DNA of 64,000 bases from positions 1 through 64,000 of the forward strand of contig JAJZBZ010000001.1 in NCBI GenBank assembly GCA_021846275.1, written 5' to 3'. A program made the translations under genes and the position numbers. Shown one piece after another: positions 1-64,000 of this stretch. Source of the DNA: Acidobacteriota bacterium. Its GTDB lineage: Bacteria; Acidobacteriota; Terriglobia; Terriglobales; Acidobacteriaceae. A model generated the notes under the pieces. The model was not told the origin of the DNA and ran no database searches. It saw only the letters and a list, made by a program, of their open reading frames with translations. Within the stretch, counting starts at the first letter, position 1. The number at the start of each line of letters is the position of its first letter.

Positions 1-2
1 TG

Positions 3-119
3 AACCGCTTTCGCAAACTGCTGGTCAGTTTCGAGAAAACAGAAGCCAGCTACATGGCCTTACTCTCCTTGGCGGCCGCTTTGATCTGCTGGAGACAGAC
101 GAGCACTATTCGCGGATAA
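3..119 (+). CDS. IS5-family transposase, C-terminal remnant (cut by window start)
   Basis: The reading frame enters from the left edge and ends at a TAA at 117-119. The translated tail has the pattern RFRKLLVSFEK followed by a hydrophobic run ending ALICWRQ, which is the usual last helix of IS5/IS4-type DDE transposases. The catalytic residues lie outside the window. Only four bases separate this stop from the end of a convergent IS3 orfA, so the non-coding end and terminal repeat normally found after an IS5 transposase are missing. It is therefore a remnant at this side, whatever lies to the left. Confidence 0.7.
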   Translation, partial: NRFRKLLVSFEKTEASYMALLSLAAALICWRQTSTIRG

Positions 120-468
120 GTTCTTAGAAGTTTCCCCGGGCGATGTCCTGAAGGATCTGCTTGTCCAGGCTGAGCTCAGCCACCAGCCGCTTGAGCTTCC
201 CGTTTTCCTGCTCCAGTTCCTTCAGCCGTTTCGCCTGATCTACCTTCAGACCACCGTACTCCTTGCGCCAGCGGTAGTAGGTCTGCTCGGTTATGCCCGC
301 TTCGCGGCTCGCCAACGGATGCGTTTTGCCGTTCGCCACTGCCACTTCGATCTGCCGCAGAATGTTCACTATCTGCTCAGGCGTGTGCTTCCTTGCCTTG
401 CCCATTCCATGCTCCTTCCATACCAGTTTGTCTCACTCCCACTGGTACAGAATTTGCCGGGCAGACCA
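120..468 (-). mobile_element. IS3-family element remnant (orfA end only)
   Basis: A complete orfA with its ribosome binding site is present, but the long orfB that should follow to the left is absent: the sequence changes directly into the IS5-type remnant at about 120-123. The outer right edge is placed near 468 because the upstream strand reads TGGTCTGCCC there, a plausible IS3-type terminus; this boundary is a guess. It differs from the complete IS3 element at 8509-9798, so two separate lineages are involved. Confidence 0.55.
124..405 (-). CDS. IS3-family transposase OrfA (helix-turn-helix)
   Basis: This 93-residue protein has the OrfA layout: an N-terminal helix-turn-helix (pattern EQIVNIL ... 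SREAGITEQTYYRW) that binds the element ends, then a leucine-zipper-like stretch (LKELEQENGKLKRLVAEL) for dimerisation. A strong GGAAGGAG site precedes the ATG at 405. In an intact IS3 element it would be joined to OrfB by frameshifting; here OrfB is gone, so transposition in cis is not expected. It lies at the 3' side of the cus operon on the same strand and interrupts the sequence downstream of cusA. Confidence 0.85.
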   Translation of the reverse strand: MGKARKHTPEQIVNILRQIEVAVANGKTHPLASREAGITEQTYYRWRKEYGGLKVDQAKRLKELEQENGKLKRLVAELSLDKQILQDIARGNF

Positions 469-3400
469 GCTCCGAACTCTGTCTACTGTAGACAGAATCT
501 TTTCCAAGGAAATATTGCCCTGAGTTACGCCCTCTGTCTACTGTGGACAGTGTCTTCAAAGATGATTTCCAATGAATTCTACCCTCCTCCCCCGAATATC
601 CAACAACCTCTCTGCCAACTACCGGACCACTTTTAATCCGCCCCCCCCCGGCCTTGTTTTGCTCCGTCCTTGACGTCCGTGACAGCCGATGCTCCTTCCG
701 CAGTGCTCGTTCCTTCATCATGACGAAAAAGACTGGCACGAGAATGAGGACATGGATTGTTGAGGTGATCATGCCGCCGACAATCGGCGCAGCGATCGGC
801 TTCATCACGTCGGAGCCGATGCCGGACTCCCAGAGAATCGGAACGAGGCTGGCGAGGACTGCGCAGACGGTCATCAGCTTTGGCCGTAGTCGATGGACGG
901 CTCCTTCAATCGCAGCTTCTTCTACGTCCTGATATGTGAGTGGCTTTCCTGCCAGCTTTCTGCGTTCAAGAGCTTCATGGAGATAGACGACCATGACCAC
1001 GCCCGTTTCGACAGCGATACCGAAAAGGGCGATGTAGCCCACAGCAACGGCGACGCTGAAGTTGTACTTCAGTAGCCACTGGAGCAGTAGTCCTCCACTC
1101 ATCGCATAGATGGTTGGGAAGATGAGAACCAGTGCTTCGGCCACCGAATGGAATACGAGATAGAGCAGCACGAAGATGACGAGGAACACGACCGGAAGAA
1201 TCAGTTGAAGGCGATGGCGGGCGCGCTGTTCCAGTTCATACTCTCCCGACCACTGGAAAGAATAGCCAGCAGGGAGAGTGAGCCTGTCATGCAAGAGCTT
1301 ATTCGCCTGAGTGACGAAGCCGCCATAGTCACTGTTTTTGAGGTCGATGTAGATGTAGCCGGTAAGCGCGCCATCTTCATCCCGAATCATCGCAGGGCCG
1401 CGGCTGAAAGAAATGGTGGCCACCTGACCAAGAGGAATCTGCGCACCCGATGGCGTGCCGATCAGGACCCCGCGCATTTTGTCGATGTTGTCGCGAAAGT
1501 CCTGCTGATAGCGGACATTGATGGGATAGCGCTCCCGGCCTTCGACGTTCTCGGCAATGTTCTCTCCGCCAATGCCGGAAGCGACAGCGGTCTGCACATC
1601 CGCGATGGTGAGGTCGTAGCGGGCAGCTTCTAGTCGGTTCACAGCGACATTGACATAGAAACCCTGGGCGACTTTCTCGGCGAAGACTGAGCGAAGCTGC
1701 GGAATGCCGGAAAGAACATTCTGTATCTGTGAAGCGAGCTGCTGAATCCCCTTCACCTCTGGCCCCTGCACTTTGAGGCCGAGTGGTGTCTTGATACCAG
1801 TAAGCTCCATATCCAGACGGTTCTCCACCGGCATAGTCCAGGTGTTCGAGAGGCCGGGAAACTGGAGTTTGTCGTCCATCTCCTGAATCAGCTTTTCGTA
1901 GGTCATCCCGGCGGGCCATTGTTTGCGCGGCTTAAGCATGACCGTGGTGTCGTACATATCAAGAGGCGCATTGTCGGTTGCGCTGTCAGAGCGGCCAACG
2001 GTGCCGAATACGCTGGCCACTTCCGGAAAGCCGCGCAGGATTCGGTCCTGCTCTTGAAGCAGCACCTTCGCCTGTTCAATCGAGATCCCCGGAAGCGCCG
2101 TGGGCATATACAAGGTTGAGCCCTCAAAGAGCGGTGGCATGAACTGGCTGCCCAGCTTGGTTGCCAAAGGGAAAGTCATGAGCAGGAAGACAAGGTTGAC
2201 GGCAATGGTCAGCCAGCGATGACGCAGGCACCAGCGAAGAATCGGCAGATAAATCGCCTGTGTGATCCGTGAAATAGGATTTGCGCTCTCCGGTCGGAGC
2301 TTCCCTCGGATCAGCAACACCATCAGGACGGGAACCAGTGTAATGGCAAGGATGGAAGATGATCCAACTGCCAGCGTCTTTGTCCACGCCAGAGGGCGGA
2401 ACATGCGGCCTTCCTGCGCTTCGAGCAAAAAGACCGGCAGGAAGGACACGACAATAATCAGCAGTGAGAAGAACAGGGCTGGTCCAACCTGCTTCGCGGC
2501 GTTGATGAGGATCGTTTTTCGCTCAGCCTCCGACACTGGCTGTGAGCTATTTTGCTGCATTTCGGATAGATGACGATAGCCGTTCTCGACCATCACGATA
2601 GAAGCATCGACGAGTACACCGATCGCCAGGGCGATGCCGCCCAGCGACATAATGTTCGAGGTAACGCCGAGCCAGTACATCGGGATGAAGGACACGAGCA
2701 CCGCGATGGGCAGTGCAAGAATTGCGATGAGGGCGGAGCGAAAGTGGAAGAGAAATACGATGATGACGACGCTGACAATGAGGGCCTCTTCTACGAGATC
2801 GCGTTGCAGCGTCTTGATGGACGCATCGATCAGACCGGAACGGTCGTACCCCGGCATAATCTCAACGCCCGCGGGCAGCGATGGCGCAATCTCGCGCAGC
2901 TTTTGTTTCACTCCGTTGATGACATCGAGCGCATTCATGCCCTGGCGCATGACGATGATGCCGCCCACCGTCTCGCCTTCGCCATTCCATTCGGCAACGC
3001 CCTCTCGAATGTCCGGGCCAAAACTCACAGTTCCCAGATCGCGCAACAGTACCGGCGTTCCGTTCTTGCTCCCGACGGCGACGGTGGCGAGGTCGTCCAG
3101 CGAGCGCAGGTAGCCAAGACCACGGATCATGTATTCGGCTCCGCTGAGGTCGAGCACCCTTCCACCAACTTCATTGGTGCTCGCCTTTACCCTGTCGATC
3201 ACCGTCGAAAGCGGAATACCATAAGCGAGCAGCTTGTTGGGATCGAGCTGTACCTGATACTGGCGGACAAAACCGCCAATACTCGCGACTTCCGCAACGC
3301 CGGGCACGGTTTCCAAAGCATATCGCAGACGCCAGTCCTGCAAGCTGCGCAGGTCAGCAAGACTATGCTTGCCGCTCTTGTCTACGATGGCGTACTCATA

Positions 3401-3817
3401 GACCCAGCCTGCGCCGGTTGCATCCGGGCCGATGACAGGATGCACGTTCTCCGGCAACCGTCCTCCGATCTGTTGCAGATATTCGATGACGCGGGACCGA
3501 GCCCAGTAGAGGTCCGTTCCATCTTGAAAAACCACGTAGACGTAAGAGTCTCCGAACATGGTTTGCGCCCGCACAGCTTTGACGTGCGGTGCGGCCAGCA
3601 GGCTGGTCACGATGGGATAGGTCACCTGATCTTCGATGACGTCGGGCGGTTGCCCCATCCAGTTCGTGTGGACGACGACTTGTACATCGGAAATATCCGG
3701 CAGCGCATCGAGCGGAACACGCTGAAGAGACCAGATGCCGGCAAGCGTGAGCATCAGAACGGCGGTGAAAACAAGGAAGCGATTGCGCGCACAGGCTTCA
3801 ATAATCTTCGATAGCAT
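377..3817 (-). CDS. cusA: CusA/CzcA-type heavy-metal RND efflux permease, C-terminally extended
   Basis: Inner-membrane proton-driven pump that exports monovalent or divalent metal ions through the CusB/CusC channel. The start MLSKIIEACARNR is chosen because its ATG overlaps the cusB stop (ATGA at 3817). Twelve membrane spans are expected, with two large periplasmic loops after spans 1 and 7. The motif GVLVDASIVMVEN in the fourth-span region is typical of the heavy-metal (HME) class rather than drug pumps. A Met-containing central loop region (WTMPVENRLDMELTG) fits the CusA metal-binding segment. The native protein would be about 1,050 residues. The observed frame gives 1,146 because it continues past a G9 tract, through two palindromes and into the IS3 remnant; the last 90 or so residues are not CusA-like. 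Confidence 0.85.
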   Translation of the reverse strand: MLSKIIEACARNRFLVFTAVLMLTLAGIWSLQRVPLDALPDISDVQVVVHTNWMGQPPDVIEDQVTYPIVTSLLAAPHVKAVRAQTMFGDSYVYVVFQDGTDLYWARSRVIEYLQQIGGRLPENVHPVIGPDATGAGWVYEYAIVDKSGKHSLADLRSLQDWRLRYALETVPGVAEVASIGGFVRQYQVQLDPNKLLAYGIPLSTVIDRVKASTNEVGGRVLDLSGAEYMIRGLGYLRSLDDLATVAVGSKNGTPVLLRDLGTVSFGPDIREGVAEWNGEGETVGGIIVMRQGMNALDVINGVKQKLREIAPSLPAGVEIMPGYDRSGLIDASIKTLQRDLVEEALIVSVVIIVFLFHFRSALIAILALPIAVLVSFIPMYWLGVTSNIMSLGGIALAIGVLVDASIVMVENGYRHLSEMQQNSSQPVSEAERKTILINAAKQVGPALFFSLLIIVVSFLPVFLLEAQEGRMFRPLAWTKTLAVGSSSILAITLVPVLMVLLIRGKLRPESANPISRITQAIYLPILRWCLRHRWLTIAVNLVFLLMTFPLATKLGSQFMPPLFEGSTLYMPTALPGISIEQAKVLLQEQDRILRGFPEVASVFGTVGRSDSATDNAPLDMYDTTVMLKPRKQWPAGMTYEKLIQEMDDKLQFPGLSNTWTMPVENRLDMELTGIKTPLGLKVQGPEVKGIQQLASQIQNVLSGIPQLRSVFAEKVAQGFYVNVAVNRLEAARYDLTIADVQTAVASGIGGENIAENVEGRERYPINVRYQQDFRDNIDKMRGVLIGTPSGAQIPLGQVATISFSRGPAMIRDEDGALTGYIYIDLKNSDYGGFVTQANKLLHDRLTLPAGYSFQWSGEYELEQRARHRLQLILPVVFLVIFVLLYLVFHSVAEALVLIFPTIYAMSGGLLLQWLLKYNFSVAVAVGYIALFGIAVETGVVMVVYLHEALERRKLAGKPLTYQDVEEAAIEGAVHRLRPKLMTVCAVLASLVPILWESGIGSDVMKPIAAPIVGGMITSTIHVLILVPVFFVMMKERALRKEHRLSRTSRTEQNKAGGGRIKSGPVVGREVVGYSGEEGRIHWKSSLKTLSTVDRGRNSGQYFLGKDSVYSRQSSELVCPANSVPVGVRQTGMEGAWNGQGKEAHA
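478..496. promoter_or_regulatory. 19-bp palindromic operator, copy 1
   Basis: The bases read TCTGTCTACTGTAGACAGA, a perfect inverted repeat around a central T. The CTAC/GTAG core resembles BlaI/MecI/CopY-type repressor sites (family comparison, not a match to a known site). A second near-identical copy lies 55 bp away. Both sit outside the IS3 remnant and downstream of the true cusA coding region, so they would serve a leftward gene that the IS insertion has removed, or an end of the element itself. Confidence 0.5.
533..551. promoter_or_regulatory. 19-bp palindromic operator, copy 2
   Basis: The bases read TCTGTCTACTGTGGACAGT, matching copy 1 at 16 of 19 positions, with the left half-site conserved. 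Centre-to-centre spacing is 55 bp, about five helical turns, which would place two bound dimers on roughly the same face of the DNA. Confidence 0.5.
619..649 (-). other. G9 tract and displaced stop codon near the cusA 3' end
   Basis: Nine consecutive C on the + strand (641-649) give a G9 run in cusA. With G9 the frame runs on for about 90 codons to 377. With G8 the frame would reach a TAG at 619-621 ten codons later, giving an ordinary CusA C-terminus. The tract is therefore either a one-base length variant, a sequencing error, or a hypermutable site. Confidence 0.6.
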
Positions 3818-5415
3818 CACATGCCCCCTTCGACGTTCACGCGCAACTGCTTTGTGGCAATGACTTGTCCATTCTTCTGAGCCGTGATGGTCACTTGCCA
3901 TGTGCCGCCGGAGTTGAGAGTGCCGGTTCCTTGATAAAGGCCGTTGCTCTTATCCGTCAGCGTGGCCGTCGTGTTCATTGCGGCCATGCCCATCGCAGGC
4001 ATTGCGGCCATGTAGAAGGTGGCCGTTACAGAGGCTCCCGTGACTGGTGTGTTTCCAGGCCCGGTCAGACGCACGCGGAAGCTATTGTTGCCGCGGTTTG
4101 GCGGATTCGGGTCAGTTGTGAAGTCAACATTGATTTGAGTAGTAGACGCAACCATTGAAGAAGCACTGTTTTCCGCGCCAGGTGGAGGCGGAGCAAACGA
4201 TCCCGCTGCGGCCTGCAACTGGCTCTCGGAATCAATGAGGAAATTGGCCGAGGTAACAATCGATTGATGAGCTTGCAGGCCCTTGAGCGCGACGAAGTCA
4301 TCACCAACGCGCGGTCCGACAACAATCTCCTTCGGCTCCAGACTGCCGTTGCCGTGATTCAGAAAGACAATCTGCTTTGTTCCCGACTGGAAGACTGCCG
4401 AGGCTGGTACGACAAGCTGGCGGCCGAGACTACTCTTCACATCGACGTTGACGAACATGCCGGGCTTCAGCTTGAGGCCGGGATTGGCAATCGCGAGACG
4501 CACCCGCACTGTGCGCGTCGCCATGTCCACCTGCGGCAGAATCTCTTCGATCTGCCCTGAGAATGTTCGCCCCGGATAGGAATCAACCGTAATGGCAGCG
4601 CCGTCGCCCGGTTTAAGCCGTCCAATATCGTCCTGGAAAATCTGTGCATTGACCCACACACGCGAGAGGTCGGCGATGGTGTAGAGCCTAGTCGATGGCT
4701 CGGCATACAGGTTGGGCAGCGCATTCCGCTCGGTGATGTAGCCCGAAACCGGAGAGTAGATGCTGAGGTCGGTGACCGGCTTACCCGTCTCTTTCAGCTT
4801 GGCGAGTTCGCTTTGCGAAACGTCCCACTGCTCCAACCGCTGTTCAGCGGCGCTCGACAGAGTTGCCGCTCCTGCCGCCACGCCATCCACGCTGCTCGAT
4901 TGCAATGCTTTTTGGTCCTGCCGCGCGAGCAGGTATTCCTGCTGCGTCGCCACAAGATCGGGACTGTACACCGTGAAGAGCGGATCTCCCTTGCGCACAT
5001 ACTGATAGGTCGCATTGGCAAAAACCTTGCGGATGTAGCCGGGGAAACGCATCTGCACATACGAAAGCAGGCGCTCGTCGATGTCCACTGTGCCGGTCGC
5101 GCGGATGTCGTCGCTCAGTTGCTTGTACTCGACTGTGCCCAGCTTTACACCGATGCTCTGCATCCGTTCGGGAGTGAGTTGCACAGGAACAAGGGGAGCG
5201 TCCTTCGATTCCGGCACGGACATGCCAGACATGGACAACGCGGACTTTGCCATGTCGGAAGCTGGGCCTGAAGCCACCGGATGCACCTCGTCGGAAATCG
5301 GCATATTCATCGTGGGAGTTTGCTTCTTCCAATGAGAGTGGTAGCCCCAAAGCCCTGCAAGCACTGCGAGGACGGCCATCCATACGAGAGAGGTTCTCAA
5401 AACATACTTGTTCAT
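3817..5415 (-). CDS. cusB: CusB/CzcB-type periplasmic adaptor with extra C-terminal domain
   Basis: Membrane fusion protein linking the CusA pump to the CusC channel. A membrane anchor covers about residues 8-24, followed by a Met/His-rich linker (MNMP, SMSGMSVP) that could bind copper or silver. The adaptor core spans about residues 75-420, with the barrel-sandwich pattern VYSPDLVATQQEYLLARQ and SIYSPVSGYI. The last 110 residues form an added domain (VTGASVTATFYMAAMPAMGM ... GGTWQVTI) that looks like the YtkA/FixH-type beta-sandwich found after some CusB proteins. It overlaps cusC by four bases upstream and cusA by ATGA downstream, so the three are translationally coupled. Which metal is carried is not shown by the sequence. 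Confidence 0.88.
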   Translation of the reverse strand: MNKYVLRTSLVWMAVLAVLAGLWGYHSHWKKQTPTMNMPISDEVHPVASGPASDMAKSALSMSGMSVPESKDAPLVPVQLTPERMQSIGVKLGTVEYKQLSDDIRATGTVDIDERLLSYVQMRFPGYIRKVFANATYQYVRKGDPLFTVYSPDLVATQQEYLLARQDQKALQSSSVDGVAAGAATLSSAAEQRLEQWDVSQSELAKLKETGKPVTDLSIYSPVSGYITERNALPNLYAEPSTRLYTIADLSRVWVNAQIFQDDIGRLKPGDGAAITVDSYPGRTFSGQIEEILPQVDMATRTVRVRLAIANPGLKLKPGMFVNVDVKSSLGRQLVVPASAVFQSGTKQIVFLNHGNGSLEPKEIVVGPRVGDDFVALKGLQAHQSIVTSANFLIDSESQLQAAAGSFAPPPPGAENSASSMVASTTQINVDFTTDPNPPNRGNNSFRVRLTGPGNTPVTGASVTATFYMAAMPAMGMAAMNTTATLTDKSNGLYQGTGTLNSGGTWQVTITAQKNGQVIATKQLRVNVEGGM

Positions 5416-6677
5416 CGCAGTGTCGCTCCTGTCAGAGATTCGAGGTGAGCCAGCGCCGTCTCGTGATCGAGAAGCGTTTGCGCGTATTCGAGCTTCAGGT
5501 TCAGCAGATCAGTGAAGTAGGAGAGCACATGGGTGAACTGGTCCTTGTTGGAGGCGTAGGCGCTCAATGCAGCCCGGTAAGCAGCGTCGGACTGCGGAAC
5601 CAAGCCTTCGCGGTACTCGTTCAGTTGTTCCTCATCGCTCGAAGTCTCCACGTAGAGCTGCTGTACCTGTGCGAGTTGCTGTTGCAGATGGGCATCGAGG
5701 GATTGCTGCGACGAGATGAGTTTTTCCTGGGCTTCAGCGACTTCTGCGTCCACTCGTTTTTTCCGCGGAAAGCGGACATCGAGGGTCAGCATGTAATAGT
5801 CGCGGTACTTGCGGTCGGTGTTCTGGTACATGTAACCGACCTCAAAATCCGGTTTGCCCTCGCGTTTGGCCGAGGCTACCTGCGCATCCTGCTTATGGAT
5901 GACGCTGGCGTCGACCTGAATCTGAGGATTGTTCTGGCGAATGAGGGCCAGGAGATCGCTGGCGGACAGCTTCAGCGGAGTTTCGTTCAAGTCCTCGGTC
6001 ACGATGTCCGGTGATGCCTGATCGCGGTTGAGCAGGCTCTTGAGATGCGCCTGCACCATGCCCATCTGCTGATGGTGCATAGTGATCTCGCGCACAATCC
6101 TGGTGCGGTTCACCTGCGCTTCGAGCACATCCTGTTGCATCCCCTGTCCGACCTGGTAATGGGCCGTCGCGTCCTGAATGAGCTGGTCGAGCACCGCTTC
6201 GTTTTGCCGCAGGATGCCAAGCGTCTGTTGCAGATAGGCAAGCTCGAGATAGTCGGCTTTCACCGCATCGGCGATGTTCGTTAGAGTCACCCCAACTTCG
6301 GCCTGCTTGGTTTCGGCATCGCGTTCCGCCACTTGCCCACGCAGCCGTAGTTTGCCTGGATAGGGCAGTTCCTGTGACGCTCCGATACCGATATAGGCGA
6401 AGTCGCTGTTGGTATACCCGGCAAAGGGCTTCGGACTACCTACGCTTAACTGCTGATAAGTAAATTTCGGATCGGGTAGCGTCGTGGCTTGCGGCACCAT
6501 CTGTCTGGCAGCTCGCGCCTCGTGATCGGCTGCCGAAAGCTGCGGGTTGTTGGTTGCTGCCTCAGCCAATAGCTGAGGCAGAGGTGTGGGTGGCGCGCTG
6601 GCCTGAGGCTCCTGCCCAATGGCAGAAAACGTACTGGCGAGCACAAGCGTGGCGGTCACAAGAGAGACCACGTTCAT
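5412..6677 (-). CDS. cusC: CusC/CzcC-type outer-membrane efflux channel (TolC family)
   Basis: Outer-membrane channel component of the metal efflux pump. A signal peptide (MNVVSLVTATLVLASTFSAIGQ) is followed by the paired TolC repeats, each with long helices: AADHEARAARQMVPQATTLP in the first half and QVEVASAK-like helices in the second. At 421 residues it fits the CzcC class. No lipobox Cys is seen near the signal peptide, unlike E. coli CusC. It follows the small Cys/Met-rich gene by 87 bp and overlaps cusB by four bases. Confidence 0.85.
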   Translation of the reverse strand: MNVVSLVTATLVLASTFSAIGQEPQASAPPTPLPQLLAEAATNNPQLSAADHEARAARQMVPQATTLPDPKFTYQQLSVGSPKPFAGYTNSDFAYIGIGASQELPYPGKLRLRGQVAERDAETKQAEVGVTLTNIADAVKADYLELAYLQQTLGILRQNEAVLDQLIQDATAHYQVGQGMQQDVLEAQVNRTRIVREITMHHQQMGMVQAHLKSLLNRDQASPDIVTEDLNETPLKLSASDLLALIRQNNPQIQVDASVIHKQDAQVASAKREGKPDFEVGYMYQNTDRKYRDYYMLTLDVRFPRKKRVDAEVAEAQEKLISSQQSLDAHLQQQLAQVQQLYVETSSDEEQLNEYREGLVPQSDAAYRAALSAYASNKDQFTHVLSYFTDLLNLKLEYAQTLLDHETALAHLESLTGATLR

Positions 6678-6764
6678 ACTGACTCCAATCTCGATTGCAG
6701 TTCATGAGATCGCCGCGCACACGCAGATAGGCGCGCTCGGCGAAGGCAAGGCGAGAGGAGTCGA

Positions 6765-7145
6765 CTAGATTCTCAGAATGGAGATTGAGGAGGGTGGTGA
6801 CGGCGGAGGTGAAGTGTCGGCACATTCGACCAATCCCGTAGCGACGGGATTCAGATTCAGCCACTCCCTGGCAGAAAGCCAGAGGATGGCGACTACAACC
6901 GGATTGTAGGTTGTGGCCTTCGTCGCAACCGCGTTGTCCTGAGCGCTCTTGGGCGTTTTCTGGCAGCACCCATGCGATGCAGGCATCCCCATCTGCTCGC
7001 ACTGGTTCTTCATCGCGCGACAGCAGGCACGCTCCTCGGCGTTCATCGGCACGTTCGACACTACGCACGTCATTGCAGGCGTCAGATACGACACCAGCAA
7101 TAACAAAACGATCCCGAGTTGGCGTGCCGCATTCATGCTTCGCAT
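6765..7145 (-). CDS. Small secreted or membrane Cys/Met-rich protein leading the cus operon
   Basis: A 126-residue protein with an N-terminal hydrophobic segment (LGIVLLLLVSYLTPAMTCV), then a compact region rich in metal-ligand residues: CC, MKNQCEQMGM and HGCCQ within about 35 residues. A second hydrophobic stretch follows near residues 80-90, and the tail is proline/serine-rich. I do not recognise a named family. Position as first gene of the leftward cus operon and the clustered Cys, Met and His suggest copper or silver binding at the periplasmic face, perhaps as a chaperone or sensor; this is inference. No clear ribosome binding site precedes the ATG at 7145; an alternative ATG lies three codons downstream. 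Confidence 0.6.
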   Translation of the reverse strand: MRSMNAARQLGIVLLLLVSYLTPAMTCVVSNVPMNAEERACCRAMKNQCEQMGMPASHGCCQKTPKSAQDNAVATKATTYNPVVVAILWLSAREWLNLNPVATGLVECADTSPPPSPPSSISILRI

Positions 7146-7293
7146 ATAGGATAGCCGAAATCGGAGGTTCGATTCTCCGGATGTAGATGCGGAGGGTGGT
7201 CTTCTCGGTAATTTGTACGAGTGAGATTGTTAGTTTAGCGCAACGAGAGGAGGATCTATCCCGCCGCAGTCCAAGGGGTAGCACAAATCGATA

Positions 7294-7361
7294 GTCACCG
7301 AACGGTTACTCCGCCTAAAGTCACCGTTCGCTCTCTTTACAATATGTCACCGCTCGGTTAC
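7294..7361. promoter_or_regulatory. Three phased operators upstream of hipB
   Basis: Three 16-bp sites start at 7294, 7320 and 7346, exactly 26 bp apart. Sites 1 and 3 (GTCACCGAACGGTTAC, GTCACCGCTCGGTTAC) are imperfect palindromes of the form GTMACCGNNCGGTKAC; site 2 keeps only the left half. A candidate -10 box TACAAT (7338-7343) lies between sites 2 and 3. This fits autoregulation by the HipB-like protein encoded immediately downstream. Confidence 0.65.
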
Positions 7362-7392
7362 TCTGATGGTGCAGCGTGGGGAGGTTCCGGCT

Positions 7393-7683
7393 ATGCGTGT
7401 ACGGACTGCCACTGATTTGGGCGCTTTCATTCGGGAGCGCCGCGTCAAGCTGGCGATGGATCAAAGCGACCTGGCAGAGAAGGCGGGGACTAGCCGCAAG
7501 TGGATTGTGGAAGTGGAGCAGGGGAAGCCGCGCGCTGAGATCGGCCTTGTTCTCCGAACACTCAAGGCATTAGGAGTTTCCCTTGATCTTGCAGCGGACC
7601 GTGCGCAAAAGGCCGCCCCGGCCAGCGAATCTGGGAACGTAGACATCAACCGTATCCTCGACTCCCTGAAGAAGCGCCCATGA
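7393..7683 (+). CDS. hipB: HipB-like antitoxin / Xre-family repressor
   Basis: A 96-residue DNA-binding protein with a Cro/C1 helix-turn-helix (LGAFIRERRVKLAMDQSDLAEKAGTS split across about residues 10-40), followed by WIVEVEQGK, typical of HipB. It should bind the three operators upstream and neutralise HipA. The ATG at 7393 is preferred over that at 7366 because GGGGAGG lies nine bases before it. The stop overlaps the hipA start by four bases (ATGA). Since hipA is broken, this is now an orphan antitoxin. Confidence 0.8.
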   Translation: MRVRTATDLGAFIRERRVKLAMDQSDLAEKAGTSRKWIVEVEQGKPRAEIGLVLRTLKALGVSLDLAADRAQKAAPASESGNVDINRILDSLKKRP

Positions 7684-8508
7684 CCAATCAACTCATTGTC
7701 CTGCTGGATGGCCGGGAGGTCGGGACAGTTCATTACAAGGACTCCGGGCTCTCGTTTACCTACAGCGACGCATGGAGGAGCGACCCCAATGCGTATCCGC
7801 TCTCGCTTTCGATGCCTCTTGGCTCAGCGACCCACGGCCACGCACGGATCGAGGCGTTTCTGTGGGGATTGCTGCCGGATACCGATCGCGTTCTCCAGAA
7901 TTGGGGCAAGCGCTTCCAGGTTTCCTCGAAGAACGTCTTTTCGACTGATCTTGCATGTTGGCGAGGACTGTGCCGGAGCTGTTCAGTTCGTCAGCCCTGA
8001 ACGGCTTGAGACGTTGATTGCGGAACCGGCTGCAAGAGAGATTCAATGGCTGACAGAAGAGGATGTAGCGGAGCGCCTGCGGACCTTGCGCGCCGACCAT
8101 TCTGCATGGCGAGCCGCAAGCGACACAGGGCAATTCAGCCTTGCTGGCGCGCAGCCGAAGACGGCGCTTTTATTTGAGCGCAAGCGTTGGGGAGTGCCAT
8201 CGGGCCGCATTCCCACCACGCACATTCTGAAACCGCCAACAGGAGAGTGGGACGGCCACGCAGAGAACGAGCATTTCTCACTGCAACTCGCACGCTCGCT
8301 GGGCTTGATTGTCCCCAACTCCAGCGTCGTGCGCTTTCAGGATGAGATTGCGATTGTTGTCGAGCGCTACGACCGCGCGCGCGCCGGGGGACGATGGGTG
8401 CGTATTCACCAGGAAGATATGTGCCAGGCCCTTGGCCTCCACCCCACGCGCAAACATGAGAGCGACGGTGGACCGGGAGTGCGAAGGATCGTGGAACTGC
8501 TCCGGGAG
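7680..8508 (+). pseudogene. hipA: hipA toxin kinase, frameshifted and truncated by an IS3 element
   Basis: HipA-type serine/threonine kinase that in intact form phosphorylates glutamyl-tRNA synthetase in E. coli (family knowledge). The first 88 codons read normally (LIVLLDGREVGTVHY ... AFLWGLLPDTD). Then an extra base at about 7944 shifts the frame: removing that A restores VFSLILHVGEDCAGAVQF. The second frame continues through QFSLAGAQPKTAL (the ATP-binding region), HILKPP and IVVERYDR, and ends abruptly where the IS3 element begins at 8509. The catalytic C-terminal half is absent and is not found beyond the element at 9799, so the gene cannot make toxin. Confidence 0.85.
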
Positions 8509-8561
8509 TGACCTGCCCCCTGAGTTTTAGTCTATTGCGAGTGAGAGTTCTCCGCTAAATT

Positions 8562-8855
8562 GTGGTCAGAAGGCCCTGTGGAGGACAGAGGAAGAAGAGC
8601 CGTTTCAGCGAAGAGCGGATTGTAGGGATATTGAAGGAGTCGGAGGCAGGTGTTGGGACGTCGGAGGTTTGTCGCAAGCAGGGGATCAGCGAGCAGACGT
8701 TCTATCGCTGGAAGGCCGAGTACGGCGGTTTGGAAGTGAGTGAGGCGCATCGGCTGCGGCAGATGGAAGAGGAAAACCGGAAGCTGAAGCAGTTGGTGGC
8801 CGAGCAGGCGCTGGACATCGTGGGTTTCAAGGCGGTGCTGGCAAAAAAATGGTAG
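8562..8855 (+). CDS. IS3-family transposase OrfA
   Basis: A 97-residue helix-turn-helix protein (SEERIVGILKESEAG ... CRKQGISEQTFYRWKAEY) with a leucine-zipper region (LRQMEEENRKLKQLVAEQ). It recognises the terminal repeats and dimerises. The start used is GTG at 8562; the conserved part begins at about KKSRFSEER. Its 3' end contains an A7 run (8843-8849) that can drive -1 frameshifting into orfB to make the OrfAB transposase. Confidence 0.88.
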   Translation: MVRRPCGGQRKKSRFSEERIVGILKESEAGVGTSEVCRKQGISEQTFYRWKAEYGGLEVSEAHRLRQMEEENRKLKQLVAEQALDIVGFKAVLAKKW

Positions 8856-9781
8856 GCCCGCAGGCCAGGCGAGAAGCCGTCGAGATATTTCGCGCAGCAG
8901 CGGAGTGTTCCCAGCGGCGAGCCTGCGGGCAGTTGGACATCGTGCGGGCGCTGATTCGCTATCAACCGCGTCCCACCCGATTTGCCGAAGCCAACGAGCG
9001 GTTGCGTCTGCGCGAGCTGGCTACGGAACGGCGCAGGTGGGGATGCCGGCGGCTGCATGTTCTTCTCGAACGCGAGGGCTGGACGGTGAACAGCAAGCGG
9101 GTCGATCGAATCTATGTCGAGGAAAAGCTGAGGGTGAGTCGGCGCAGGCGCAGACGGCGTGCAAGCGCTGCGGCGCGTGTGCTTCTCGATGCTCCACGGC
9201 GCGGTAACGAGACGTGGACGATGGATTTCCTGCAAGACGCGCTGGCCTCGGGCCGCAAGTTGCGAACGCTGTCGATCAAGGATGCTTACACGCGGGAGAT
9301 GCTGGCTATCGAAGTCGATGCTTCCTTGCCCGCACCGCGCGTGGTGCGGGTGCTGGAGAAGTTGCGGCAGCAGCGTGGACTGCCCGAGCGGATCGTCATT
9401 GACAACAGAACCGAGTTCACCTCGAAGACGATGGACCAGTGGGCCTATGAGAACAAGGTCACGCTGCACTTCATCACGCCGGGCAGGCCGATGGAGAACG
9501 GCTACATCGAAAGCTTCCACGACAAGTTCCGCCAGGAGTGCCTCAACGAACACTGGTTTCTGACCCTGGACGACGCACGGAAGACAATTGAAGACTGGCG
9601 AATCGACGACAACCAGGTTCGACCGCACAGCGCCCTCGGCTACAAGACGCCGGAGGAGTTTGCCGCTGGCTGTGCGAATGCGGAAAGCACAAAACGCTTC
9701 CCACATTCGCACAGCCTCTACTACTGCGGGGATTTATCCCTGCTAAACTCAAACCCGGATGCTCTCACTTGCCCGGACTAA
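8849..9781 (+). CDS. IS3-family transposase OrfB (DDE integrase core)
   Basis: A 310-residue rve-type integrase. The three acidic residues are visible: D in TMDFLQDAL, D in RIVIDNRTEF and E in NGYIESFHDKFRQECL, with the last two about 35 residues apart as usual. The DNG motif reads DNR here, a small departure from the family. The N-terminus carries the HTH_21-like region (RWGCRRLHVLLEREGW). It overlaps orfA by seven bases at an A7 slippery run. All catalytic residues are present, so the element may be active. Confidence 0.9.
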   Translation: MVGPQARREAVEIFRAAAECSQRRACGQLDIVRALIRYQPRPTRFAEANERLRLRELATERRRWGCRRLHVLLEREGWTVNSKRVDRIYVEEKLRVSRRRRRRRASAAARVLLDAPRRGNETWTMDFLQDALASGRKLRTLSIKDAYTREMLAIEVDASLPAPRVVRVLEKLRQQRGLPERIVIDNRTEFTSKTMDQWAYENKVTLHFITPGRPMENGYIESFHDKFRQECLNEHWFLTLDDARKTIEDWRIDDNQVRPHSALGYKTPEEFAAGCANAESTKRFPHSHSLYYCGDLSLLNSNPDALTCPD

Positions 9782-9811
9782 ACAAGGGGGGCAGGTCATG
9801 CGCTACGCCTG

Positions 9812-9834
9812 TTCCGCCGTCATCCCTGGCGGAA
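9812..9834. repeat. Small hairpin, degenerate copy of the dispersed palindrome
   Basis: TTCCGCC pairs with GGCGGAA around GTCATCCCT. The GTCATCCCTGGCGGAATC sequence resembles the dispersed GTCATTCCCGNAGGGAATCTGC repeat seen elsewhere in the window. The rest of 9799-9966 shows no gene. Confidence 0.35.
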
Positions 9835-9966
9835 TCCAAGCAACTCACCCATTCATCGCGGCTCACTCTCAACCCACGCAGCAAATTGCGGCTCCGCATT
9901 TTCCTCGTCGTCAGGGATCAGTGTGATTGCCGTCCTGCCTGTGAAGCCAAAATCCCTCCGCCCGGA

Positions 9967-11862
9967 TCACCCAGCCGCAGGAACCATATCCCCTTCGCCC
10001 GGCGCCAGAAACAGGTTCTCTTCCAGGCCATGCTGCCGCGTATACAGATCGAAGTACCGTCCGCCCTGCGCATACAGCTCCGCATGCGTCCCGCGCTCCA
10101 CAATCTGCCCCGCTTCCACCACCAGAATCTGGTCCGCGCGGCGAATTGTTGACAGCCTGTGCGCGATCACAAACGTCGTCCGCCCCCGCATCAGCTCGTT
10201 CAGCCCCGCCTGAATCATCGCCTCGGATTCGGAATCAAGCGAACTGGTCGCCTCGTCCAGAATCAGAATGCGCGGCTCGGCCAGCAGCGCGCGCGCAATC
10301 GACAGCCGCTGCCGCTGCCCGCCGGAGAGCTTCACTCCGCGTTCGCCCACAATCGTGTCGTACCCATCCGGAAACCCTTCGGCAAACTCGTCCACGCGCG
10401 CCGTGCGACAGGCGAAGAGAAACTGCTCCTCACTCGCCGCCGGACGCGAAAACATCACGTTCTCGCGAATCGATCCGTCGAAGAGAAACGAGTCCTGCAA
10501 AACCACCCCAAGCTGCGAACGATAGCTGTCCAGATCAACCGTCGCCAGGTCCATCCCGTCCACGCGCACCACCCCCGCATTCGGCTTGTGAAAGGCGCAC
10601 ACCAGGCTGATGATCGTGCTCTTGCCGGAGCCGGACGAACCCACCAGCGCCGTCACCGTTCCCGGCTGCGCCGCGAACGAAATCCCTTTCAGCACGGGCT
10701 TGTCGGCATCATAGGCAAACTCCACCGACTCGAAGCGAACGTCGCCTCGAATCTCCCCGATCCGCTCCACGCGCTCCGGGTCCGCATGCTCGTCCAGCTC
10801 CGCCAGAATCTCCGTCGTGCGATCCAGCCCGGCGAAGGCCTCCGAGAGCTGCGTGCCGATATTCACGATCTGAAAGACCGGAGCAATCATGAACGCCAGA
10901 AACGCGAGATACGAAACGTAATCACCCACGAGCCACCGATGCTCCATCACCAGATGCCCGCCCATCCACATCACAATGCAGGAGACCAGCCCCAGCACCG
11001 TCGTCGAAGCCGCCGACAGCGAACTTGTCATCGTCAGCGAACTGATCACATTACTCAGCAGCCTGTCCACGCCAGCGCCAAAGACCGTCGCCTCGCGGGC
11101 CTCGGCGTGATAGCCCTTGATGACTCGGACGCCGCCCAGCGATTCAGTGAGCCGTCCCGTCACCTCGGAGTTGATCTTGGCGCGCTCGCGAAAGATCGGG
11201 CGAATCTTCTTGAAACCCGACTGCAAAATCACCGTGAATGCGCCAATGACAACAAACACCGTGATCGTCACCGACGGGCTGCGATGCAGCAGATAGGCAA
11301 ACGCCAGCACAGCCGTCAGCACTCCGCCCACAAACTCCACCAGCCCTGTTCCGATCAGATTCCGCACACCCTCCACGTCGTTCATGATGCGCGCCACCAG
11401 CGCGCCTGTGCGATTGGAATCGTAATATGCCACCGAAAGCTGTCCCACGTGCCGCTGCACCTGCTTGCGCAGTTCGCTGATCAGCTTCTGCCCTTCCTTC
11501 GAGAGCAACTGCGTCAGCGCAAAGGCCGTCACCGCCTGCACAATCGTGGCCACAAAGACCGCGGTAATCAGCCGCGCCAGCAGGTGCGGAGCCGGATGCG
11601 CCGTATTCAGCACCCCATCCACCAGAAACTTCGTCAGATACGGCAGCGTCAGCCCGGCCACCGTCTTCACCGCCACCAGCCCCATCCCCAGCGCAATCAG
11701 CCAGCCGCGCGGCTTCACCAGCGACCAGATCGTCGGCCACAGCCGCTTGAAATCCACCTTCTTCTTCGGCACACTCGTTGATCCGGCTCCACGGCCATGT
11801 CCGCCGCGCTCAGCCTGCATCGTCATCCCGCCCGAACGAAGATTTCCGCGCATTCCCGGCAT
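9967..11862 (-). CDS. ABC exporter, fused permease-ATPase (MsbA/LmrA-like)
   Basis: A 631-residue half-transporter. Six membrane spans occupy about residues 50-340 and the nucleotide-binding domain about 375-610. Visible motifs are Walker A GSSGSGKST, the Q-loop VLQDSFLFDGSI, signature LSGGQRQRLSIARALL, Walker B ILILDEATSSLDSES and the switch His in VIAHRLST. The protein would dimerise and export a lipid, peptide or drug; substrate is not indicated. The ATG at 11862 sits one base after the stop of the upstream small membrane protein, so the two are co-transcribed; later in-frame ATGs (for example 11826) are possible starts because the first 40 residues are poorly structured. Confidence 0.85.
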   Translation of the reverse strand: MPGMRGNLRSGGMTMQAERGGHGRGAGSTSVPKKKVDFKRLWPTIWSLVKPRGWLIALGMGLVAVKTVAGLTLPYLTKFLVDGVLNTAHPAPHLLARLITAVFVATIVQAVTAFALTQLLSKEGQKLISELRKQVQRHVGQLSVAYYDSNRTGALVARIMNDVEGVRNLIGTGLVEFVGGVLTAVLAFAYLLHRSPSVTITVFVVIGAFTVILQSGFKKIRPIFRERAKINSEVTGRLTESLGGVRVIKGYHAEAREATVFGAGVDRLLSNVISSLTMTSSLSAASTTVLGLVSCIVMWMGGHLVMEHRWLVGDYVSYLAFLAFMIAPVFQIVNIGTQLSEAFAGLDRTTEILAELDEHADPERVERIGEIRGDVRFESVEFAYDADKPVLKGISFAAQPGTVTALVGSSGSGKSTIISLVCAFHKPNAGVVRVDGMDLATVDLDSYRSQLGVVLQDSFLFDGSIRENVMFSRPAASEEQFLFACRTARVDEFAEGFPDGYDTIVGERGVKLSGGQRQRLSIARALLAEPRILILDEATSSLDSESEAMIQAGLNELMRGRTTFVIAHRLSTIRRADQILVVEAGQIVERGTHAELYAQGGRYFDLYTRQHGLEENLFLAPGEGDMVPAAG

Positions 11863-11863
11863 C

Positions 11864-12241
11864 CTAGATCGCCCCGCTGCGCCGCGCCGTCACAAACGAC
11901 CGCACACAAAGCACCACATACACCAGGCAGATCGCCGCCATCGCAGCCTTTGACTCCACCGCCGGCGGATTCTTCATCGCCTCGCCGCCCATCATCTGAA
12001 ACCACTGGATCAGCCCCATCACCGTCGCCAGAAAACCCAGCAGCCCCAGCGTCACGTTGATGTGCATGAAGAGCTTCCGTCGTCCCGCGTCCGGCGAAAA
12101 CGACAGTCCGCCAAAAATACCCAGCAGCAGTCCCAGCGCCGCAGGAATCAGCGCCGTCGGATGCTGGCTTCCCGTTCCAATGAACCCGACCAACCCCAGC
12201 GCAATCAGCAGCGCCGCAAACACCAGTGTCAACTTCGCCAT
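11864..12241 (-). CDS. Small integral membrane protein of unknown function
   Basis: A 125-residue protein with four predicted membrane spans (LTLVFAALLIALGLVGFIG, ALIPAALGLLLGIFGGL, INVTLGLLGFLATVMGLI, AAICLVYVVLCVRSF). No enzyme motif is visible and no family is recognised. The ATG at 12241 is chosen because GAGGTG lies eight bases upstream. It is the first gene of a two-gene unit with the ABC exporter, whose start follows one base after its stop, so an accessory role in export is possible. Confidence 0.6.
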   Translation of the reverse strand: MAKLTLVFAALLIALGLVGFIGTGSQHPTALIPAALGLLLGIFGGLSFSPDAGRRKLFMHINVTLGLLGFLATVMGLIQWFQMMGGEAMKNPPAVESKAAMAAICLVYVVLCVRSFVTARRSGAI

Positions 12242-12414
12242 CGCAAACACCTCACTGCAACCATCATTGCACGCGCCCATGCACGCGCAGATTACGTCTG
12301 CTTCGTATGCGATGAGTCAGCAGTCAGCCGCGATTCACCTGTCTCGGAATTTTTCCCGCACCGGCACAAGTGTGCCGCACGCAAACGCGACTGTCGCGTT
12401 GCGGGCAGGAAACT

Positions 12415-13323
12415 TCACGCACCCGGATACAGCCGCTGCACATCCGTCAGAAGCTCCTGCGCCGTCCAGTCATTGCCCGGATAAAACTTCACCACCTTGC
12501 CGTCCGGGCCGATCAACGTCGTTGAAAGCGTATGCGTAATCGTCCCATCCGTCTCGTCCGTGATTCCCACGTCAAAATAGTGCGACAGCGCCGTCAGGTT
12601 TTTCGTCGTCGGCACCGCAAAATCCCAGTGGTCAAACGCATGCGCATCGTCCGAGCCAATATACTCGGCTCCATACGACCGCAGCCGCGCCGGCGTGTCA
12701 TGCTCCGGATCAAAGCTCACGCAGAGCAGATGCGTCTTCCCGTACAGCTTCTTGTCCTGCGCCAGCGACTTCTCCAGCACGGCAAAATTCCGCGTCACCC
12801 TCGGACAGAAATTCGGCAGCGGACAACGCGTATAAATAAACGTCAGCAGCACCGCCTTGCCGCGAAACTCGCGCAGGTCAATCGACCGCCCATTCTCATT
12901 CGTCAGCCTGAAATCCGGCACCGCGTCGCCCGCCGTCGGCACATGGAACTCCACCGCCGGCTTGTAATCCGGCTTCGCCTGCCCGATCACCACAAAGTGA
13001 TCCACATACACATCGCCCTGCGGCGAGATCATCAGATCCGCCGTCACCATGTCGCCCGGATGCAGATCGCCGATGATCCGCACATCGCGCAGCTTATACG
13101 GCATCGTCATCGCTTCCATGTAGCCGGGAATCGCCTCGTGCGCAATCGTCACCTCGCCCGTCGCCGGATCGGTGGAAACAATCTTCCCGCGCAGAGGATA
13201 CACTTTGTATTGGCCGTCATCGTCGCTCGTGGTCTGCGCCTGTCGCGCACGGCAACCCGTCACCAGCGCCGTCGGCAACAGCAGTGGCAGAAGCATCCCG
13301 AAAAAACACAGTCGCAATTTCAT
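12415..13323 (-). CDS. CusF-like domain fused to SCO1/SenC lipoprotein (copper delivery)
   Basis: A 302-residue lipoprotein: signal with lipobox LVTGC (Cys24). Residues about 40-120 form a CusF-type copper-binding domain (GKIVSTDPATGEVTIAHEAI ... YMEAMTMPYKL, with the conserved Met pair). Residues about 135-300 form the SCO1/SenC thioredoxin fold, with metal Cys pair in CPLPNFCP (CX5C spacing rather than CX3C) and the later His in THTLSTTLIG. It likely delivers copper to the CuA site of cytochrome oxidase. The start at 13323 has AAGGAAG just upstream. It is divergent from the addB-like gene with 63 bp between the starts. Confidence 0.85.
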   Translation of the reverse strand: MKLRLCFFGMLLPLLLPTALVTGCRARQAQTTSDDDGQYKVYPLRGKIVSTDPATGEVTIAHEAIPGYMEAMTMPYKLRDVRIIGDLHPGDMVTADLMISPQGDVYVDHFVVIGQAKPDYKPAVEFHVPTAGDAVPDFRLTNENGRSIDLREFRGKAVLLTFIYTRCPLPNFCPRVTRNFAVLEKSLAQDKKLYGKTHLLCVSFDPEHDTPARLRSYGAEYIGSDDAHAFDHWDFAVPTTKNLTALSHYFDVGITDETDGTITHTLSTTLIGPDGKVVKFYPGNDWTAQELLTDVQRLYPGA

Positions 13324-13386
13324 CGCTTCCTTCATTCTAGTTTCCATCGCGCCCGCCGTCGCCTGCGCTTCCCATCGGAGAAAACC

Positions 13387-16164
13387 ATCTCCCACTGCAA
13401 CCCAACCCGCATCGAAGACGCTCGCTGCGCCTGGCTGCGCAGCGGCAAGCTCATCGTCTCCTCCACCGAACGCGCCGCTCGCGCCATCCACTTCCGCTAC
13501 GATGAGCGGCAGCGCCGTTCGGGATGCCTCGCCTGGTCTGCGCCGCCTGTCGCCTCGTGGGATGGCTGGCTGCGCACCCTCTGGAGCGAAATCAGCTTGC
13601 GCGCGCCTCTTGCTTCCGCCGCTCACCCATTCCACAACACTCTGCTTTCGCCCGTGCAGGAGCTTTCCGTCTGGTCCACCGTGCTTGAGCGCAACGCGTC
13701 CTCCGAGCACTCCGCGCTGCGCCCCGCATCGCTCGCCATGCGTGCCTTCGCCCAGCTCTGTGCCTTCGCGCCAGACGCGCTCACGCCCGCCAGTCGCCTC
13801 GGCTGGAGCGGCGACGCCCGCGTCTTCAGCCAGTGGCTCGACGATTTTCTCGCCCTCTGCAAACGCGAAAAACTCCTCAGCGCCAGCCAGCTTCCGCTCG
13901 CCCTCAGCGAATACCTCCGACAAAACTCGCACGAACCCTCCGCTGAACCACTCCCCGAACTCCTGCTCGTCGGCTTCGACCGCCTCACGCCCACCCAGCG
14001 CCGCCTGCTCGACCTAACGGCGCGCTGGCAAATCGAAGACCTGCCCGCCGCCACGCACGCGCCGCAGCACCGCGTCTATCCCGACGCCACCACCGAAATC
14101 ACCGCCTGCTTCCAGTGGATTCGCGCCTCCATCGAAACCAACCCCGGCGGCCGCTGGCTCATCCTCGCTCCGCGCGCCGACGATCTGCGCGGCCCGCTCG
14201 AACGCGCGCTTGACGATCTTCAGCGCAAACTCCCGCAGCCCATCGCCGCCGAGTTCACGCACGGCCCGCCGCTTGCTTCCGTCCCCATCGTCCGCGCCGC
14301 GCTGCTCCTGCTGCGCTGGCTCACGCAGCCGCTCAGCGAAACAGAACTTCTCTGGCTGCTCACCACAGGCTGCTTCACCGCCTCCGCTGCGGAACAAAAT
14401 GCGCTTCTCGACCGCTTCGCATCCCTCCAGCGCGGCGACTTCGCCCGCACCGAGTGGTCGCTCGAAGCCTTCAGCCACGCTTCGCCACGCGCCGCGAAAA
14501 CCGATTCAACCCTCGGCTGGTCCGCGCGCATCCTCGCAGCGGCAGAATCTCTTTCATCCGCCAACAACGCGCCTCAGGACACATGGTCCACGCGCATCCT
14601 CGATTTTCTCAGCGCCACACTCTGGCTCGACAACCTCACGCTCGACAGCGCCGCCTACCAGGCCCTGGACGCCTTTCACTCCGTCCTGGACGACTGCGCC
14701 GCCATCCGCGCCGTCTCGTCCGCGGCCATTCCCTTCACGCGCTTCCTCGCCATCCTCCAGCATCATCTCGACGCGCAGCCCTTCACGCTCGAAACTCCCG
14801 CCCCACAACTGCAAATCGCCAGCCCCGCCGAGTCCGCCGGCCTCGTTGCCGACGGCATCTGGTTCCTCGGCGCGGACAGCGCGCAGTGGCCCGGCATCGC
14901 CCATCCCAATCCCCTGCTCCCGCTCGCCCTGCAAATACAATCCGGCATGCCTCACGCCAGCCTCGACATCGACATCGACCATGCCTCCGCGCTCACGCAC
15001 CGATTCTCGCTCGTCACCAGCGAACTGCGCTTCAGCTTTGCCGCGCTCCAGCCCGATGGCGCGCGATTTCCCTCAGCTCCCGTCGTCGCGCTCGCCGGTC
15101 CACCCGTCGCAACCGATTCCCCCACTGAAGAACCCTGCGCATACGCCAACGCCGTCACGTTCGTCCAGGACTCCGCTCCGCCGCTGCCTCCCGTTCCCGG
15201 CGAGTCCGTCCACGGCGGTGCCAGTGTCCTCACCGACCAGTCGCTGTGCGCCTTCCGCGCCTTCGCCGCTCATCGCCTTGACATAGAAGCGCCGCGCGCC
15301 GCCGAACCCGGCATCTCCGCCAGCCTGCGCGGACACCTGCTTCACTCGGCGCTCAGCCGCATCTGGGGGGGCGATGGCGGCCTGCGCACACTCGACGATC
15401 TGCTCGCCCGTGCATCGCTCGAAGAGTTCGTCGCGCTCCACGTCGCAGCCGTCTTCGCACGCATGCGCGACGCGCTGCAATCGGAGACCATCTCGCCCGC
15501 GCTGGTCGAAATCGAACGACAGCGCCTCACCGATCTTCTTTGCGAATGGCTCCAATACGAGGCCGCGCGCCATCCCTTCACCGTCCTCGGCTGCGAAGTC
15601 GCCCGCGAAGTCGAAATAGCAGGCATGCGTCTTCGCATTCGCGTCGACCGAATGGATCGGTTGGACCGCATCGATCCAATCGACCCGTCGGATGGCCTCC
15701 AAACACACGGCGAAAAAATCCTCATCCTCGACTACAAGACCAGCGAGCACAAAGCCAGCGCCTGGCTCGATGAGCGCCCCGACGACGCCCAGCTTCCTCT
15801 TTACACGCAGCTTTATCCAGAAGACGAACTTGCCGGCCTCGTCTTCGCAAACATCGTCCCTGCCGACAACGAGCGCGGTTTTCGCGGCCTCGTGCGCAAC
15901 GCCAGAGAATCGCTGCTGCCCGATCTCTCCACGCGCAGCGCGCTCGTCACCCGGCCGCTCACGACAGCCCAGCTCAAAGCCTGGCGCAGCACGCTCGAAA
16001 ACCTGGCTCAGGATTTTCTCCACGGCCACGCCGCGGTCAATCCAAAAAAATATCCCAAAACCTGCGAACGCTGCGGCCTTCAATCGCTCTGCCGCGTCGC
16101 GTCCATCCTCGGCAACGCCGACGCTGACGATCCGGATTTCGAAGCAGATGAGGAGGACGCATGA
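13387..16164 (+). CDS. addB: AddB/RecB-like PD-(D/E)XK nuclease with Fe-S cysteines
   Basis: About 925 residues. The N-terminus (IVSSTERAARAIHFRYDERQR) matches the AddB-type inactivated helicase domain; the nuclease is at the C-terminus with the core ILDYKTS and QLPLY. Four cysteines flank it: one in SLCAFRAF and three in TCERCGLQSLC, the iron-sulfur staple of AddB. With AddA it would process double-strand ends for recombination. No ATG, GTG or TTG occurs in frame between the divergent gene and the conserved region. The best candidate start is ATC at 13387, with GGAG six bases upstream. The stop overlaps addA by ATGA. Confidence 0.75.
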   Translation: MSHCNPTRIEDARCAWLRSGKLIVSSTERAARAIHFRYDERQRRSGCLAWSAPPVASWDGWLRTLWSEISLRAPLASAAHPFHNTLLSPVQELSVWSTVLERNASSEHSALRPASLAMRAFAQLCAFAPDALTPASRLGWSGDARVFSQWLDDFLALCKREKLLSASQLPLALSEYLRQNSHEPSAEPLPELLLVGFDRLTPTQRRLLDLTARWQIEDLPAATHAPQHRVYPDATTEITACFQWIRASIETNPGGRWLILAPRADDLRGPLERALDDLQRKLPQPIAAEFTHGPPLASVPIVRAALLLLRWLTQPLSETELLWLLTTGCFTASAAEQNALLDRFASLQRGDFARTEWSLEAFSHASPRAAKTDSTLGWSARILAAAESLSSANNAPQDTWSTRILDFLSATLWLDNLTLDSAAYQALDAFHSVLDDCAAIRAVSSAAIPFTRFLAILQHHLDAQPFTLETPAPQLQIASPAESAGLVADGIWFLGADSAQWPGIAHPNPLLPLALQIQSGMPHASLDIDIDHASALTHRFSLVTSELRFSFAALQPDGARFPSAPVVALAGPPVATDSPTEEPCAYANAVTFVQDSAPPLPPVPGESVHGGASVLTDQSLCAFRAFAAHRLDIEAPRAAEPGISASLRGHLLHSALSRIWGGDGGLRTLDDLLARASLEEFVALHVAAVFARMRDALQSETISPALVEIERQRLTDLLCEWLQYEAARHPFTVLGCEVAREVEIAGMRLRIRVDRMDRLDRIDPIDPSDGLQTHGEKILILDYKTSEHKASAWLDERPDDAQLPLYTQLYPEDELAGLVFANIVPADNERGFRGLVRNARESLLPDLSTRSALVTRPLTTAQLKAWRSTLENLAQDFLHGHAAVNPKKYPKTCERCGLQSLCRVASILGNADADDPDFEADEEDA

Positions 16165-19100
16165 CGCTGCGCGTCCCTCCCAATCCGCCGCCGGACTTCA
16201 CCGAGCGCCTGCGCGCGCTCGATACCAGCGGCTCGTTCCTCGTTCGCGCGCCCGCAGGCTCCGGCAAAACCCACCTGCTCACCACGCGCTTCCTGCTTCT
16301 GCTCGCCGAGGTCGATGATCCGCGTCAGATCGTCGCCATCACCTTCACGCGCGCCGCCGCCGCCGAAATGCGCCAGCGCATTCTCGCTGAACTGCAAGCC
16401 GCTGCGACAGAATCCGCCGCTTCGCTCACACCCGGCGAAGACGCGGCACTCAGTCAAAGCGATCCACTTCGCCACGCCGCACGCCGCGCACTGCGCCACA
16501 TCCGCCAGCATCAGTGGACGATACTCGACTACCCCGACCAGCTTCGCATCCAGACCATCGACTCCTTCTGCAGTTCCATCGCCCTGCGCGCGCCGCTGCT
16601 CTGGGAAAACCTCACCGCGCTCGGTGGCAGCATCAACATCGCCGCCAATGCTGACTCGCTCTACCGTCTCGCCGCGCGCAAAACCATCATTATGCTCGAC
16701 AGCGGTCCAGCCCATCTCCGTGCCGCCCTGCACGCTCTGCTCCGCCTCCGTGACGCGCGCTGGAGCGATCTCGAAGACCTGCTCTGCCAGATGCTCGCCG
16801 AACGCTCGCGCTGGTTCCGCGATTTTGTCTTCGATCCAGCCATTGCAAACCTGGCCATCTCAGACCCGGCAATGACCGACGCAGGCATCCCAGGCTCCAG
16901 CGCCGACACCCTGCGCCGCGCCCTCGAAGCGCCCATGCTCCGCGCCGCCACCGAACTCTTCACGCGCGTCCACTCCCTGCTCGCCTCGCATCCCGGCGCC
17001 GAAGAGGAAACTCTCGTGCTCATGCGCTTTGCTGCGGTTCATCTGGACAACCGTTATCGCACCACGCAATCCCTCGCCGCGTGGCCCACAACTGGCTCAC
17101 ATTCCCTCCAGTCCCTGCTCGATTTTCACAGTGAACTCGCTCAGTTCTTCCTGACAAAAGATGGCGGCTGGCGAAAATCCATCAACATCAGAGACGGCTT
17201 CCCCACAACCGGCGAAGGCCCCGCTCGCAAAGCTCAATTCAAAGCGCTCGTCGGTGCATTGTCTCAACACGCGGATCTGCGTTTCCTCCTGCGACAGGCC
17301 GCCGAAACCCTCGTCTTCGGCTACACCGACGACGAATGGCGGATCGTGCTCCACGCCTTTGTCACCCTGCGCTACGCTTACGCGCAGCTTCAACTCGTCT
17401 TCGCCGAACAGGCCGCGTTCGACTACTCCGAACAGGCCGCGCTCGCCCTGCGCATCCTGCGCGGCCCGGATCAATCCCCCACCGACTTCGCCATCGACTT
17501 CGCCTCCGGCATCCGTCACCTGCTCATCGACGAATTCCAGGACACCAGCCGCAACCAGTACGAACTCATCGACAGCCTCGTCGCCGCCTGGCCCGATCTC
17601 GACACACGCACCTGCTTCTGCGTCGGCGACCCCATGCAATCCATCTATGGCTTCCGCGAATCCGACTTCGAACTCTTTGAACGCCCCACTCTTCGCGGCT
17701 TCGGCTCCGAGCGCGATTCCTTCGGCGACGCCAATCGCATGCTGCTGGAGCCGATTCATCTCACCGCCAACTTCCGCTCCGCGCCCGCGCTCGTCGCCGA
17801 CCTCAACACACGCATGCAGCCCATCTTCGCCGCGCCATCCGCCGCCGTGCAGACCGTCTTTTATCCCGCCACAGCCGCGCGCAGCGCGGAAGCAAATTCT
17901 TCGGCGGATCTGACTCCGCGCATCCAGCTTCACCTCAGCCGCGCAGACGACAAAACCACGGATACAGCCGCCGAACCCGACTGGCTGCCGCTCGTCCGCG
18001 AGCATCTCCACCGCGCCAAAGCCCTGCGCTCCGCACACGCGGGCGGCAAATATCGCATCGCCCTGCTCGCGCGCAATCGCGCCACCCTGCAGTTCGCCGC
18101 GCAGACACTGCAATCAGTCGCGATCCCGTTCCACGCCGACGATCTCATCCCGCTCAGCCAGCGCACAGAGATTCTCGACGCCATCTCACTCGCACGCGCC
18201 GCGCTCAACCCGCTCGACCGCCTCGCCTGGTCGTCCGTCCTGCGCTCGCCTGTCTGCGCGCTCACGCTCGCCGAACTGCACACGCTCATCTCCGCCGACG
18301 ACCGCGCCCTTTCGTCGCTTTCTGTTTGCAATGCCATCGATTCCCGTCTTCCGTTGCTCGCGCTCCCGCCCACCCGCGCCGAAGCCCTGACGCATTGCGT
18401 CGCCGCCATTCAACAGGCTGGAAGCGAACGCCGCCGCGCGTCCACGGAACTGCCCGGCAGCTGGCTCCATCGTCTCTGGCGCGCCGTCGGCGGAGCCGAT
18501 TCAACCACCCCGCCGCAGCAACGCAATCTTCAGCTCCTCTGGTCCGCGCTCGACCAGCTTCCACGCGCTGACCTCGACCTCATCGAACGCAATCCAACCT
18601 CCGGCTGGAGCGCAATTCTGGACAAGCTTCCGCCCACGCCCGACCCCGCGCTCGACCACGACTTCGGCGTGCATCTGATGACCATCCATAAAGCCAAGGG
18701 CCTCGAATTCGAGATCGTCCTCCTGCTCAATCTCCAGCGCAAAAACGGCTCCAGTCGCACGCCGATGCTCGCCTGGCTCGAACGCGGCATCGCCCAGCCC
18801 GACCGCGAAGCCAGCCTCGAAGCCGACCAGCAAACCGACCCCGCGCCCGGCCTCACCGAATTTCTCATCGCGCCCATCCAGCCGCGCGGCCAGACTCGCG
18901 GTCGCGCGCTCGCCTGGGTCACCGAACAGAAGCAGCTCCGCGAAGCGGCCGAAGAGCGTCGCGTCTTTTATGTCGCCGCCACTCGCGCCCGTGAAGAGCT
19001 GCATCTCTTCGCCCGCGCCACCACATCGCAGCTTGCGCGCCTCGCTGACGAATCCAGCGCAGCCAGGCCCACGCTGCTCCAGATCATCGCGCCAGCCTTC

Positions 19101-19919
19101 CCATCTGAAATCAACCAGGTGATCGAGCAAGCCCGCGCAGCCCAGGAAAACTCCGCTCAGGACACCTCCGCTGAAGCCGCGGCCGCTCCTCCGGCATCCC
19201 CGCGCCTGCTCCGTCTGTGCGTTCCGCCGACCGCGCCCGCCGCATCGCTCGCCATCCCCGCGCTAAATCCCGACGCAGCGCCGCTCTACACGCGCACTCC
19301 CGGTGGACTCCACTCCCGCGCCGAAGGCATCGCCGTCCACCTTTTGCTCCAACACCTCGCTCGCTCTCGACAGTTCACCGAAGCCGCCGAGTCCCTGCTC
19401 GCCGACCGTGCGCCCATCCTCGCCGCTCATCTCCGCTCGCTCGGCCTTCCCGCGGCTCAGGCCCGCCAGCTCGCTGACCGCGCCGTCGCCACCGTCCAGC
19501 GCACCGCCGCTCACCCGCTCGGCCAGTGGATTCTCGCGCCGCACCCGCACGCCTACACTGAATCCGCCTGGACCGGACAGCTTCGTGCTCCTGACGGTCG
19601 CACGCGCTGGACCACCCTTCGTCCGGACCGCTGCTTCCTTGCGGAAGCCCCACCCGCGCTCGGCATCGCGGCGCCAGGCTGGTGGATCATTGATTACAAA
19701 ACCTCCACGAATGACAAAATCTCCGGCAGCCATCCCGACCCATCCAGCCCCGCGCTCCAGCAGTTCCTCGCCGACCATCGCCGACAATTCGCCCCGCAGT
19801 TGCATCTTTACGCCACGCTGCTCGAAGAACTCCTCAGCGTCGGCACTCAACCCCTCGCGCCCATCCGCCTCGGCCTTTATTATCCGCTGCTCAACCACCT
19901 CGACCACTGGCAGCCCTGA
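16161..19919 (+). CDS. addA: AddA-like UvrD-family helicase-nuclease
   Basis: A 1,252-residue superfamily 1 helicase fused to a nuclease. Motifs in order: Walker A APAGSGKTHLL (residues about 30-40), Ia AITFTRAAAAEMR, Walker B LLIDEFQDTS, III GDPMQSIYGFRESD, V LMTIHKAKGLEFEIV and VI VFYVAATRAREELHL. The PD-(D/E)XK domain near the C-terminus has WWIIDYKTS and QLHLYA. It unwinds DNA from double-strand breaks with the AddB-like partner. GGAGG precedes the ATG, and the four-base overlap with the upstream gene indicates coupled translation. Confidence 0.88.
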   Translation: MTLRVPPNPPPDFTERLRALDTSGSFLVRAPAGSGKTHLLTTRFLLLLAEVDDPRQIVAITFTRAAAAEMRQRILAELQAAATESAASLTPGEDAALSQSDPLRHAARRALRHIRQHQWTILDYPDQLRIQTIDSFCSSIALRAPLLWENLTALGGSINIAANADSLYRLAARKTIIMLDSGPAHLRAALHALLRLRDARWSDLEDLLCQMLAERSRWFRDFVFDPAIANLAISDPAMTDAGIPGSSADTLRRALEAPMLRAATELFTRVHSLLASHPGAEEETLVLMRFAAVHLDNRYRTTQSLAAWPTTGSHSLQSLLDFHSELAQFFLTKDGGWRKSINIRDGFPTTGEGPARKAQFKALVGALSQHADLRFLLRQAAETLVFGYTDDEWRIVLHAFVTLRYAYAQLQLVFAEQAAFDYSEQAALALRILRGPDQSPTDFAIDFASGIRHLLIDEFQDTSRNQYELIDSLVAAWPDLDTRTCFCVGDPMQSIYGFRESDFELFERPTLRGFGSERDSFGDANRMLLEPIHLTANFRSAPALVADLNTRMQPIFAAPSAAVQTVFYPATAARSAEANSSADLTPRIQLHLSRADDKTTDTAAEPDWLPLVREHLHRAKALRSAHAGGKYRIALLARNRATLQFAAQTLQSVAIPFHADDLIPLSQRTEILDAISLARAALNPLDRLAWSSVLRSPVCALTLAELHTLISADDRALSSLSVCNAIDSRLPLLALPPTRAEALTHCVAAIQQAGSERRRASTELPGSWLHRLWRAVGGADSTTPPQQRNLQLLWSALDQLPRADLDLIERNPTSGWSAILDKLPPTPDPALDHDFGVHLMTIHKAKGLEFEIVLLLNLQRKNGSSRTPMLAWLERGIAQPDREASLEADQQTDPAPGLTEFLIAPIQPRGQTRGRALAWVTEQKQLREAAEERRVFYVAATRAREELHLFARATTSQLARLADESSAARPTLLQIIAPAFPSEINQVIEQARAAQENSAQDTSAEAAAAPPASPRLLRLCVPPTAPAASLAIPALNPDAAPLYTRTPGGLHSRAEGIAVHLLLQHLARSRQFTEAAESLLADRAPILAAHLRSLGLPAAQARQLADRAVATVQRTAAHPLGQWILAPHPHAYTESAWTGQLRAPDGRTRWTTLRPDRCFLAEAPPALGIAAPGWWIIDYKTSTNDKISGSHPDPSSPALQQFLADHRRQFAPQLHLYATLLEELLSVGTQPLAPIRLGLYYPLLNHLDHWQP

Positions 19920-20097
19920 CGGTTGCCACCGCTGCCTTCCACTCTCATCAAAAATCCCCCCCATCCCGGCACACCCTGCGCACAATTCCCACAGCCCCGC
20001 GCAACCCAACCGAAAAAATCGTGTCTAATCGTCTGGAGGCATTCTGCGCAGCTCACCTCCATCACCAACTGTGCATCACTCATCAAGAGAGACTCCC

Positions 20098-23046
20098 ATG
20101 AAGACCATGAGCATCTGCCGCCGCATCGCACTCGCCGCCCTCGCAGCCGCCAGTTTCCTCACCGTCGCCGACCGCGCCACTGCTCAACCGGCCACGCTTC
20201 CCCAGCCTGCCGCGCGGCTTCATCAGCCGCTCGATTTCTCCCGCATGGTCACGCTGAAAGGCTCGCTTCATCCGCTTGCCACTCCGGCCAACGACGCCGG
20301 TCGTCTGCCCGGTGACACGCCCCTGCACCACATGATGCTCTACTTCAGCACGACCCCTCAGCAGCAGTCGGACCTCAAGCAGCTTCTCGCCGCTCAGCAG
20401 ACTCCCGGCTCGCCCCAGTATCACCAGTGGCTCACCCCTCAGCAGTTTGCCTCGCGCTTCGGCACCAATGACGCCGACATCGCCCTCACCGAGCAGTGGC
20501 TCCAGCAGCAGGGCTTCTCCATCGACTCTGTTGCCAACGGCAAAACCTTCGTCGTCTTCTCCGGCACCGCCACTCAGGTCGAGCAGGCATTCCAGACCGA
20601 GATGCACCGCTACGTCACCACCTGGCACGGCCAGAAGGAGACGCACTTCGCACCGTCCACTCAGCTTCACATTCCCGCCGCGCTCTCGCCCGTCATCCTC
20701 GGCCTGCGCGACCTCGACAACTTCAAGCCCCACCCGATGATGCTGCCGCTCGCGCCCCAGGCGCAGGCCGCCGTCCGCCAGACGCCCAACCTCGGCTCCG
20801 TCTCGCCCGCCTTCACCTCCGGCATATCTGGCAACCACTACCTCGCTCCCGGTGACATCGACGTCATCTACGACGTGAACGCACTCACCAAACAGGGATT
20901 CAACGGTGCCGGACAGAACATCGTCGTCGCCGGCCAGTCCGCCATCGTCCTCAGCGATATTGAAAACTTCCAGAACGCCGCCGGACTCACCGTCAAAGAC
21001 CCCACCGAAACCCTCGTCCCGAACAGCGGCACCTCCACCATCGTCTCCGGTGACGAGGGCGAATCCGACATCGATCTCGAATGGTCCGGAGCCATGGCTC
21101 CCGGTGCCACCATCAACTTCGTTTACACCGGCAACACCTCTCAGGGTGGCGTCTTTGACTCCGTCATCTACGCTGTCGATAACAAGCTCGCTCCCATCAT
21201 CAGCGTCAGCTACGGCGCCTGCGAGTTCGACATCGGCACCTACTACCAGACCTTCGAAACCACCACCGCTCAGGCCGCATCTCAGGGACAGACCATCCTC
21301 GCCGCAGCCGGTGACTCCGGCTCCACTTCCTGCTACAGCTCCACCAGCACTGACACGCTCGCCCAGCAGGAGCAGCTCAACGTCAACTATCCCGCCAGCA
21401 GCCCCAACGTCGTCGCCGTCGGCGGCACGGAGTTCAACGAGGGCAACACCACCGGAGCCACCCAGTACTGGGCCTCCAACGCTCCCAACGACCTCGTCAC
21501 CTCCGCGCTCTCTTACATTCCGGAGATGGTCTGGAACGACGATGCTTCCGATTACATCGCCTCCGGTGGCGGCGGCGTCAGCGGCGACTTCACCAAGCCC
21601 ACCTGGCAGACCGGCGTTCCCGGCATTCCCAGCGACGGCCAGCGCGATGTTCCCGACGTCTCCCTCGACGCCTCCAACAATCACGACGCCTACCTCTTCT
21701 GCACCAGTGACCAGTCCAACTGGGACACCACCAGCAGCCCGCCACAGGCCTCCAGTTGCACCAGCGGCTTCCGTGACTCCACCTCGCAGGATCTCACCGC
21801 CGCCGGCGGGACCAGCTTCGCCACTCCCATCATGGCCGGCATGCTCGCCCTCATCAGCCAGAAGGTGAACGCCACCAACGGCCAGGGCAACATCAACCCA
21901 ACGCTTTACACTCTGGCCGCCAACAGCACCACCTACGCTTCGGTCTTCCATGACATCACCGTCGGCGGCAACGACTGCAGTGCCGCCGGTTCCTCCATTT
22001 GCGCCGGTAACGCCCTCACCGAATACATGTCCACCACCGGCTACGACCGGGCCTCCGGCCTCGGCAGCTTTGACCTCAATCTGCTCGCCGGTGCCTGGCC
22101 GGCCTCCACCGGAACCTCGCTTCTCTCCACCACCACCACTATCACCCCGTCCACCCCCACGCCCAGCGTCGGCCAGAACGTCACCTTCACCATCGGTGTC
22201 TCGGCCACCTCCGGCTCCGGCACTCCCACCGGCACCGTCACCATCTCCGTCGACGGAACGGCCCAGACGCCAGCGCTCACCCTCAATAACGGCACGGCCA
22301 CGTACACCACCAGCTTCAGCACCCCCGGCTCGCACACGGTCCAGGCCACCTACGCTGGTGATTCCACCTATGCCACCTCCACGGCGACCGCCAGCATCAC
22401 CGCCTCGGTCATCTCCACCGGCGTCGGCGGCTTCACCCTCTCGGCCACCAACATGACCGTCACAGGCGGCAACAAGGGAACCTCCACCGTGACCATCACG
22501 CCCAACGGCGGCTACGCCGGCGACGTCGTGCTCAGCGTCACGCCCACCGGCAGCAACGCCGGCAATCTCAGCACGGCCTGCTTCCAGGTCGGCACCATCG
22601 CCGTCCTGGGCACTGGAACCACCACCGGCAGCTTCTCCGTTGACACCAACGCCCAGAACTGCGTGAACACCAACGGTCAGTACAAGCAGTTCCCCGGTGC
22701 CCACGGTGCCACGCCCCAGCGCTCCGGTAACCCGCGCGCGCCCATCGGCGCGGCCACCCTGCTCGGCGGACTGCTTCTGGCCGGAGTCTTCGGGCGCAAA
22801 TCCCGCCTGCTCCGCAGCCTGGCCATGGTCGTCCTCCTCGTTGGCTTCGGCCTCGGCCTCAGCAGTTGCAACAGCAACGGCTACGCCAATAACTGCGGCT
22901 ACGGTTATGGCTACGGCTACGGCTCCTGCCCCGTGACCCCCAACAATCCGCCCGCCGGAACCTACACACTCACCCTCACCGGGCAGGACAGCAAAACCTC
23001 CACCATCACCGCCTCCACCACGGTCACCCTCGTCATCAATAACTAG
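20098..23046 (+). CDS. Secreted S53 (kumamolisin/sedolisin-type) peptidase with Ig-like tail
   Basis: A 982-residue secreted acid endopeptidase. Signal peptide about residues 1-30, then the pro-kumamolisin activation domain (about 40-195, including TPGSPQYHQWLTPQQFASRF). The catalytic domain holds the S53 triad: Glu322 and Asp326 in GESDIDLEW, and Ser573 in GGTSFATPIMAG; Asp406 in GDSG is the likely oxyanion residue. A bacterial Ig-like repeat follows (about 690-770, TPSVGQNVTFTI). The C-terminus has a hydrophobic span (ATLLGGLLLAGVFG), a second (LAMVVLLVGFGLGLSSC) and a Cys-flanked YGYGYGYG repeat, so the protein may be cell-surface held. The ATG at 20098 starts directly at the signal peptide. 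The stop lies at the foot of a long hairpin. Confidence 0.88.
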   Translation: MKTMSICRRIALAALAAASFLTVADRATAQPATLPQPAARLHQPLDFSRMVTLKGSLHPLATPANDAGRLPGDTPLHHMMLYFSTTPQQQSDLKQLLAAQQTPGSPQYHQWLTPQQFASRFGTNDADIALTEQWLQQQGFSIDSVANGKTFVVFSGTATQVEQAFQTEMHRYVTTWHGQKETHFAPSTQLHIPAALSPVILGLRDLDNFKPHPMMLPLAPQAQAAVRQTPNLGSVSPAFTSGISGNHYLAPGDIDVIYDVNALTKQGFNGAGQNIVVAGQSAIVLSDIENFQNAAGLTVKDPTETLVPNSGTSTIVSGDEGESDIDLEWSGAMAPGATINFVYTGNTSQGGVFDSVIYAVDNKLAPIISVSYGACEFDIGTYYQTFETTTAQAASQGQTILAAAGDSGSTSCYSSTSTDTLAQQEQLNVNYPASSPNVVAVGGTEFNEGNTTGATQYWASNAPNDLVTSALSYIPEMVWNDDASDYIASGGGGVSGDFTKPTWQTGVPGIPSDGQRDVPDVSLDASNNHDAYLFCTSDQSNWDTTSSPPQASSCTSGFRDSTSQDLTAAGGTSFATPIMAGMLALISQKVNATNGQGNINPTLYTLAANSTTYASVFHDITVGGNDCSAAGSSICAGNALTEYMSTTGYDRASGLGSFDLNLLAGAWPASTGTSLLSTTTTITPSTPTPSVGQNVTFTIGVSATSGSGTPTGTVTISVDGTAQTPALTLNNGTATYTTSFSTPGSHTVQATYAGDSTYATSTATASITASVISTGVGGFTLSATNMTVTGGNKGTSTVTITPNGGYAGDVVLSVTPTGSNAGNLSTACFQVGTIAVLGTGTTTGSFSVDTNAQNCVNTNGQYKQFPGAHGATPQRSGNPRAPIGAATLLGGLLLAGVFGRKSRLLRSLAMVVLLVGFGLGLSSCNSNGYANNCGYGYGYGYGSCPVTPNNPPAGTYTLTLTGQDSKTSTITASTTVTLVINN

Positions 23047-23156
23047 AGCAGAATCACAGTTACTGTGCCCAGCGGAGTCAATCTGGATGCTGCCGTTCTT
23101 CGAGGAACGGCAGCCCCGGCCCCTGTGAGTCCGGATACCCCGACTGTGATTCTGCT
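23047..23156 (+). other. Long structured 3' element after the S53 peptidase
   Basis: Outer arms AGCAGAATCACAGT (23047-23060) and ACTGTGATTCTGCT (23143-23156) are perfect 14-bp complements. They enclose an inner hairpin with 10-bp stem GCTGCCGTTC/GAACGGCAGC and loop TTCGAG (23089-23114). The stop codon of the peptidase directly precedes the outer arm. An ordinary terminator follows at 23169, so this element is not needed for termination; mRNA stabilisation or a processed small RNA are options. Confidence 0.6.
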
Positions 23157-23168
23157 TCTAACCACTCT

Positions 23169-23205
23169 CCCGGGCACCGCCACTCGCGCTGCCCGGGATT
23201 TTCTT
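23169..23205 (+). terminator. Rho-independent terminator of the S53 peptidase gene
   Basis: CCCGGGCA pairs with TGCCCGGG across a 13-base loop and is followed by ATTTTCTTT. Confidence 0.7.
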
Positions 23206-23268
23206 TGTCCGCGCCCGCTGCAAACAGCGGCCAGCGACTGCTACACTCAGCCCAGAGGAATCCTTCTC

Positions 23269-23499
23269 ATGTGCCAGTGCAACCGCATCGCTGACGATCC
23301 CCAGACCCGGAAACACCGCCGCCTCGCCCTCCTGTTTGCGGCCTTCGTCGCCATTCTTGGCGGCCTTCCTTCCCTGCTCTCTCACGCTCACCGTCCCGTC
23401 TGGATGGCCGGGATCGTGATCGCAGTCCAGATTCTGCTTCTCATCCTCGCCGGGCGCCAGATCTCGCTCGCCCGCCGACGCCCGATCCCCGGCTGCTGA
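23269..23499 (+). CDS. Small two-span membrane protein of unknown function
   Basis: A 76-residue protein beginning MCQCNRIADDPQTRKHRR, a charged Cys-containing head, then two membrane spans (LALLFAAFVAILGGLPSLL and WMAGIVIAVQILLLILAG) and a basic tail (ARRRPIPGC). The ATG at 23269 has GAGGAA nine bases upstream; a longer in-frame reading from 23065 would cross the terminator and is rejected. No family recognised. It stands alone between the peptidase terminator and the next secreted protein. Confidence 0.55.
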   Translation: MCQCNRIADDPQTRKHRRLALLFAAFVAILGGLPSLLSHAHRPVWMAGIVIAVQILLLILAGRQISLARRRPIPGC

Positions 23500-23622
23500 A
23501 TCCCTGGTTCAAAAAAGTTCTGCGAAAGTGGCATGCAATTTCGCGCTTTCTGTCATACTGACCTTCGCTGAGCCGTACCCTGTATTCCTGCCGCTGTATT
23601 CGTTGCCAAACTGACTTTCTGG

Positions 23623-23646
23623 TTGTCATTCCCGAAGGGAATCTGC
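23623..23646. repeat. Dispersed palindromic repeat, copy
   Basis: TTGTCATTCCCGAAGGGAATCTGC-type sequence: GATTCCC/GGGAATC-like half sites around CGAA. Related copies occur at 25251, 62087, 62831 and 62941 in this window, all intergenic. The rest of 23500-23771 shows no gene. Confidence 0.7.
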
Positions 23647-23771
23647 TGGTGCATCTCCCTTCGCCCACGACCAACGGACGGACCCACGCGCAAACGCACG
23701 CCCGGTTCATGCAATGCTAGAATGCCGTTGGTCCATCTTGAATCCGTTCACCGCAGGAGAGTAAAAACACG

Positions 23772-24650
23772 ATGTATTCCATTCGATCTTCCCAAGCCGT
23801 CGCCTGCGCTGCGATAGCCCTGTTCAGCGCCGTCGGCCTCGCCGCGAGCGCCCAGCAGAGCCTCGCGCCCAGCGGCCCGTCGCCCGTCCTCGTCACCGTC
23901 AGCGAGGTGCCGCAACCCGGAGCCGAAGCCGCCCACGCCGCGCTGGAGGCCCAATACGCTGCCGCCCTCAACGCCGACAAAGCCGCCCAGTACTACCTCG
24001 GCATGGGCGCGCTCACCGGCAAGCAGCAGAATCTTTTCCTCTCCGGATACGCCTCACTCGAACAGATGGCCGATGTTCACGATCATGACGAGTTCCTTCT
24101 TGGCGAAAAGCTGGCCGACCTCGATCAGCAACACAGCGAGATGCTCTCCAGCGTCAACACCGCCATCTGGCTCTTCCGTCCCCTGCTCAGCAACCCCAAC
24201 CCGGCCAACCTCGCCCAGATGCGTTTCATGGAGATGATCCATATCCACGTAAAGCCCGGCCACGGCCCGGAATTCGCCCAGTTCACCGAGCAGATGCGCG
24301 ACACCTGGGCCAAAGTCGATCCCGACTTCCACTTTTCCGTCTACCAGCAGCTCTACGGCAACGCAACCGATGACTCCTACCTGGTCATGATCCCGGTCCA
24401 ATCCCTGGCCGACATCGATCACCACCAATCGCTCGTCGGCCAGTACGCGAAGAGCCTCAGCCCGGAGGCGCAGAAGCAGATGCTGGACTTCGAACGCGCC
24501 GATTACAACAGCACCGAGTCCAATCTCTTCGCCTTCACCCCCGCCATGAGCCGTCTGCCGGCAAGCTGGATCAGGAATGATGCGGCATTCTGGACGCCCG
24601 CACCGCCAGCACCACCAGCCCCGGCAAAAAAAGCCGCAAAAGCAAACTGA
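23772..24650 (+). CDS. Secreted protein of unknown function
   Basis: A 292-residue exported protein: signal peptide with cleavage after about residue 27 (AASAQQ), a conserved-looking body, and a low-complexity tail of alternating proline and alanine ending in lysines. Two hydrophobic beta-strand/helix units (FMEMIHIHVKPGHGPEFAQF and DSYLVMIPVQSLADID) resemble ferredoxin-like or antibiotic-monooxygenase-type folds, but no catalytic residue can be named. GGAGAG lies ten bases before the ATG. It precedes the glycine-rich secreted protein by 40 bp and may be co-transcribed with it. Confidence 0.6.
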   Translation: MYSIRSSQAVACAAIALFSAVGLAASAQQSLAPSGPSPVLVTVSEVPQPGAEAAHAALEAQYAAALNADKAAQYYLGMGALTGKQQNLFLSGYASLEQMADVHDHDEFLLGEKLADLDQQHSEMLSSVNTAIWLFRPLLSNPNPANLAQMRFMEMIHIHVKPGHGPEFAQFTEQMRDTWAKVDPDFHFSVYQQLYGNATDDSYLVMIPVQSLADIDHHQSLVGQYAKSLSPEAQKQMLDFERADYNSTESNLFAFTPAMSRLPASWIRNDAAFWTPAPPAPPAPAKKAAKAN

Positions 24651-24690
24651 AAGAACCGGCCTGACGCCAGGCCCTCAATGGAGGAAGATC

Positions 24691-25152
24691 ATGCGTTTCA
24701 AATATCTCGTCTTGCTTGCGGCAGTCGTTTTCATTCTCTTGCCCGCGCCTGCTGCCCACGCCCAGTTATCCTTCGGCGTGCAGATCGGCGGCGGATATCC
24801 GGAAGTCCCGCCCGGACCACCGATGTGCGCCTACGGCTACTACTCCTACCCGCCCTACGCCTGCGCGCCCATGGGTTACTACGGCCCGCAGTGGTTTAAC
24901 GGCGGCGTATTCCTCGGTGCCGGCCCGTGGCTCCATCGCGGCTGGGGCGATGGCGACGGCTGGAGGGGTGGTGGCTGGGGTGGCGACGGCTGGAGAGGTG
25001 GTGGCTGGAGGGGTGACGGTCGTCCCGGCTGGGGTGGTGATCGCGGCTTCGTCGGCGGCGGTTTCCACGGCGGTGACGGTGGCTTCCATGGTGGCGGCTT
25101 CCACGGCGGAGGCTTCCACGGTGGCGGATTCCACGGCGGCGGACGTCGCTGA
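24691..25152 (+). CDS. Secreted glycine-rich repeat protein
   Basis: A 153-residue protein with a signal peptide (cleavage near AHAQLS), a Tyr/Pro-rich segment (CAYGYYSYPPYACAPMGYYG) with two cysteines, and a C-terminal half of Gly/Trp/Arg then Gly/Phe/His repeats (units GGGWRGDG and GGGFH). The His in each repeat could bind metal, and the Trp/Tyr content suggests a surface or matrix role; both are inference. GGAGG stands seven bases before the ATG. The DNA of the last 150 bases is itself repetitive (GGCGGNTTCCACGG units). Confidence 0.6.
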   Translation: MRFKYLVLLAAVVFILLPAPAAHAQLSFGVQIGGGYPEVPPGPPMCAYGYYSYPPYACAPMGYYGPQWFNGGVFLGAGPWLHRGWGDGDGWRGGGWGGDGWRGGGWRGDGRPGWGGDRGFVGGGFHGGDGGFHGGGFHGGGFHGGGFHGGGRR

Positions 25153-25180
25153 TCGTTATAGCGCGCCCCACTCCCCCGCT

Positions 25181-25213
25181 CCACGGCAGATTCCCTCCGG
25201 GAATCTGCCGTGG
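25181..25213. repeat. Perfect 15-bp inverted repeat after the glycine-rich gene
   Basis: CCACGGCAGATTCCC and its exact complement are separated by TCC. The inner part GCAGATTCCC is the half-site of the dispersed palindrome. No T-run follows, so it is a weak terminator candidate and more likely a mobile-repeat derivative or mRNA-stabilising hairpin. Confidence 0.6.
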
Positions 25214-25250
25214 GGTCATCCGCCGTCATTGGAGCCGCAGTCTTCCCGGC

Positions 25251-25280
25251 TGTCATTCCTGGAGTGAATCTGCTTTTTTG
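25251..25280. repeat. Dispersed palindromic repeat, degenerate copy
   Basis: TGTCATTCCTGGAGTGAATCTGC followed by a T-run. It keeps the outer parts of the repeat but the central palindrome has mismatches. Confidence 0.6.
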
Positions 25281-25495
25281 AAATTTCAATAAACCATCGG
25301 AAATCAATGGCATACAGAAATTGAAATCTCTCGAAATCCAAATACGCCATATAGAATCTGAGATTTAACAGAAAACACCCCACCCCCCTGGGTCAGGTAA
25401 GTACACACAGAGTAAACATCCTGACGCAAAAATTCCATCATAAACTATAGAATATAAGAGTTTTACACGCAAAATCAAGCCAGTTTTGCGCGCTC
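25281..25495. other. AT-rich gap between convergent genes
   Basis: No gene is seen. The stretch is unusually AT-rich for the window, contains ACACCCCACCCCCCTGGGT at 25375-25393, and ends in a hairpin (CGCAAAA at 25468-25474 pairing with TTTTGCG at 25484-25490) next to the phoU stop codon. Confidence 0.5.
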
Positions 25496-26173
25496 TTACA
25501 CCTGCCCCGCATTCACGCTTCCCTGGTGTCGCACATCCGCGCCCTGAACCCAGAAGATCACGTCCTCGGCGATATTCGTCGCGTGGTCGGCCACGCGCTC
25601 CAGGCTCCTGCAGATCATCAGCGCCGTCAGCGCCTGCGGCGCGTGGTGGCTTTCTGCGGCCATCAGCGCGGACAGCGCCCCATGCGCCGCGCGATTCATG
25701 CTGTCCACAGCGTCGTCCATGCTGAGCACGGATCGCGCCAGTTCCGCGTTCGCCTCAATGAAGGCCTGCAACGAGCGCCGAACCATATCCGAGGCCAGCG
25801 CCGACATCCGTGGAATATCCACGGGCAACTCAATCGTTCCCATGCTCTCGATCGTGCGCACGCGATCGCTGATGCTCTTGGCCGCGTCGCCCACTCGCTC
25901 AATATCGGAGTTGATCTTGATGACGGCCAGGATGAAGCGCAGGTCGATGGCCATCGGCTGCTCCATCGCCAGCAGGTCAAGCGCCACCTGGTCGATATCG
26001 CGCTCCATGCGATTGATCGCCTGCTCGCTGCGATCCACCAGGTCGCAGATGGACAGGTCGCGCACGCGATAGGACTCGATGGCGCGCTGAATCTGCTGCT
26101 CGGCCAGCCCGGCCATCACCAGCAGTTTTTCCTTCAGGTCGTCCAGACTCTGCTGAAATCGGATGCGGGTCAT
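25496..26173 (-). CDS. phoU: PhoU phosphate-signalling regulator
   Basis: A 225-residue all-helical protein made of two PhoU repeats (FQQSLDDLKEKLLVMAGLAE and MSALASDMVRRSLQAFIEAN), each with the metal-cluster type E/D-xxx-D motif (DIERVGDAAKSI and SLERVADHATNIAED). It links the Pst transporter to PhoR and represses the Pho response when phosphate is plentiful. The ATG at 26173 follows a strong GGGAGGAGG. Last gene of the operon; the upstream pstB stop is 17 bases away. Confidence 0.92.
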   Translation of the reverse strand: MTRIRFQQSLDDLKEKLLVMAGLAEQQIQRAIESYRVRDLSICDLVDRSEQAINRMERDIDQVALDLLAMEQPMAIDLRFILAVIKINSDIERVGDAAKSISDRVRTIESMGTIELPVDIPRMSALASDMVRRSLQAFIEANAELARSVLSMDDAVDSMNRAAHGALSALMAAESHHAPQALTALMICRSLERVADHATNIAEDVIFWVQGADVRHQGSVNAGQV

Positions 26174-26190
26174 TCGTTCCTCCTCCCTGC

Positions 26191-26949
26191 TCAACCAAAG
26201 CGTCCGGTGATGTAGTCTTCCGTGCGCTTGTCTGTCGGATTGGTGAAGATCTTATGCGTCGAATCGAACTCCACCAGCCGCCCGTTCAGGAAGAATCCGG
26301 TCTTTTCCGCCACGCGCGCAGCCTGCTGCATATTGTGCGTGACGATCACGATCGTGTACTGGCTTTTGAGCTGGAAGATCAGGTCTTCAATCTTCGAGGT
26401 CGAGACGGGATCGAGCGCCGAGGCCGGCTCGTCCATCAGCAGCACCTCCGGATCAACGGCCAGCGCGCGCGCAATGCACATGCGCTGCTGCTGTCCGCCA
26501 GACAGGCTCGCGCCGGATTTCTTTTTGAGGTCGTCCCTGACCTCATCCCACAGCGCCGCGCTGCGCAGTGACCGCTCCACAATCTCGTCCAGCTCGCGCC
26601 GGTTGCGATAGCCGTTCAGCTTCAGCCCGCTGCACACATTGTCATAGATCGACATCGTTGGAAAGGGATTGGGTCGCTGAAAGACCATCCCCACGCGGCG
26701 ACGAATCTCCACCGGCGAAATGTCGTTGTAAATATCCAGGTCGCCGATCTTCACCGAGCCGGTCACGCGCGCAATCGGGTTCGTCTCGTGCATGCGGTTC
26801 AGGCAGCGGACGAAGGTGCTCTTGCCGCAGCCCGAGGGTCCGATCAGCGCCGTCGCGTGATTAGCCGGAATATGCAGCTCAATATCCTGCAACGTGTGCG
26901 TCGCGCCGTACCACGCATTCAGCGCCTTCACTTCAATGGCAACACCCAC
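26191..26949 (-). CDS. pstB: PstB phosphate ABC transporter ATPase
   Basis: A 252-residue ATPase that powers phosphate import. Walker [10 protein letters not shown] (residues about 37-45), Q-loop [13 protein letters not shown], signature [14 protein letters not shown], Walker [13 protein letters not shown] and switch His in VTHNMQQA. The PNPFP motif is typical of PstB. The start is adjacent to the pstA stop, with no gap. Confidence 0.95.
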
Positions 26950-27816
26950 TCAGCTTGCTCCCTTCAGCGTTCCACGGCTGGTGAAGAATCGAACCAGCGA
27001 AACCGCGATCACGATCAGCGCGATCAGCACCAGCGAACCGGCCCACGCCTGTCGATGCTGATCGTCATAGGGGGAAATGGCGTAGTTGTAAATCTGCAGT
27101 GGCAGCGCGGAGACTTCGTGGTTCAGCGAGACGCTCCAGAACTGGTTGCCAAGAGCGGTGAAGAGCAGCGGAGCCGTCTCACCGGCCACCCGCGCAAAGG
27201 CCAGCATGCAGCCCGTGATCACGCCGGGCGAGGCCGTCTTCAGCGTAATCGAGATCACCGAGCGCCAGTTCGGGACGCCGAGTCCGAGCGCGGCCTCGCG
27301 CACCGAGTGCGGCACCATGAGGAGCATCTCCTCGGTCGTACGCGTCACCGTGGGAATCATCATGATGCCCAGCGCCACGCCGCCTGCGAAGGACGAAAAA
27401 TGATGCATCGGCATCACGATCAGCGAATAGGCCGCGATGCCCATCACAATCGAAGGCACGCCGTTCAGCACGTCCGCCGTGAATCGCACGGCGTTGGCCA
27501 GCTTCGTCCCGCGCCCGAACTCAGCCAGATATATCCCGCCGCCGATGCCGATGGGAATGCCGAAGAAACTGGCGACGGCCAGAATTACCGCGGACCCGAC
27601 GATGGCATTGGCCATGCCGCCGCCCACTTCGCCCTCGGGCTTGGGAATCTCCGTGAAAAACGCCCAATTCAGCGAGCTTGCGCCCTTATAGATCAGGTAG
27701 AAAAAGATGGCCACCAGCGGCGCAACCACGAGCAGCGTGGCCAGAATCGCCAGCCCCGTGGCAATCCGGTCCTTCGCTGTTCGCCAGAGCGAGCGCAGGT
27801 CGAGATTTGGCTTCAT
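26950..27816 (-). CDS. pstA: PstA phosphate ABC transporter permease
   Basis: A 288-residue inner-membrane permease with six spans and the binding-protein-dependent transport loop EAALGLGVPNWRSVISITLKTA. The second motif VLNGVPSIVMGI is characteristic of PstA/PstC. The ATG at 27816 is chosen because GGGAGAA stands just upstream and it follows the pstC stop by 13 bases; a longer frame would overlap pstC. It pairs with PstC to form the phosphate channel. Confidence 0.93.
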   Translation of the reverse strand: MKPNLDLRSLWRTAKDRIATGLAILATLLVVAPLVAIFFYLIYKGASSLNWAFFTEIPKPEGEVGGGMANAIVGSAVILAVASFFGIPIGIGGGIYLAEFGRGTKLANAVRFTADVLNGVPSIVMGIAAYSLIVMPMHHFSSFAGGVALGIMMIPTVTRTTEEMLLMVPHSVREAALGLGVPNWRSVISITLKTASPGVITGCMLAFARVAGETAPLLFTALGNQFWSVSLNHEVSALPLQIYNYAISPYDDQHRQAWAGSLVLIALIVIAVSLVRFFTSRGTLKGAS

Positions 27817-27829
27817 GCGTTCTCCCATC

Positions 27830-28987
27830 TCACTGCACCCGCGCCGTGGCACCGCGCGTCACGGCCCACACCAGCAGCCGCGCGCACGCATTCACCAGAA
27901 TCGTGACCAGAAACAGCGCCAGACCCACTTCGATGAGCGCGCTGCGGTGCATGTCGCTCGTCGCCTCGGTGAACTCGTTGGCAATCACGGAGGCCATCGA
28001 GTGGCCCATCGAGAGCAACGAAAGATGAATCTCCGGCGAGTTGCCAATCACCATCGCCACGGCCATCGTCTCGCCCAGCGCACGACCGAGGCCCAGAATC
28101 ACCGAGCCGACGATGCCGATGCGCGCGTTGCGCAGCACGGCGATGCGAATCATCTCCCAGCGTGTCGCGCCCAGCGCCAGCGCGGCCTCGCGCTGGCTGT
28201 TCGGCACTGCGCTCATCACCTCGCGGGTCAGCGCGGCGATGATGGGCAGGATCATGATGGCCAGAATCACGCCCGCGCCCAGCAACCCAAGGCCGAGATT
28301 GACGCCGCCGAAGAGGCCGTCGTCGCCGAACAGGTGTGTCCAGGCGAAGAGCCGCACCAAAGTGGGCTGCTGAAAGATGGCGATGAAGAATGGATTGATG
28401 TTGTCTCGCAGCAGCGGTATCAGCACAAAGATCGCCCACAGGCCGTAGACCACGCTGGGAATGGCGGCGAGCAGTTCCGTGAAAAACGAGAGCGGAGAAC
28501 GCAGCCAGCGAGGACACATCTCCGTGAGAAAGACGGCCAGGCCGACGGCAAGCGGCACGGCGATGCAGAGCGCGACCAGAGAGGTGACCAGCGTGCCGTA
28601 AATGAACGGTAGCGCGTAGAAGACGCCGTTCACCGGATCCCAGAAGAGTGGCAGATGCGTGACCGGATCGACGTTGTAGTGGTAGAAAAAGCTCAATCCA
28701 AAGGCATGCCAGCTTGGCTGCGACTGCGAGAGCAATTCAGCGGCGATGAGCGCGACAATCGCGAAGATAGCCAGCGCGCAGAGCAGCATCAGCCCGGAGA
28801 ACACGCGATCCGCCCAGCGCGAACTGCCACGCGCGAGCAGGAAACGGCGAACTGCGGAGACCGGCGCATCGGCGGCCTGTGTCGATAGATCGCCGACCGG
28901 AGCCGCAACGCGCATCGGCAAACTGCCAGCGGCATCTGCTGAAGCCGGGTCAGTGGCAGACGAATTGGGCACATGCAGATTCGGCAT
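27830..28987 (-). CDS. pstC: PstC phosphate ABC transporter permease
   Basis: A 385-residue permease. The N-terminal 60 residues form a Ser/Ala-rich cytoplasmic stretch longer than in E. coli PstC. Six spans follow, with the motif LLAAIPSVVYGLWAI and the coupling loop EAALALGATRWEMIRIAVLRNA. It is preceded by a 151-base gap from pstS containing an attenuator hairpin. An ATG later in frame near the first span could be the true start. Confidence 0.92.
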   Translation of the reverse strand: MPNLHVPNSSATDPASADAAGSLPMRVAAPVGDLSTQAADAPVSAVRRFLLARGSSRWADRVFSGLMLLCALAIFAIVALIAAELLSQSQPSWHAFGLSFFYHYNVDPVTHLPLFWDPVNGVFYALPFIYGTLVTSLVALCIAVPLAVGLAVFLTEMCPRWLRSPLSFFTELLAAIPSVVYGLWAIFVLIPLLRDNINPFFIAIFQQPTLVRLFAWTHLFGDDGLFGGVNLGLGLLGAGVILAIMILPIIAALTREVMSAVPNSQREAALALGATRWEMIRIAVLRNARIGIVGSVILGLGRALGETMAVAMVIGNSPEIHLSLLSMGHSMASVIANEFTEATSDMHRSALIEVGLALFLVTILVNACARLLVWAVTRGATARVQ

Positions 28988-29065
28988 GGTTCGCGACTAT
29001 TACGCTAGTCGAGCAAGATGAAAGGAGTGTTAAAAGTGCGCAAAACAAAGAAGATAAACCGATGC

Positions 29066-29103
29066 AAAAACAATGAAAACGGCCCGCGTCGTTCGCGGGC
29101 CGT
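29066..29103 (-). terminator. Attenuator hairpin between pstS and pstC
   Basis: ACGGCCCGCG and CGCGGGCCGT form a 10-bp stem with a 5-base loop (29079-29103). On the minus strand it is followed by TTTTCATTGTTTTTG. Its position after pstS suggests partial termination, giving more PstS than transporter subunits. Confidence 0.75.
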
Positions 29104-29138
29104 AGGCTAAGGCCATTGATTCGGCTTGAGTTCCGTGA

Positions 29139-30158
29139 TTACTGGAGGCTGTAGACGACCTTGAGCACCTTGTCCTTCACATTCTGCGGCAGCGGCGCGT
29201 AGTAAAGCCCAGAAACCTCGTTTTCGCCCGACTTGACCATCCAGCTCAGAAAATCACGCAGCACGCGACCCTTGGCCGCGTCCTGCGCCTTCACGGGAAC
29301 CAGCATCCAGGAGAAGCTGGAGATCGGATAGGCGGTCGCGCCGGGCGCGTTGGTGATGGAGACCCGGAAATCCGAAGGCATGCTTTTCACGCTTGCCGCA
29401 GCTTCCGTGACGCCCGCGATAGAAGCTGTGATCCAGTTTCCAGCGGCATTCTTCACCGCGCCAAAGCTGATGTGGTTTTGAAGCGCATAGGTCAGTTCCA
29501 CGTATCCGATGGAGCCGGGAATCTGGCGAACCAGGCCGGTGACGCCTTCGCTGCCCTTGCCGCCGATGCCTATCGGCCAGTTCAGCGAGGTGCCTACGCC
29601 CGGACCCTTTGCCCAGTCCTTGCTGACCTTGCTCAGGAAGTCAGCAAAGATGAAGGTGGTTCCGCTGCCGTCAGCGCGATGGACGACGTTGATGGCGAGA
29701 GATGGGAGGCTGACGCCGGGGTTTTCGGTGGCAATCTTTGGATCATTCCACTTCGTGATCTTGCCCAGGTAAATGTCGGCAAGCGTCTCGCCGGAGAAGC
29801 GAAGATTGCCAACGCCAGGCACGTTGAAGACGGGAACGACAGCACCGAGAACGACCGGAATGTGGACCAGCTTCACCCTGGAAGCGGCGAGCTGAGCGTC
29901 TGTCATCGGGCCGTCGCTGGCACCGAAATCGACGAGACCGTTTGACACCTGCTGAATGCCGCCGCCGGAGCCGATCGACTGGTAGTTGATCTCGACGCCC
30001 GGATGCGCCTGGCTGTACTCGCTGAACCACTTGGCGAAGATTGGGTAGTCGAAGGTTGAACCTGCGCCGGTGAGGTGTTGCGCGGTGGCGTACTGCGCGC
30101 CGACGAAAAGGGCGACCGAGACCAGCAGGGCTGCGGAAAGAATGCTGCGCTTGTTCAC
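29139..30158 (-). CDS. pstS: PstS periplasmic phosphate-binding protein
   Basis: A 339-residue exported protein: signal peptide (NKRSILSAALLVSVALFVGAQYATAQ), then the phosphate-binding fold with the hallmark GAGSTFDYPIF, IGSGGGIQQ, DFGASDGPM and the RADGSGTTFIF loop that contacts phosphate. The start is GTG at 30158, preceded by AGGAGA at good spacing; the longer frame that begins before it overlaps phoR and is not protein-like. It captures phosphate for PstCAB. Confidence 0.95.
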   Translation of the reverse strand: MNKRSILSAALLVSVALFVGAQYATAQHLTGAGSTFDYPIFAKWFSEYSQAHPGVEINYQSIGSGGGIQQVSNGLVDFGASDGPMTDAQLAASRVKLVHIPVVLGAVVPVFNVPGVGNLRFSGETLADIYLGKITKWNDPKIATENPGVSLPSLAINVVHRADGSGTTFIFADFLSKVSKDWAKGPGVGTSLNWPIGIGGKGSEGVTGLVRQIPGSIGYVELTYALQNHISFGAVKNAAGNWITASIAGVTEAAASVKSMPSDFRVSITNAPGATAYPISSFSWMLVPVKAQDAAKGRVLRDFLSWMVKSGENEVSGLYYAPLPQNVKDKVLKVVYSLQ

Positions 30159-30210
30159 ACGTTCTCCTGTCTTTCGGAAAGTCTTCCAGATGTATTGTGA
30201 AGGAACTTTG

Positions 30211-31665
30211 TTACGGGGATTTGAATGGAATCGGTTCGGGAGATTTTTTCTCCGCGCTGAGCGGCGGCGCGGCAGCACCCGACTGCGCCGCAGCGGCGGC
30301 GATGGGCAGCGTGAAATGAAAGGTGGTTCCGTGGCCGAGTTCGCTCTCGGCCCAGATGCTGCCGCCGTGCGTTTGCAGAATATGCTTGACGATGGCAAGG
30401 CCAAGCCCGGTGCCGCCGGATTCGCGCGAGCGAGCCTTGTCCACGCGATAGAAGCGCTCGAAGATGCGCTGCAAGTGTTCCGAGGCGATGCCGGGGCCGA
30501 AGTCGCGCACGGAGAACTCGACCATCGCGTCGGTTCTGCGCGCAGCCAGGACGATGCGCCCTCCGGAGCGACCGTATTTGAGCGCGTTTTCGATGAGGTT
30601 GCCGAAGACCTGCGTGATGGCGTACACATCGACCTGAACGCAGTCGGAAACAAGCCCGCCGGTCTCAAGCTGGACGCCGGATTCGAGCACCATGCCAGCC
30701 AGCGAATCGACTGCGTCGTTGACAAGGCGGTCAGCGCGAACGCGCTGCAGATGAAGCTGATAGTCCTTGCTTTCGATGCTGGCAAGCTCCAGCAAATCCT
30801 CGGTGAGCCGGTTCATGCGCTGGGCGTTTTTCAGGATGATGGCGAGGAATTCCTTCGTCGTCGCGGGCTTTGGCAACTCGTCTTCGAGCAGCGTTTCGAC
30901 GTAGCCGGAGATGGAGGTGAGCGGCGTACGCAGCTCGTGGCTGACGTTGGCGATGAACTCGCGGCGGGATTTTTCCGCCGCCTCGACCGCGGTCACGTCA
31001 TGCAGCACGACGACGGCACCGCCGCCGGGCGTGGGCGCGGCATTGACTTCAAAAATGCGGCCCGGCACGAAAGCGATGGCGCGGCCAGTAGCGATCTCGC
31101 GCTTGTTCAGGGCACATTCGACGCAGGCGAGCACGTCGGGATCACGAATCGCCGAGGCCAGGCTCGCGCCCTCGCGGATGGAGGTGCCGGCCAGGCGCTG
31201 CATTAGGGCGTTGGACCAGCTTACGCGGCGCTCGGCGCTGATGGCGACGACGGCCTCCTGCATGGAGTCGAGCAGCGTCGCCAGTTCGCGGCGACGATTG
31301 TCCAGTTCGGCAAAGCTGGCTTCCAGGCGGGCGGCTGTCACGTTCAGCGCCTGCGCCATCGCTGTCAGTTCGTCGTTTTCGCGTTCGTCCAGACGCGCGT
31401 CCAGATGGCCCTCAGCGATCTGAAGCGCGAAATCAACCATGCGGCGCAGGCGCAGGGAGATGCTGCGCGAGAACCAGGCCGCGAGCAACAGCGCGACCAG
31501 AAGCGCGGCCAGGCCGGAGAACAGTGCCTCCTGTCCGATGACGTGCTCCGGACGCTGCGCGGCGTTGCGTACGATGCGGTGAAACAAAACCTCGATGAGG
31601 GCTGCGTGAAAGACCAGCAGCAGTGCGAAGAGTCCGAGGAGCTTGGAAAATACCTTGCGTTTCAA
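30211..31665 (-). CDS. phoR: PhoR phosphate-sensing histidine kinase
   Basis: A 484-residue membrane kinase. Two spans (about residues 8-28 and 48-65), HAMP (about 66-118), a PAS domain (about 128-230), then HisKA with phospho-acceptor His243 in FIANVSHELRTPLTS and the ATPase with NLIENALKYG, FGPGIA and GTGLGLAIVKHIL. It phosphorylates PhoB under phosphate limitation and is controlled through PhoU/Pst. It lies between phoB (45 bp) and pstS (52 bp), so the sensor, regulator and transporter are one transcription unit. Confidence 0.9.
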   Translation of the reverse strand: MKRKVFSKLLGLFALLLVFHAALIEVLFHRIVRNAAQRPEHVIGQEALFSGLAALLVALLLAAWFSRSISLRLRRMVDFALQIAEGHLDARLDERENDELTAMAQALNVTAARLEASFAELDNRRRELATLLDSMQEAVVAISAERRVSWSNALMQRLAGTSIREGASLASAIRDPDVLACVECALNKREIATGRAIAFVPGRIFEVNAAPTPGGGAVVVLHDVTAVEAAEKSRREFIANVSHELRTPLTSISGYVETLLEDELPKPATTKEFLAIILKNAQRMNRLTEDLLELASIESKDYQLHLQRVRADRLVNDAVDSLAGMVLESGVQLETGGLVSDCVQVDVYAITQVFGNLIENALKYGRSGGRIVLAARRTDAMVEFSVRDFGPGIASEHLQRIFERFYRVDKARSRESGGTGLGLAIVKHILQTHGGSIWAESELGHGTTFHFTLPIAAAAAQSGAAAPPLSAEKKSPEPIPFKSP

Positions 31666-31710
31666 CGGTTGTCTTGTCTCTCCGTCCCGGCTCGGTCGGG
31701 AATGACCGGA

Positions 31711-32415
31711 TCAAAGTGCTTTGGGAAGCTCAAAACGATAGCCCGCGCCACGCACCGTCTTCAGGTAGCGCGGATTCTCTGCGTCCAGTTCGATTTTTTC
31801 ACGAATTCGCCGGACGTAGACATCCACCGAGCGCGGCGTGACGAAACGGGCATCGCCCCAGACGGCGTCCAGCAGATGGTCACGGCTGAAGACCCGTCCC
31901 GGATGGCGCGCCAGATAGTCCAGCAGGCGGAACTCAGTGGCTGTGGTTGTTGTCAGCTCGCCGCGTACGTGAAGCTGCATGGCGCTGGCGTCGATCTCGA
32001 TCTCGTCGAAACGGATGGTGGCCGCGTTTGATGGGCGCTCGAAGCGGCGCAGGACGGCCTTGACGCGGGCCAGCAACTCACGTGTGGAAAATGGCTTGGT
32101 GATGTAATCGTCCGCACCCAGTTCAAGTCCCAGAACACGGTCATTCTCCGCAGCGCGCGCGGTGACGAAGATGATGGGAACCGAGGCAAGCAGGCTGTGG
32201 TTGCGCAGACGGCGACAGACATCCAGCCCGTCACCGCCAGGCACCATGATGTCCAGCAGAAACAGCGCAGGGATATTTCGCTCCGCTTCGGGGATGAGGT
32301 GGGTGGGCGAGGCGAAGACACGCGGCGAGTAACCGGCTGCCTCCAGATGGTGCTGCATCAAGCGGGAAATATCTGAATCGTCTTCAAGCACAAAGATCGT
32401 CTGGCTCAAATGCAC
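31711..32415 (-). CDS. phoB: PhoB OmpR-family response regulator
   Basis: A 234-residue regulator. The receiver has acidic pocket EDD at residues 11-13, phospho-acceptor Asp55 in LLDIMVPG and Lys in DDYITKPFS. The winged-helix domain includes TEFRLLDYLARHPGRVFSRDHLLDAVWG and the VDVYVRRIREKIE recognition helix. It should activate the pst genes. No clear tandem Pho box could be made out upstream of phoB or pstS by eye. Confidence 0.9.
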   Translation of the reverse strand: MHLSQTIFVLEDDSDISRLMQHHLEAAGYSPRVFASPTHLIPEAERNIPALFLLDIMVPGGDGLDVCRRLRNHSLLASVPIIFVTARAAENDRVLGLELGADDYITKPFSTRELLARVKAVLRRFERPSNAATIRFDEIEIDASAMQLHVRGELTTTTATEFRLLDYLARHPGRVFSRDHLLDAVWGDARFVTPRSVDVYVRRIREKIELDAENPRYLKTVRGAGYRFELPKAL

Positions 32416-32634
32416 TTCCCTGCCCCTCGGATTTTGCCGATTCCGCGAAAAATGAATCCAACGCTCCGGCTAGTAACAGCCTAGCCCAGAACAAAACAGG
32501 AATTGCGAATCTACGATGAATTTGCAACGCCACGTTCACCGTTAGTTTACAAACTAAGACTGAATTGTCTCGCGTATCCTATACATCTGAGCGTTTGCAG
32601 AAGCGCGCATTCGATTGTCGTCCAGGAGGCTTGC

Positions 32635-32991
32635 TTGATCTGGCTCACCCTACTGCTTGGCTTTGTCGTTGGCATCATCTCCGGCATTATCGGAATTGGC
32701 GGCGGGATATTTCTCGTTCCTGCGCTGGTCTGGCTGTTTCACATGGATCAGCGGAAGGCGCAGGGAACGTCACTCGCCGCGCTGCTGCTGCCGGTGGGGA
32801 TTCTGGCCTTCTGGGCCTACTATCGCGACGGCAACGCCGACCTGAAGATTGGCATGCTGCTGGCTCTCGGCTTCACTCTGGGCGGCTGGGCTGGCGGATG
32901 GGGCGCACAATACATTCCAGATGCCATGCTGCGACGTGTTTTTGCCGTCGTGCTCATCGGCCTGGGCGTGAAGATGCTATTTCAGCGCTGA
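32635..32991 (+). CDS. TauE/SafE-family half-size membrane protein
   Basis: A 118-residue protein with four spans and the signature GIIGIGGGIFLVPALVW of TauE/SafE permeases, which export sulfite or organosulfonates. Full-length members have seven to nine spans in two repeats; this one contains a single repeat and would have to dimerise. The start is TTG at 32635 because AGGAGG is placed five bases before it; no ATG is available. It is divergent from phoB across about 220 bp. Confidence 0.75.
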   Translation: MIWLTLLLGFVVGIISGIIGIGGGIFLVPALVWLFHMDQRKAQGTSLAALLLPVGILAFWAYYRDGNADLKIGMLLALGFTLGGWAGGWGAQYIPDAMLRRVFAVVLIGLGVKMLFQR

Positions 32992-33037
32992 TGCGCAGAT
33001 GTCGAACTGACCAGACGGCAAGGTTCCGAAGCAGCGA

Positions 33038-34264
<1,227 letters not shown>

Positions 34265-34348
34265 AGGTTCAGTTTACCTGCTTGTTTGACGGAATGTCGC
34301 GGTTGGCAAAATCCCGATTGCGATACAATCCGAGTGGAAGCGGAATGT

Positions 34349-34425
34349 GGCCCCGTAGCTCAGCTGGATAGAGCAGCGGTTTCCTAAACCGGAGGTCGCA
34401 GGTTCAAATCCTGCCGGGGTCACCA
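34349..34425 (+). tRNA. tRNA-Arg (anticodon CCT)
   Basis: A 77-base cloverleaf with encoded CCA. Acceptor GGCCCCG pairs with CGGGGTC (one G-U), the D-arm is GCTC/GAGC, the anticodon loop is TTCCTAA and the T-arm is GCAGG-TTCAAAT-CCTGC. The anticodon stem has a G-G mismatch at its first pair (27-43). It reads AGG codons, which are rare in high-GC genomes. Confidence 0.95.
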
Positions 34426-34509
34426 CTTGCGCGGCACCCGATTCCTTTCTGAAAATCGCTGGAACCCGGTCCGCCGGATCATCGAGGAAGCCGAGTCTTC
34501 TATGCGTCT

Positions 34510-35844
34510 TCAGCGCGCCTTCGACTGCGACCCGTTGCGCTCGGAAGAATTCGCAAACGCGCTGCCTGCAATCAGGCACAGAATGGGCATCACCGGCATG
34601 CGCAGACGGCTGACGGCCTGGCCTCCACCTGAGACTGCAAAAAAGAATGCGGCAAGCAGAAGCAGCAGCGTGAGCACTCGCGGGACAAGCACGCGCCTGC
34701 GGATGGCGATTGCCATCAACACGTAAAGCAGCAATAGATAGAGCATGCAGGCGACGACAATGAGCCATTGCGCAGCCGTGGCCGGGCGCGGGGACAAAGC
34801 GAAGAGACGGAATAACTGCGTGGTGCCGGGCGAAGCGAGCAGGCGAATCTCTCCGAGAAACCACGAGCGAAGAAAAAGCCAACGGTGCGCGGCCAGAACG
34901 CGCAACGCCTGATCGCGGAGCCAGCGAGCGCGCTGCGATGGCGTGAAGTGCTCTTGATCGGGGTGGAGACGAAGCCAGAGCGCCGGATCGTCTTTGCCGA
35001 CAGACCGTTGCCACGCCTCCAGTGGCAAGCGAGACTGGTGAGCGAGAACATCCCCTGCGACGTAAAAATAAAGATTCTTGTCGGCGACGCTGGAGAAAGC
35101 AAACGTGTTTGCAGCGCGGTGATTGCGAAGCTGCCACGGAAGGACAAGCGCGGCAAAAACGGCAAGAAATGCGGCTGCGTGAAACCATCGTCGAGACCGC
35201 GGCAGGATATTCGCATCTGGCGCGAGCAACGGCAACGCAAAGGCAATCGGCAGCGCAAAGCTGTACGCGACCGGGCGAACGTAAGCAAGGACTGCAAGCA
35301 AAGCTCCTGCAAGCACGGCCGAGCGCAGACGTCGCTGGTTGAGCCAGCGAATGAGCACGAAAAGAAGAAGCACAAAAAAGAAGTCGAAGAGCGTTTCCGA
35401 AAGGACGCGGATGGAGTGCGTGGCGGAAAGCGGTTCGCAGGCAAGCAGCCATGCCGTGGCACGGGCTGAGCGATGACTCCGAGTGAGCGCGCCGACGAGC
35501 GCGGCGACGAGTGCAAGCGCAATGACACTGAGCGCAATTTGCGCGAGCAGAAGCGGCAGCAGATGGCCGGATGCCGCGCCGAGCAGCAGCGCGAAGACAG
35601 GGTAGCCGGGCGTACGGTCGATCTGCGGCTGGCCGTTGATGCAGAAGCAGCCACGATGGAGCAGTTCCGTCGCAGGCTGAAGATAGCTGGCAGTATCACC
35701 GGCGGCGATGGCAGTGGTGCCTGTCGCGTGCAAGGCGAGAAGCAGCATCGCGACACGCAGCAGCAGCGCAAAGACAACAGGCCAGGCAAGGATGGACCAT
35801 CTGTGTGCTTGTTCGGGTCTGGAGCGAGGAGAATCGATCATCAT
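34510..35844 (-). CDS. Polytopic membrane glycosyltransferase-like protein (GT-C/ArnT-PMT type)
   Basis: A 444-residue protein with about ten membrane spans. After the first span there is an acidic loop containing AGDTASYLQPA, which sits where GT-C enzymes hold the catalytic Asp, and DRTPGYPVFALLLG, as in PMT_2-type proteins. It probably transfers a sugar from a polyprenyl-phosphate donor to a cell-surface lipid or protein. The ATG at 35844 overlaps the stop of the preceding glycosyltransferase gene by four bases, so both work in the same surface-glycan step. Acceptor unknown. Confidence 0.7.
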   Translation of the reverse strand: MMIDSPRSRPEQAHRWSILAWPVVFALLLRVAMLLLALHATGTTAIAAGDTASYLQPATELLHRGCFCINGQPQIDRTPGYPVFALLLGAASGHLLPLLLAQIALSVIALALVAALVGALTRSHRSARATAWLLACEPLSATHSIRVLSETLFDFFFVLLLFVLIRWLNQRRLRSAVLAGALLAVLAYVRPVAYSFALPIAFALPLLAPDANILPRSRRWFHAAAFLAVFAALVLPWQLRNHRAANTFAFSSVADKNLYFYVAGDVLAHQSRLPLEAWQRSVGKDDPALWLRLHPDQEHFTPSQRARWLRDQALRVLAAHRWLFLRSWFLGEIRLLASPGTTQLFRLFALSPRPATAAQWLIVVACMLYLLLLYVLMAIAIRRRVLVPRVLTLLLLLAAFFFAVSGGGQAVSRLRMPVMPILCLIAGSAFANSSERNGSQSKAR

Positions 35845-36956
35845 GAAGCCATCCGTGAACGCGCAAGCAGATGATCGTAAAACGACTCCCATTGCTGGAT
35901 GATGGCAGGAATGGCGAAGTGCTCTTCGATGCGCGCGCGTGACGATGCAAGGCGTTCTAGCGAAGCGCTGGTCAGCCGCATGACGCGCAGCATGGCGGAG
36001 GCGAGCGACGGGCTGTCACACTGTGGAACGAGTTCACCGCAGTCAGCAAGGATTTCGCGCACACCGCCGACATCGGTGGCTACGACTGGAAGTTGCATCG
36101 CCATGGCCTCAGCGAGTGCGAGCGGCGCGCCCTCCCACGCGGAAGCAAGCACAAAACCATCGGCGGCGAAGAGCAGAGCGGGCACGTCCGAGCGCGAGCC
36201 AAGGCAACGCACGCCGGGAGCGGACTGAATTCGCCCGAGCAGTTCGCGATTGGAGCGTTGATGCCGATCCGCTGCAACGTCTCCGACAATCCAGAGCGCA
36301 GCGGATGGTTGCTGCTCGTGGACAAGCGCGAAGGCGCGAAGCAGATTGGGATAATCCTTCGCGCGAGAGATACGTCCAACGGCGATCCAGACGAATGAGG
36401 CACCACGCGCAAGCTCGGCGCGAAGCGTCGGACGCTGCGTCGGCTCAACGCGGAGCGCGTCGAGGTCGATTGCGTTGGGGATGGTCTGGATAGTTGTTGG
36501 CGTGACGATGTGGCGACGCAGCATCCGCATGCGAACGGCTTCGCTGACGGCAGTGGAGGCGTCCATGGAACGGCGGGTGAGTCGATAGGCGAGCGTGCGC
36601 AGCGGTCCGCCTTCGGTGACGTTGTGGAAGGTGTGAACGACGAATGGAACGTGACCGCGCATGGCGAGCATGCGCGCAAACATATTTGCGGGGAAAGTGT
36701 GGCTATGAAGCAGGTCCGGCTGAAAGGCGCTGAGAAATGCCCGCGCCAGTCGAGCGGCGCGAAGGAGGCCGCGCACCGTGCGCGGCTGATTGAGACGTAC
36801 AACGGGAAGCTGAGTTTCGAGTTCGATGCCTTCTGCAGCGAACAGCACAAACAGCAGCACGATGTGGCCGCGACGACGCATCTGATTGGCAAGCAGGAGC
36901 GCTTGCTTTTCCGCTCCGCCGATCTCCAGCGTGCTGATGCAGTAGGCGATACGCAT
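35841..36956 (-). CDS. Family 4 glycosyltransferase
   Basis: A 371-residue GT-B enzyme. The N-terminal domain starts MRIAYCISTLEIGGAEKQAL, typical of family 4 surface-polysaccharide transferases. The C-terminal domain has VGRISRAKDYPNLL and ASAWEGAPLALAEAMAMQLPVVATDVGG, where the EGAPLALAEA segment replaces the classic E-x7-E donor-binding motif. It uses a nucleotide-sugar in the cytoplasm. Start at 36956 is chosen by homology; the ribosome site is weak and an upstream ATG at 36989 is possible. Confidence 0.85.
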   Translation of the reverse strand: MRIAYCISTLEIGGAEKQALLLANQMRRRGHIVLLFVLFAAEGIELETQLPVVRLNQPRTVRGLLRAARLARAFLSAFQPDLLHSHTFPANMFARMLAMRGHVPFVVHTFHNVTEGGPLRTLAYRLTRRSMDASTAVSEAVRMRMLRRHIVTPTTIQTIPNAIDLDALRVEPTQRPTLRAELARGASFVWIAVGRISRAKDYPNLLRAFALVHEQQPSAALWIVGDVAADRHQRSNRELLGRIQSAPGVRCLGSRSDVPALLFAADGFVLASAWEGAPLALAEAMAMQLPVVATDVGGVREILADCGELVPQCDSPSLASAMLRVMRLTSASLERLASSRARIEEHFAIPAIIQQWESFYDHLLARSRMAS

Positions 36957-37025
36957 GCACTCAGGGTAAGACAAGACAGGCGCGGCCATGCGAGCCGCGT
37001 CTGTGATTTTCGCCGACGTGGGATT

Positions 37026-38063
37026 TTATCTGGCTAAGGCCAGCACGACGAAGCTGCCGGGAACGATTGTCGGACGGGGATGAGGATTCGCTGCCGTTGG
37101 AGCGGGGCGCAGACCAAACTGCGCGGCTGAGAGATATATATTCCCGGTCTTCTCATCGAGCGCAAGCGTGCGCGCACTGCGCTGAGTGGGAACAGTGGCA
37201 AGGACGGTGTATTTCGTCGGCGTGTCCTGATGAACAACCGTTAGAGTGCCTTCACCGTTGGAACTGAAGACGAGCTTGCGCACAGGATCAAAAGCTGCGG
37301 CATCGGGGCCATCGCCGATGGGAACCGTCGCGACAACCTTGCCGGAGACGCCGTCGGTGACCGCCATGACTTTGCCATCGCAGACGGAGAAAAGTTTTTC
37401 GTGCTGAGCATCGACAGCCTGACCGCTTGGCGATTCGCAGGGCGCGAGCGGCCACTGCGCGAGCGGCTTCCTGGTCTTCGCGTCAATGTGTTCCAGCAGG
37501 CTCTTGTCCTCAATGTTGACGAAGACGGAGCCTTTGCCATCGGAGGTAGGAAACTCCGGCTTGCCGGCGAGCGGAATGGTGGAAAGCACTTTGTTGGTGC
37601 GCGTGTCGATGACGGTTGCGTCGTGGCTGCGTCCGTTGAAGGCCCAGGCGGTCCTCGTGAACGGCTCGTATAGAAGGCCGTCGGGGTTGGTTCCGGCTGG
37701 GATGCGCGCGGTGACGACATGCGTTTTGCGATCAAAGACGGCGACCTGATTGGAGCCGCCGTCAGAGATGTATCCGAAGTTTCCAGTCGCATCGAAGACG
37801 ACGCCGTGCGTACCCTTGAAGCCCTTGATGTCGGCGATGACTTTCCCGCTTGTGGTGTTGATGGCCAAGACACGCGCTCCGCGCGTAACGTAAAGTTCGC
37901 GGGTAACGGGATCGACAGCCATGTAATCCCAGCCACCGTCTCCTCCGATCTTCCATCTGGCAACGACGTGATAGCCTGCTCCCTGAGCCAGAGCGGCAGA
38001 CATGGGGAGAAAAACTGCGCAGGCGGTTGCGGCGGCAAAGGCTAGCCAAAAACGAATTTTCAT
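37026..38063 (-). CDS. Secreted YncE-like seven-bladed beta-propeller
   Basis: A 345-residue exported protein: signal peptide cleaved near AALAQG, then repeating blades with patterns VDPVTRELYVTRG, DATGNFGYISDGGSNQVAVFD, DTRTNKVLSTIPLAGKPEF and LDEKTGNIYLSAAQFG. This is the YncE/40-residue YVTN family; members bind ligands or DNA in vitro, but no enzyme activity can be assigned. GGAGAG precedes the ATG. It is separated from the two-component genes by 309 bp. Confidence 0.75.
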   Translation of the reverse strand: MKIRFWLAFAAATACAVFLPMSAALAQGAGYHVVARWKIGGDGGWDYMAVDPVTRELYVTRGARVLAINTTSGKVIADIKGFKGTHGVVFDATGNFGYISDGGSNQVAVFDRKTHVVTARIPAGTNPDGLLYEPFTRTAWAFNGRSHDATVIDTRTNKVLSTIPLAGKPEFPTSDGKGSVFVNIEDKSLLEHIDAKTRKPLAQWPLAPCESPSGQAVDAQHEKLFSVCDGKVMAVTDGVSGKVVATVPIGDGPDAAAFDPVRKLVFSSNGEGTLTVVHQDTPTKYTVLATVPTQRSARTLALDEKTGNIYLSAAQFGLRPAPTAANPHPRPTIVPGSFVVLALAR

Positions 38064-38372
38064 TAGAATCTCTCCATTTTCGGATCAGGCACGGAGTCTG
38101 AACTCGAGTGGGCGTTCGTGAACCAGCGTAAACAAAATCAAGCTGCGACGACGCACGGGGTAACTATGGAATCGACTATGGCAATCGGCAACTTTTCGTC
38201 GGACATAGCATGAGCGCGTGTATATCCATACAGGTAGGGTATTTACGTTCAGGAGTTGTATCGCCCGAACGCTTGCGGACGAATTGATCCTTGATGCAGA
38301 AGTAACATCCGTGAGGCCGCGCTCGGGGCTGTCCTTCAGCCAATCTTCAGCTTGCGCAGTGGATAATCTGGT
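38064..38372. other. Divergent intergenic region
   Basis: About 309 bases between the propeller gene (leftward) and the response regulator (rightward). No gene or tRNA is seen. It must hold both promoters, but no confident -35/-10 pair or operator stood out. Confidence 0.5.
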
Positions 38373-39059
38373 ATGCGCATACTGCTGGTTGAAGACGAAG
38401 CGCGGCTGGCGGAGAATCTGGCCGCAGCATTTCGCGAAGCTGCTGGATTTGCCGTTGACGTGGCGCTGAACGGCATGGATGGGCTTGCGTTCGCCGAGCG
38501 TGGAACGTATGACCTGATCGTGCTCGATCTGATGTTGCCCGGTATGAGCGGCGTGAATGTGCTGCGCGCAATTCGCGGTAGGGGCGACGATACGCCGGTG
38601 CTGATTTTGACGGCGATTGCGGAGGCAGGTTCGGTGATTCGATTGCTCAACGACGGCGCGGATGATTATCTTGCAAAGCCGTTTGATCTGGGCGAACTGA
38701 TGGCGCGATCCAAGGCACTGGTGCGACGTGGCAAGGGCGTAAGCCATCCTGTCCTGCGCATGGGTGAGATTGAAGTGAATACCCTGGAGCAGACTGTGAC
38801 GCGCGCGCACGAGAAGATTCAGCTTTCGCCGACGGAGTTTCGCATTCTCGAATACTTCATGCACAGGCCGCGCGTGGTGATCTCCAAGCAGAAGCTGCTG
38901 GAGCATCTTTATGATTTCAACTGGGAGCATCACTCGAACGTGATTGAAGTGCATATCTCGAATCTGCGCAGAAAGCTGGGCGATTCTCAGGAATCAATTG
39001 TGCTGGAGACGCTTCGCGGGCGCGGGTACAGATTGCTTCCGGCACAGGCGCTGCAATGA
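38373..39059 (+). CDS. OmpR-family response regulator
   Basis: A 228-residue regulator: acidic pocket EDE at residues 7-9, phospho-acceptor Asp52 in VLDLMLPGMSG, Lys in DDYLAKPFD; winged helix with TEFRILEYFMHRPRVVISKQKLLEHLYDF read in two parts and NVIEVHISNLRRKLG, a recognition helix of the CusR/QseB kind. The stop overlaps the sensor kinase start by four bases. The efflux genes that follow are its likely targets. It is not close enough to CusR to infer metal sensing. Confidence 0.88.
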   Translation: MRILLVEDEARLAENLAAAFREAAGFAVDVALNGMDGLAFAERGTYDLIVLDLMLPGMSGVNVLRAIRGRGDDTPVLILTAIAEAGSVIRLLNDGADDYLAKPFDLGELMARSKALVRRGKGVSHPVLRMGEIEVNTLEQTVTRAHEKIQLSPTEFRILEYFMHRPRVVISKQKLLEHLYDFNWEHHSNVIEVHISNLRRKLGDSQESIVLETLRGRGYRLLPAQALQ

Positions 39060-40462
39060 AAATGCGCTCGATACAAAGACAGTTGATCGTAACTGTGCTG
39101 CTTCTGGAACTATTCTCGGCAGCGTCAGTTACTAGCATTGTGTACGTGCATGAGCGACATTCGGTGTTGCACGCCTTTGACGTGATGCTTCGCGGCCAGG
39201 CCGATTCACTGATGGGCGCTGTGCAGGACGCGGAAGATGTTGGCGACAATGTGATGCTGGATTTCGCCGACGTGCATGCGCCACGAGAAGATGAGTATCA
39301 GGTGTTCGACGAGAATGGTCGGATGCTGGGAGCAACGCCTCACGCAAAGGAACTCACGATTCCGCCAAATATGCCGAGCGGCAGCGTGATTCCGATTCAG
39401 ATGGAGCATCGTCACTATCGCGCTATCGTCGTGCATGGCAGCCGATGGATTGATGCGGCTGAGCCAAGTGGCGGATTAATTCGTCATATGACGGTCATCT
39501 ACGCGTCGCCCGTGTATCCCGCATGGCGAGCTATCAAGCAGGCCGTTTGGTTCTATTCACTCGCAAGCCTGATGGTGATGGCGCTGACGGCGGCGTGGAT
39601 GGTCTGGGCATTGCGCAAATCACTTGCACCCCTCGAAGGACTCGCACAGGCAGCCTCGCGGATTGCGGCTGGAATGTGGAAGTTGGATGCACCAGAGGAA
39701 GCGCGTCGAACAACTGAGCTACGCTCGCTGGTCGCTGCACTTGAAACATCTCTGGCTGGAATGGAGGATGCGTTTCGCAAGCAGCAGCAATTTGTGGGCG
39801 ACGCAGCACATGAGTTGAAGACAGCAGTTGCGGTGGTCAAGTCTTCTCTGCAATTGGTAACGATTCGGCAGCGGACTGAAGACGAGTACCGCGCAGGCAT
39901 TGATCGCTGTCAGCATGACATTGTGCGGTTGGAGGCGTTGGTCCAACAGATGCTGACGCTGGCGCGCGCCGAAAATGACTCAGAAGATCAAGCCAAGCAC
40001 ACCACCTCCGTCAGCAATCTTTTGCAGGTTGCGCAGGAAGTGGCATCTCGACTGCTTCCAGTCGCAGAGATACATGGCGTACGCATCGTTTTTGAAGGTG
40101 AAACAGTTCTTGCCCGGATCGAAGAAACAGCAGCACAAACTGTTGTATGCAATATTCTTACCAACGCAATTCAGTTCAGCCCGTGTGGCGGCGAGATCCG
40201 GGTTGAAGTTTCGTCGGATGATGAGAAATGCTGGCTTTCGATCACGGATCAGGGGCCAGGGATACCCCGCGAAGATCGCGAGCGCATCTTTGAGCGTTTC
40301 TGGCGTGGCGATCCCTCGCGAAGTCGGCAAACGGGAGGCTCTGGACTTGGACTCGCAATTGTGAAAGCCATCGTGCAGCAGCAGGGCGGAATGGTTCACG
40401 TGGAAGATTCGGACGCCAAGGGTACAACCTTTCGGATTGAAATCCCACATCACGCTTCGTGA
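39056..40462 (+). CDS. Sensor histidine kinase with HELKTAVA H-box
   Basis: A 468-residue membrane kinase. Spans at about residues 9-30 and 164-185 enclose a periplasmic sensor of about 130 residues, followed by HAMP. The H-box is VGDAAHELKTAVAV with His252; the usual Pro four residues after His is replaced by Ala-Val. The ATPase has NILTNAIQFSP, DQGPGIPRED and GSGLGLAIVKAIV. Likely partner of the preceding regulator by ATGA overlap. The signal is unknown; the RND efflux operon starts 76 bp downstream. Confidence 0.85.
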   Translation: MKMRSIQRQLIVTVLLLELFSAASVTSIVYVHERHSVLHAFDVMLRGQADSLMGAVQDAEDVGDNVMLDFADVHAPREDEYQVFDENGRMLGATPHAKELTIPPNMPSGSVIPIQMEHRHYRAIVVHGSRWIDAAEPSGGLIRHMTVIYASPVYPAWRAIKQAVWFYSLASLMVMALTAAWMVWALRKSLAPLEGLAQAASRIAAGMWKLDAPEEARRTTELRSLVAALETSLAGMEDAFRKQQQFVGDAAHELKTAVAVVKSSLQLVTIRQRTEDEYRAGIDRCQHDIVRLEALVQQMLTLARAENDSEDQAKHTTSVSNLLQVAQEVASRLLPVAEIHGVRIVFEGETVLARIEETAAQTVVCNILTNAIQFSPCGGEIRVEVSSDDEKCWLSITDQGPGIPREDRERIFERFWRGDPSRSRQTGGSGLGLAIVKAIVQQQGGMVHVEDSDAKGTTFRIEIPHHAS

Positions 40463-40538
40463 CGCACATGTAATTCTGAAAGTCTTCAGTTTCAATTAAT
40501 ATGCACGTGGCAGCATGTACAAGATGGGGTTTTGATTC

Positions 40539-41975
40539 ATGAGATTTTGCTTTCATTCCAGAAAGCGCGGACACGGCAACCATTCAACGCGACGAACCAA
40601 AGGGTGGACACACTGGTGCTTCTTGCTCTTGTTGTGCAGTGTGATGATGGCGCAGTTGCGCGCTCAGTCGTCAGCCGTGCAGACACAGATCAGCACTCCA
40701 TCTGCTCGACAAAGCTCCGTCGGAATGGCACACAACGCGATCACGCTAAAGCAGGCGATCAGACTCGCGCGCGAGAATGAACCTAATTTTGCAACTGCTG
40801 TGGCAAACAGCAAAGTGGCGAATCTGGAGCATAAAAACGCGATTGCGGCGCTTCTACCTGGTGCGATTTACCACAACCAGTACATCTACACACAGCCTCA
40901 GTCAATCCTGCCGGGCACACTGCTCTTTGCCGAGAACCAGACGCCACGTTTCATCGCTAACAATGCCGTGCATGAGTACGTGAGTCAGGCTATTGCGACC
41001 GAGACGCTGAGCCTGCAACAGGCTGCGTCAGTCGCCCAGACAAAGGCTGCATCGGAAGCAGCGAATGCCGAACTGGAAGTCGCGCGGCGCGGACTTGTGG
41101 CTGCAGTAATTGCGCTCTATTACAACGTTGAAGCGGCAAAGAACAAATCTGAAATCGCCGAGCAGGCTGTAGCGGAAGCGGCGGACTTCCTGAAGGTCAC
41201 CGAGCAACGGGAAGAGGCACGCGAAGCTGCGCATGCGGATGTCATCAAGGCGGAACTGGAGTTGCAACAGCGGCAGCGTGACCAGAGCGACGCTGAACTG
41301 GCATCTGAAAAAGCAAAACTGGATCTTGGCGTACTGCTCTATGCCGATCCGCATACGGAGTTCACGCTTGCCGACGAGGTGGCGCTACCGATGGAAGAGC
41401 AGAAGAAGTTTTATGCAGATGCGAATCAGCGAAACCCTTCGGTAGCGGCAGCGGCGGCTTCACTGCAGGCTGCGCAGATGGATTTGCAGGGTGCGCGGGC
41501 GGCGTATCTGCCAGCGCTGACATTGAATTATTTTTATGGCATTGATGCGCCTCAGTTCGCTGTAAATGGCCCGGAAGGCGCGCGAAACCTGGGTTACGCG
41601 GCGACAGCGACGCTGGATGTTCCGGTGTGGGACTGGCTCACGACGCATCGAACCGTGCGTGAAAAGGCGAGCATACGCAACGCGGCGCAGGTGGCGCTGA
41701 CGGCGGCGCAGCGCAGGCTGGTCGCCGACACGGACGAAGCCTGGTTGGAGGCTAAGACGGCGAAGGATCAGCTTGCATCGCTGGATCAGAGCAGGGATAC
41801 GGCACGGGAGAGTTTGCAGCTGACGCGCATGCGCTATGTGGCCGGTGAGGCAACTGTGCTGGAAGTTGTCGACGCGCAGTCATCCTATATTGCCGCTTCG
41901 GACGCGCGCGAAGATGGCATTCTTCGTTATCAGTCCGCGATTGCGAATCTACAAATTCTGACGGGAAAGCTCTGA
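40539..41975 (+). CDS. TolC-family outer-membrane efflux channel
   Basis: A 478-residue channel protein. A long basic N-region and hydrophobic core (WCFLLLLCSVMMAQLRAQS) serve as export signal. Two repeats of paired helices are visible: ITLKQAIRLARENEPNFATA in the first and VAAAAASLQAAQMDLQGARAAYLP in the second, with the characteristic AVALYYNVEAA and YVAGEATVLEVVDAQSSY segments. It is the outer-membrane exit of the pump whose adaptor starts three bases after its stop. Confidence 0.82.
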   Translation: MRFCFHSRKRGHGNHSTRRTKGWTHWCFLLLLCSVMMAQLRAQSSAVQTQISTPSARQSSVGMAHNAITLKQAIRLARENEPNFATAVANSKVANLEHKNAIAALLPGAIYHNQYIYTQPQSILPGTLLFAENQTPRFIANNAVHEYVSQAIATETLSLQQAASVAQTKAASEAANAELEVARRGLVAAVIALYYNVEAAKNKSEIAEQAVAEAADFLKVTEQREEAREAAHADVIKAELELQQRQRDQSDAELASEKAKLDLGVLLYADPHTEFTLADEVALPMEEQKKFYADANQRNPSVAAAAASLQAAQMDLQGARAAYLPALTLNYFYGIDAPQFAVNGPEGARNLGYAATATLDVPVWDWLTTHRTVREKASIRNAAQVALTAAQRRLVADTDEAWLEAKTAKDQLASLDQSRDTARESLQLTRMRYVAGEATVLEVVDAQSSYIAASDAREDGILRYQSAIANLQILTGKL

Positions 41976-41978
41976 GCC

Positions 41979-43241
41979 ATGAATCGATATTGGAATTGCA
42001 TTGCAGCAGTATTAGCCGCATCGCTGATCGCGCTTGCCGGATGCAAGTCAAAGGATGAAGCAGTGACGCCGAACGTCACGGTACAACTGGCCGCAGTGAC
42101 GACTGGAGACATTGCCGAGACGGTTGAGTCCGACGCAGTATTAACGCCAGTTGCCGAAGCGGCGATCCAACCGAAGGTGACTTCGCCGGTAGAGCATTTT
42201 CTGGTGCAGCGCGGAGATCGCGTGACGAAAGGTCAGCTTTTGCTGACGCTGGAGAACAAGGATCTGGCCAGTGTGGCACAGGATAATGAAGGCGCATACG
42301 AGGCGGCACAGGCGGAGTATGTGACGCAGATGAAATCAAGCGTCCCTGAGGATTTCACTCGCGCTGCTTATGACCTGAAGCAGGCGCAAGCGGACTTTGA
42401 CCTGAACAAGAGCATCGTCGCGGCGCGACAGAAACTCTTCCAGCAGGGTGCGATTCCAGGGCGTGATCTGGACACGGCGCGGAATGCGTTTTTGCAGGCG
42501 CAGGCGACGCTGGAGCTGGCGCAGGCGCATTACAAGGCGATGCAGACGGCGACGCACGAAGCCAAGATTCAGGCGGCGCATGGTGAATTGCAATCGGCGT
42601 CTGGAAGGCTTGCAAATGCGAAGGCGATGCTGAGCTACACGGAGATTCGCAGCCCGATTGATGGCTTTGTGACAGATCGCCCGCTCTTTGACGGCGAGAC
42701 GGCGCAGGCGGGGACCCCGGTAATTACGGTGATGGATACAGGGGTTCTGATTGCAAAGGTCCATATTGCAGAGAAGCAGGTAATGCAGATTGGAGTCGGT
42801 TCGGCGGCAACGCTGACTGTGCCAGGAATGGATGAGCCGTATCCGGCGAAAGTTTCGTTGATTAGCCCGGCACTGGATGCGGGCAGCTCGACGGTCGAGG
42901 TGTGGGTGCGCGCGGAAAATTCGCATCAGGCGCTGAAGGCGGGAACTCCGGTGCATGTGACGATCACGGGAAAGATGGTCTCTCATGCAACGATCCTTCC
43001 TTTGGAGGCGTTGCAGACGGCGGAGAATGGATCGCACTTCGTGATGATGGTGAGCGACAAAAATACGGCGCTGAAAAAGCCCGTGACCGTGGGCATCCAA
43101 ACAAAAACCCGCGCACAGATTGTTTCCGGCGTGACAGCGAATGACAAGGTGATTGCGATGGGCGGCTACGCGCTCGATCCAGACACCCCCGTGACGGTGG
43201 CAGTGGCGAGAGACGACAAGGCCGACGGAGACAAAGAGTGA
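41979..43241 (+). CDS. RND efflux periplasmic adaptor lipoprotein
   Basis: A 420-residue membrane fusion protein anchored by a lipobox LIALAGC (Cys22). The barrel-sandwich halves VTSPVEHFLVQRGDRVTKGQLLL and MLSYTEIRSPIDGFV flank an alpha-hairpin of about 130 residues, and the beta-barrel includes VLIAKVHIAEKQVMQI. It couples the TolC-type channel to the pump encoded next, overlapping the pump start by four bases. Confidence 0.88.
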   Translation: MNRYWNCIAAVLAASLIALAGCKSKDEAVTPNVTVQLAAVTTGDIAETVESDAVLTPVAEAAIQPKVTSPVEHFLVQRGDRVTKGQLLLTLENKDLASVAQDNEGAYEAAQAEYVTQMKSSVPEDFTRAAYDLKQAQADFDLNKSIVAARQKLFQQGAIPGRDLDTARNAFLQAQATLELAQAHYKAMQTATHEAKIQAAHGELQSASGRLANAKAMLSYTEIRSPIDGFVTDRPLFDGETAQAGTPVITVMDTGVLIAKVHIAEKQVMQIGVGSAATLTVPGMDEPYPAKVSLISPALDAGSSTVEVWVRAENSHQALKAGTPVHVTITGKMVSHATILPLEALQTAENGSHFVMMVSDKNTALKKPVTVGIQTKTRAQIVSGVTANDKVIAMGGYALDPDTPVTVAVARDDKADGDKE

Positions 43242-46200
43242 TGATGCGATCTGACGCACAGGGTTCTGGCCGACAGGAGGAATCGTTCTGGCTTGATCGG
43301 CTGAAGATGCCCATCTTCTTTTTTCTAACTGCGCTGACGCTGGTCGGTGCATATGCTGCGTTACAAGTGCCGATTTCGGTTTTTCCTGAGACGAATTTTC
43401 CGCGCATTCTGATCTCGATTGACAATGGCGTGATGCCGGTTGAGCAGATGCAGGTGACGATTACGCGACCGATTGAGGACGCGGTGAACAGCGTTCCAGG
43501 ACTGCAACTGGTGCGCAGTACGACGAGCCGCGGATCTGCGGAAGTGGATCTCTTTTTCGGCTGGAACTCCGACATGTGGCTCACGCTCGAACTGGTGAAC
43601 GGGGCAATTTCACGCGTACAGCAGGAGCTTCCGTCGACAGTGCGCATCACCACGGACAGGCTGATGTTTTCTTCGTTTCCAATTCTTGGTTATGCGCTGG
43701 TTACGGATGCAAGCGCTCCGAAGAATCTGTCGCAGTCCGATCTGTGGGAGATGGCGACGTATGAGCTGAAGCCGCCGCTGAATCGGGTGAACGGCGTCAG
43801 TTCCGTGATTGTGCAGGGCGGTCAGGTGCCGGAGTATCACATCCTGCCGAATATGGCGGCGCTGGAAGCTGATGACGTAACCATCTCCGACATTGTGAAT
43901 GGAGTGGATGCGTCGAACCTCATCGACTCACCGGGATTGTATGAGGATCATCACGAACTGATTCTGGGTCTCGTTGGATCGCAGGCGCATGGCCTGAATG
44001 ACCTGAAAAATCTGGTGCTGAAGACGACACCTGCGGGCGCGCCGATTCATGTGTCGGACGTGGCGCAGGTGGTGAAAGCGCCGATGCCGATCTACACCAT
44101 TGTGACGGCAAACGGGAAACCGGCTGTGCTGCTGAGTATACGCAGGCAGTTGAAATCCAACACCGTGAAAGTGGCGGACAACGTGACTGCCGAGATTGCC
44201 ACGCTCGAGAAAAAACTTCCGCCCGGCGTGCGCCTGATTCCGTTTTACGATCAGTCGGGGCTGGTGCGGGAGTCAATCAAAAGCGTGCGCGACGCAATCC
44301 TGATCGGGCTGCTGCTGGCCTGCGTGGTGCTCTATCTGTTTCTGCGCGATTGGCGTTCTTCGCTTGTGGCTGGACTGGTGATTCCGGTGACGGTCGCGGT
44401 GACGATTCTCTTTCAGTGGATCATCGGGCAGACCTTTAATCTGATGACCCTGGGCGGACTGGCCGCCGCGATCGGGCTGGTGATTGACGATGCAATTGTG
44501 GTGGTGGAAGCGATTGTGGTGCGTCGCGATCGAGGAGAATCGCGCATCGAAGCGGTGCGCGGGACATTTGACGAAATCACGATTCCGCTGATCGGTTCGA
44601 CGATCACGCCAGTGGTGGTCTTTGTGCCGCTCATCACGGTCTCCGGCGTGACGGGAACATTTTTTCGCGCGCTGGCGGTGACGATGACGGCTGCGTTGCT
44701 GACTTCCCTGCTGCTGGCGCTGACGTGGACTCCGGCGCTGTCTCTGGTGCTGCTTCGTTCGCGCGGTACTTCGGCACCGGAGATTGCGGCAGAGAACAAA
44801 TCCCCGGACCGAGGTGTAGAGCATGTGGGGGCAATACTGCAGCGACTGCTGATCGCGCATTCCAGAGCCTTGCACTGGGTATTGAAGCGTCCGCTTGCGC
44901 TGGGCGGAATTTGCCTGCTGATTGTGCTCGGCGGGTATCTAAGCTACTCGCATCTTGGCTCTGATCTGTTGCCGGAGATGGACGAAGGCGGATTCATTCT
45001 CGATTACGTTGCACCGTCTGGCAGTTCGTTGACCGAGACAAATCGGATGCTCGAACAGGTGGAAGCAATTTTGCAGGCGACACCGGAGGTGGAGATTACC
45101 TCGCGGCGCACAGGGCTACAACTGGGACTGGCCGCTGTGACGGAGGCCAACTATGGCGACTTCACCGTGAAGCTGAAGAACAAACGCAGCCGGTCGATCT
45201 ACGCGATCATGGCCGATGTCCGGCGCAGAGTGAGGACTCAGGTTCCGGCTCTTGATGTTGAGTTCACACAGGTTTTGCAGGACAACATTGGAGATCTGTC
45301 GAACTCGCCGGAGCCAATTCAGGTGAAGCTCTTTTGCAATGACCAGAGCCTGCTGAACAAGCTGGGACCGGAGGTGGAAAAAACGATTGCGTCGATTCCG
45401 GGGGTGGTGGACACGGAAAACGGAATCGACAACACGGTGAGCGGTCCGGCGACGAACTTTGAAGTCAGCCCGGTACTGGCAAGCCATTACGGATTCACTC
45501 CGGCCGAAGTTATTGCCGATTCGACGGCAATCATGGACGGGCTGCCGGCAAACAATCCGATCATCAGCAATGACCGCCCGTATACGGTGCGCGTGCGGTT
45601 GCCAGAAGAAAATCGCACGTCGCTCGAAGCGATTCGCGATACAGTTTTCAATTCGTCGAGCGGGCACACGGCTACGCTCGGATCGCTGACTCAGATCACT
45701 GAACTGCCGCCGCAGAACGAAATTTACCGCGAAAATTTGCAGCAGTTGATCGTCGTGACCGGGCGGCTGGAGGGTTCTGACCTGGGCGGAACAATGGTGA
45801 AAGTGCGGCAGGCCGTGAAGGCGATGCACCTGCCTCCGAATGTGCGTGTCGAGTATGGCGGCACGTACCAGGAGCAGCAGAAATCATTTGGAGAGTTGCT
45901 GCGTGTGCTGGCGCTGGCGCTGATTCTGGTCTTCGGAGTTCTGCTGCTGGAGTTTCGGAATTTTTCCGCTCCTACGGCGATCCTGACCAGTTCCCTGCTC
46001 TCAGTGGCTGGTGTAGTCTTCGCGCTGCTGGTGACCAATACGACTTTCAACGTCGCAAGCTTCATGGCCGTCATCATGGTGATTGGCATTGTGGCAAAGA
46101 ACGGGATACTACTGCTCGATGCGGACGAGAAATTCCGCAAACTGGGAATTGCGCCGGAGGAAGCAATGGTCGAAGCGGCGCGGCGCAGGCTGCGACCGAT

Positions 46201-46390
46201 TCTGATGACGGCGATTGCAGCCATCTGCGGCATGCTGCCGCTGGCCTTTGCCATCGGCTCCGGATCGCAGATGCTGCAACCGCTGGCAATTGGCGTGATT
46301 GGCGGGCTGACGGTCTCGGTTGCGCTTTCGGTTTTCGTCACGCCGACTGTCTACTACTGGATGACGCGCAGTCACGCGCGGACGGAGTAG
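43238..46390 (+). CDS. RND efflux permease (AcrB/MMPL-type, acriflavin resistance family)
   Basis: A 1,050-residue inner-membrane pump with twelve spans. The fourth-span motif GLVIDDAIVVVEAIV has the adjacent Asp pair of proton-driven multidrug pumps and differs from the DASIVMVEN of the metal pump at 377-3817, so a drug or organic substrate is more likely. VPISVFPETNFPRI and GAIAVIAKNGILLLD-like segments are standard. The substrate cannot be read from the sequence. The regulator, kinase, channel, adaptor and pump form one continuous rightward unit. Confidence 0.88.
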   Translation: MMMRSDAQGSGRQEESFWLDRLKMPIFFFLTALTLVGAYAALQVPISVFPETNFPRILISIDNGVMPVEQMQVTITRPIEDAVNSVPGLQLVRSTTSRGSAEVDLFFGWNSDMWLTLELVNGAISRVQQELPSTVRITTDRLMFSSFPILGYALVTDASAPKNLSQSDLWEMATYELKPPLNRVNGVSSVIVQGGQVPEYHILPNMAALEADDVTISDIVNGVDASNLIDSPGLYEDHHELILGLVGSQAHGLNDLKNLVLKTTPAGAPIHVSDVAQVVKAPMPIYTIVTANGKPAVLLSIRRQLKSNTVKVADNVTAEIATLEKKLPPGVRLIPFYDQSGLVRESIKSVRDAILIGLLLACVVLYLFLRDWRSSLVAGLVIPVTVAVTILFQWIIGQTFNLMTLGGLAAAIGLVIDDAIVVVEAIVVRRDRGESRIEAVRGTFDEITIPLIGSTITPVVVFVPLITVSGVTGTFFRALAVTMTAALLTSLLLALTWTPALSLVLLRSRGTSAPEIAAENKSPDRGVEHVGAILQRLLIAHSRALHWVLKRPLALGGICLLIVLGGYLSYSHLGSDLLPEMDEGGFILDYVAPSGSSLTETNRMLEQVEAILQATPEVEITSRRTGLQLGLAAVTEANYGDFTVKLKNKRSRSIYAIMADVRRRVRTQVPALDVEFTQVLQDNIGDLSNSPEPIQVKLFCNDQSLLNKLGPEVEKTIASIPGVVDTENGIDNTVSGPATNFEVSPVLASHYGFTPAEVIADSTAIMDGLPANNPIISNDRPYTVRVRLPEENRTSLEAIRDTVFNSSSGHTATLGSLTQITELPPQNEIYRENLQQLIVVTGRLEGSDLGGTMVKVRQAVKAMHLPPNVRVEYGGTYQEQQKSFGELLRVLALALILVFGVLLLEFRNFSAPTAILTSSLLSVAGVVFALLVTNTTFNVASFMAVIMVIGIVAKNGILLLDADEKFRKLGIAPEEAMVEAARRRLRPILMTAIAAICGMLPLAFAIGSGSQMLQPLAIGVIGGLTVSVALSVFVTPTVYYWMTRSHARTE

Positions 46391-46465
46391 TCGCGGATCG
46401 ACGCGGTCGAGGATGCAATCTACCAAGGCGAGTGGGAGAATTGCACGGTTCGTCTCCGCGTATTT

Positions 46466-47992
46466 TCAGGTCGAAATACCCTCGAAATCGCCGATGTGAA
46501 TCATGGCGGCGAGAGTGCGAATGTCGTTATGGGGTTCGCGATCCTCGTCAAGATGAGCGATGCGGCTGCGGATGAGCGCATGGGCCTGCTGAAGTTTTTT
46601 TGCGGGCTTCAGCGGCAGGCGATAGTCAAGTCCCTGCGCGGCACAGAGAAGCTCGATGGCGAGAATCCACTCCAGATTGTCCACGATGCGGCGCAGTTTG
46701 AGCGCACCGGTCATGCCCATCGAGACATGATCCTCTTTGCCGCCGGAGGTGGGCACGGAATCCGTGCTCGACGGATGAGCCAGTACCTTGCACTCGTTCA
46801 GCAGCGCCGCGGCAGTGACGTGAGCGATCATGTAGCCCGATGACAGACCGGCATCGGCGCAGAGAAATGCGGGCAACCCCTCGTTGATGTCGGGATTGAC
46901 GAGGCGGTCGATGCGGCGCTCTGAGATGCTGGCCAGATCGGTGAGCGCGATGCACGCGTAATCGAAGACATAGGAAAGCGGCGCGCCGTGGAAATTGCCG
47001 CCGGAGAGAACATCGCCGGACGCGCCATCGCTGAAGACAAGCGGATTGTCCGTTGCGGAGCCGGATTCCGTCTCCAGCACCTGACGCGCGTGAGCCAGAA
47101 CTCCGAGTACCGCGCCGTGTACCTGGGGCATGCAGCGCAGGCAGTAAGCATCCTGAACACGCGGATCGTCCGTGCGATGCGAATCGCGAATCTCGCTCTC
47201 CTGAACCAGCGCCGACAGGTGAGCCGCAGCCTGCAACTGGCCCGCATGTGGGCGTGCGGCGTGGATTCGCTCGTCAAAGGCGACAGGCGTACCCTTAAGC
47301 GCCTCCAGCGTCATCGCTCCGGCCACATTTGCAAGATGAGTGAGCCGCTGAGCACGAAGCACACTGGCCGCGCCGACTGCGGTCATCGCCTGCGTGCCGT
47401 TGAGTAGCGCAAGACCCTCCTTGGCGGCAAGCGCGATGGGCTGAAGTCCGGCTGAGCGCAGCGCCTCAGCGCCAGGCTGGCGCTGACCATCGACGATGGC
47501 CTCACCCTCGCCGATGACGACCAGAGCCAGATGGGCAAGCGGTGCCAGATCACCGCTGGCACCCACCGAGCCGCGCGCCGGGATGACGGGATGAACGCCT
47601 GCGTTCAGCATCGCAATCAGCAGTTCCACAAGCTCCACGCGCACGCCACTGAAGCCCTTGGCCAGCACGTTGGCGCGCAGCAGCAGCATGGCGCGGCTCT
47701 CTGATTCGCTGAGTGGGTCGCCAAGTCCACAGGCGTGGCTGCGCACCAGATTGGTCTGAAGTTGTGCCAGTTTTTCCCGTGCAATGCTGACGTCGGCGAG
47801 CTTGCCGAAGCCAGTGTTGACACCGTACATCGTGCGGCCAGCGGTCAGGATGGATTCAATGACGGCGCGGCTGGCCTGTATGCGCTCGCGCGCGACAGGA
47901 GCAAGAGCAACCGGCGTGAGAGACTGGGAAACACGGTGAATCTGCTCAAGCGTGAGAGGCGAGCCATCCAGCAACAGGACATCGTTCTTCAT
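46466..47992 (-). CDS. hutH: Histidine ammonia-lyase
   Basis: A 508-residue enzyme that converts histidine to urocanate, first step of histidine breakdown. The Ala145-Ser146-Gly147 triad in GSVGASGDLAPLAHLAL forms the MIO electrophile, and the Tyr motif MYGVNTGFGKLADV is conserved. The other hut genes are not in the window. The gene is divergent from an Lrp/AsnC regulator across about 100 bases, which suggests local control by amino acids. Confidence 0.95.
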   Translation of the reverse strand: MKNDVLLLDGSPLTLEQIHRVSQSLTPVALAPVARERIQASRAVIESILTAGRTMYGVNTGFGKLADVSIAREKLAQLQTNLVRSHACGLGDPLSESESRAMLLLRANVLAKGFSGVRVELVELLIAMLNAGVHPVIPARGSVGASGDLAPLAHLALVVIGEGEAIVDGQRQPGAEALRSAGLQPIALAAKEGLALLNGTQAMTAVGAASVLRAQRLTHLANVAGAMTLEALKGTPVAFDERIHAARPHAGQLQAAAHLSALVQESEIRDSHRTDDPRVQDAYCLRCMPQVHGAVLGVLAHARQVLETESGSATDNPLVFSDGASGDVLSGGNFHGAPLSYVFDYACIALTDLASISERRIDRLVNPDINEGLPAFLCADAGLSSGYMIAHVTAAALLNECKVLAHPSSTDSVPTSGGKEDHVSMGMTGALKLRRIVDNLEWILAIELLCAAQGLDYRLPLKPAKKLQQAHALIRSRIAHLDEDREPHNDIRTLAAMIHIGDFEGIST

Positions 47993-48091
47993 TTTTTCTA
48001 CGATAAGCGGCGCATTCTGAAAAGTACAGATTCTCCATGTGGTAATTTATCTTTCTGTAGTATGTTTTCACGGTGAATGGAGATTTCTACG

Positions 48092-48658
48092 ATGAATTCA
48101 ACGGATCGTCGCCCGTCGGCAACCACGCCGGATGAAGAGTCGCCGGAGATAACGGGCGAGTATGACAGCTATCTGATGGATAGCTTTGGGCGCAGCCTGC
48201 TGAAAGAGTTGCAGGAGAACAGCCGCCTGTCCGTCGCCGAGCTTTCACGGCGAGTGGGCCTGTCTGCGACAGCAACGGCGGAGCGACTGCGACAGATGGA
48301 GGAGCAAGGGATTCTGCGCTCGTACACGGTGATGATTGATCGGCTGGCGCTGGGGCTGGACGTGATGGCCTTCATCCGCATGACCTGTGACGGTCAGCAC
48401 TACTACCGGTTGATGGAGTTCATCCAGACGCTGGAGGAAGTGAGGGAGTTCCATCACCTGACGGGCGGGGACGCGTTTCTGCTGAAGGTGACGACGACAT
48501 CGATGAGCGCGCTGGAGGCTCTGATAGAAGCGCTGCTGCCATATGGGAATCCAGTCACCAGTCTGGTGCTTTCGACGCCGATTGAGGCGCGACCCTATAA
48601 CGTAACTGGAAACCTGACTTCAGCACCGCGCCGGAATCGCGCAGCGCGCCGACGCTGA
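48092..48658 (+). CDS. Lrp/AsnC-family transcriptional regulator
   Basis: A 188-residue regulator. After an acidic N-terminal extension of about 30 residues (longer than typical Lrp) comes the AsnC helix-turn-helix (GRSLLKELQENSRLSVAELSRRVGLS) and the ligand-binding RAM domain (VREFHHLTGGDAFLLKVTT). Start at 48092 is preferred over 48077 because GGAG lies nine bases upstream. Probably controls divergent hutH. Its 3' end overlaps the convergent ATP-grasp gene by 39 bp. Confidence 0.85.
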   Translation: MNSTDRRPSATTPDEESPEITGEYDSYLMDSFGRSLLKELQENSRLSVAELSRRVGLSATATAERLRQMEEQGILRSYTVMIDRLALGLDVMAFIRMTCDGQHYYRLMEFIQTLEEVREFHHLTGGDAFLLKVTTTSMSALEALIEALLPYGNPVTSLVLSTPIEARPYNVTGNLTSAPRRNRAARRR

Positions 48659-49810
48659 GCGTTCGCGGAGCATGGCGTGAAACGCGGAGTAGATGCGATC
48701 GACAGCCACGCGGCGATAATCCCAGAGCGGGTCGTCGGGCGGCCGAAGCACGGCCATGTTGGCGTTGGCCTCAAAGAGCAGAATGCGCGGGGCTGCATTG
48801 GATCGAGCAGCTTGGCATGAGCTTGAGTCGGACTCACTGCGCACCACGTCTCCGAAGTCCAGACCGAAGTCGATGCCTCCGTAATCAAGGTCCAGCGCGC
48901 GCTGAATACGTTGCAGCGTGGCGAGCACGGCAGAGCCCAACACCTCGTCCATGGCCGCGAGAAAACGCGCGTCCTCCAGCCGATGTGCCGCATTCGCAGC
49001 CATCTCCGCAGAAAAAAAATGGACCTTCCAATCGCTGGAAACGGCCAGGTGTACGGGATACATCTGACCATCCAGAAAAAGTACGCGATATTTGCGACAC
49101 CATCCATCGCCGGAGCGTGTGGGCAAGTGCTCGACGAGCAGAATCTCGTCACCAGGAAGCTGCGCCAGAGATATTGGCAGGTCTTCGAAGCGGTCCAGGC
49201 GCAGGCAGTTCTGCCCCATGTGAAAGCCCGGCGCGCGCAGCAGGATCGGCAGTTGCAGAGAGTGACGCTCCAGCAGCTCAGGCAGCGTGTCCGGGCCAAG
49301 CTCATCGCGTTGGACGCGAAGGGTGTGCGCCGTTCGCACACCGGGCAGCAGGCGCAGCCGCGCTGCGTTCTGAGCGCGAGACGTGAGCCGCACGGTGGCT
49401 GGCGCATTCAGGACGGGAGCCGTGATGGTGGCAAGAATTCGTTCCGCCTGCGCCAGCGCATCGCCGCGAACATCGGCGTCGCCGATGGCGTTGAGAACGA
49501 GATCGTGCTCAGGCAGCGGCAGGTCCGGCTGCCAGAACTCGACAAGAAGAATATGCACGGCAAAGAGCTTGTCATCCAGAAAACGATGGATAAGCGCGTT
49601 GCCTGCAAGGATCGATTGCAGCACAAGTACGCGCGCGAGAGGCACAGAACCGTGGAACGGCAGTGCTACCCAGGCCCGCAAGTCAAGCGCACGGCCAAGC
49701 TGTGCTGCTGCATCGTGCATCCTGCCGGACTGGCGCAGTTGGTGAAATGCAGCGAGGTGTGCGGAGCGATCCGCTGAAGTGATCCTCGGCGTGGAGAGTT
49801 CCGCAGTCAC
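48620..49810 (-). CDS. ATP-grasp-like protein of unknown function
   Basis: A 396-residue protein without signal peptide. The C-terminal half carries ATP-grasp-type features: EILLVEHLPTR near the nucleotide site, DLDYGGIDFGLDFG, and the terminal FEANANMAVLRPP, where E-x-N is the usual metal-binding pair. A preceding segment (PVLNAPATVRLTSRAQNAARL) also fits this group. The N-terminus is helical (TPR-like). Members ligate carboxylates to amines or phosphates in peptide or antibiotic synthesis; no substrate is known here. It is the only leftward gene between hutH and mqnE. Confidence 0.55.
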   Translation of the reverse strand: MTAELSTPRITSADRSAHLAAFHQLRQSGRMHDAAAQLGRALDLRAWVALPFHGSVPLARVLVLQSILAGNALIHRFLDDKLFAVHILLVEFWQPDLPLPEHDLVLNAIGDADVRGDALAQAERILATITAPVLNAPATVRLTSRAQNAARLRLLPGVRTAHTLRVQRDELGPDTLPELLERHSLQLPILLRAPGFHMGQNCLRLDRFEDLPISLAQLPGDEILLVEHLPTRSGDGWCRKYRVLFLDGQMYPVHLAVSSDWKVHFFSAEMAANAAHRLEDARFLAAMDEVLGSAVLATLQRIQRALDLDYGGIDFGLDFGDVVRSESDSSSCQAARSNAAPRILLFEANANMAVLRPPDDPLWDYRRVAVDRIYSAFHAMLRERSASARCAIPARC

Positions 49811-49855
49811 ATGTACCTGCCTGCGAAAAGCTTAAGGCGGAAGTGACTGCGAGCC

Positions 49856-49891
49856 TGCGGAAAAAACCAACGGGAATGCGCGCGATTCCCG
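49856..49891 (-). terminator. Terminator of mqnE
   Basis: CGGGAAT pairs with ATTCCCG over a GC loop (49871-49891). Read leftward after the mqnE stop it is followed by TTGGTTTTTT, which fits rho-independent termination. Confidence 0.65.
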
Positions 49892-49941
49892 CTTTGGATT
49901 GTAGAAACCGATGGATTCCGCGTGACCCGGTGCAACCGAGG

Positions 49942-51087
49942 CTAGACGGCGATCAGGAAGCTGTCTTCTGTGCGCGTGACGGCATGGTAGAGCGTGTCGC
50001 GCTCAACCGGCACACGGCCCGCCTCGGTGATGAGTCGGCAGAGTTGCTTGCGCGTCATGCCCTGTGGCGTCTTTGCACCGGCATCGTGATAGATTTTCTC
50101 TTCGATGACCGTGCCGTCGAGGTCGTCCGCTCCGAATCGCAAAGCGATCTGCGCGATCTTCGGTGTCATCATCTGCCAGTAGGCCTTGATGTGAGCAAAG
50201 TTATCGAGCAACAGGCGACTGACGGCGATCTGGCGAATATCGGTGAGACCAGTGGTTACGGGAAGGTGGTCGAGTGCTGTGTTTGCTGGGTGAAAGGCAA
50301 GCGGAATGAAGGTCTGGAAGCCGCCGGTCTCATCCTGAACCTCGCGCAGGCGCAGGATGTGATCGACGCGGTCAGCGTCCGACTCAATGTGTCCGTAGAG
50401 CATGGTGGCGTTGGAGCGGAAGCCGAGCCGGTGGGCGAGTCGCGCCGTGTCCAGCCACTCCTGGCCGTCGATCTTGTGGTCGCAGATGACGCTGCGCACG
50501 TGGGGTGCGAAAATCTCCGCTCCGCCACCGGGCATGGAGTCCACGCCCGCTTCGTGCATGCGCAGCAGCGTCTGTTCAATGGTCAGTTTTGCGCGCCGGG
50601 CTAAAAATGCGACCTCAACCATGGTGAAGGCTTTGATGTGAACCTTTGGAAAGCGCTCCTTGAGTCCGCGCACCAGGTCAAGGAAGTATTCAAAAGGCAG
50701 ATCGGGATGAAGTCCGCCGACGATGTGGAACTCGGTGACTGCTTCCGAGTATCCGGAGGCCGCCGTCTCCCATGCCTCTTCGAGCGCCATCGTGTATCCG
50801 GCGGAATCGCCTTTTTTGCGGCCAAAGGCGCAGAGCCGGCAACTGGCCACGCAGACGTTGGTCGGATTGATGTGGCGATTGACGTTGAAGTAGGTCACAT
50901 CGCCGTGCATGCGCTCGCGAACGAAATTGGCAAGCCAGCCCACGGCAAGCACGTCGGAGGAGCGGTAGAGCGCCAGGCCATCGTCGAAGCTGAGTCGCTC
51001 ACCGGCGAGCACACGGTCGGCAATCGGTTTGAGCGCAGCGTCGTGGGTGCGAAATGGATGACGTTCCGTGCTTGTCTCGCTCTGCAT
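49942..51087 (-). CDS. mqnE: Aminofutalosine synthase MqnE (radical SAM)
   Basis: A 381-residue radical SAM enzyme. The cluster motif is CVASCRLC (CX3CX2C) in INPTNVCVASCRLCAFGR, followed by the MqnE/MqnC-type GYTMALEEAW and HIVGGLHPDLPFEY. It makes aminofutalosine from dehydrochorismate plus SAM in the futalosine pathway to menaquinone. The ATG at 51087 has AGGAG nine bases upstream; a GTG six codons earlier is also possible. Other mqn genes are outside the window. Confidence 0.9.
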   Translation of the reverse strand: MQSETSTERHPFRTHDAALKPIADRVLAGERLSFDDGLALYRSSDVLAVGWLANFVRERMHGDVTYFNVNRHINPTNVCVASCRLCAFGRKKGDSAGYTMALEEAWETAASGYSEAVTEFHIVGGLHPDLPFEYFLDLVRGLKERFPKVHIKAFTMVEVAFLARRAKLTIEQTLLRMHEAGVDSMPGGGAEIFAPHVRSVICDHKIDGQEWLDTARLAHRLGFRSNATMLYGHIESDADRVDHILRLREVQDETGGFQTFIPLAFHPANTALDHLPVTTGLTDIRQIAVSRLLLDNFAHIKAYWQMMTPKIAQIALRFGADDLDGTVIEEKIYHDAGAKTPQGMTRKQLCRLITEAGRVPVERDTLYHAVTRTEDSFLIAV

Positions 51088-51192
51088 CTCTTTGGACTCC
51101 TGCACTCTTGATGATAATGGAAATCCGAAGCCGCGAACAGAACAGTAACACTCCGTTTCGATGACGTACTCCGAACAAAATTCATCCCAGAA

Positions 51193-53214
51193 TCATTTCG
51201 GGGCGGAATGCGTATCCGCGGAATGCGCGATGACGCCGTTCTGCATGGTTGCGGCAAACCATTCACTGCCCATGGCGCGAACGCGATAGAGCGGATAGCC
51301 GGTGTCGATGCTGGTGTGCAGAAAAGTCTTTTCGTCAATGACGAGCAGGCGAGTATCCAGGCGCGATCCGGCAAGAACCTTTCCGGTGGCCGGATCCATG
51401 CTCAGGTCGTCCATGAAGTGGAACGGCAGGCGATCCAGCCAGAACCAGCTTTTGCCGTGGTCGCGCGAGACATAAACGCCATCGGCGGCACCGAGCCAGA
51501 GGTCACCGTTCGGAGCGATCATGACGGCGTGGATGGTGCGGATGCGCGACGGAAGCGGCATCGGATCCCAGTGCTGGCCATGGTCGGTCGAGAAGACAGC
51601 GCCCTCACGGCGCACGGCCACCATCCAGTCGCTGGTCGCGGCAACGGATTCATACGCTTCGGCTCCATAGCCGATGCCGCCCTGCCAGCTTTTGCCCTCG
51701 TCGATGCTGGTGAACAGCCCCTCGTCGGTCGCGGCGAGCCAGGTATCGGTCGATGCATCAAGCGCCGCAACGCGGGCGCTCAACTCGCGCGGCGGCAGCG
51801 TGAACTGCTGCATGCGATCAACCACCCGGCCGTTGACGCGCGTGGAGACGATGCGAGAACCGCGATTGACGATGTCGCTTTGCATCTGCCAGCGGCGAGT
51901 TCCGTCCGGCTGCGCGACAAGACGGAAGATGCCGTGACTCGTTCCAGCCAGAACGGCTCCATCCTGCGACTGGCTGAGAGCGAAGACATCGCGCCCGTCG
52001 AGACCGTCCGCAATCTGATGCCAGCTTGCGCCCTGATCGGCTGTGGCGTAAACGCCGCCATGCAGCTTGTCATTGACAATCCCGGCCAGCATCTCCGGGT
52101 GAGCCGTGCGGGTGACTAGCAGTGAGCCTACCTTGCGCGACGAAAAGCCCTCATTCGACGGCGCGAAGGAGTGGCCATCGTCATCGCTGGCGAGGACGCC
52201 GCCACGATCCGTGGCGAGCAGCAGGCGGCCACGCTTCGAGGAGTCGAGATAGATGTCATTGATGATGAGGTCGGAGCCGGTGAGCAAATGCCAGGTGCGT
52301 CCCGCGTCCTCAGTCCGATAGAGGCCCTCAGTTGTGCCCGCATAAACGACGGCGCGGTTATGCGGATCCTGGCGCAGGACGCGCGTTCGGCGCGCCGTGG
52401 ACGGAATGCCCTGTACCTTGTGAAAAAGATCGCCGCCGGTTTCACTTTTGTAAATACCGGAGCAGGCGCTGATGTAGACCGTTCGCGCCTGATGCGGATC
52501 GATGATGATGGAAAAGACATCGGAGTCATCAATGACGCCGCGCTTGATGTTCTTCCAGCTTTTGCCGCCGTCGTCGGTCTTCCAGGGCAGGTGCCAGGTT
52601 CCGGCGTAGATCACATCGGGGTCGCGCGGATCAATGGCCAGCGACTCGACCTCATGAATCTCTCTGCTGCCGACAGGGCTGATCTGTTGCCAGTGGAGGC
52701 CTCGATCCTGGCTGCGAAAGATGCCCTGTAACGTGCCTGCGACCAGGATTCGCGGATCGGCGGAAGACTGCGCCAAAGAGCGGATCGACTGGCCGTCCAT
52801 ATCCGGGATCGAGCGCCAGGAATGTCCGCTGTCTTCGCTGAGAAAAAAACCGCCATCGGGCTGATCGTCGCGCCAGACGGCCGCGTAGAGGTGCCGCGGA
52901 ATCTCCGGATCAACGATGATGTGATCGACGATGTAGTTGTCCATTGAGCGTGGGTTGAAAGCAATATGACTCAGGCGATGCCAGCTAGCGCCGCCATCCT
53001 GTGACTCGTAAACCCAGCTTGAGGTGCCGCCGAGATACAGGTGCTCAGGGTTTGCCGGATCTGACGCGAAAGTGCGTGCATCGCCGCCATCCGGGCCGAT
53101 TGTCCTCCAGAGAGATGGTTGTAATTGAGCATGGGAAAAAAGCGAGAGTGCAGAAAAAAGCAGAAGAAAAACAGTCCATCGGGAAGCACCCCGAGAATTA
53201 CTCAAACGATCCAT
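51193..53214 (-). CDS. Secreted sortilin/BNR-type beta-propeller protein
   Basis: About 673 residues: signal peptide (WTVFLLLFSALSLFSHAQ) then repeated blades with the BNR/Asp-box form SxDxGxxW, for example SQDGGASWHRL, SEDSGHSWRSI, TDDGGKSWKNI, TEDAGRTWHLL, SIDEGKSWQGG and STDHGQHWDPM. Such Vps10/Ycf48-type propellers occur in sialidase-like, glycosidase and assembly proteins, but no active-site residue set is evident. No operon partner. ATG at 53214 is used; a TTG sits one codon before. Confidence 0.7.
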   Translation of the reverse strand: MDRLSNSRGASRWTVFLLLFSALSLFSHAQLQPSLWRTIGPDGGDARTFASDPANPEHLYLGGTSSWVYESQDGGASWHRLSHIAFNPRSMDNYIVDHIIVDPEIPRHLYAAVWRDDQPDGGFFLSEDSGHSWRSIPDMDGQSIRSLAQSSADPRILVAGTLQGIFRSQDRGLHWQQISPVGSREIHEVESLAIDPRDPDVIYAGTWHLPWKTDDGGKSWKNIKRGVIDDSDVFSIIIDPHQARTVYISACSGIYKSETGGDLFHKVQGIPSTARRTRVLRQDPHNRAVVYAGTTEGLYRTEDAGRTWHLLTGSDLIINDIYLDSSKRGRLLLATDRGGVLASDDDGHSFAPSNEGFSSRKVGSLLVTRTAHPEMLAGIVNDKLHGGVYATADQGASWHQIADGLDGRDVFALSQSQDGAVLAGTSHGIFRLVAQPDGTRRWQMQSDIVNRGSRIVSTRVNGRVVDRMQQFTLPPRELSARVAALDASTDTWLAATDEGLFTSIDEGKSWQGGIGYGAEAYESVAATSDWMVAVRREGAVFSTDHGQHWDPMPLPSRIRTIHAVMIAPNGDLWLGAADGVYVSRDHGKSWFWLDRLPFHFMDDLSMDPATGKVLAGSRLDTRLLVIDEKTFLHTSIDTGYPLYRVRAMGSEWFAATMQNGVIAHSADTHSAPK

Positions 53215-53261
53215 CAACGCACGTTGCTCCCGAGAAAATCACTCCGCAAACAGGGGCGGAT

Positions 53262-53295
53262 GGAAAAAGGGACCGGCCGTTGAGAGGCCAGTCCC
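53262..53295 (-). terminator. Terminator of the OmpA-like gene
   Basis: GGGACCGGCC and GGCCAGTCCC pair with one mismatch around GTTGAGA (53269-53295). Leftward it is followed by TTTTTCC. Confidence 0.7.
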
Positions 53296-53355
53296 AGATA
53301 AGTTGCGGCGGAGCCTGTGCAGGGAAGGATGGTTGATCCCTCCCTGTCAGCTTCA

Positions 53356-55002
53356 CTAGTTGGAGGACTTCTTCGCGGAGTGGTGACGCTCCGGAAGCGG
53401 CTTGCGAGCCTGCGGCTGGACATCGCCGCTGACAGGAGTAACACCGCTCACATCGAAGTTCGCGCCGGACGGAATCAGGTAGTCCTGAGCCGTCTGAGAA
53501 TCATCGGAGCCAGAGTAGGCGCTGATGCGGGCGGCATCAATTCCCTTCTCGGTGACCAGATAATCCTTGGCGTTAACTGCGCGCTGAGCCGCGTCGTCGA
53601 TCATGACCGCGTGCTTTTTGGGATGCTTCGGCATCGTCTTCTCGTCGGAGGTTGCATTGCCGACGATGGCGAGCTTGGCATCGGACTGCTGCTGCATGGT
53701 GAGCGCGATATCATCGAGGCAGGCCTTGGCCTCGTTGTCCACGCGAGTCGGACGCTTCTTGTCCTTATCGAAGCTAAGCGAGCACAGCGAGGAAATCTTC
53801 GGAGCCGGAACAACAGGCGCTTCGATATTCACCGACGTGTTCGCCGTCGCCGTCTGACCCTTGTCGTCCGTCACTGTACAGGTGATTGTCGCCGAACCGC
53901 TGGGAGCACCTGCGGCGGAATACGTGGCCGAGGAGCCGGAGCCGCTGACCGTACCGGCGGAAGCCGAGTAGCTGTAGGTCAGAGGACGATTCTGCGGGCT
54001 GACACCGGTCGCCGAGATCGTGCTGGTGCCATTGGTCTGAATCGTGGTCGGGTTAGCCGAGCAGCTCACGGTGGGTGGCTCAAACTGTTTGATCGTATAC
54101 TGTGTCGAGCAGTCCGCCGTCTGACCGGCCTTGCCGCCTTCGCTCACGGTCGCTTTTGCCGTATAGGTACCGGGAGCCAGGCTGGCTGTGTTCACCTTGG
54201 CGCTCTCGTCCATGCCGCTGACGCCATCGCCGCTCCAGGTGTAGGCGGCTTTCTTCTTCGGATTCAGGTTTGTTGCCGTTGCCGTCAGGCTGATCGGCTC
54301 GCCGGGAAATACCGTGCTGGGGCCGTTGACCGAGCAGGCCAGTGTAACCGGCGGCGTATAGATGCTGCCGATGTGATACACCAGGCCGCCACTCAGACGG
54401 GCGGCATCGATGTTCGCCCGACCGCCGTAGACTACCGGGCCCCAGTCAGCATGCATGTACATGAAATCGGCTTGGAAGAGCCGAATAGCCAGCCTATGAT
54501 TGAGCAGAGGCGTCTCGTAGTCCATGCCGCCGCCGGCGGTGAGTGCCGGTCCGAGCTTCAGCGGCTCATGATCCGGTCCGCTGATGTCGGCAGCACCGAC
54601 GAGGGCATGCACGAAAGGCGTAATGTCGCCCATCGGGAACCGGCTGATGACGCCACCGGAGTAAGTATAAAAGTTGTTGGAGTTGCCGCTGGACATATCC
54701 GGATGCGCGCCAATTTCGCCCTGCAATCCGAGATATTTGTTGAAGTAGTAGGCAACACTGCCAATTGCGCCTTCATTCACCGCGTGGTAGTTGAAGTCTT
54801 CCGCAGTTCCGCCCGGCTGCGTTGCAGAGACAGTGCCATGCGGGGCAAGGTAGCTGTACCCGGCAAAGATGTCCCAGCGGGATGGTCCGGCGGGAGCATT
54901 CTTTTTCGCCTGCGCGTTGGACTGCGCGAGTGCGGACACGCCCGCCAGAGAAACGGCAAGGCCCGCAGCCAGCACAGCAGTTTGAATCTTCTTCATGTTC
55001 AT
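53356..55002 (-). CDS. Outer-membrane protein: N-terminal beta-barrel, Ig-like repeats, OmpA C-terminal domain
   Basis: A 548-residue exported protein with signal MKKIQTAVLAAGLAVSLAG. About residues 35-215 resemble an eight-stranded outer-membrane barrel (WDIFAGYSYLAP, aromatic strands such as FNYHAVNEGAIGSVAYYF). Residues 215-400 are Cys-containing PKD/Ig-like repeats (TCTVTDDKGQTA). The last 140 match the OmpA C-terminal peptidoglycan domain with the Arg in DAAQRAVNAKDYLVTEKGI. It anchors the outer membrane to the wall. GGAGG stands five bases before ATG 55002. A terminator follows. Confidence 0.75.
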   Translation of the reverse strand: MNMKKIQTAVLAAGLAVSLAGVSALAQSNAQAKKNAPAGPSRWDIFAGYSYLAPHGTVSATQPGGTAEDFNYHAVNEGAIGSVAYYFNKYLGLQGEIGAHPDMSSGNSNNFYTYSGGVISRFPMGDITPFVHALVGAADISGPDHEPLKLGPALTAGGGMDYETPLLNHRLAIRLFQADFMYMHADWGPVVYGGRANIDAARLSGGLVYHIGSIYTPPVTLACSVNGPSTVFPGEPISLTATATNLNPKKKAAYTWSGDGVSGMDESAKVNTASLAPGTYTAKATVSEGGKAGQTADCSTQYTIKQFEPPTVSCSANPTTIQTNGTSTISATGVSPQNRPLTYSYSASAGTVSGSGSSATYSAAGAPSGSATITCTVTDDKGQTATANTSVNIEAPVVPAPKISSLCSLSFDKDKKRPTRVDNEAKACLDDIALTMQQQSDAKLAIVGNATSDEKTMPKHPKKHAVMIDDAAQRAVNAKDYLVTEKGIDAARISAYSGSDDSQTAQDYLIPSGANFDVSGVTPVSGDVQPQARKPLPERHHSAKKSSN

Positions 55003-55227
55003 CTCATCCTCCGCAACCAATTTTTTGTACTTTGGTGCATGATTCCATTGTTTTGTCGCGGGCCAACGCCTGGGGACTGAACGAGACAGCCTCGCGCCAC
55101 TGCCCTAATAACAAAATATGCCACTCAGAATGTACCACATGCCAACGCTTCAGCTTACTACTTTCTTGGCATCGGTCCAACCATGATCAACACTTTACCG
55201 CATGCCATCGACCAAAAAGCCACCTGA

Positions 55228-55842
55228 TTACTCCAGGTTGAGAGCCTTGCGCAATGTTCCCTTTTCCCGCTGAATCTTCTCCTGAAGCAGGGTGATGGCA
55301 TAAATGAGCTGCTCGGGTCGGGGTGGACAACCTGGAACATAAACGTCCACGGGAATGACCTGATTGACCCCTTGCACCAGCGCGTAATTGTTGAAGACGC
55401 CGCCTGAAGTCGCACAAGCACCCATCGAAATCACCCACTTCGGCTCGGGCATCTGCTCATAAAGCCGTTGGATGACCGGAGCCATCTTGTTGGAAACCCG
55501 GCCTGCAATCACCATCAGGTCCGACTGGCGCGGCGAGGGGCGAAAAACCTCAGCCCCAAAACGGGCAATATCAAAACGCGCAGCCCCGGCGGACATCATT
55601 TCAATGGCGCAGCATGCCAACCCGAAGGTCATCGGCCAGACGGAATTTTTACGGACCCAATTCAAGGCAAAGTCAACGGAAGTGAGGAAGACCCCTTCCG
55701 GCTGGTCAAAGCCATACGTGGCCTGGCGCACGCGGGAACGATTCAGGCCGCTGCTTTCCAGAGATCCGAAAAAATAAACATCTTTCTCCGGGGATAAAGC
55801 ACCCCGAGCTGACGCAACAGCATCTTGCCCTATCTGGCCCAT
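55228..55842 (-). CDS. nuoB: NADH-quinone oxidoreductase subunit B
   Basis: About 204 residues. It carries the N2 cluster ligands: the paired Cys in [11 protein letters not shown], then [10 protein letters not shown] and [10 protein letters not shown], and the [12 protein letters not shown] segment. It should transfer electrons to quinone in complex I. The start at 55842 gives a normal length, although no ribosome site is obvious; the frame stays open for 36 more codons. No other nuo gene adjoins it, unlike the usual nuoA-N operon. Confidence 0.85.
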
Positions 55843-55977
55843 ATTCGCAGTATAAGACGCCTTTCCGAAAAAATTGGTTGTTTTTTGCGCCTGCCGCGAA
55901 TTCGGCGAAGCACCGAAGCTCCACAACCAAAGATTCCACGCGTGATTCAAGAGGCGAAACAGGGGTATAAAAAGAAT

Positions 55978-56006
55978 TTCTCAGGAAAACGAAAACACGC
56001 TACAAT
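55978..56006 (+). promoter_or_regulatory. Candidate amtB promoter
   Basis: TTCTCA (55978-55983) and TACAAT (56001-56006) with a 17-base spacer. The expected transcription start near 56013 is two bases before the amtB ATG, so the mRNA may be leaderless. Confidence 0.4.
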
Positions 56007-56014
56007 CCAACCAA

Positions 56015-57463
56015 ATGTTAGAGAAATCTTATACGCTTCCTGCGTGGGTCTTGCGCCTCACGCCAGCCTTGGGCCTTATCTCCTTATCCTTAATCACCAC
56101 ATCCAGCGCAGCGGCTCAGACTGCGGTTGCTACATCGCAGGCACCGGCGACTCAGGCGCAGATTGCCGCATTGCAAGCTGCTGTGACAAACGCTCAGGCC
56201 GCAGGTGACAATGCCTGGATGTTGGTTTCCGCCGCGCTTGTGCTGATGATGACCGGACCGGGACTTGCGCTTTTTTATGGCGGCCTGGTGCGGCGGAAAA
56301 ACATGCTCGGCACGATGATGCAGAGCTTCGCCATGATGGGCATCATCACCATGCTCTGGGCTGTGATCGAGTACTCACTGGCCTTCAGCACGGGCACCAG
56401 CTTCATTGGCGGGCTACAGTATTTTCTGCTCCACGGCGTCGGACTGGATCCCAATCCAGCGTACGCAGCGACGATCCCACACCAGACCTACATGATCTAC
56501 CAGTTGATGTTTGCCATCATCACGCCGGCGCTCATCACCGGAGCATTTGCCGAGCGGGTTCGCTTCAGCGCGCTGGCTGTTTTTCTTTCGCTCTGGTCGC
56601 TGCTGGTATACAGCCCGATGGCGCACATGGTCTGGGGCGCGGGCGGACTGCTGAACGCTTCCAGTGGACGATTCCCTTGCCTGGATTTTGCGGGCGGTAC
56701 GGTGGTTCACGTCACCTCGGGCGTTTCCGCACTGGTGACTGCGCTCTACCTGGGCAAGCGCGTCGGCTACCCGAAGACGGCAATGCCGCCGCACTCGATG
56801 GTGCTCAGCGTCGTTGGCGTATGCATGCTGTGGGTGGGCTGGTTTGGCTTCAATGCAGGGTCGGCGCTGGCTGCGGGGACACTGGCAACCTCGGCATTTG
56901 TAGCCACTCACTTTGCTGCGGCGGCGGCAGCGGTTTCCTGGACCGTGGCCGAATGGCTGCATAATGGCAAACCCACGGCGCTGGGCGCGATTTCAGGAGC
57001 GGTGGCGGGACTGGTCGCCATCACGCCGGCTTCCGGTTTTGTGCAGCCAATACCGGCGCTGATGATCGGCCTGATCGCTGGTGTCTTCTGTTTCCAGATG
57101 GTGACGCGCGTCAAAAACATCTTCGGATACGATGATTCCCTCGATGCCTTCGGAGTTCATGGCGCTGGCGGCACGCTGGGCGCGCTGCTGACGGGTGTCT
57201 TTGCCGTCGCCGCGATCAATCCGATCTTCGGCAAGGATGCGCACGGGAATCCGCTGCCTGTGGGCGGGATGGATGGGAACTGGCACCAGTTGCTGAATCA
57301 GGCCACGGGAGTGGCGATTGCATGGATCATCTCGATCGTGGGTACGCTGATCCTGCTGGTGATTGTGGACAAGACGATAGGCATGCGCGTGAGCGAGGAG
57401 GACGAGATGACGGGGCTTGACCTGTCGCAGCACGGCGAAGAAGCCTACGACATGGGCCAGTGA
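56015..57463 (+). CDS. amtB: Ammonium transporter
   Basis: A 482-residue Amt channel. A signal peptide (LTPALGLISLSLITTSSAAA) precedes eleven spans. Diagnostic pieces are MLVSAALVLMMTGPGLALFYGGLVRRKNML, split over the first spans, the periplasmic FAGGTVVHVTSGVSALV, and the twin-His region with DAFGVHGAGGTLG. It takes up ammonia and is blocked by GlnK, encoded 165 bp downstream. A candidate promoter places the transcript start almost at the ATG. Confidence 0.93.
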   Translation: MLEKSYTLPAWVLRLTPALGLISLSLITTSSAAAQTAVATSQAPATQAQIAALQAAVTNAQAAGDNAWMLVSAALVLMMTGPGLALFYGGLVRRKNMLGTMMQSFAMMGIITMLWAVIEYSLAFSTGTSFIGGLQYFLLHGVGLDPNPAYAATIPHQTYMIYQLMFAIITPALITGAFAERVRFSALAVFLSLWSLLVYSPMAHMVWGAGGLLNASSGRFPCLDFAGGTVVHVTSGVSALVTALYLGKRVGYPKTAMPPHSMVLSVVGVCMLWVGWFGFNAGSALAAGTLATSAFVATHFAAAAAAVSWTVAEWLHNGKPTALGAISGAVAGLVAITPASGFVQPIPALMIGLIAGVFCFQMVTRVKNIFGYDDSLDAFGVHGAGGTLGALLTGVFAVAAINPIFGKDAHGNPLPVGGMDGNWHQLLNQATGVAIAWIISIVGTLILLVIVDKTIGMRVSEEDEMTGLDLSQHGEEAYDMGQ

Positions 57464-57545
57464 CGCGGAGGCGCAGCGTGACGGCGATTCGCCTCGCTGC
57501 GCAGGATGCACAAGAAATGGCGCTACGAGTTTCTGTAGCAATGTA

Positions 57546-57595
57546 GATACCCGGAACGCAGAATCGGGGAAGTTCCGAGAAAGTATCCGGGTGTC
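57546..57595 (+). promoter_or_regulatory. Mutually exclusive hairpins between amtB and glnK
   Basis: GATACCCGGA (57546-57555) can pair with TCCGGGTGTC (57586-57595), while CGGAAC (57552-57557) can pair with GTTCCG (57572-57577). They share 57552-57555, so only one can form at a time. Could be an attenuator or an RNA-processing site. Confidence 0.4.
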
Positions 57596-57628
57596 GAGTT
57601 TATATTCATGGAGCGAGGATTTTGATCT

Positions 57629-57967
57629 ATGCATAAGATTGAAGCTATTCTCCAGCCTTCGCGGCTGGATGCGGTCAAGGATGCGCTGCTGGAAGCGGGC
57701 ATCGAGGGCATGACGATTCTGGAGGCGCGCGGGCACGGTCGCCAGAAGGGACACACGGAGTTTTATCGCGGGCGCGAGTACACGGTTGATTTGCTGCCCA
57801 AGATCAAGCTGGAGATTGTGGTGGTGGACGCGCTGAAGGAGAAAGCGATTCAGGCGATCATCGGCGCGGCGCGGACGGGCAAAATCGGGGATGGAAAGAT
57901 CTTTGTCACGCGCATCGACGAGGCCATCCGCATACGCAATGATGAGCACGGCGAATCCGCACTCTGA
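57629..57967 (+). CDS. glnK: Nitrogen regulatory protein P-II
   Basis: A 112-residue PII trimer subunit. The T-loop GHTEFYRGREYTVDLLPKIK holds the uridylylation site Tyr51 at the canonical position, and the C-terminal GDGKIFVTRIDEAIRI matches PROSITE-type PII signatures. It senses 2-oxoglutarate and ATP/ADP and gates AmtB; GlnD, encoded two genes later, modifies Tyr51. Placement directly after amtB supports GlnK over GlnB. GGAGCGAGG precedes the ATG. Confidence 0.94.
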   Translation: MHKIEAILQPSRLDAVKDALLEAGIEGMTILEARGHGRQKGHTEFYRGREYTVDLLPKIKLEIVVVDALKEKAIQAIIGAARTGKIGDGKIFVTRIDEAIRIRNDEHGESAL

Positions 57968-58976
57968 CGCGCTGACTCGGCTGCCTGCCCTGGTCGCGCA
58001 CTGCGACTGGGGCTCGCAGCCGTCGAAGCGCTGGATAGCGATTGCCACGCGGCAGAGCGGGATATACACGGCATATGCGCCACAGCCGGTGGGCGAGATG
58101 GAGACCCTGCTGCACCGGCTGCGCAGACAGGCACCAAGGGAAGCTGCCATTCTGGTGGGTTTTGATTTTCCGATTGGATTGCCCGAGGCATACGCGAGGC
58201 TGGCCGGGATTGAATCCTTTCCGGCGTTTCTGCAAACCATTACCGGCCCTGAGAATGGCTCCAGTGAATTCCGCTGGAGCCATTTTCACGAGGTCTGCAC
58301 AGACGAATCGGAAATCGCTCTGGAGCGCCCGTTTTATCCGGCGCGACCGGGTACGGCCAGGCGAGATGCCATTCATGAAGCACTCGGACTCCCCAGCCGC
58401 AACGATCTCTATCGCGAGTGCGAACTGCGCCATGCGGAGCGCACGAATGCGTGCTCGCTTTTCTGGACGCTGGGCGGGAATCAGGTGGGCAAGAGCGCTC
58501 TGCTGGGCTGGCACGGCGTGATTGGCCCGGAGCTGCGGCGGAAGCCGGAGTCGATGCGGCTGTGGCCATTTGATGGCGAACTGAAGGCGCTGCTCCAGCC
58601 CGGCGTAACCATTGCGACGGAGACCTATCCGACGGAGTATCACAAGCGGATCTTTGGACAGGCGCTGCGTGGGAAGCGCTACGCCGCGAAGCGCCGGGAG
58701 ATCGCTCCGGCGTGGCTGGAGACCGCCCATCGCTGCGGGATACGCATCGACAGGAAGCTGCGCAGGCAGATTCTGAGCGGGTTCACGGAGAGCAACCTGG
58801 AGGATGTGAATCGACGCGACGAGAACGACGATGCGATGGACGCCACCATCGGATTGTTCGGCATGCTGGCTTCGCTGCACGACTATGGCGGCCGGATGGA
58901 GCCGCGGGACGAGAAGATTCGCCGCATCGAAGGATGGATTCTGGGGCTGGAGCACCCGCTGCCGGTGTGCGAGTGA
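57939..58976 (+). CDS. DUF429-like predicted nuclease/RNase H-fold protein
   Basis: A 345-residue protein. The first strand AHCDWGSQPSKRWIAIA has an acidic residue followed by a strand, as in RNase H-like folds; later elements are VGFDFPIGLP, ATETYPTEYHKRIFG and RDENDDAMDATIGLFGML, the pattern of DUF429. No function is established for these proteins. The ATG at 57939 is inside glnK, overlapping it by 29 bp, and the stop is followed by glnD after 111 bases; co-expression with the PII system is therefore expected. Confidence 0.6.
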   Translation: MMSTANPHSDALTRLPALVAHCDWGSQPSKRWIAIATRQSGIYTAYAPQPVGEMETLLHRLRRQAPREAAILVGFDFPIGLPEAYARLAGIESFPAFLQTITGPENGSSEFRWSHFHEVCTDESEIALERPFYPARPGTARRDAIHEALGLPSRNDLYRECELRHAERTNACSLFWTLGGNQVGKSALLGWHGVIGPELRRKPESMRLWPFDGELKALLQPGVTIATETYPTEYHKRIFGQALRGKRYAAKRREIAPAWLETAHRCGIRIDRKLRRQILSGFTESNLEDVNRRDENDDAMDATIGLFGMLASLHDYGGRMEPRDEKIRRIEGWILGLEHPLPVCE

Positions 58977-59087
58977 GTGATTCCTGCCGCCGCCCTCGCA
59001 CAATGCGATTGCATGTTGCGCAGGATCGCTTATTCTGAGTGCAAGACTCGGTCCACTCCACCTGTACAAAAGAGACAGACTGCCCGG

Positions 59088-61748
59088 ATGGAATCCACAC
59101 AGCTGGCGTTTGACGACATCAAGGAACGGTATGCGCGGGAGAGCGAGCAACTGCGCCTGACCTATGAACGGACAGGCGACGGGACCGCGGCGATTCGGCG
59201 CAGGACGACGATGGTGGACTCCATTGTGACGGAGCTGTGGAAGCGCGCGAGCGGACAGGAAATGATGACTGGCGTTTCGCTGCTGGCGCTGGGCGGTTAT
59301 GGGCGCAAAGACCTTTTCCCCTGCTCGGATGTGGATATACTTTTCGCTTTTGCCAACGATGAGGTGGAGAAGCGAGCGCGCACCGTGGCGCGGACGGTGC
59401 ATCAGGCGATGTGGGACATTGGACTGCGGGCAAGCCCGGCCTATCGCACCGTTAAGGAATGCAGCCGGTTTGACCGCGACAATCTGGAGTTTACGCTGGC
59501 CACATTTGACCATCGCTTTCTGAGCGGAGATTTTCCGCTGTTTCTGAAGCTGCGACAGGAGGTTTTTCCCGGCGTGCTGCTGAGCGACTGGAACACGATC
59601 ACGCAGAAGCTGGGCGAGATTGCGCGGGCGCGACACGCGAAGTTCGGGAATACGATCTTTCATCTGGAACCGAATCTGAAGGATGGTCCCGGCGGACTGC
59701 GCGATTTCCATCTGGCACCGTGGTTTGCGCTGCTCTTTCACCTGAAGGAAACGAAGCAGTGGCCACGGATGCGCAATGAACGCGGCGGAGCGCAGGCCAC
59801 CGAGGGTGACAGCAACGCGGCTTTCGATTTTCTGGCGGCGACGCGATGTTTTCTTCACTTCCGCCACAAGCGCGATGACAATACGCTGGACTGGCAGTCG
59901 CAGGATGAGGCGGCGGCCGGTTCGGTGGGGCTGGAGACGCGGGGATCGGCGGATCCGGCGTACTGGATGCGCACCTATTATCGCCATGCGCGGACGGTGT
60001 ACCGGCGGGCGATTCTGCTGATGGAGCAGGTGCCCGCGCCGGTGAGCTTCTACAAGCAGTTCCGGCGACGCAAGCAGCCGATTGCGGGCACGGATTTTTG
60101 TCTCGACCAGGGGCGCGTGGACGTGACGAACGTGCTCTCGCAGATTCAGGATTCAGACAGCATTCTGCGCATCTTCGCGCTGATGGCCAATCATGGCTAT
60201 ACGCTGAGCCAGGCGGCGGAGGATCGGATTACGGATGCGCTGCCGGTGCTGGCGATTCACCTGCCTGAGGGTCCGTATCTGTGGAACTGCCTGCGCGAGG
60301 TGCTGATGGGGCCGCATGCGGCGCATGCGCTGCGCACGATGCACGCGCTGGGCGTGCTGGAGATGCTGCTGCCGGAGTTTCACGGGATCGATGCGCTGGT
60401 GATTCGGGACAGCTATCACCGTTACACGGTGGACGAGCATACGTTCCTGACAATTGACAATGTGCAGGCGCTGCGACGGCCGGTGCATGACTACGAGCAG
60501 CGGCTGGGGACGCTGTTGCCGGAGCTGGAGCGGCTGGACCTGCTGCTGCTGGCGCTGCTGCTGCATGACACGGGCAAGGCGCGGCGGACGGGCGACCACA
60601 CGGTGTTGTCGGTGGAACTTTCGCAGAGCTTTCTGGCGCGGCTGGACTTTGACGCCGAGGAGCGCGAGACGGTTCGCAAGCTGATTCGGATGCATCTGGA
60701 GATGTCGAGCGCGCTGCGCCGGGATATTTTTGACCCGGATAATCAGCGTATGCTGGCCGAAAAAGTGGGCAGTCCGCAACTGCTGCGCGCGCTGACGCTG
60801 ATGACCTATGCCGACATCAAGGCGGTGCATCCGGACGCGCTGACGCCGTGGAAGGCGGAGAATCTGTGGCAGCTCTACATGTCCACGGCGAACTTCATGG
60901 ATCGCTCGGTGGACGAGGAGCGCTATCACGCGGATCTGGACCCGACGCTGCTGTATCGGATCGGGGCGATGCTGCCGATTGCCGTCGGTGTTCCGGACGC
61001 GGACGGTCGGAAGCAGACCGGCAAGACGCACAGGGCAGAAGCGGTTCGGCAGTTTCTGGAGGGATTGCCGCAGCGGTATCTGCAAACCCGGATGCCGGAG
61101 CAGATTCGCAATCACTTCCTGATGACGACGCATCTGGATGAGGATCCAGTGCAACTGGAACTGAGGCCGCATCGGCAACTGTTTGAGCTGACGGTGATCG
61201 CGCGGGACCGCAGCAGGCTGTTTGCCGACGTGGCCGGCGCGCTGGCGGCGTGGGGCATGAACATCGTGAAGGCCGATGCCTTTGCCAACTCGGCGGGCGT
61301 GATCGTGGACAGCTTCCACTTCACGGATGCGTTTCGGACATTCGAGTTGAATCCAGGCGAGAAGGATCGATTCCTCCAGAATCTGAGAGACGTGCTGATG
61401 CAGCGCGTTGCTGTGGAACAACTGCTGGCCAGCCGCCGGAACTCGCTGCGCGGCGGACCGGCCAAGGTGGCGACGGCTCCGAGGCTGAGCTTCGACACGG
61501 CCTCGTCGCAGCACTCGACGCTGTTGCAGGTGGTTGCGCCGGATTCGCCGGGACTGCTGCGGCGGATTGCCCTGGTGCTGCATGAGATTGGCTGCAATAT
61601 CGAGGTTGCGCTGATCGACACGGAAGGCGAAACGGCGATTGATGTCTTCTATCTGACGCAGAGCGGCGAGAAGCTGAACGAGGCTGCGCAGGAGCGTCTG
61701 GCAGCGGAAATGCAGGCTGCCTTGGAGCAGTCGCCATTGGTCTGGTGA
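59088..61748 (+). CDS. glnD: Bifunctional [protein-PII] uridylyltransferase/uridylyl-removing enzyme
   Basis: An 886-residue nitrogen sensor. The nucleotidyltransferase site is [18 protein letters not shown] (G-G and D-x-D), followed by [14 protein letters not shown] typical of GlnD. The HD phosphohydrolase has [16 protein letters not shown]. Two ACT domains follow (about 700-790 and 810-885: [19 protein letters not shown] and [18 protein letters not shown]) and sense glutamine. It modifies GlnK Tyr51. Start at 59088 is chosen for length; the ribosome site is weak. Confidence 0.94.
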
Positions 61749-61773
61749 AGAAGCGTTTGTAAAAAAGCGACGC

Positions 61774-61809
61774 AACATTCAATTTATGAATAGTTTAAGT
61801 TGTTTTTTT
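61774..61809 (+). terminator. Weak terminator of glnD
   Basis: ATTCA and TGAAT form a small AT hairpin, extended by AAC/GTT with a bulge, followed by TTGTTTTTTTG. Confidence 0.45.
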
Positions 61810-62005
61810 GCGGGTTACTGATTTGCTATTAACCCGGTTACCCCCCAGGGGGGGGTGGTATTAATTTTCTTGCCAACGAAAAGTTAGCGAAATGATTACT
61901 GGTTGGTAATTATTCGCGTCCGTGCCGGAACGCTGTGCCGGTGCGCTGGCCGGGTGACTGAAGGACAGTATGGCACAGAGATGAATAATTGCATGCCACG
62001 GGATG

Positions 62006-62047
62006 AGTCGTCAGGGGTAAGTTGTCAGGGGTCAGTCGTCAGGGATG
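62006..62047. repeat. Three tandem 14-bp repeats
   Basis: AGTCGTCAGGGGTA, AGTTGTCAGGGGTC and AGTCGTCAGGGATG in direct tandem. The core GTCGTCA is the complement of the TGACGAC heptamer on the far side of the deaminase gene. Confidence 0.75.
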
Positions 62048-62086
62048 GGCGGTGGAGGGTGACGGAAAAGCAAAAGCAAAGGCAGA

Positions 62087-62115
62087 AGCAGATTCCCTGC
62101 GGGAATGACAACAAA
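62087..62115. repeat. Dispersed palindromic repeat, copy
   Basis: AGCAGATTCCCTGCGGGAATGA, then CAACAAA. The central TTCCCTGCGGGAA is a near-perfect palindrome. Confidence 0.8.
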
Positions 62116-62181
62116 GGAGCAAGGGCAACAGCAAAGGCAAGAACAAGAGCAGAGGCAGAGCAGGAACAACAGCGAATGGCA

Positions 62182-62673
62182 CTAGTGGGGATAGGGGGTG
62201 CCGTAAGGGATGCGGTTTTCGGATTGGCGCCAGGCGGTGAAGGCGGCTTCCGCTTCGTGGGCGAGGATGGAGCGGACGGGCAGGGCGCGGGCTGAGGATG
62301 GAAGGGTGAACTCGCGGTAGAGCGCCTGGTCGCCGAATCCGGCGGCGGCGGCGGCGTGTTGGGTGGCTCCGCAGACGACGCGCTCGATTCCCGCCCAGTA
62401 GCAGGCGGCGAGGCACATGGGACAGGGTTCACAGCTTGTGTAGAGCGTGGAGCGGGCGAGGGTGAAGGTGTTCAGGCGGCGGCAGGCGTCGCGGATGGCG
62501 TTGACTTCGCCGTGAGCCGTGGGGTCAGAGGTGCGCGTGACGGAGTTTGCGCCCTCGCCGATGAGCGCGCCGTCACGGACGATGACGGCGGCGAATGGGC
62601 CGCCGGAGCCGGTTTCAACGTTGTGGACGGCGAGCGCGATGGCGCGGCGGAGGAAATCTTCGTCGGTGGTCAT
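62182..62673 (-). CDS. Nucleoside/guanine deaminase (cytidine deaminase fold)
   Basis: A 163-residue zinc deaminase. The zinc site is complete: HGEVNAI with catalytic Glu, and PCPMCLAA (PCxxC). The pattern FAAVIVRDGALIGEGANSV and an FGDQALYREF tail fit the GuaD/TadA-like branch, with guanine deaminase most likely by the order and length; TadA itself would have a different C-terminus. It acts in purine salvage or catabolism. Copies of a composite repeat flank it on both sides. Confidence 0.82.
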   Translation of the reverse strand: MTTDEDFLRRAIALAVHNVETGSGGPFAAVIVRDGALIGEGANSVTRTSDPTAHGEVNAIRDACRRLNTFTLARSTLYTSCEPCPMCLAACYWAGIERVVCGATQHAAAAAGFGDQALYREFTLPSSARALPVRSILAHEAEAAFTAWRQSENRIPYGTPYPH

Positions 62674-62830
62674 TGGGGTGGGCCTCTGAAGTTGATTCTC
62701 TCAGAAGGCTGGGGTGGTTATGAGTGGTCAGTCGTCAGGGCATTGCATGCAGCAGACGCGCGCTTTGCGCGCCACGGACTTTTGTGGCGCTTCCGTTGGT
62801 CGCGGGTGGGCTGTAGTTGAGGACGATTGG

Positions 62831-62864
62831 AAAAGCAGATTCCCTGCGGGAATGACAACAAAAA
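62831..62864. repeat. Dispersed palindromic repeat, copy
   Basis: AAAAGCAGATTCCCTGCGGG followed by AATGACAACAAAAATG; 22 core bases identical to the copy at 62087. Confidence 0.85.
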
Positions 62865-62896
62865 TGCAAGGGCAAAAGCAACGGCAAGGGCTTTGC

Positions 62897-62938
62897 TGAC
62901 GACTGACGGCTGACGACTGACGACTGACGACTGACGAC
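62897..62938. repeat. Tandem TGACGAC heptamers (six copies)
   Basis: TGACGAC, TGACGGC, then four TGACGAC in direct tandem; only the second unit differs, by one base. Followed at once by the next dispersed palindrome. Confidence 0.85.
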
Positions 62939-62940
62939 TT

Positions 62941-62974
62941 AAAAACAGATTCCCTGCGGGAATGAGAACAAGAA
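62941..62974. repeat. Dispersed palindromic repeat, copy
   Basis: AAAAACAGATTCCCTGCGGG followed by AATGAGAACAAG; one base of the GCAGA start is changed. Confidence 0.85.
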
Positions 62975-63008
62975 AAGCGAAGACAACGGCAAAGGCTTCG
63001 GTTGCGGT

Positions 63009-64000
63009 TTATGCGAGGGCGGCGGGTTGGGTGGGTTGGGTTCGTTTGGCGCGGTTGCCGGGTTGGGCGAAGACGAGCGGCAGGGCGGCGGCGAGGACTT
63101 CTTCGATGCGGCTGACGTAGTGGATGGTGACGCTTTCCAACTGGGCCGGTGTGAGGTCTTCTTCGACGTTCTGGCGGTTTTCGGCGGGCAGGACGATGTG
63201 TTGGACGCCGGCGCGGCGTGCGGCGAGGAATTTTTCCTTGATGCCGCCGACGGGCAGGACGTTGCCGCTGAGGGTGATTTCGCCGGTCATGGCGGTGAAG
63301 GGACGGACCGGGGTGTTGGTGAGCAGGGAGACGAGGGTGGTGACCATGGTGACGCCGGCGGAGGGTCCGTCCTTGGGGATGGCTCCGGCGGGAACGTGGA
63401 TGTGGAGATCGGTGGCGGTGGTGAAGTCCTCATCGATGCCGACGAAGGCGGAGTTGGAACGGACCCAGGTGAGGGCGGCCTGCATGGACTCCTGCATGAC
63501 GTCGCCGATCTGGCCGGTCATGGTGAATCCGCCCTTGCCCTTCATTTTGTTGGCTTCGACGAAGAGGACATCGCCGCCGGCGGCGGTCCAGGCGAGGCCG
63601 ACGGCGACGCCGGCGCGCTGGGTGCGCTGGAAGATTTCGCTGTCGACGCGAACCTGTTGGCCGCCGAGGAATTGCAGGAGGATTTCCGGGGTGATGGTGA
63701 GGGTTTCGTCGTGGCCTTCGACGATGCGGCGGGCCTGCTTGCGGCAGACGGTGCCGATGACCTGTTCGAGTTTGCGGACGCCGGCCTCGCGGGTGTAATG
63801 GCGGACGATGTGGCGCAGGGATTCGTCGGGGAATTCGATCTGGTCGCCGCGGAGGCCGTTGGCTTCGATCTGGCGCGGGATGAGGTAGTTGAAGGCGATG
63901 TGGACTTTTTCCTCTTCGCTGTAGCCCTGGAGCGGAATGATCTCCATGCGGTCGAGAAGCGGCTCGGGGATGGGGTCGAGCATGTTGGCGGTGCAGATGA
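63009..64000 (-). CDS. lon: Lon ATP-dependent protease, C-terminal part (runs off window)
   Basis: The frame continues to the right edge; about 330 residues are visible. They include the end of the AAA+ module (FICTANMLDPIPEPLLDRME, then the sensor-2 region GVRKLEQVIGTVCRKQARRI) and the whole protease domain. The Ser-Lys dyad is in PKDGPSAGVTM and GGIKEKFLAA. Lon degrades misfolded and regulatory proteins in the cytoplasm. The tail after AALPLVFAQ is a short Ala/Pro/Thr-rich extension. Walker motifs are beyond the window. Confidence 0.95.
   Translation of the reverse strand, partial: ICTANMLDPIPEPLLDRMEIIPLQGYSEEEKVHIAFNYLIPRQIEANGLRGDQIEFPDESLRHIVRHYTREAGVRKLEQVIGTVCRKQARRIVEGHDETLTITPEILLQFLGGQQVRVDSEIFQRTQRAGVAVGLAWTAAGGDVLFVEANKMKGKGGFTMTGQIGDVMQESMQAALTWVRSNSAFVGIDEDFTTATDLHIHVPAGAIPKDGPSAGVTMVTTLVSLLTNTPVRPFTAMTGEITLSGNVLPVGGIKEKFLAARRAGVQHIVLPAENRQNVEEDLTPAQLESVTIHYVSRIEEVLAAALPLVFAQPGNRAKRTQPTQPAALA

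Follow-up and report, generated by a model that had tools for sequence, protein, structure and literature searches.

A family of ATP-grasp ligase-like proteins, many paired with a PLP-dependent decarboxylase, and a member without that partner in an acidobacterium

Introduction

RimK, ArgX and LysX are ATP-grasp ligases whose substrates are proteins or carrier proteins. An ATP-grasp ligase that works with a PLP-dependent decarboxylase is found in the butirosin pair BtrJ/BtrK, which acts on an acyl carrier protein. Here, we describe a protein that resembles the first group in its predicted fold and that has many relatives accompanied, like the second, by a decarboxylase.

The gene lies in a stretch of 64,000 nucleotides, hereafter the window, at the start of contig JAJZBZ010000001.1 of an Acidobacteriota bacterium of the family Acidobacteriaceae (assembly GCA_021846275.1). 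A previous model-made reading of the window, based on the letters alone (the sequence-only reading), had proposed an orphan ATP-grasp-like ligase with an E-x-N metal site and a helical N-terminus, without partner genes to indicate what it makes, which might produce a small peptide or modify a protein in response to an adjacent amino-acid regulator.

Results

The open reading frame at 48620–49810 on the minus strand is real and encodes a 396-amino-acid protein from a GTG start. It is a single-copy gene, the sole match to the protein in its own genome being itself (E ≤ 10). Searched alone, the protein matched no Pfam and no NCBIfam family at E ≤ 10, did not reach the curated cut-offs of the RimK family profiles PF08443 and TIGR00768, and had no match among PDB sequences. 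When the 93 rows of an alignment of the family (A4) were searched, nine gave RimK profile matches at E ≤ 0.1, the best at 3.4e-4, and the Pfam ATP-grasp matches were weak throughout. A profile search against the PDB gave a top E value of 0.19, to a D-Ala-D-Ala ligase, which is not significant and was not used as evidence.

An AlphaFold2 model built on the 93 sequences of A4 had a pLDDT of 92.9 and a pTM of 0.90; a model built from the single sequence had a pLDDT of 37 and was discarded. When the A4-based model was compared with solved structures, the highest VIA Z score was obtained with RimK (20.0, spanning 266 residues), followed by ArgX (19.6), LysX (18.8), glutathione synthetase GshB (18.2) and D-Ala ligases (≈17). 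By Foldseek, the best matches were LysX and ArgX, with an E value of 5.9e-10. The structural matches cover residues 56–392, and in the model the protein is a complete ATP-grasp fold with a pre-ATP-grasp domain, the two together occupying approximately residues 57–390 (48641–49642, minus strand). The ATP-grasp-like class proposed from the sequence is thus borne out by the model. ITPK1 and PPIP5K2, kinases of the ATP-grasp fold, also aligned, at a Z of ≈16, as would be expected if the protein were a kinase or another phosphotransferase that is not a ligase. These two rank below RimK, LysX and GshB, and a ligase fits better with the pairing with an amine-producing decarboxylase described below, so we consider a kinase very improbable.

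The E-x-N motif noted in the sequence-only reading corresponds to E347-A-N349 (48764–48772, minus strand), and a third candidate metal ligand, D314, is encoded at 48869–48871; the three residues were assigned as ligands by motif and fold, not by superposition. In A4, the aspartate and the glutamate are present in 93 of 93 rows and the asparagine in 90, with aspartate in the remaining three. These figures are biased, because the search patterns that retrieved 79 of the 93 rows themselves include the metal-site motifs. The 14 rows found without the patterns, including the window protein, give a fairer figure: 14/14 for D, 14/14 for E and 11/14 for N, again with D in the remaining three. The metal site of the sequence-only reading is thereby supported. 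Further residues set the family apart. Arg192 is present in 93/93 rows of A4 and Arg145 in all 92 rows filled at that column, at positions that match those where classical ATP-grasp enzymes have lysines. Together with an RKYR motif, H254 and W261, these arginines form a signature that points to a distinct branch of ATP-grasp enzymes.

In the model, the N-terminus is helical, as had been suggested, with helices at residues 12–27 and 31–41 (helix pair at 49688–49777, minus strand). No TPR was detected in the window protein by Pfam, but this one helix pair aligns with the end of a stretch of TPR repeats in longer relatives, where the repeats are detected. The window protein also has an insertion of ≈20 residues (approximately residues 319–338; 48797–48856, minus strand), modelled at low confidence (pLDDT 63–65) and unique to it among the rows of alignments A1 and A2. 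Over 97 near-invariant columns of the family, the window residue agrees at 86 and departs at 11.

Relatives of the ligase were found in 9 of 200 genomes of the window's acidobacterial family and in 15 of 396 genomes of the phylum (E ≤ 0.001). Several of the matches in the phylum set were weak, and the genome of the window itself is counted in both figures. A scan of genome contigs with two motif patterns yielded 466 confirmed relatives, the best 80 of which were kept as loci. Open reading frames in these loci were called roughly, by length, and this missed the ligase in five of them (L079, L099, L105, L121 and L123). In the few plasmid records whose annotation was read, relatives are labelled "tetratricopeptide repeat-containing protein", "RimK family" or "hypothetical". 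In three loci (L082, L086 and L103), the TPR-ligase gene lies head to head with that of a second, distant ligase paralogue, and in four others (L098, L104, L107 and L114), it divergently adjoins a gene whose product carries LGDPVPWF.APL near its start.

Many of the relatives are proteins of ≈1000 amino acids in which a PLP-dependent decarboxylase (PF00282) is followed by TPR repeats and then by the ligase domain. The window ligase is 42–44% identical to such fused relatives, with homology over its full length. Among the best 80 of the 466 relatives, the decarboxylase was found in 33 loci by tblastn: fused to the ligase in 26, as a separate upstream gene in six, and as a gene truncated at the start of the contig in one (L120). 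In one of the six (L128), a further short open reading frame lies in between. The count based on called open reading frames was 31/80, and the direct tblastn search added L081 and L120. All 33 loci are from Acidobacteriota records. In the other 47, no decarboxylase was found within the fetched stretch, and some of these contigs are short. Clustering of the neighboring genes, based on the same rough open reading frames, revealed no family besides the decarboxylase recurring next to the ligase in more than a handful of loci. The sequence-only reading was therefore right that nothing obvious stands beside the window gene, but the broader claim that partner genes are lacking did not hold for the family, where many members share a protein with a PLP decarboxylase, have its gene as a neighbor or are inherited along with it.

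In the partner decarboxylase, the residues for PLP binding and catalysis (H, D, K, a loop Y and S) are kept in 39 of 39 aligned copies. Its closest solved relative is PDB entry 4obu (E = 4.4e-71), with weaker matches to DOPA and tyrosine decarboxylases, and it scored far below the cut-offs of the NCBIfam equivalogs for DABA, aspartate and tyrosine decarboxylases.

Co-occurrence was examined at the level of whole genomes. In the 200 genomes of the family, decarboxylase matches at E ≤ 1e-100 fell into two classes, of at least 67% and at most 52% identity. The high-identity class was present in five of the nine ligase-positive genomes, one of which is the query's own, and in none of the other 191. 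Among 22 genomes chosen for carrying a TPR-ligase, 14 had a decarboxylase of at least 49% identity and eight, including both Alicyclobacillus genomes, had no close one, showing that the pairing is not universal. The fusion or pairing of so many relatives with the decarboxylase suggests that the family probably supplies one of the two enzymes of an as yet undescribed pathway.

The association was also examined in Bradyrhizobium, the genus of L086. We searched 195 of its genomes for the decarboxylase (E ≤ 1e-100) and the ligase family (E ≤ 1e-20), and found a ligase match in 126 of the 127 genomes with the decarboxylase and in none of the 68 without it, a comparison for which p values ignore shared ancestry. 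The ligase present in nearly all of these genomes is a divergent paralogue, ≈30% identical to the TPR-ligase query, and not the direct orthologue of the window protein; a profile comparison of one such member showed homology along the entire length (hhalign E = 1.6e-52). In 102 of 105 counted genomes, it is encoded on the same strand as the decarboxylase and directly upstream of it, with a median of 71 bp between the ends of the matches. In the remaining three, the scored ligase copy lies 2.7–10 kb upstream, and the stretch from one of them (G566) shows a second, adjacent copy.

Six Bradyrhizobium stretches of ≈20 kb each were read for gene content. The operon lies between hook or hook-associated genes and the flbT and flagellin genes; FlgE and FlgK were recognized by profile in L204. 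Of 17 distinct Bradyrhizobium genomes, smaller loci included, 16 have FlbT inside the stretch that was read; the exception (L170) is near a contig end. Four of the six stretches (L199, L200, L202 and L203) contain two copies of the divergent ligase, as at L199:7101–12171. All six clusters also encode a 260-amino-acid protein (L204:7276–8058) that had no Pfam, NCBIfam or PDB sequence match; from a DAD-type motif, our guess is that it may be glycosyltransferase-like. A TPR protein with a weak heptosyltransferase (glycosyltransferase-type) hit is encoded in four of the six stretches, as is an unmodelled 536-amino-acid protein of a family that we designated A5.

The A5 family comprises proteins of ≈480–550 residues that carry SGTD and TGSKF motifs and accompany the ligase (L204:8068–9678, L084:4411–5859 and L205:8568–10112). 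No convincing Pfam or PDB sequence match was found for it, and two members tested against NCBIfam had none there. Its motifs could be those of a second PLP-type enzyme, which is a guess because Pfam and PDB lend it no support. On a Rhizobium tumorigenes plasmid, the TPR-ligase, an A5-family protein and a decarboxylase (55% identical) are encoded in a row, and in L084, from an alphaproteobacterial metagenome-assembled genome, the TPR-ligase is directly followed by an A5-family gene.

The flagellar setting raises the question of whether the ligase modifies a protein in the manner of RimK, adding an amino acid or an amine, with the flagellar filament or hook-associated proteins as substrates of the Bradyrhizobium version. 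The closest solved folds are those of enzymes that act on proteins or carrier proteins, TPRs often bind proteins, and the flagellar location of the operon, the recurrence of FlbT and the TPR protein with the glycosyltransferase-type hit all agree with such a role. On the other hand, neighbor clustering of the other loci showed no flagellar family recurring next to the ligase, no flagellar gene is annotated on the 15-kb R. tumorigenes stretch (the gene table of which may be incomplete), and little of the TPR is left in the window copy. We regard protein modification as rather unlikely, although it is the main rival reading as to the acceptor.

In a quick tree, the window ligase formed a clade with those of G131 and L125 (SH-aLRT 100); L071, L076, L081 and L096 join this clade in a group of seven rows (SH-aLRT 99). 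The decarboxylase lies directly upstream of the ligase in L076 and L081, and the genome of L071 encodes one (71%) outside the stretch that was read. At E ≤ 1e-100, no decarboxylase was found in the genome of G131 or in that of the window, where the best match was partial at 34% identity (assembly 98.64% complete); none was found in L125 within the 21-kb stretch that was searched. With the decarboxylase present in L076, L081 and L071, and with a helix pair that matches only the end of the TPR stretch of longer relatives, the window lineage appears to have parted with both the decarboxylase and most of the TPR but to have retained the ligase.

Such a copy might be a decaying remnant of a lost module. 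Two other ligase copies do look broken: L039 (in G169) has an in-frame stop and L041 (in G045) is in fragments, which may reflect draft errors, and both genomes are without a close decarboxylase. The insertion in the window protein and its 11 departures from near-invariant columns would fit the same picture. However, the frame is open, the catalytic residues are kept, and the NG86 dN/dS ratios within the clade are 0.10–0.18: 0.14 and 0.10 for the window against each of its two nearest relatives, pairs whose dS (2.0 and 2.4) is close to saturation, and 0.18 between those two relatives (dS 0.41), for which YN00 gave 0.25. YN00 gave no value for the two window pairs. Thus, the window ligase looks to be under purifying selection, and we think it quite improbable that it is non-functional.

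The regulator named in the sequence-only reading is an Lrp/AsnC-family protein by Pfam, encoded at 48077–48658 on the plus strand. It is convergent with the ligase, their 3' ends overlapping by 39 bp, so that the ligase is not on the promoter side of the regulator. On its other side, and divergent from it, lies the gene for histidine ammonia-lyase, HutH (46466–47992, minus strand), identified by NCBIfam TIGR01225 above the cut-off. The two genes together span 46466–48658, and from the recurrence of the pair, given next, the regulator is likely to be a local regulator of histidine breakdown. We read the 30 acidobacterial loci with the best-scoring matches to the regulator: it stands beside hutH in 29, and the ligase adjoins the pair in two, the window and G131; L125 provides a further case. 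In 27 of the 30 loci, the regulator and HutH occur together without the ligase. Among eight sampled members of the genus, the regulator is present in eight, the ligase in three, and the ligase at the window's position in two. As the Lrp–HutH pair is conserved without the ligase, the regulator is no guide to the product of the ligase, and we do not judge it part of the ligase system. The proposed response to the regulator is therefore weakly founded.

These data also bear on whether the protein could act alone as an L-amino-acid (dipeptide) ligase, by now tied to the neighboring histidine metabolism and using, for example, histidine or urocanate. The order ligase–Lrp–HutH is kept in the window, G131 and L125, as this would require. 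Yet the pair does without the ligase in most loci, and a urocanase gene elsewhere in the window genome suggests ordinary histidine breakdown. A place for the ligase in histidine metabolism was consequently set aside, and we hold a stand-alone dipeptide ligase of this kind to be improbable. Upstream of the ligase, on the same strand, is mqnE, which tblastn did not find in the stretches of L035 (16.5 kb) and L125 (21 kb); thus, this neighbor is not conserved either.

Discussion

We consider it probable that the window protein is a carboxylate–amine (or carboxylate–thiol or –hydroxyl) ligase from an unmodelled branch of the ATP-grasp enzymes, descended from a decarboxylase–ligase module. In the parent module, the group II PLP decarboxylase would convert an amino acid to an amine, and the TPR/ATP-grasp part would activate a carboxylate with ATP, through an acyl phosphate, before coupling it, most likely to the amine made by the decarboxylase. 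The lineage of the window would have shed the decarboxylase and most of the TPR and retained the ligase, which presumably now takes its amine or amino acid from elsewhere. The predicted fold, the conserved metal site, the fusion, adjacency and co-occurrence with the decarboxylase, the lack of a close decarboxylase in the window genome and the purifying selection come directly from the analysis; we infer the acyl-phosphate chemistry, the substrates, the sequential action of the two enzymes and the order of the losses. A wider and rather unlikely scheme would be a single pathway spanning several phyla, in which the amine becomes attached to a protein or glycan, with a version in Bradyrhizobium recruited to modify the flagellar filament, a fused version in Acidobacteriota, and the ligase alone, supplied by another donor, in the lineage of the window.

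The protein falls outside every Pfam and NCBIfam model, yet appears to be an ATP-grasp ligase whose partner and setting are out of the ordinary. The pairing with a decarboxylase leads to a direct, testable hypothesis about the substrate. In Bradyrhizobium, the near-perfect co-occurrence of the pair and its position in a flagellar cluster, wherever this was read, raise the possibility of a new flagellar modification chemistry. If our reading is true, the window copy is a natural case of a ligase that outlived its partner enzyme.

By title and abstract, the literature searched holds no description of the decarboxylase–ligase pairing; the ATP-grasp survey of Iyer and others (2009) fell outside its scope. 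The pairing is likewise not described in the available portions of PMC8939145, PMC3765264, PMC6406911 and PMC8429497. In PMC3765264, as far as its text was available, the sole occurrence of "ATP-grasp" is in the title of a reference.

Of the described ligases, RimK, ArgX and LysX are the nearest, sharing with the window protein the fold, the domain order and the D/E/N metal site. The window protein is only 9–14% identical to them, however, and has no RimK-family sequence match; its family differs in the arginines at 192 and 145 and the RKYR...H...W signature, and in having relatives with an N-terminal TPR and a fused decarboxylase. GshB and the D-Ala-D-Ala ligases have the fold in common but are remote, without a significant sequence match. 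Among solved structures, entry 4obu and the DOPA and tyrosine decarboxylases come closest to the partner decarboxylase. The butirosin pair offers a parallel in organization, but BtrK has another decarboxylase fold, whereas the decarboxylase that accompanies the relatives of the window protein is of the AADC/DABA type.
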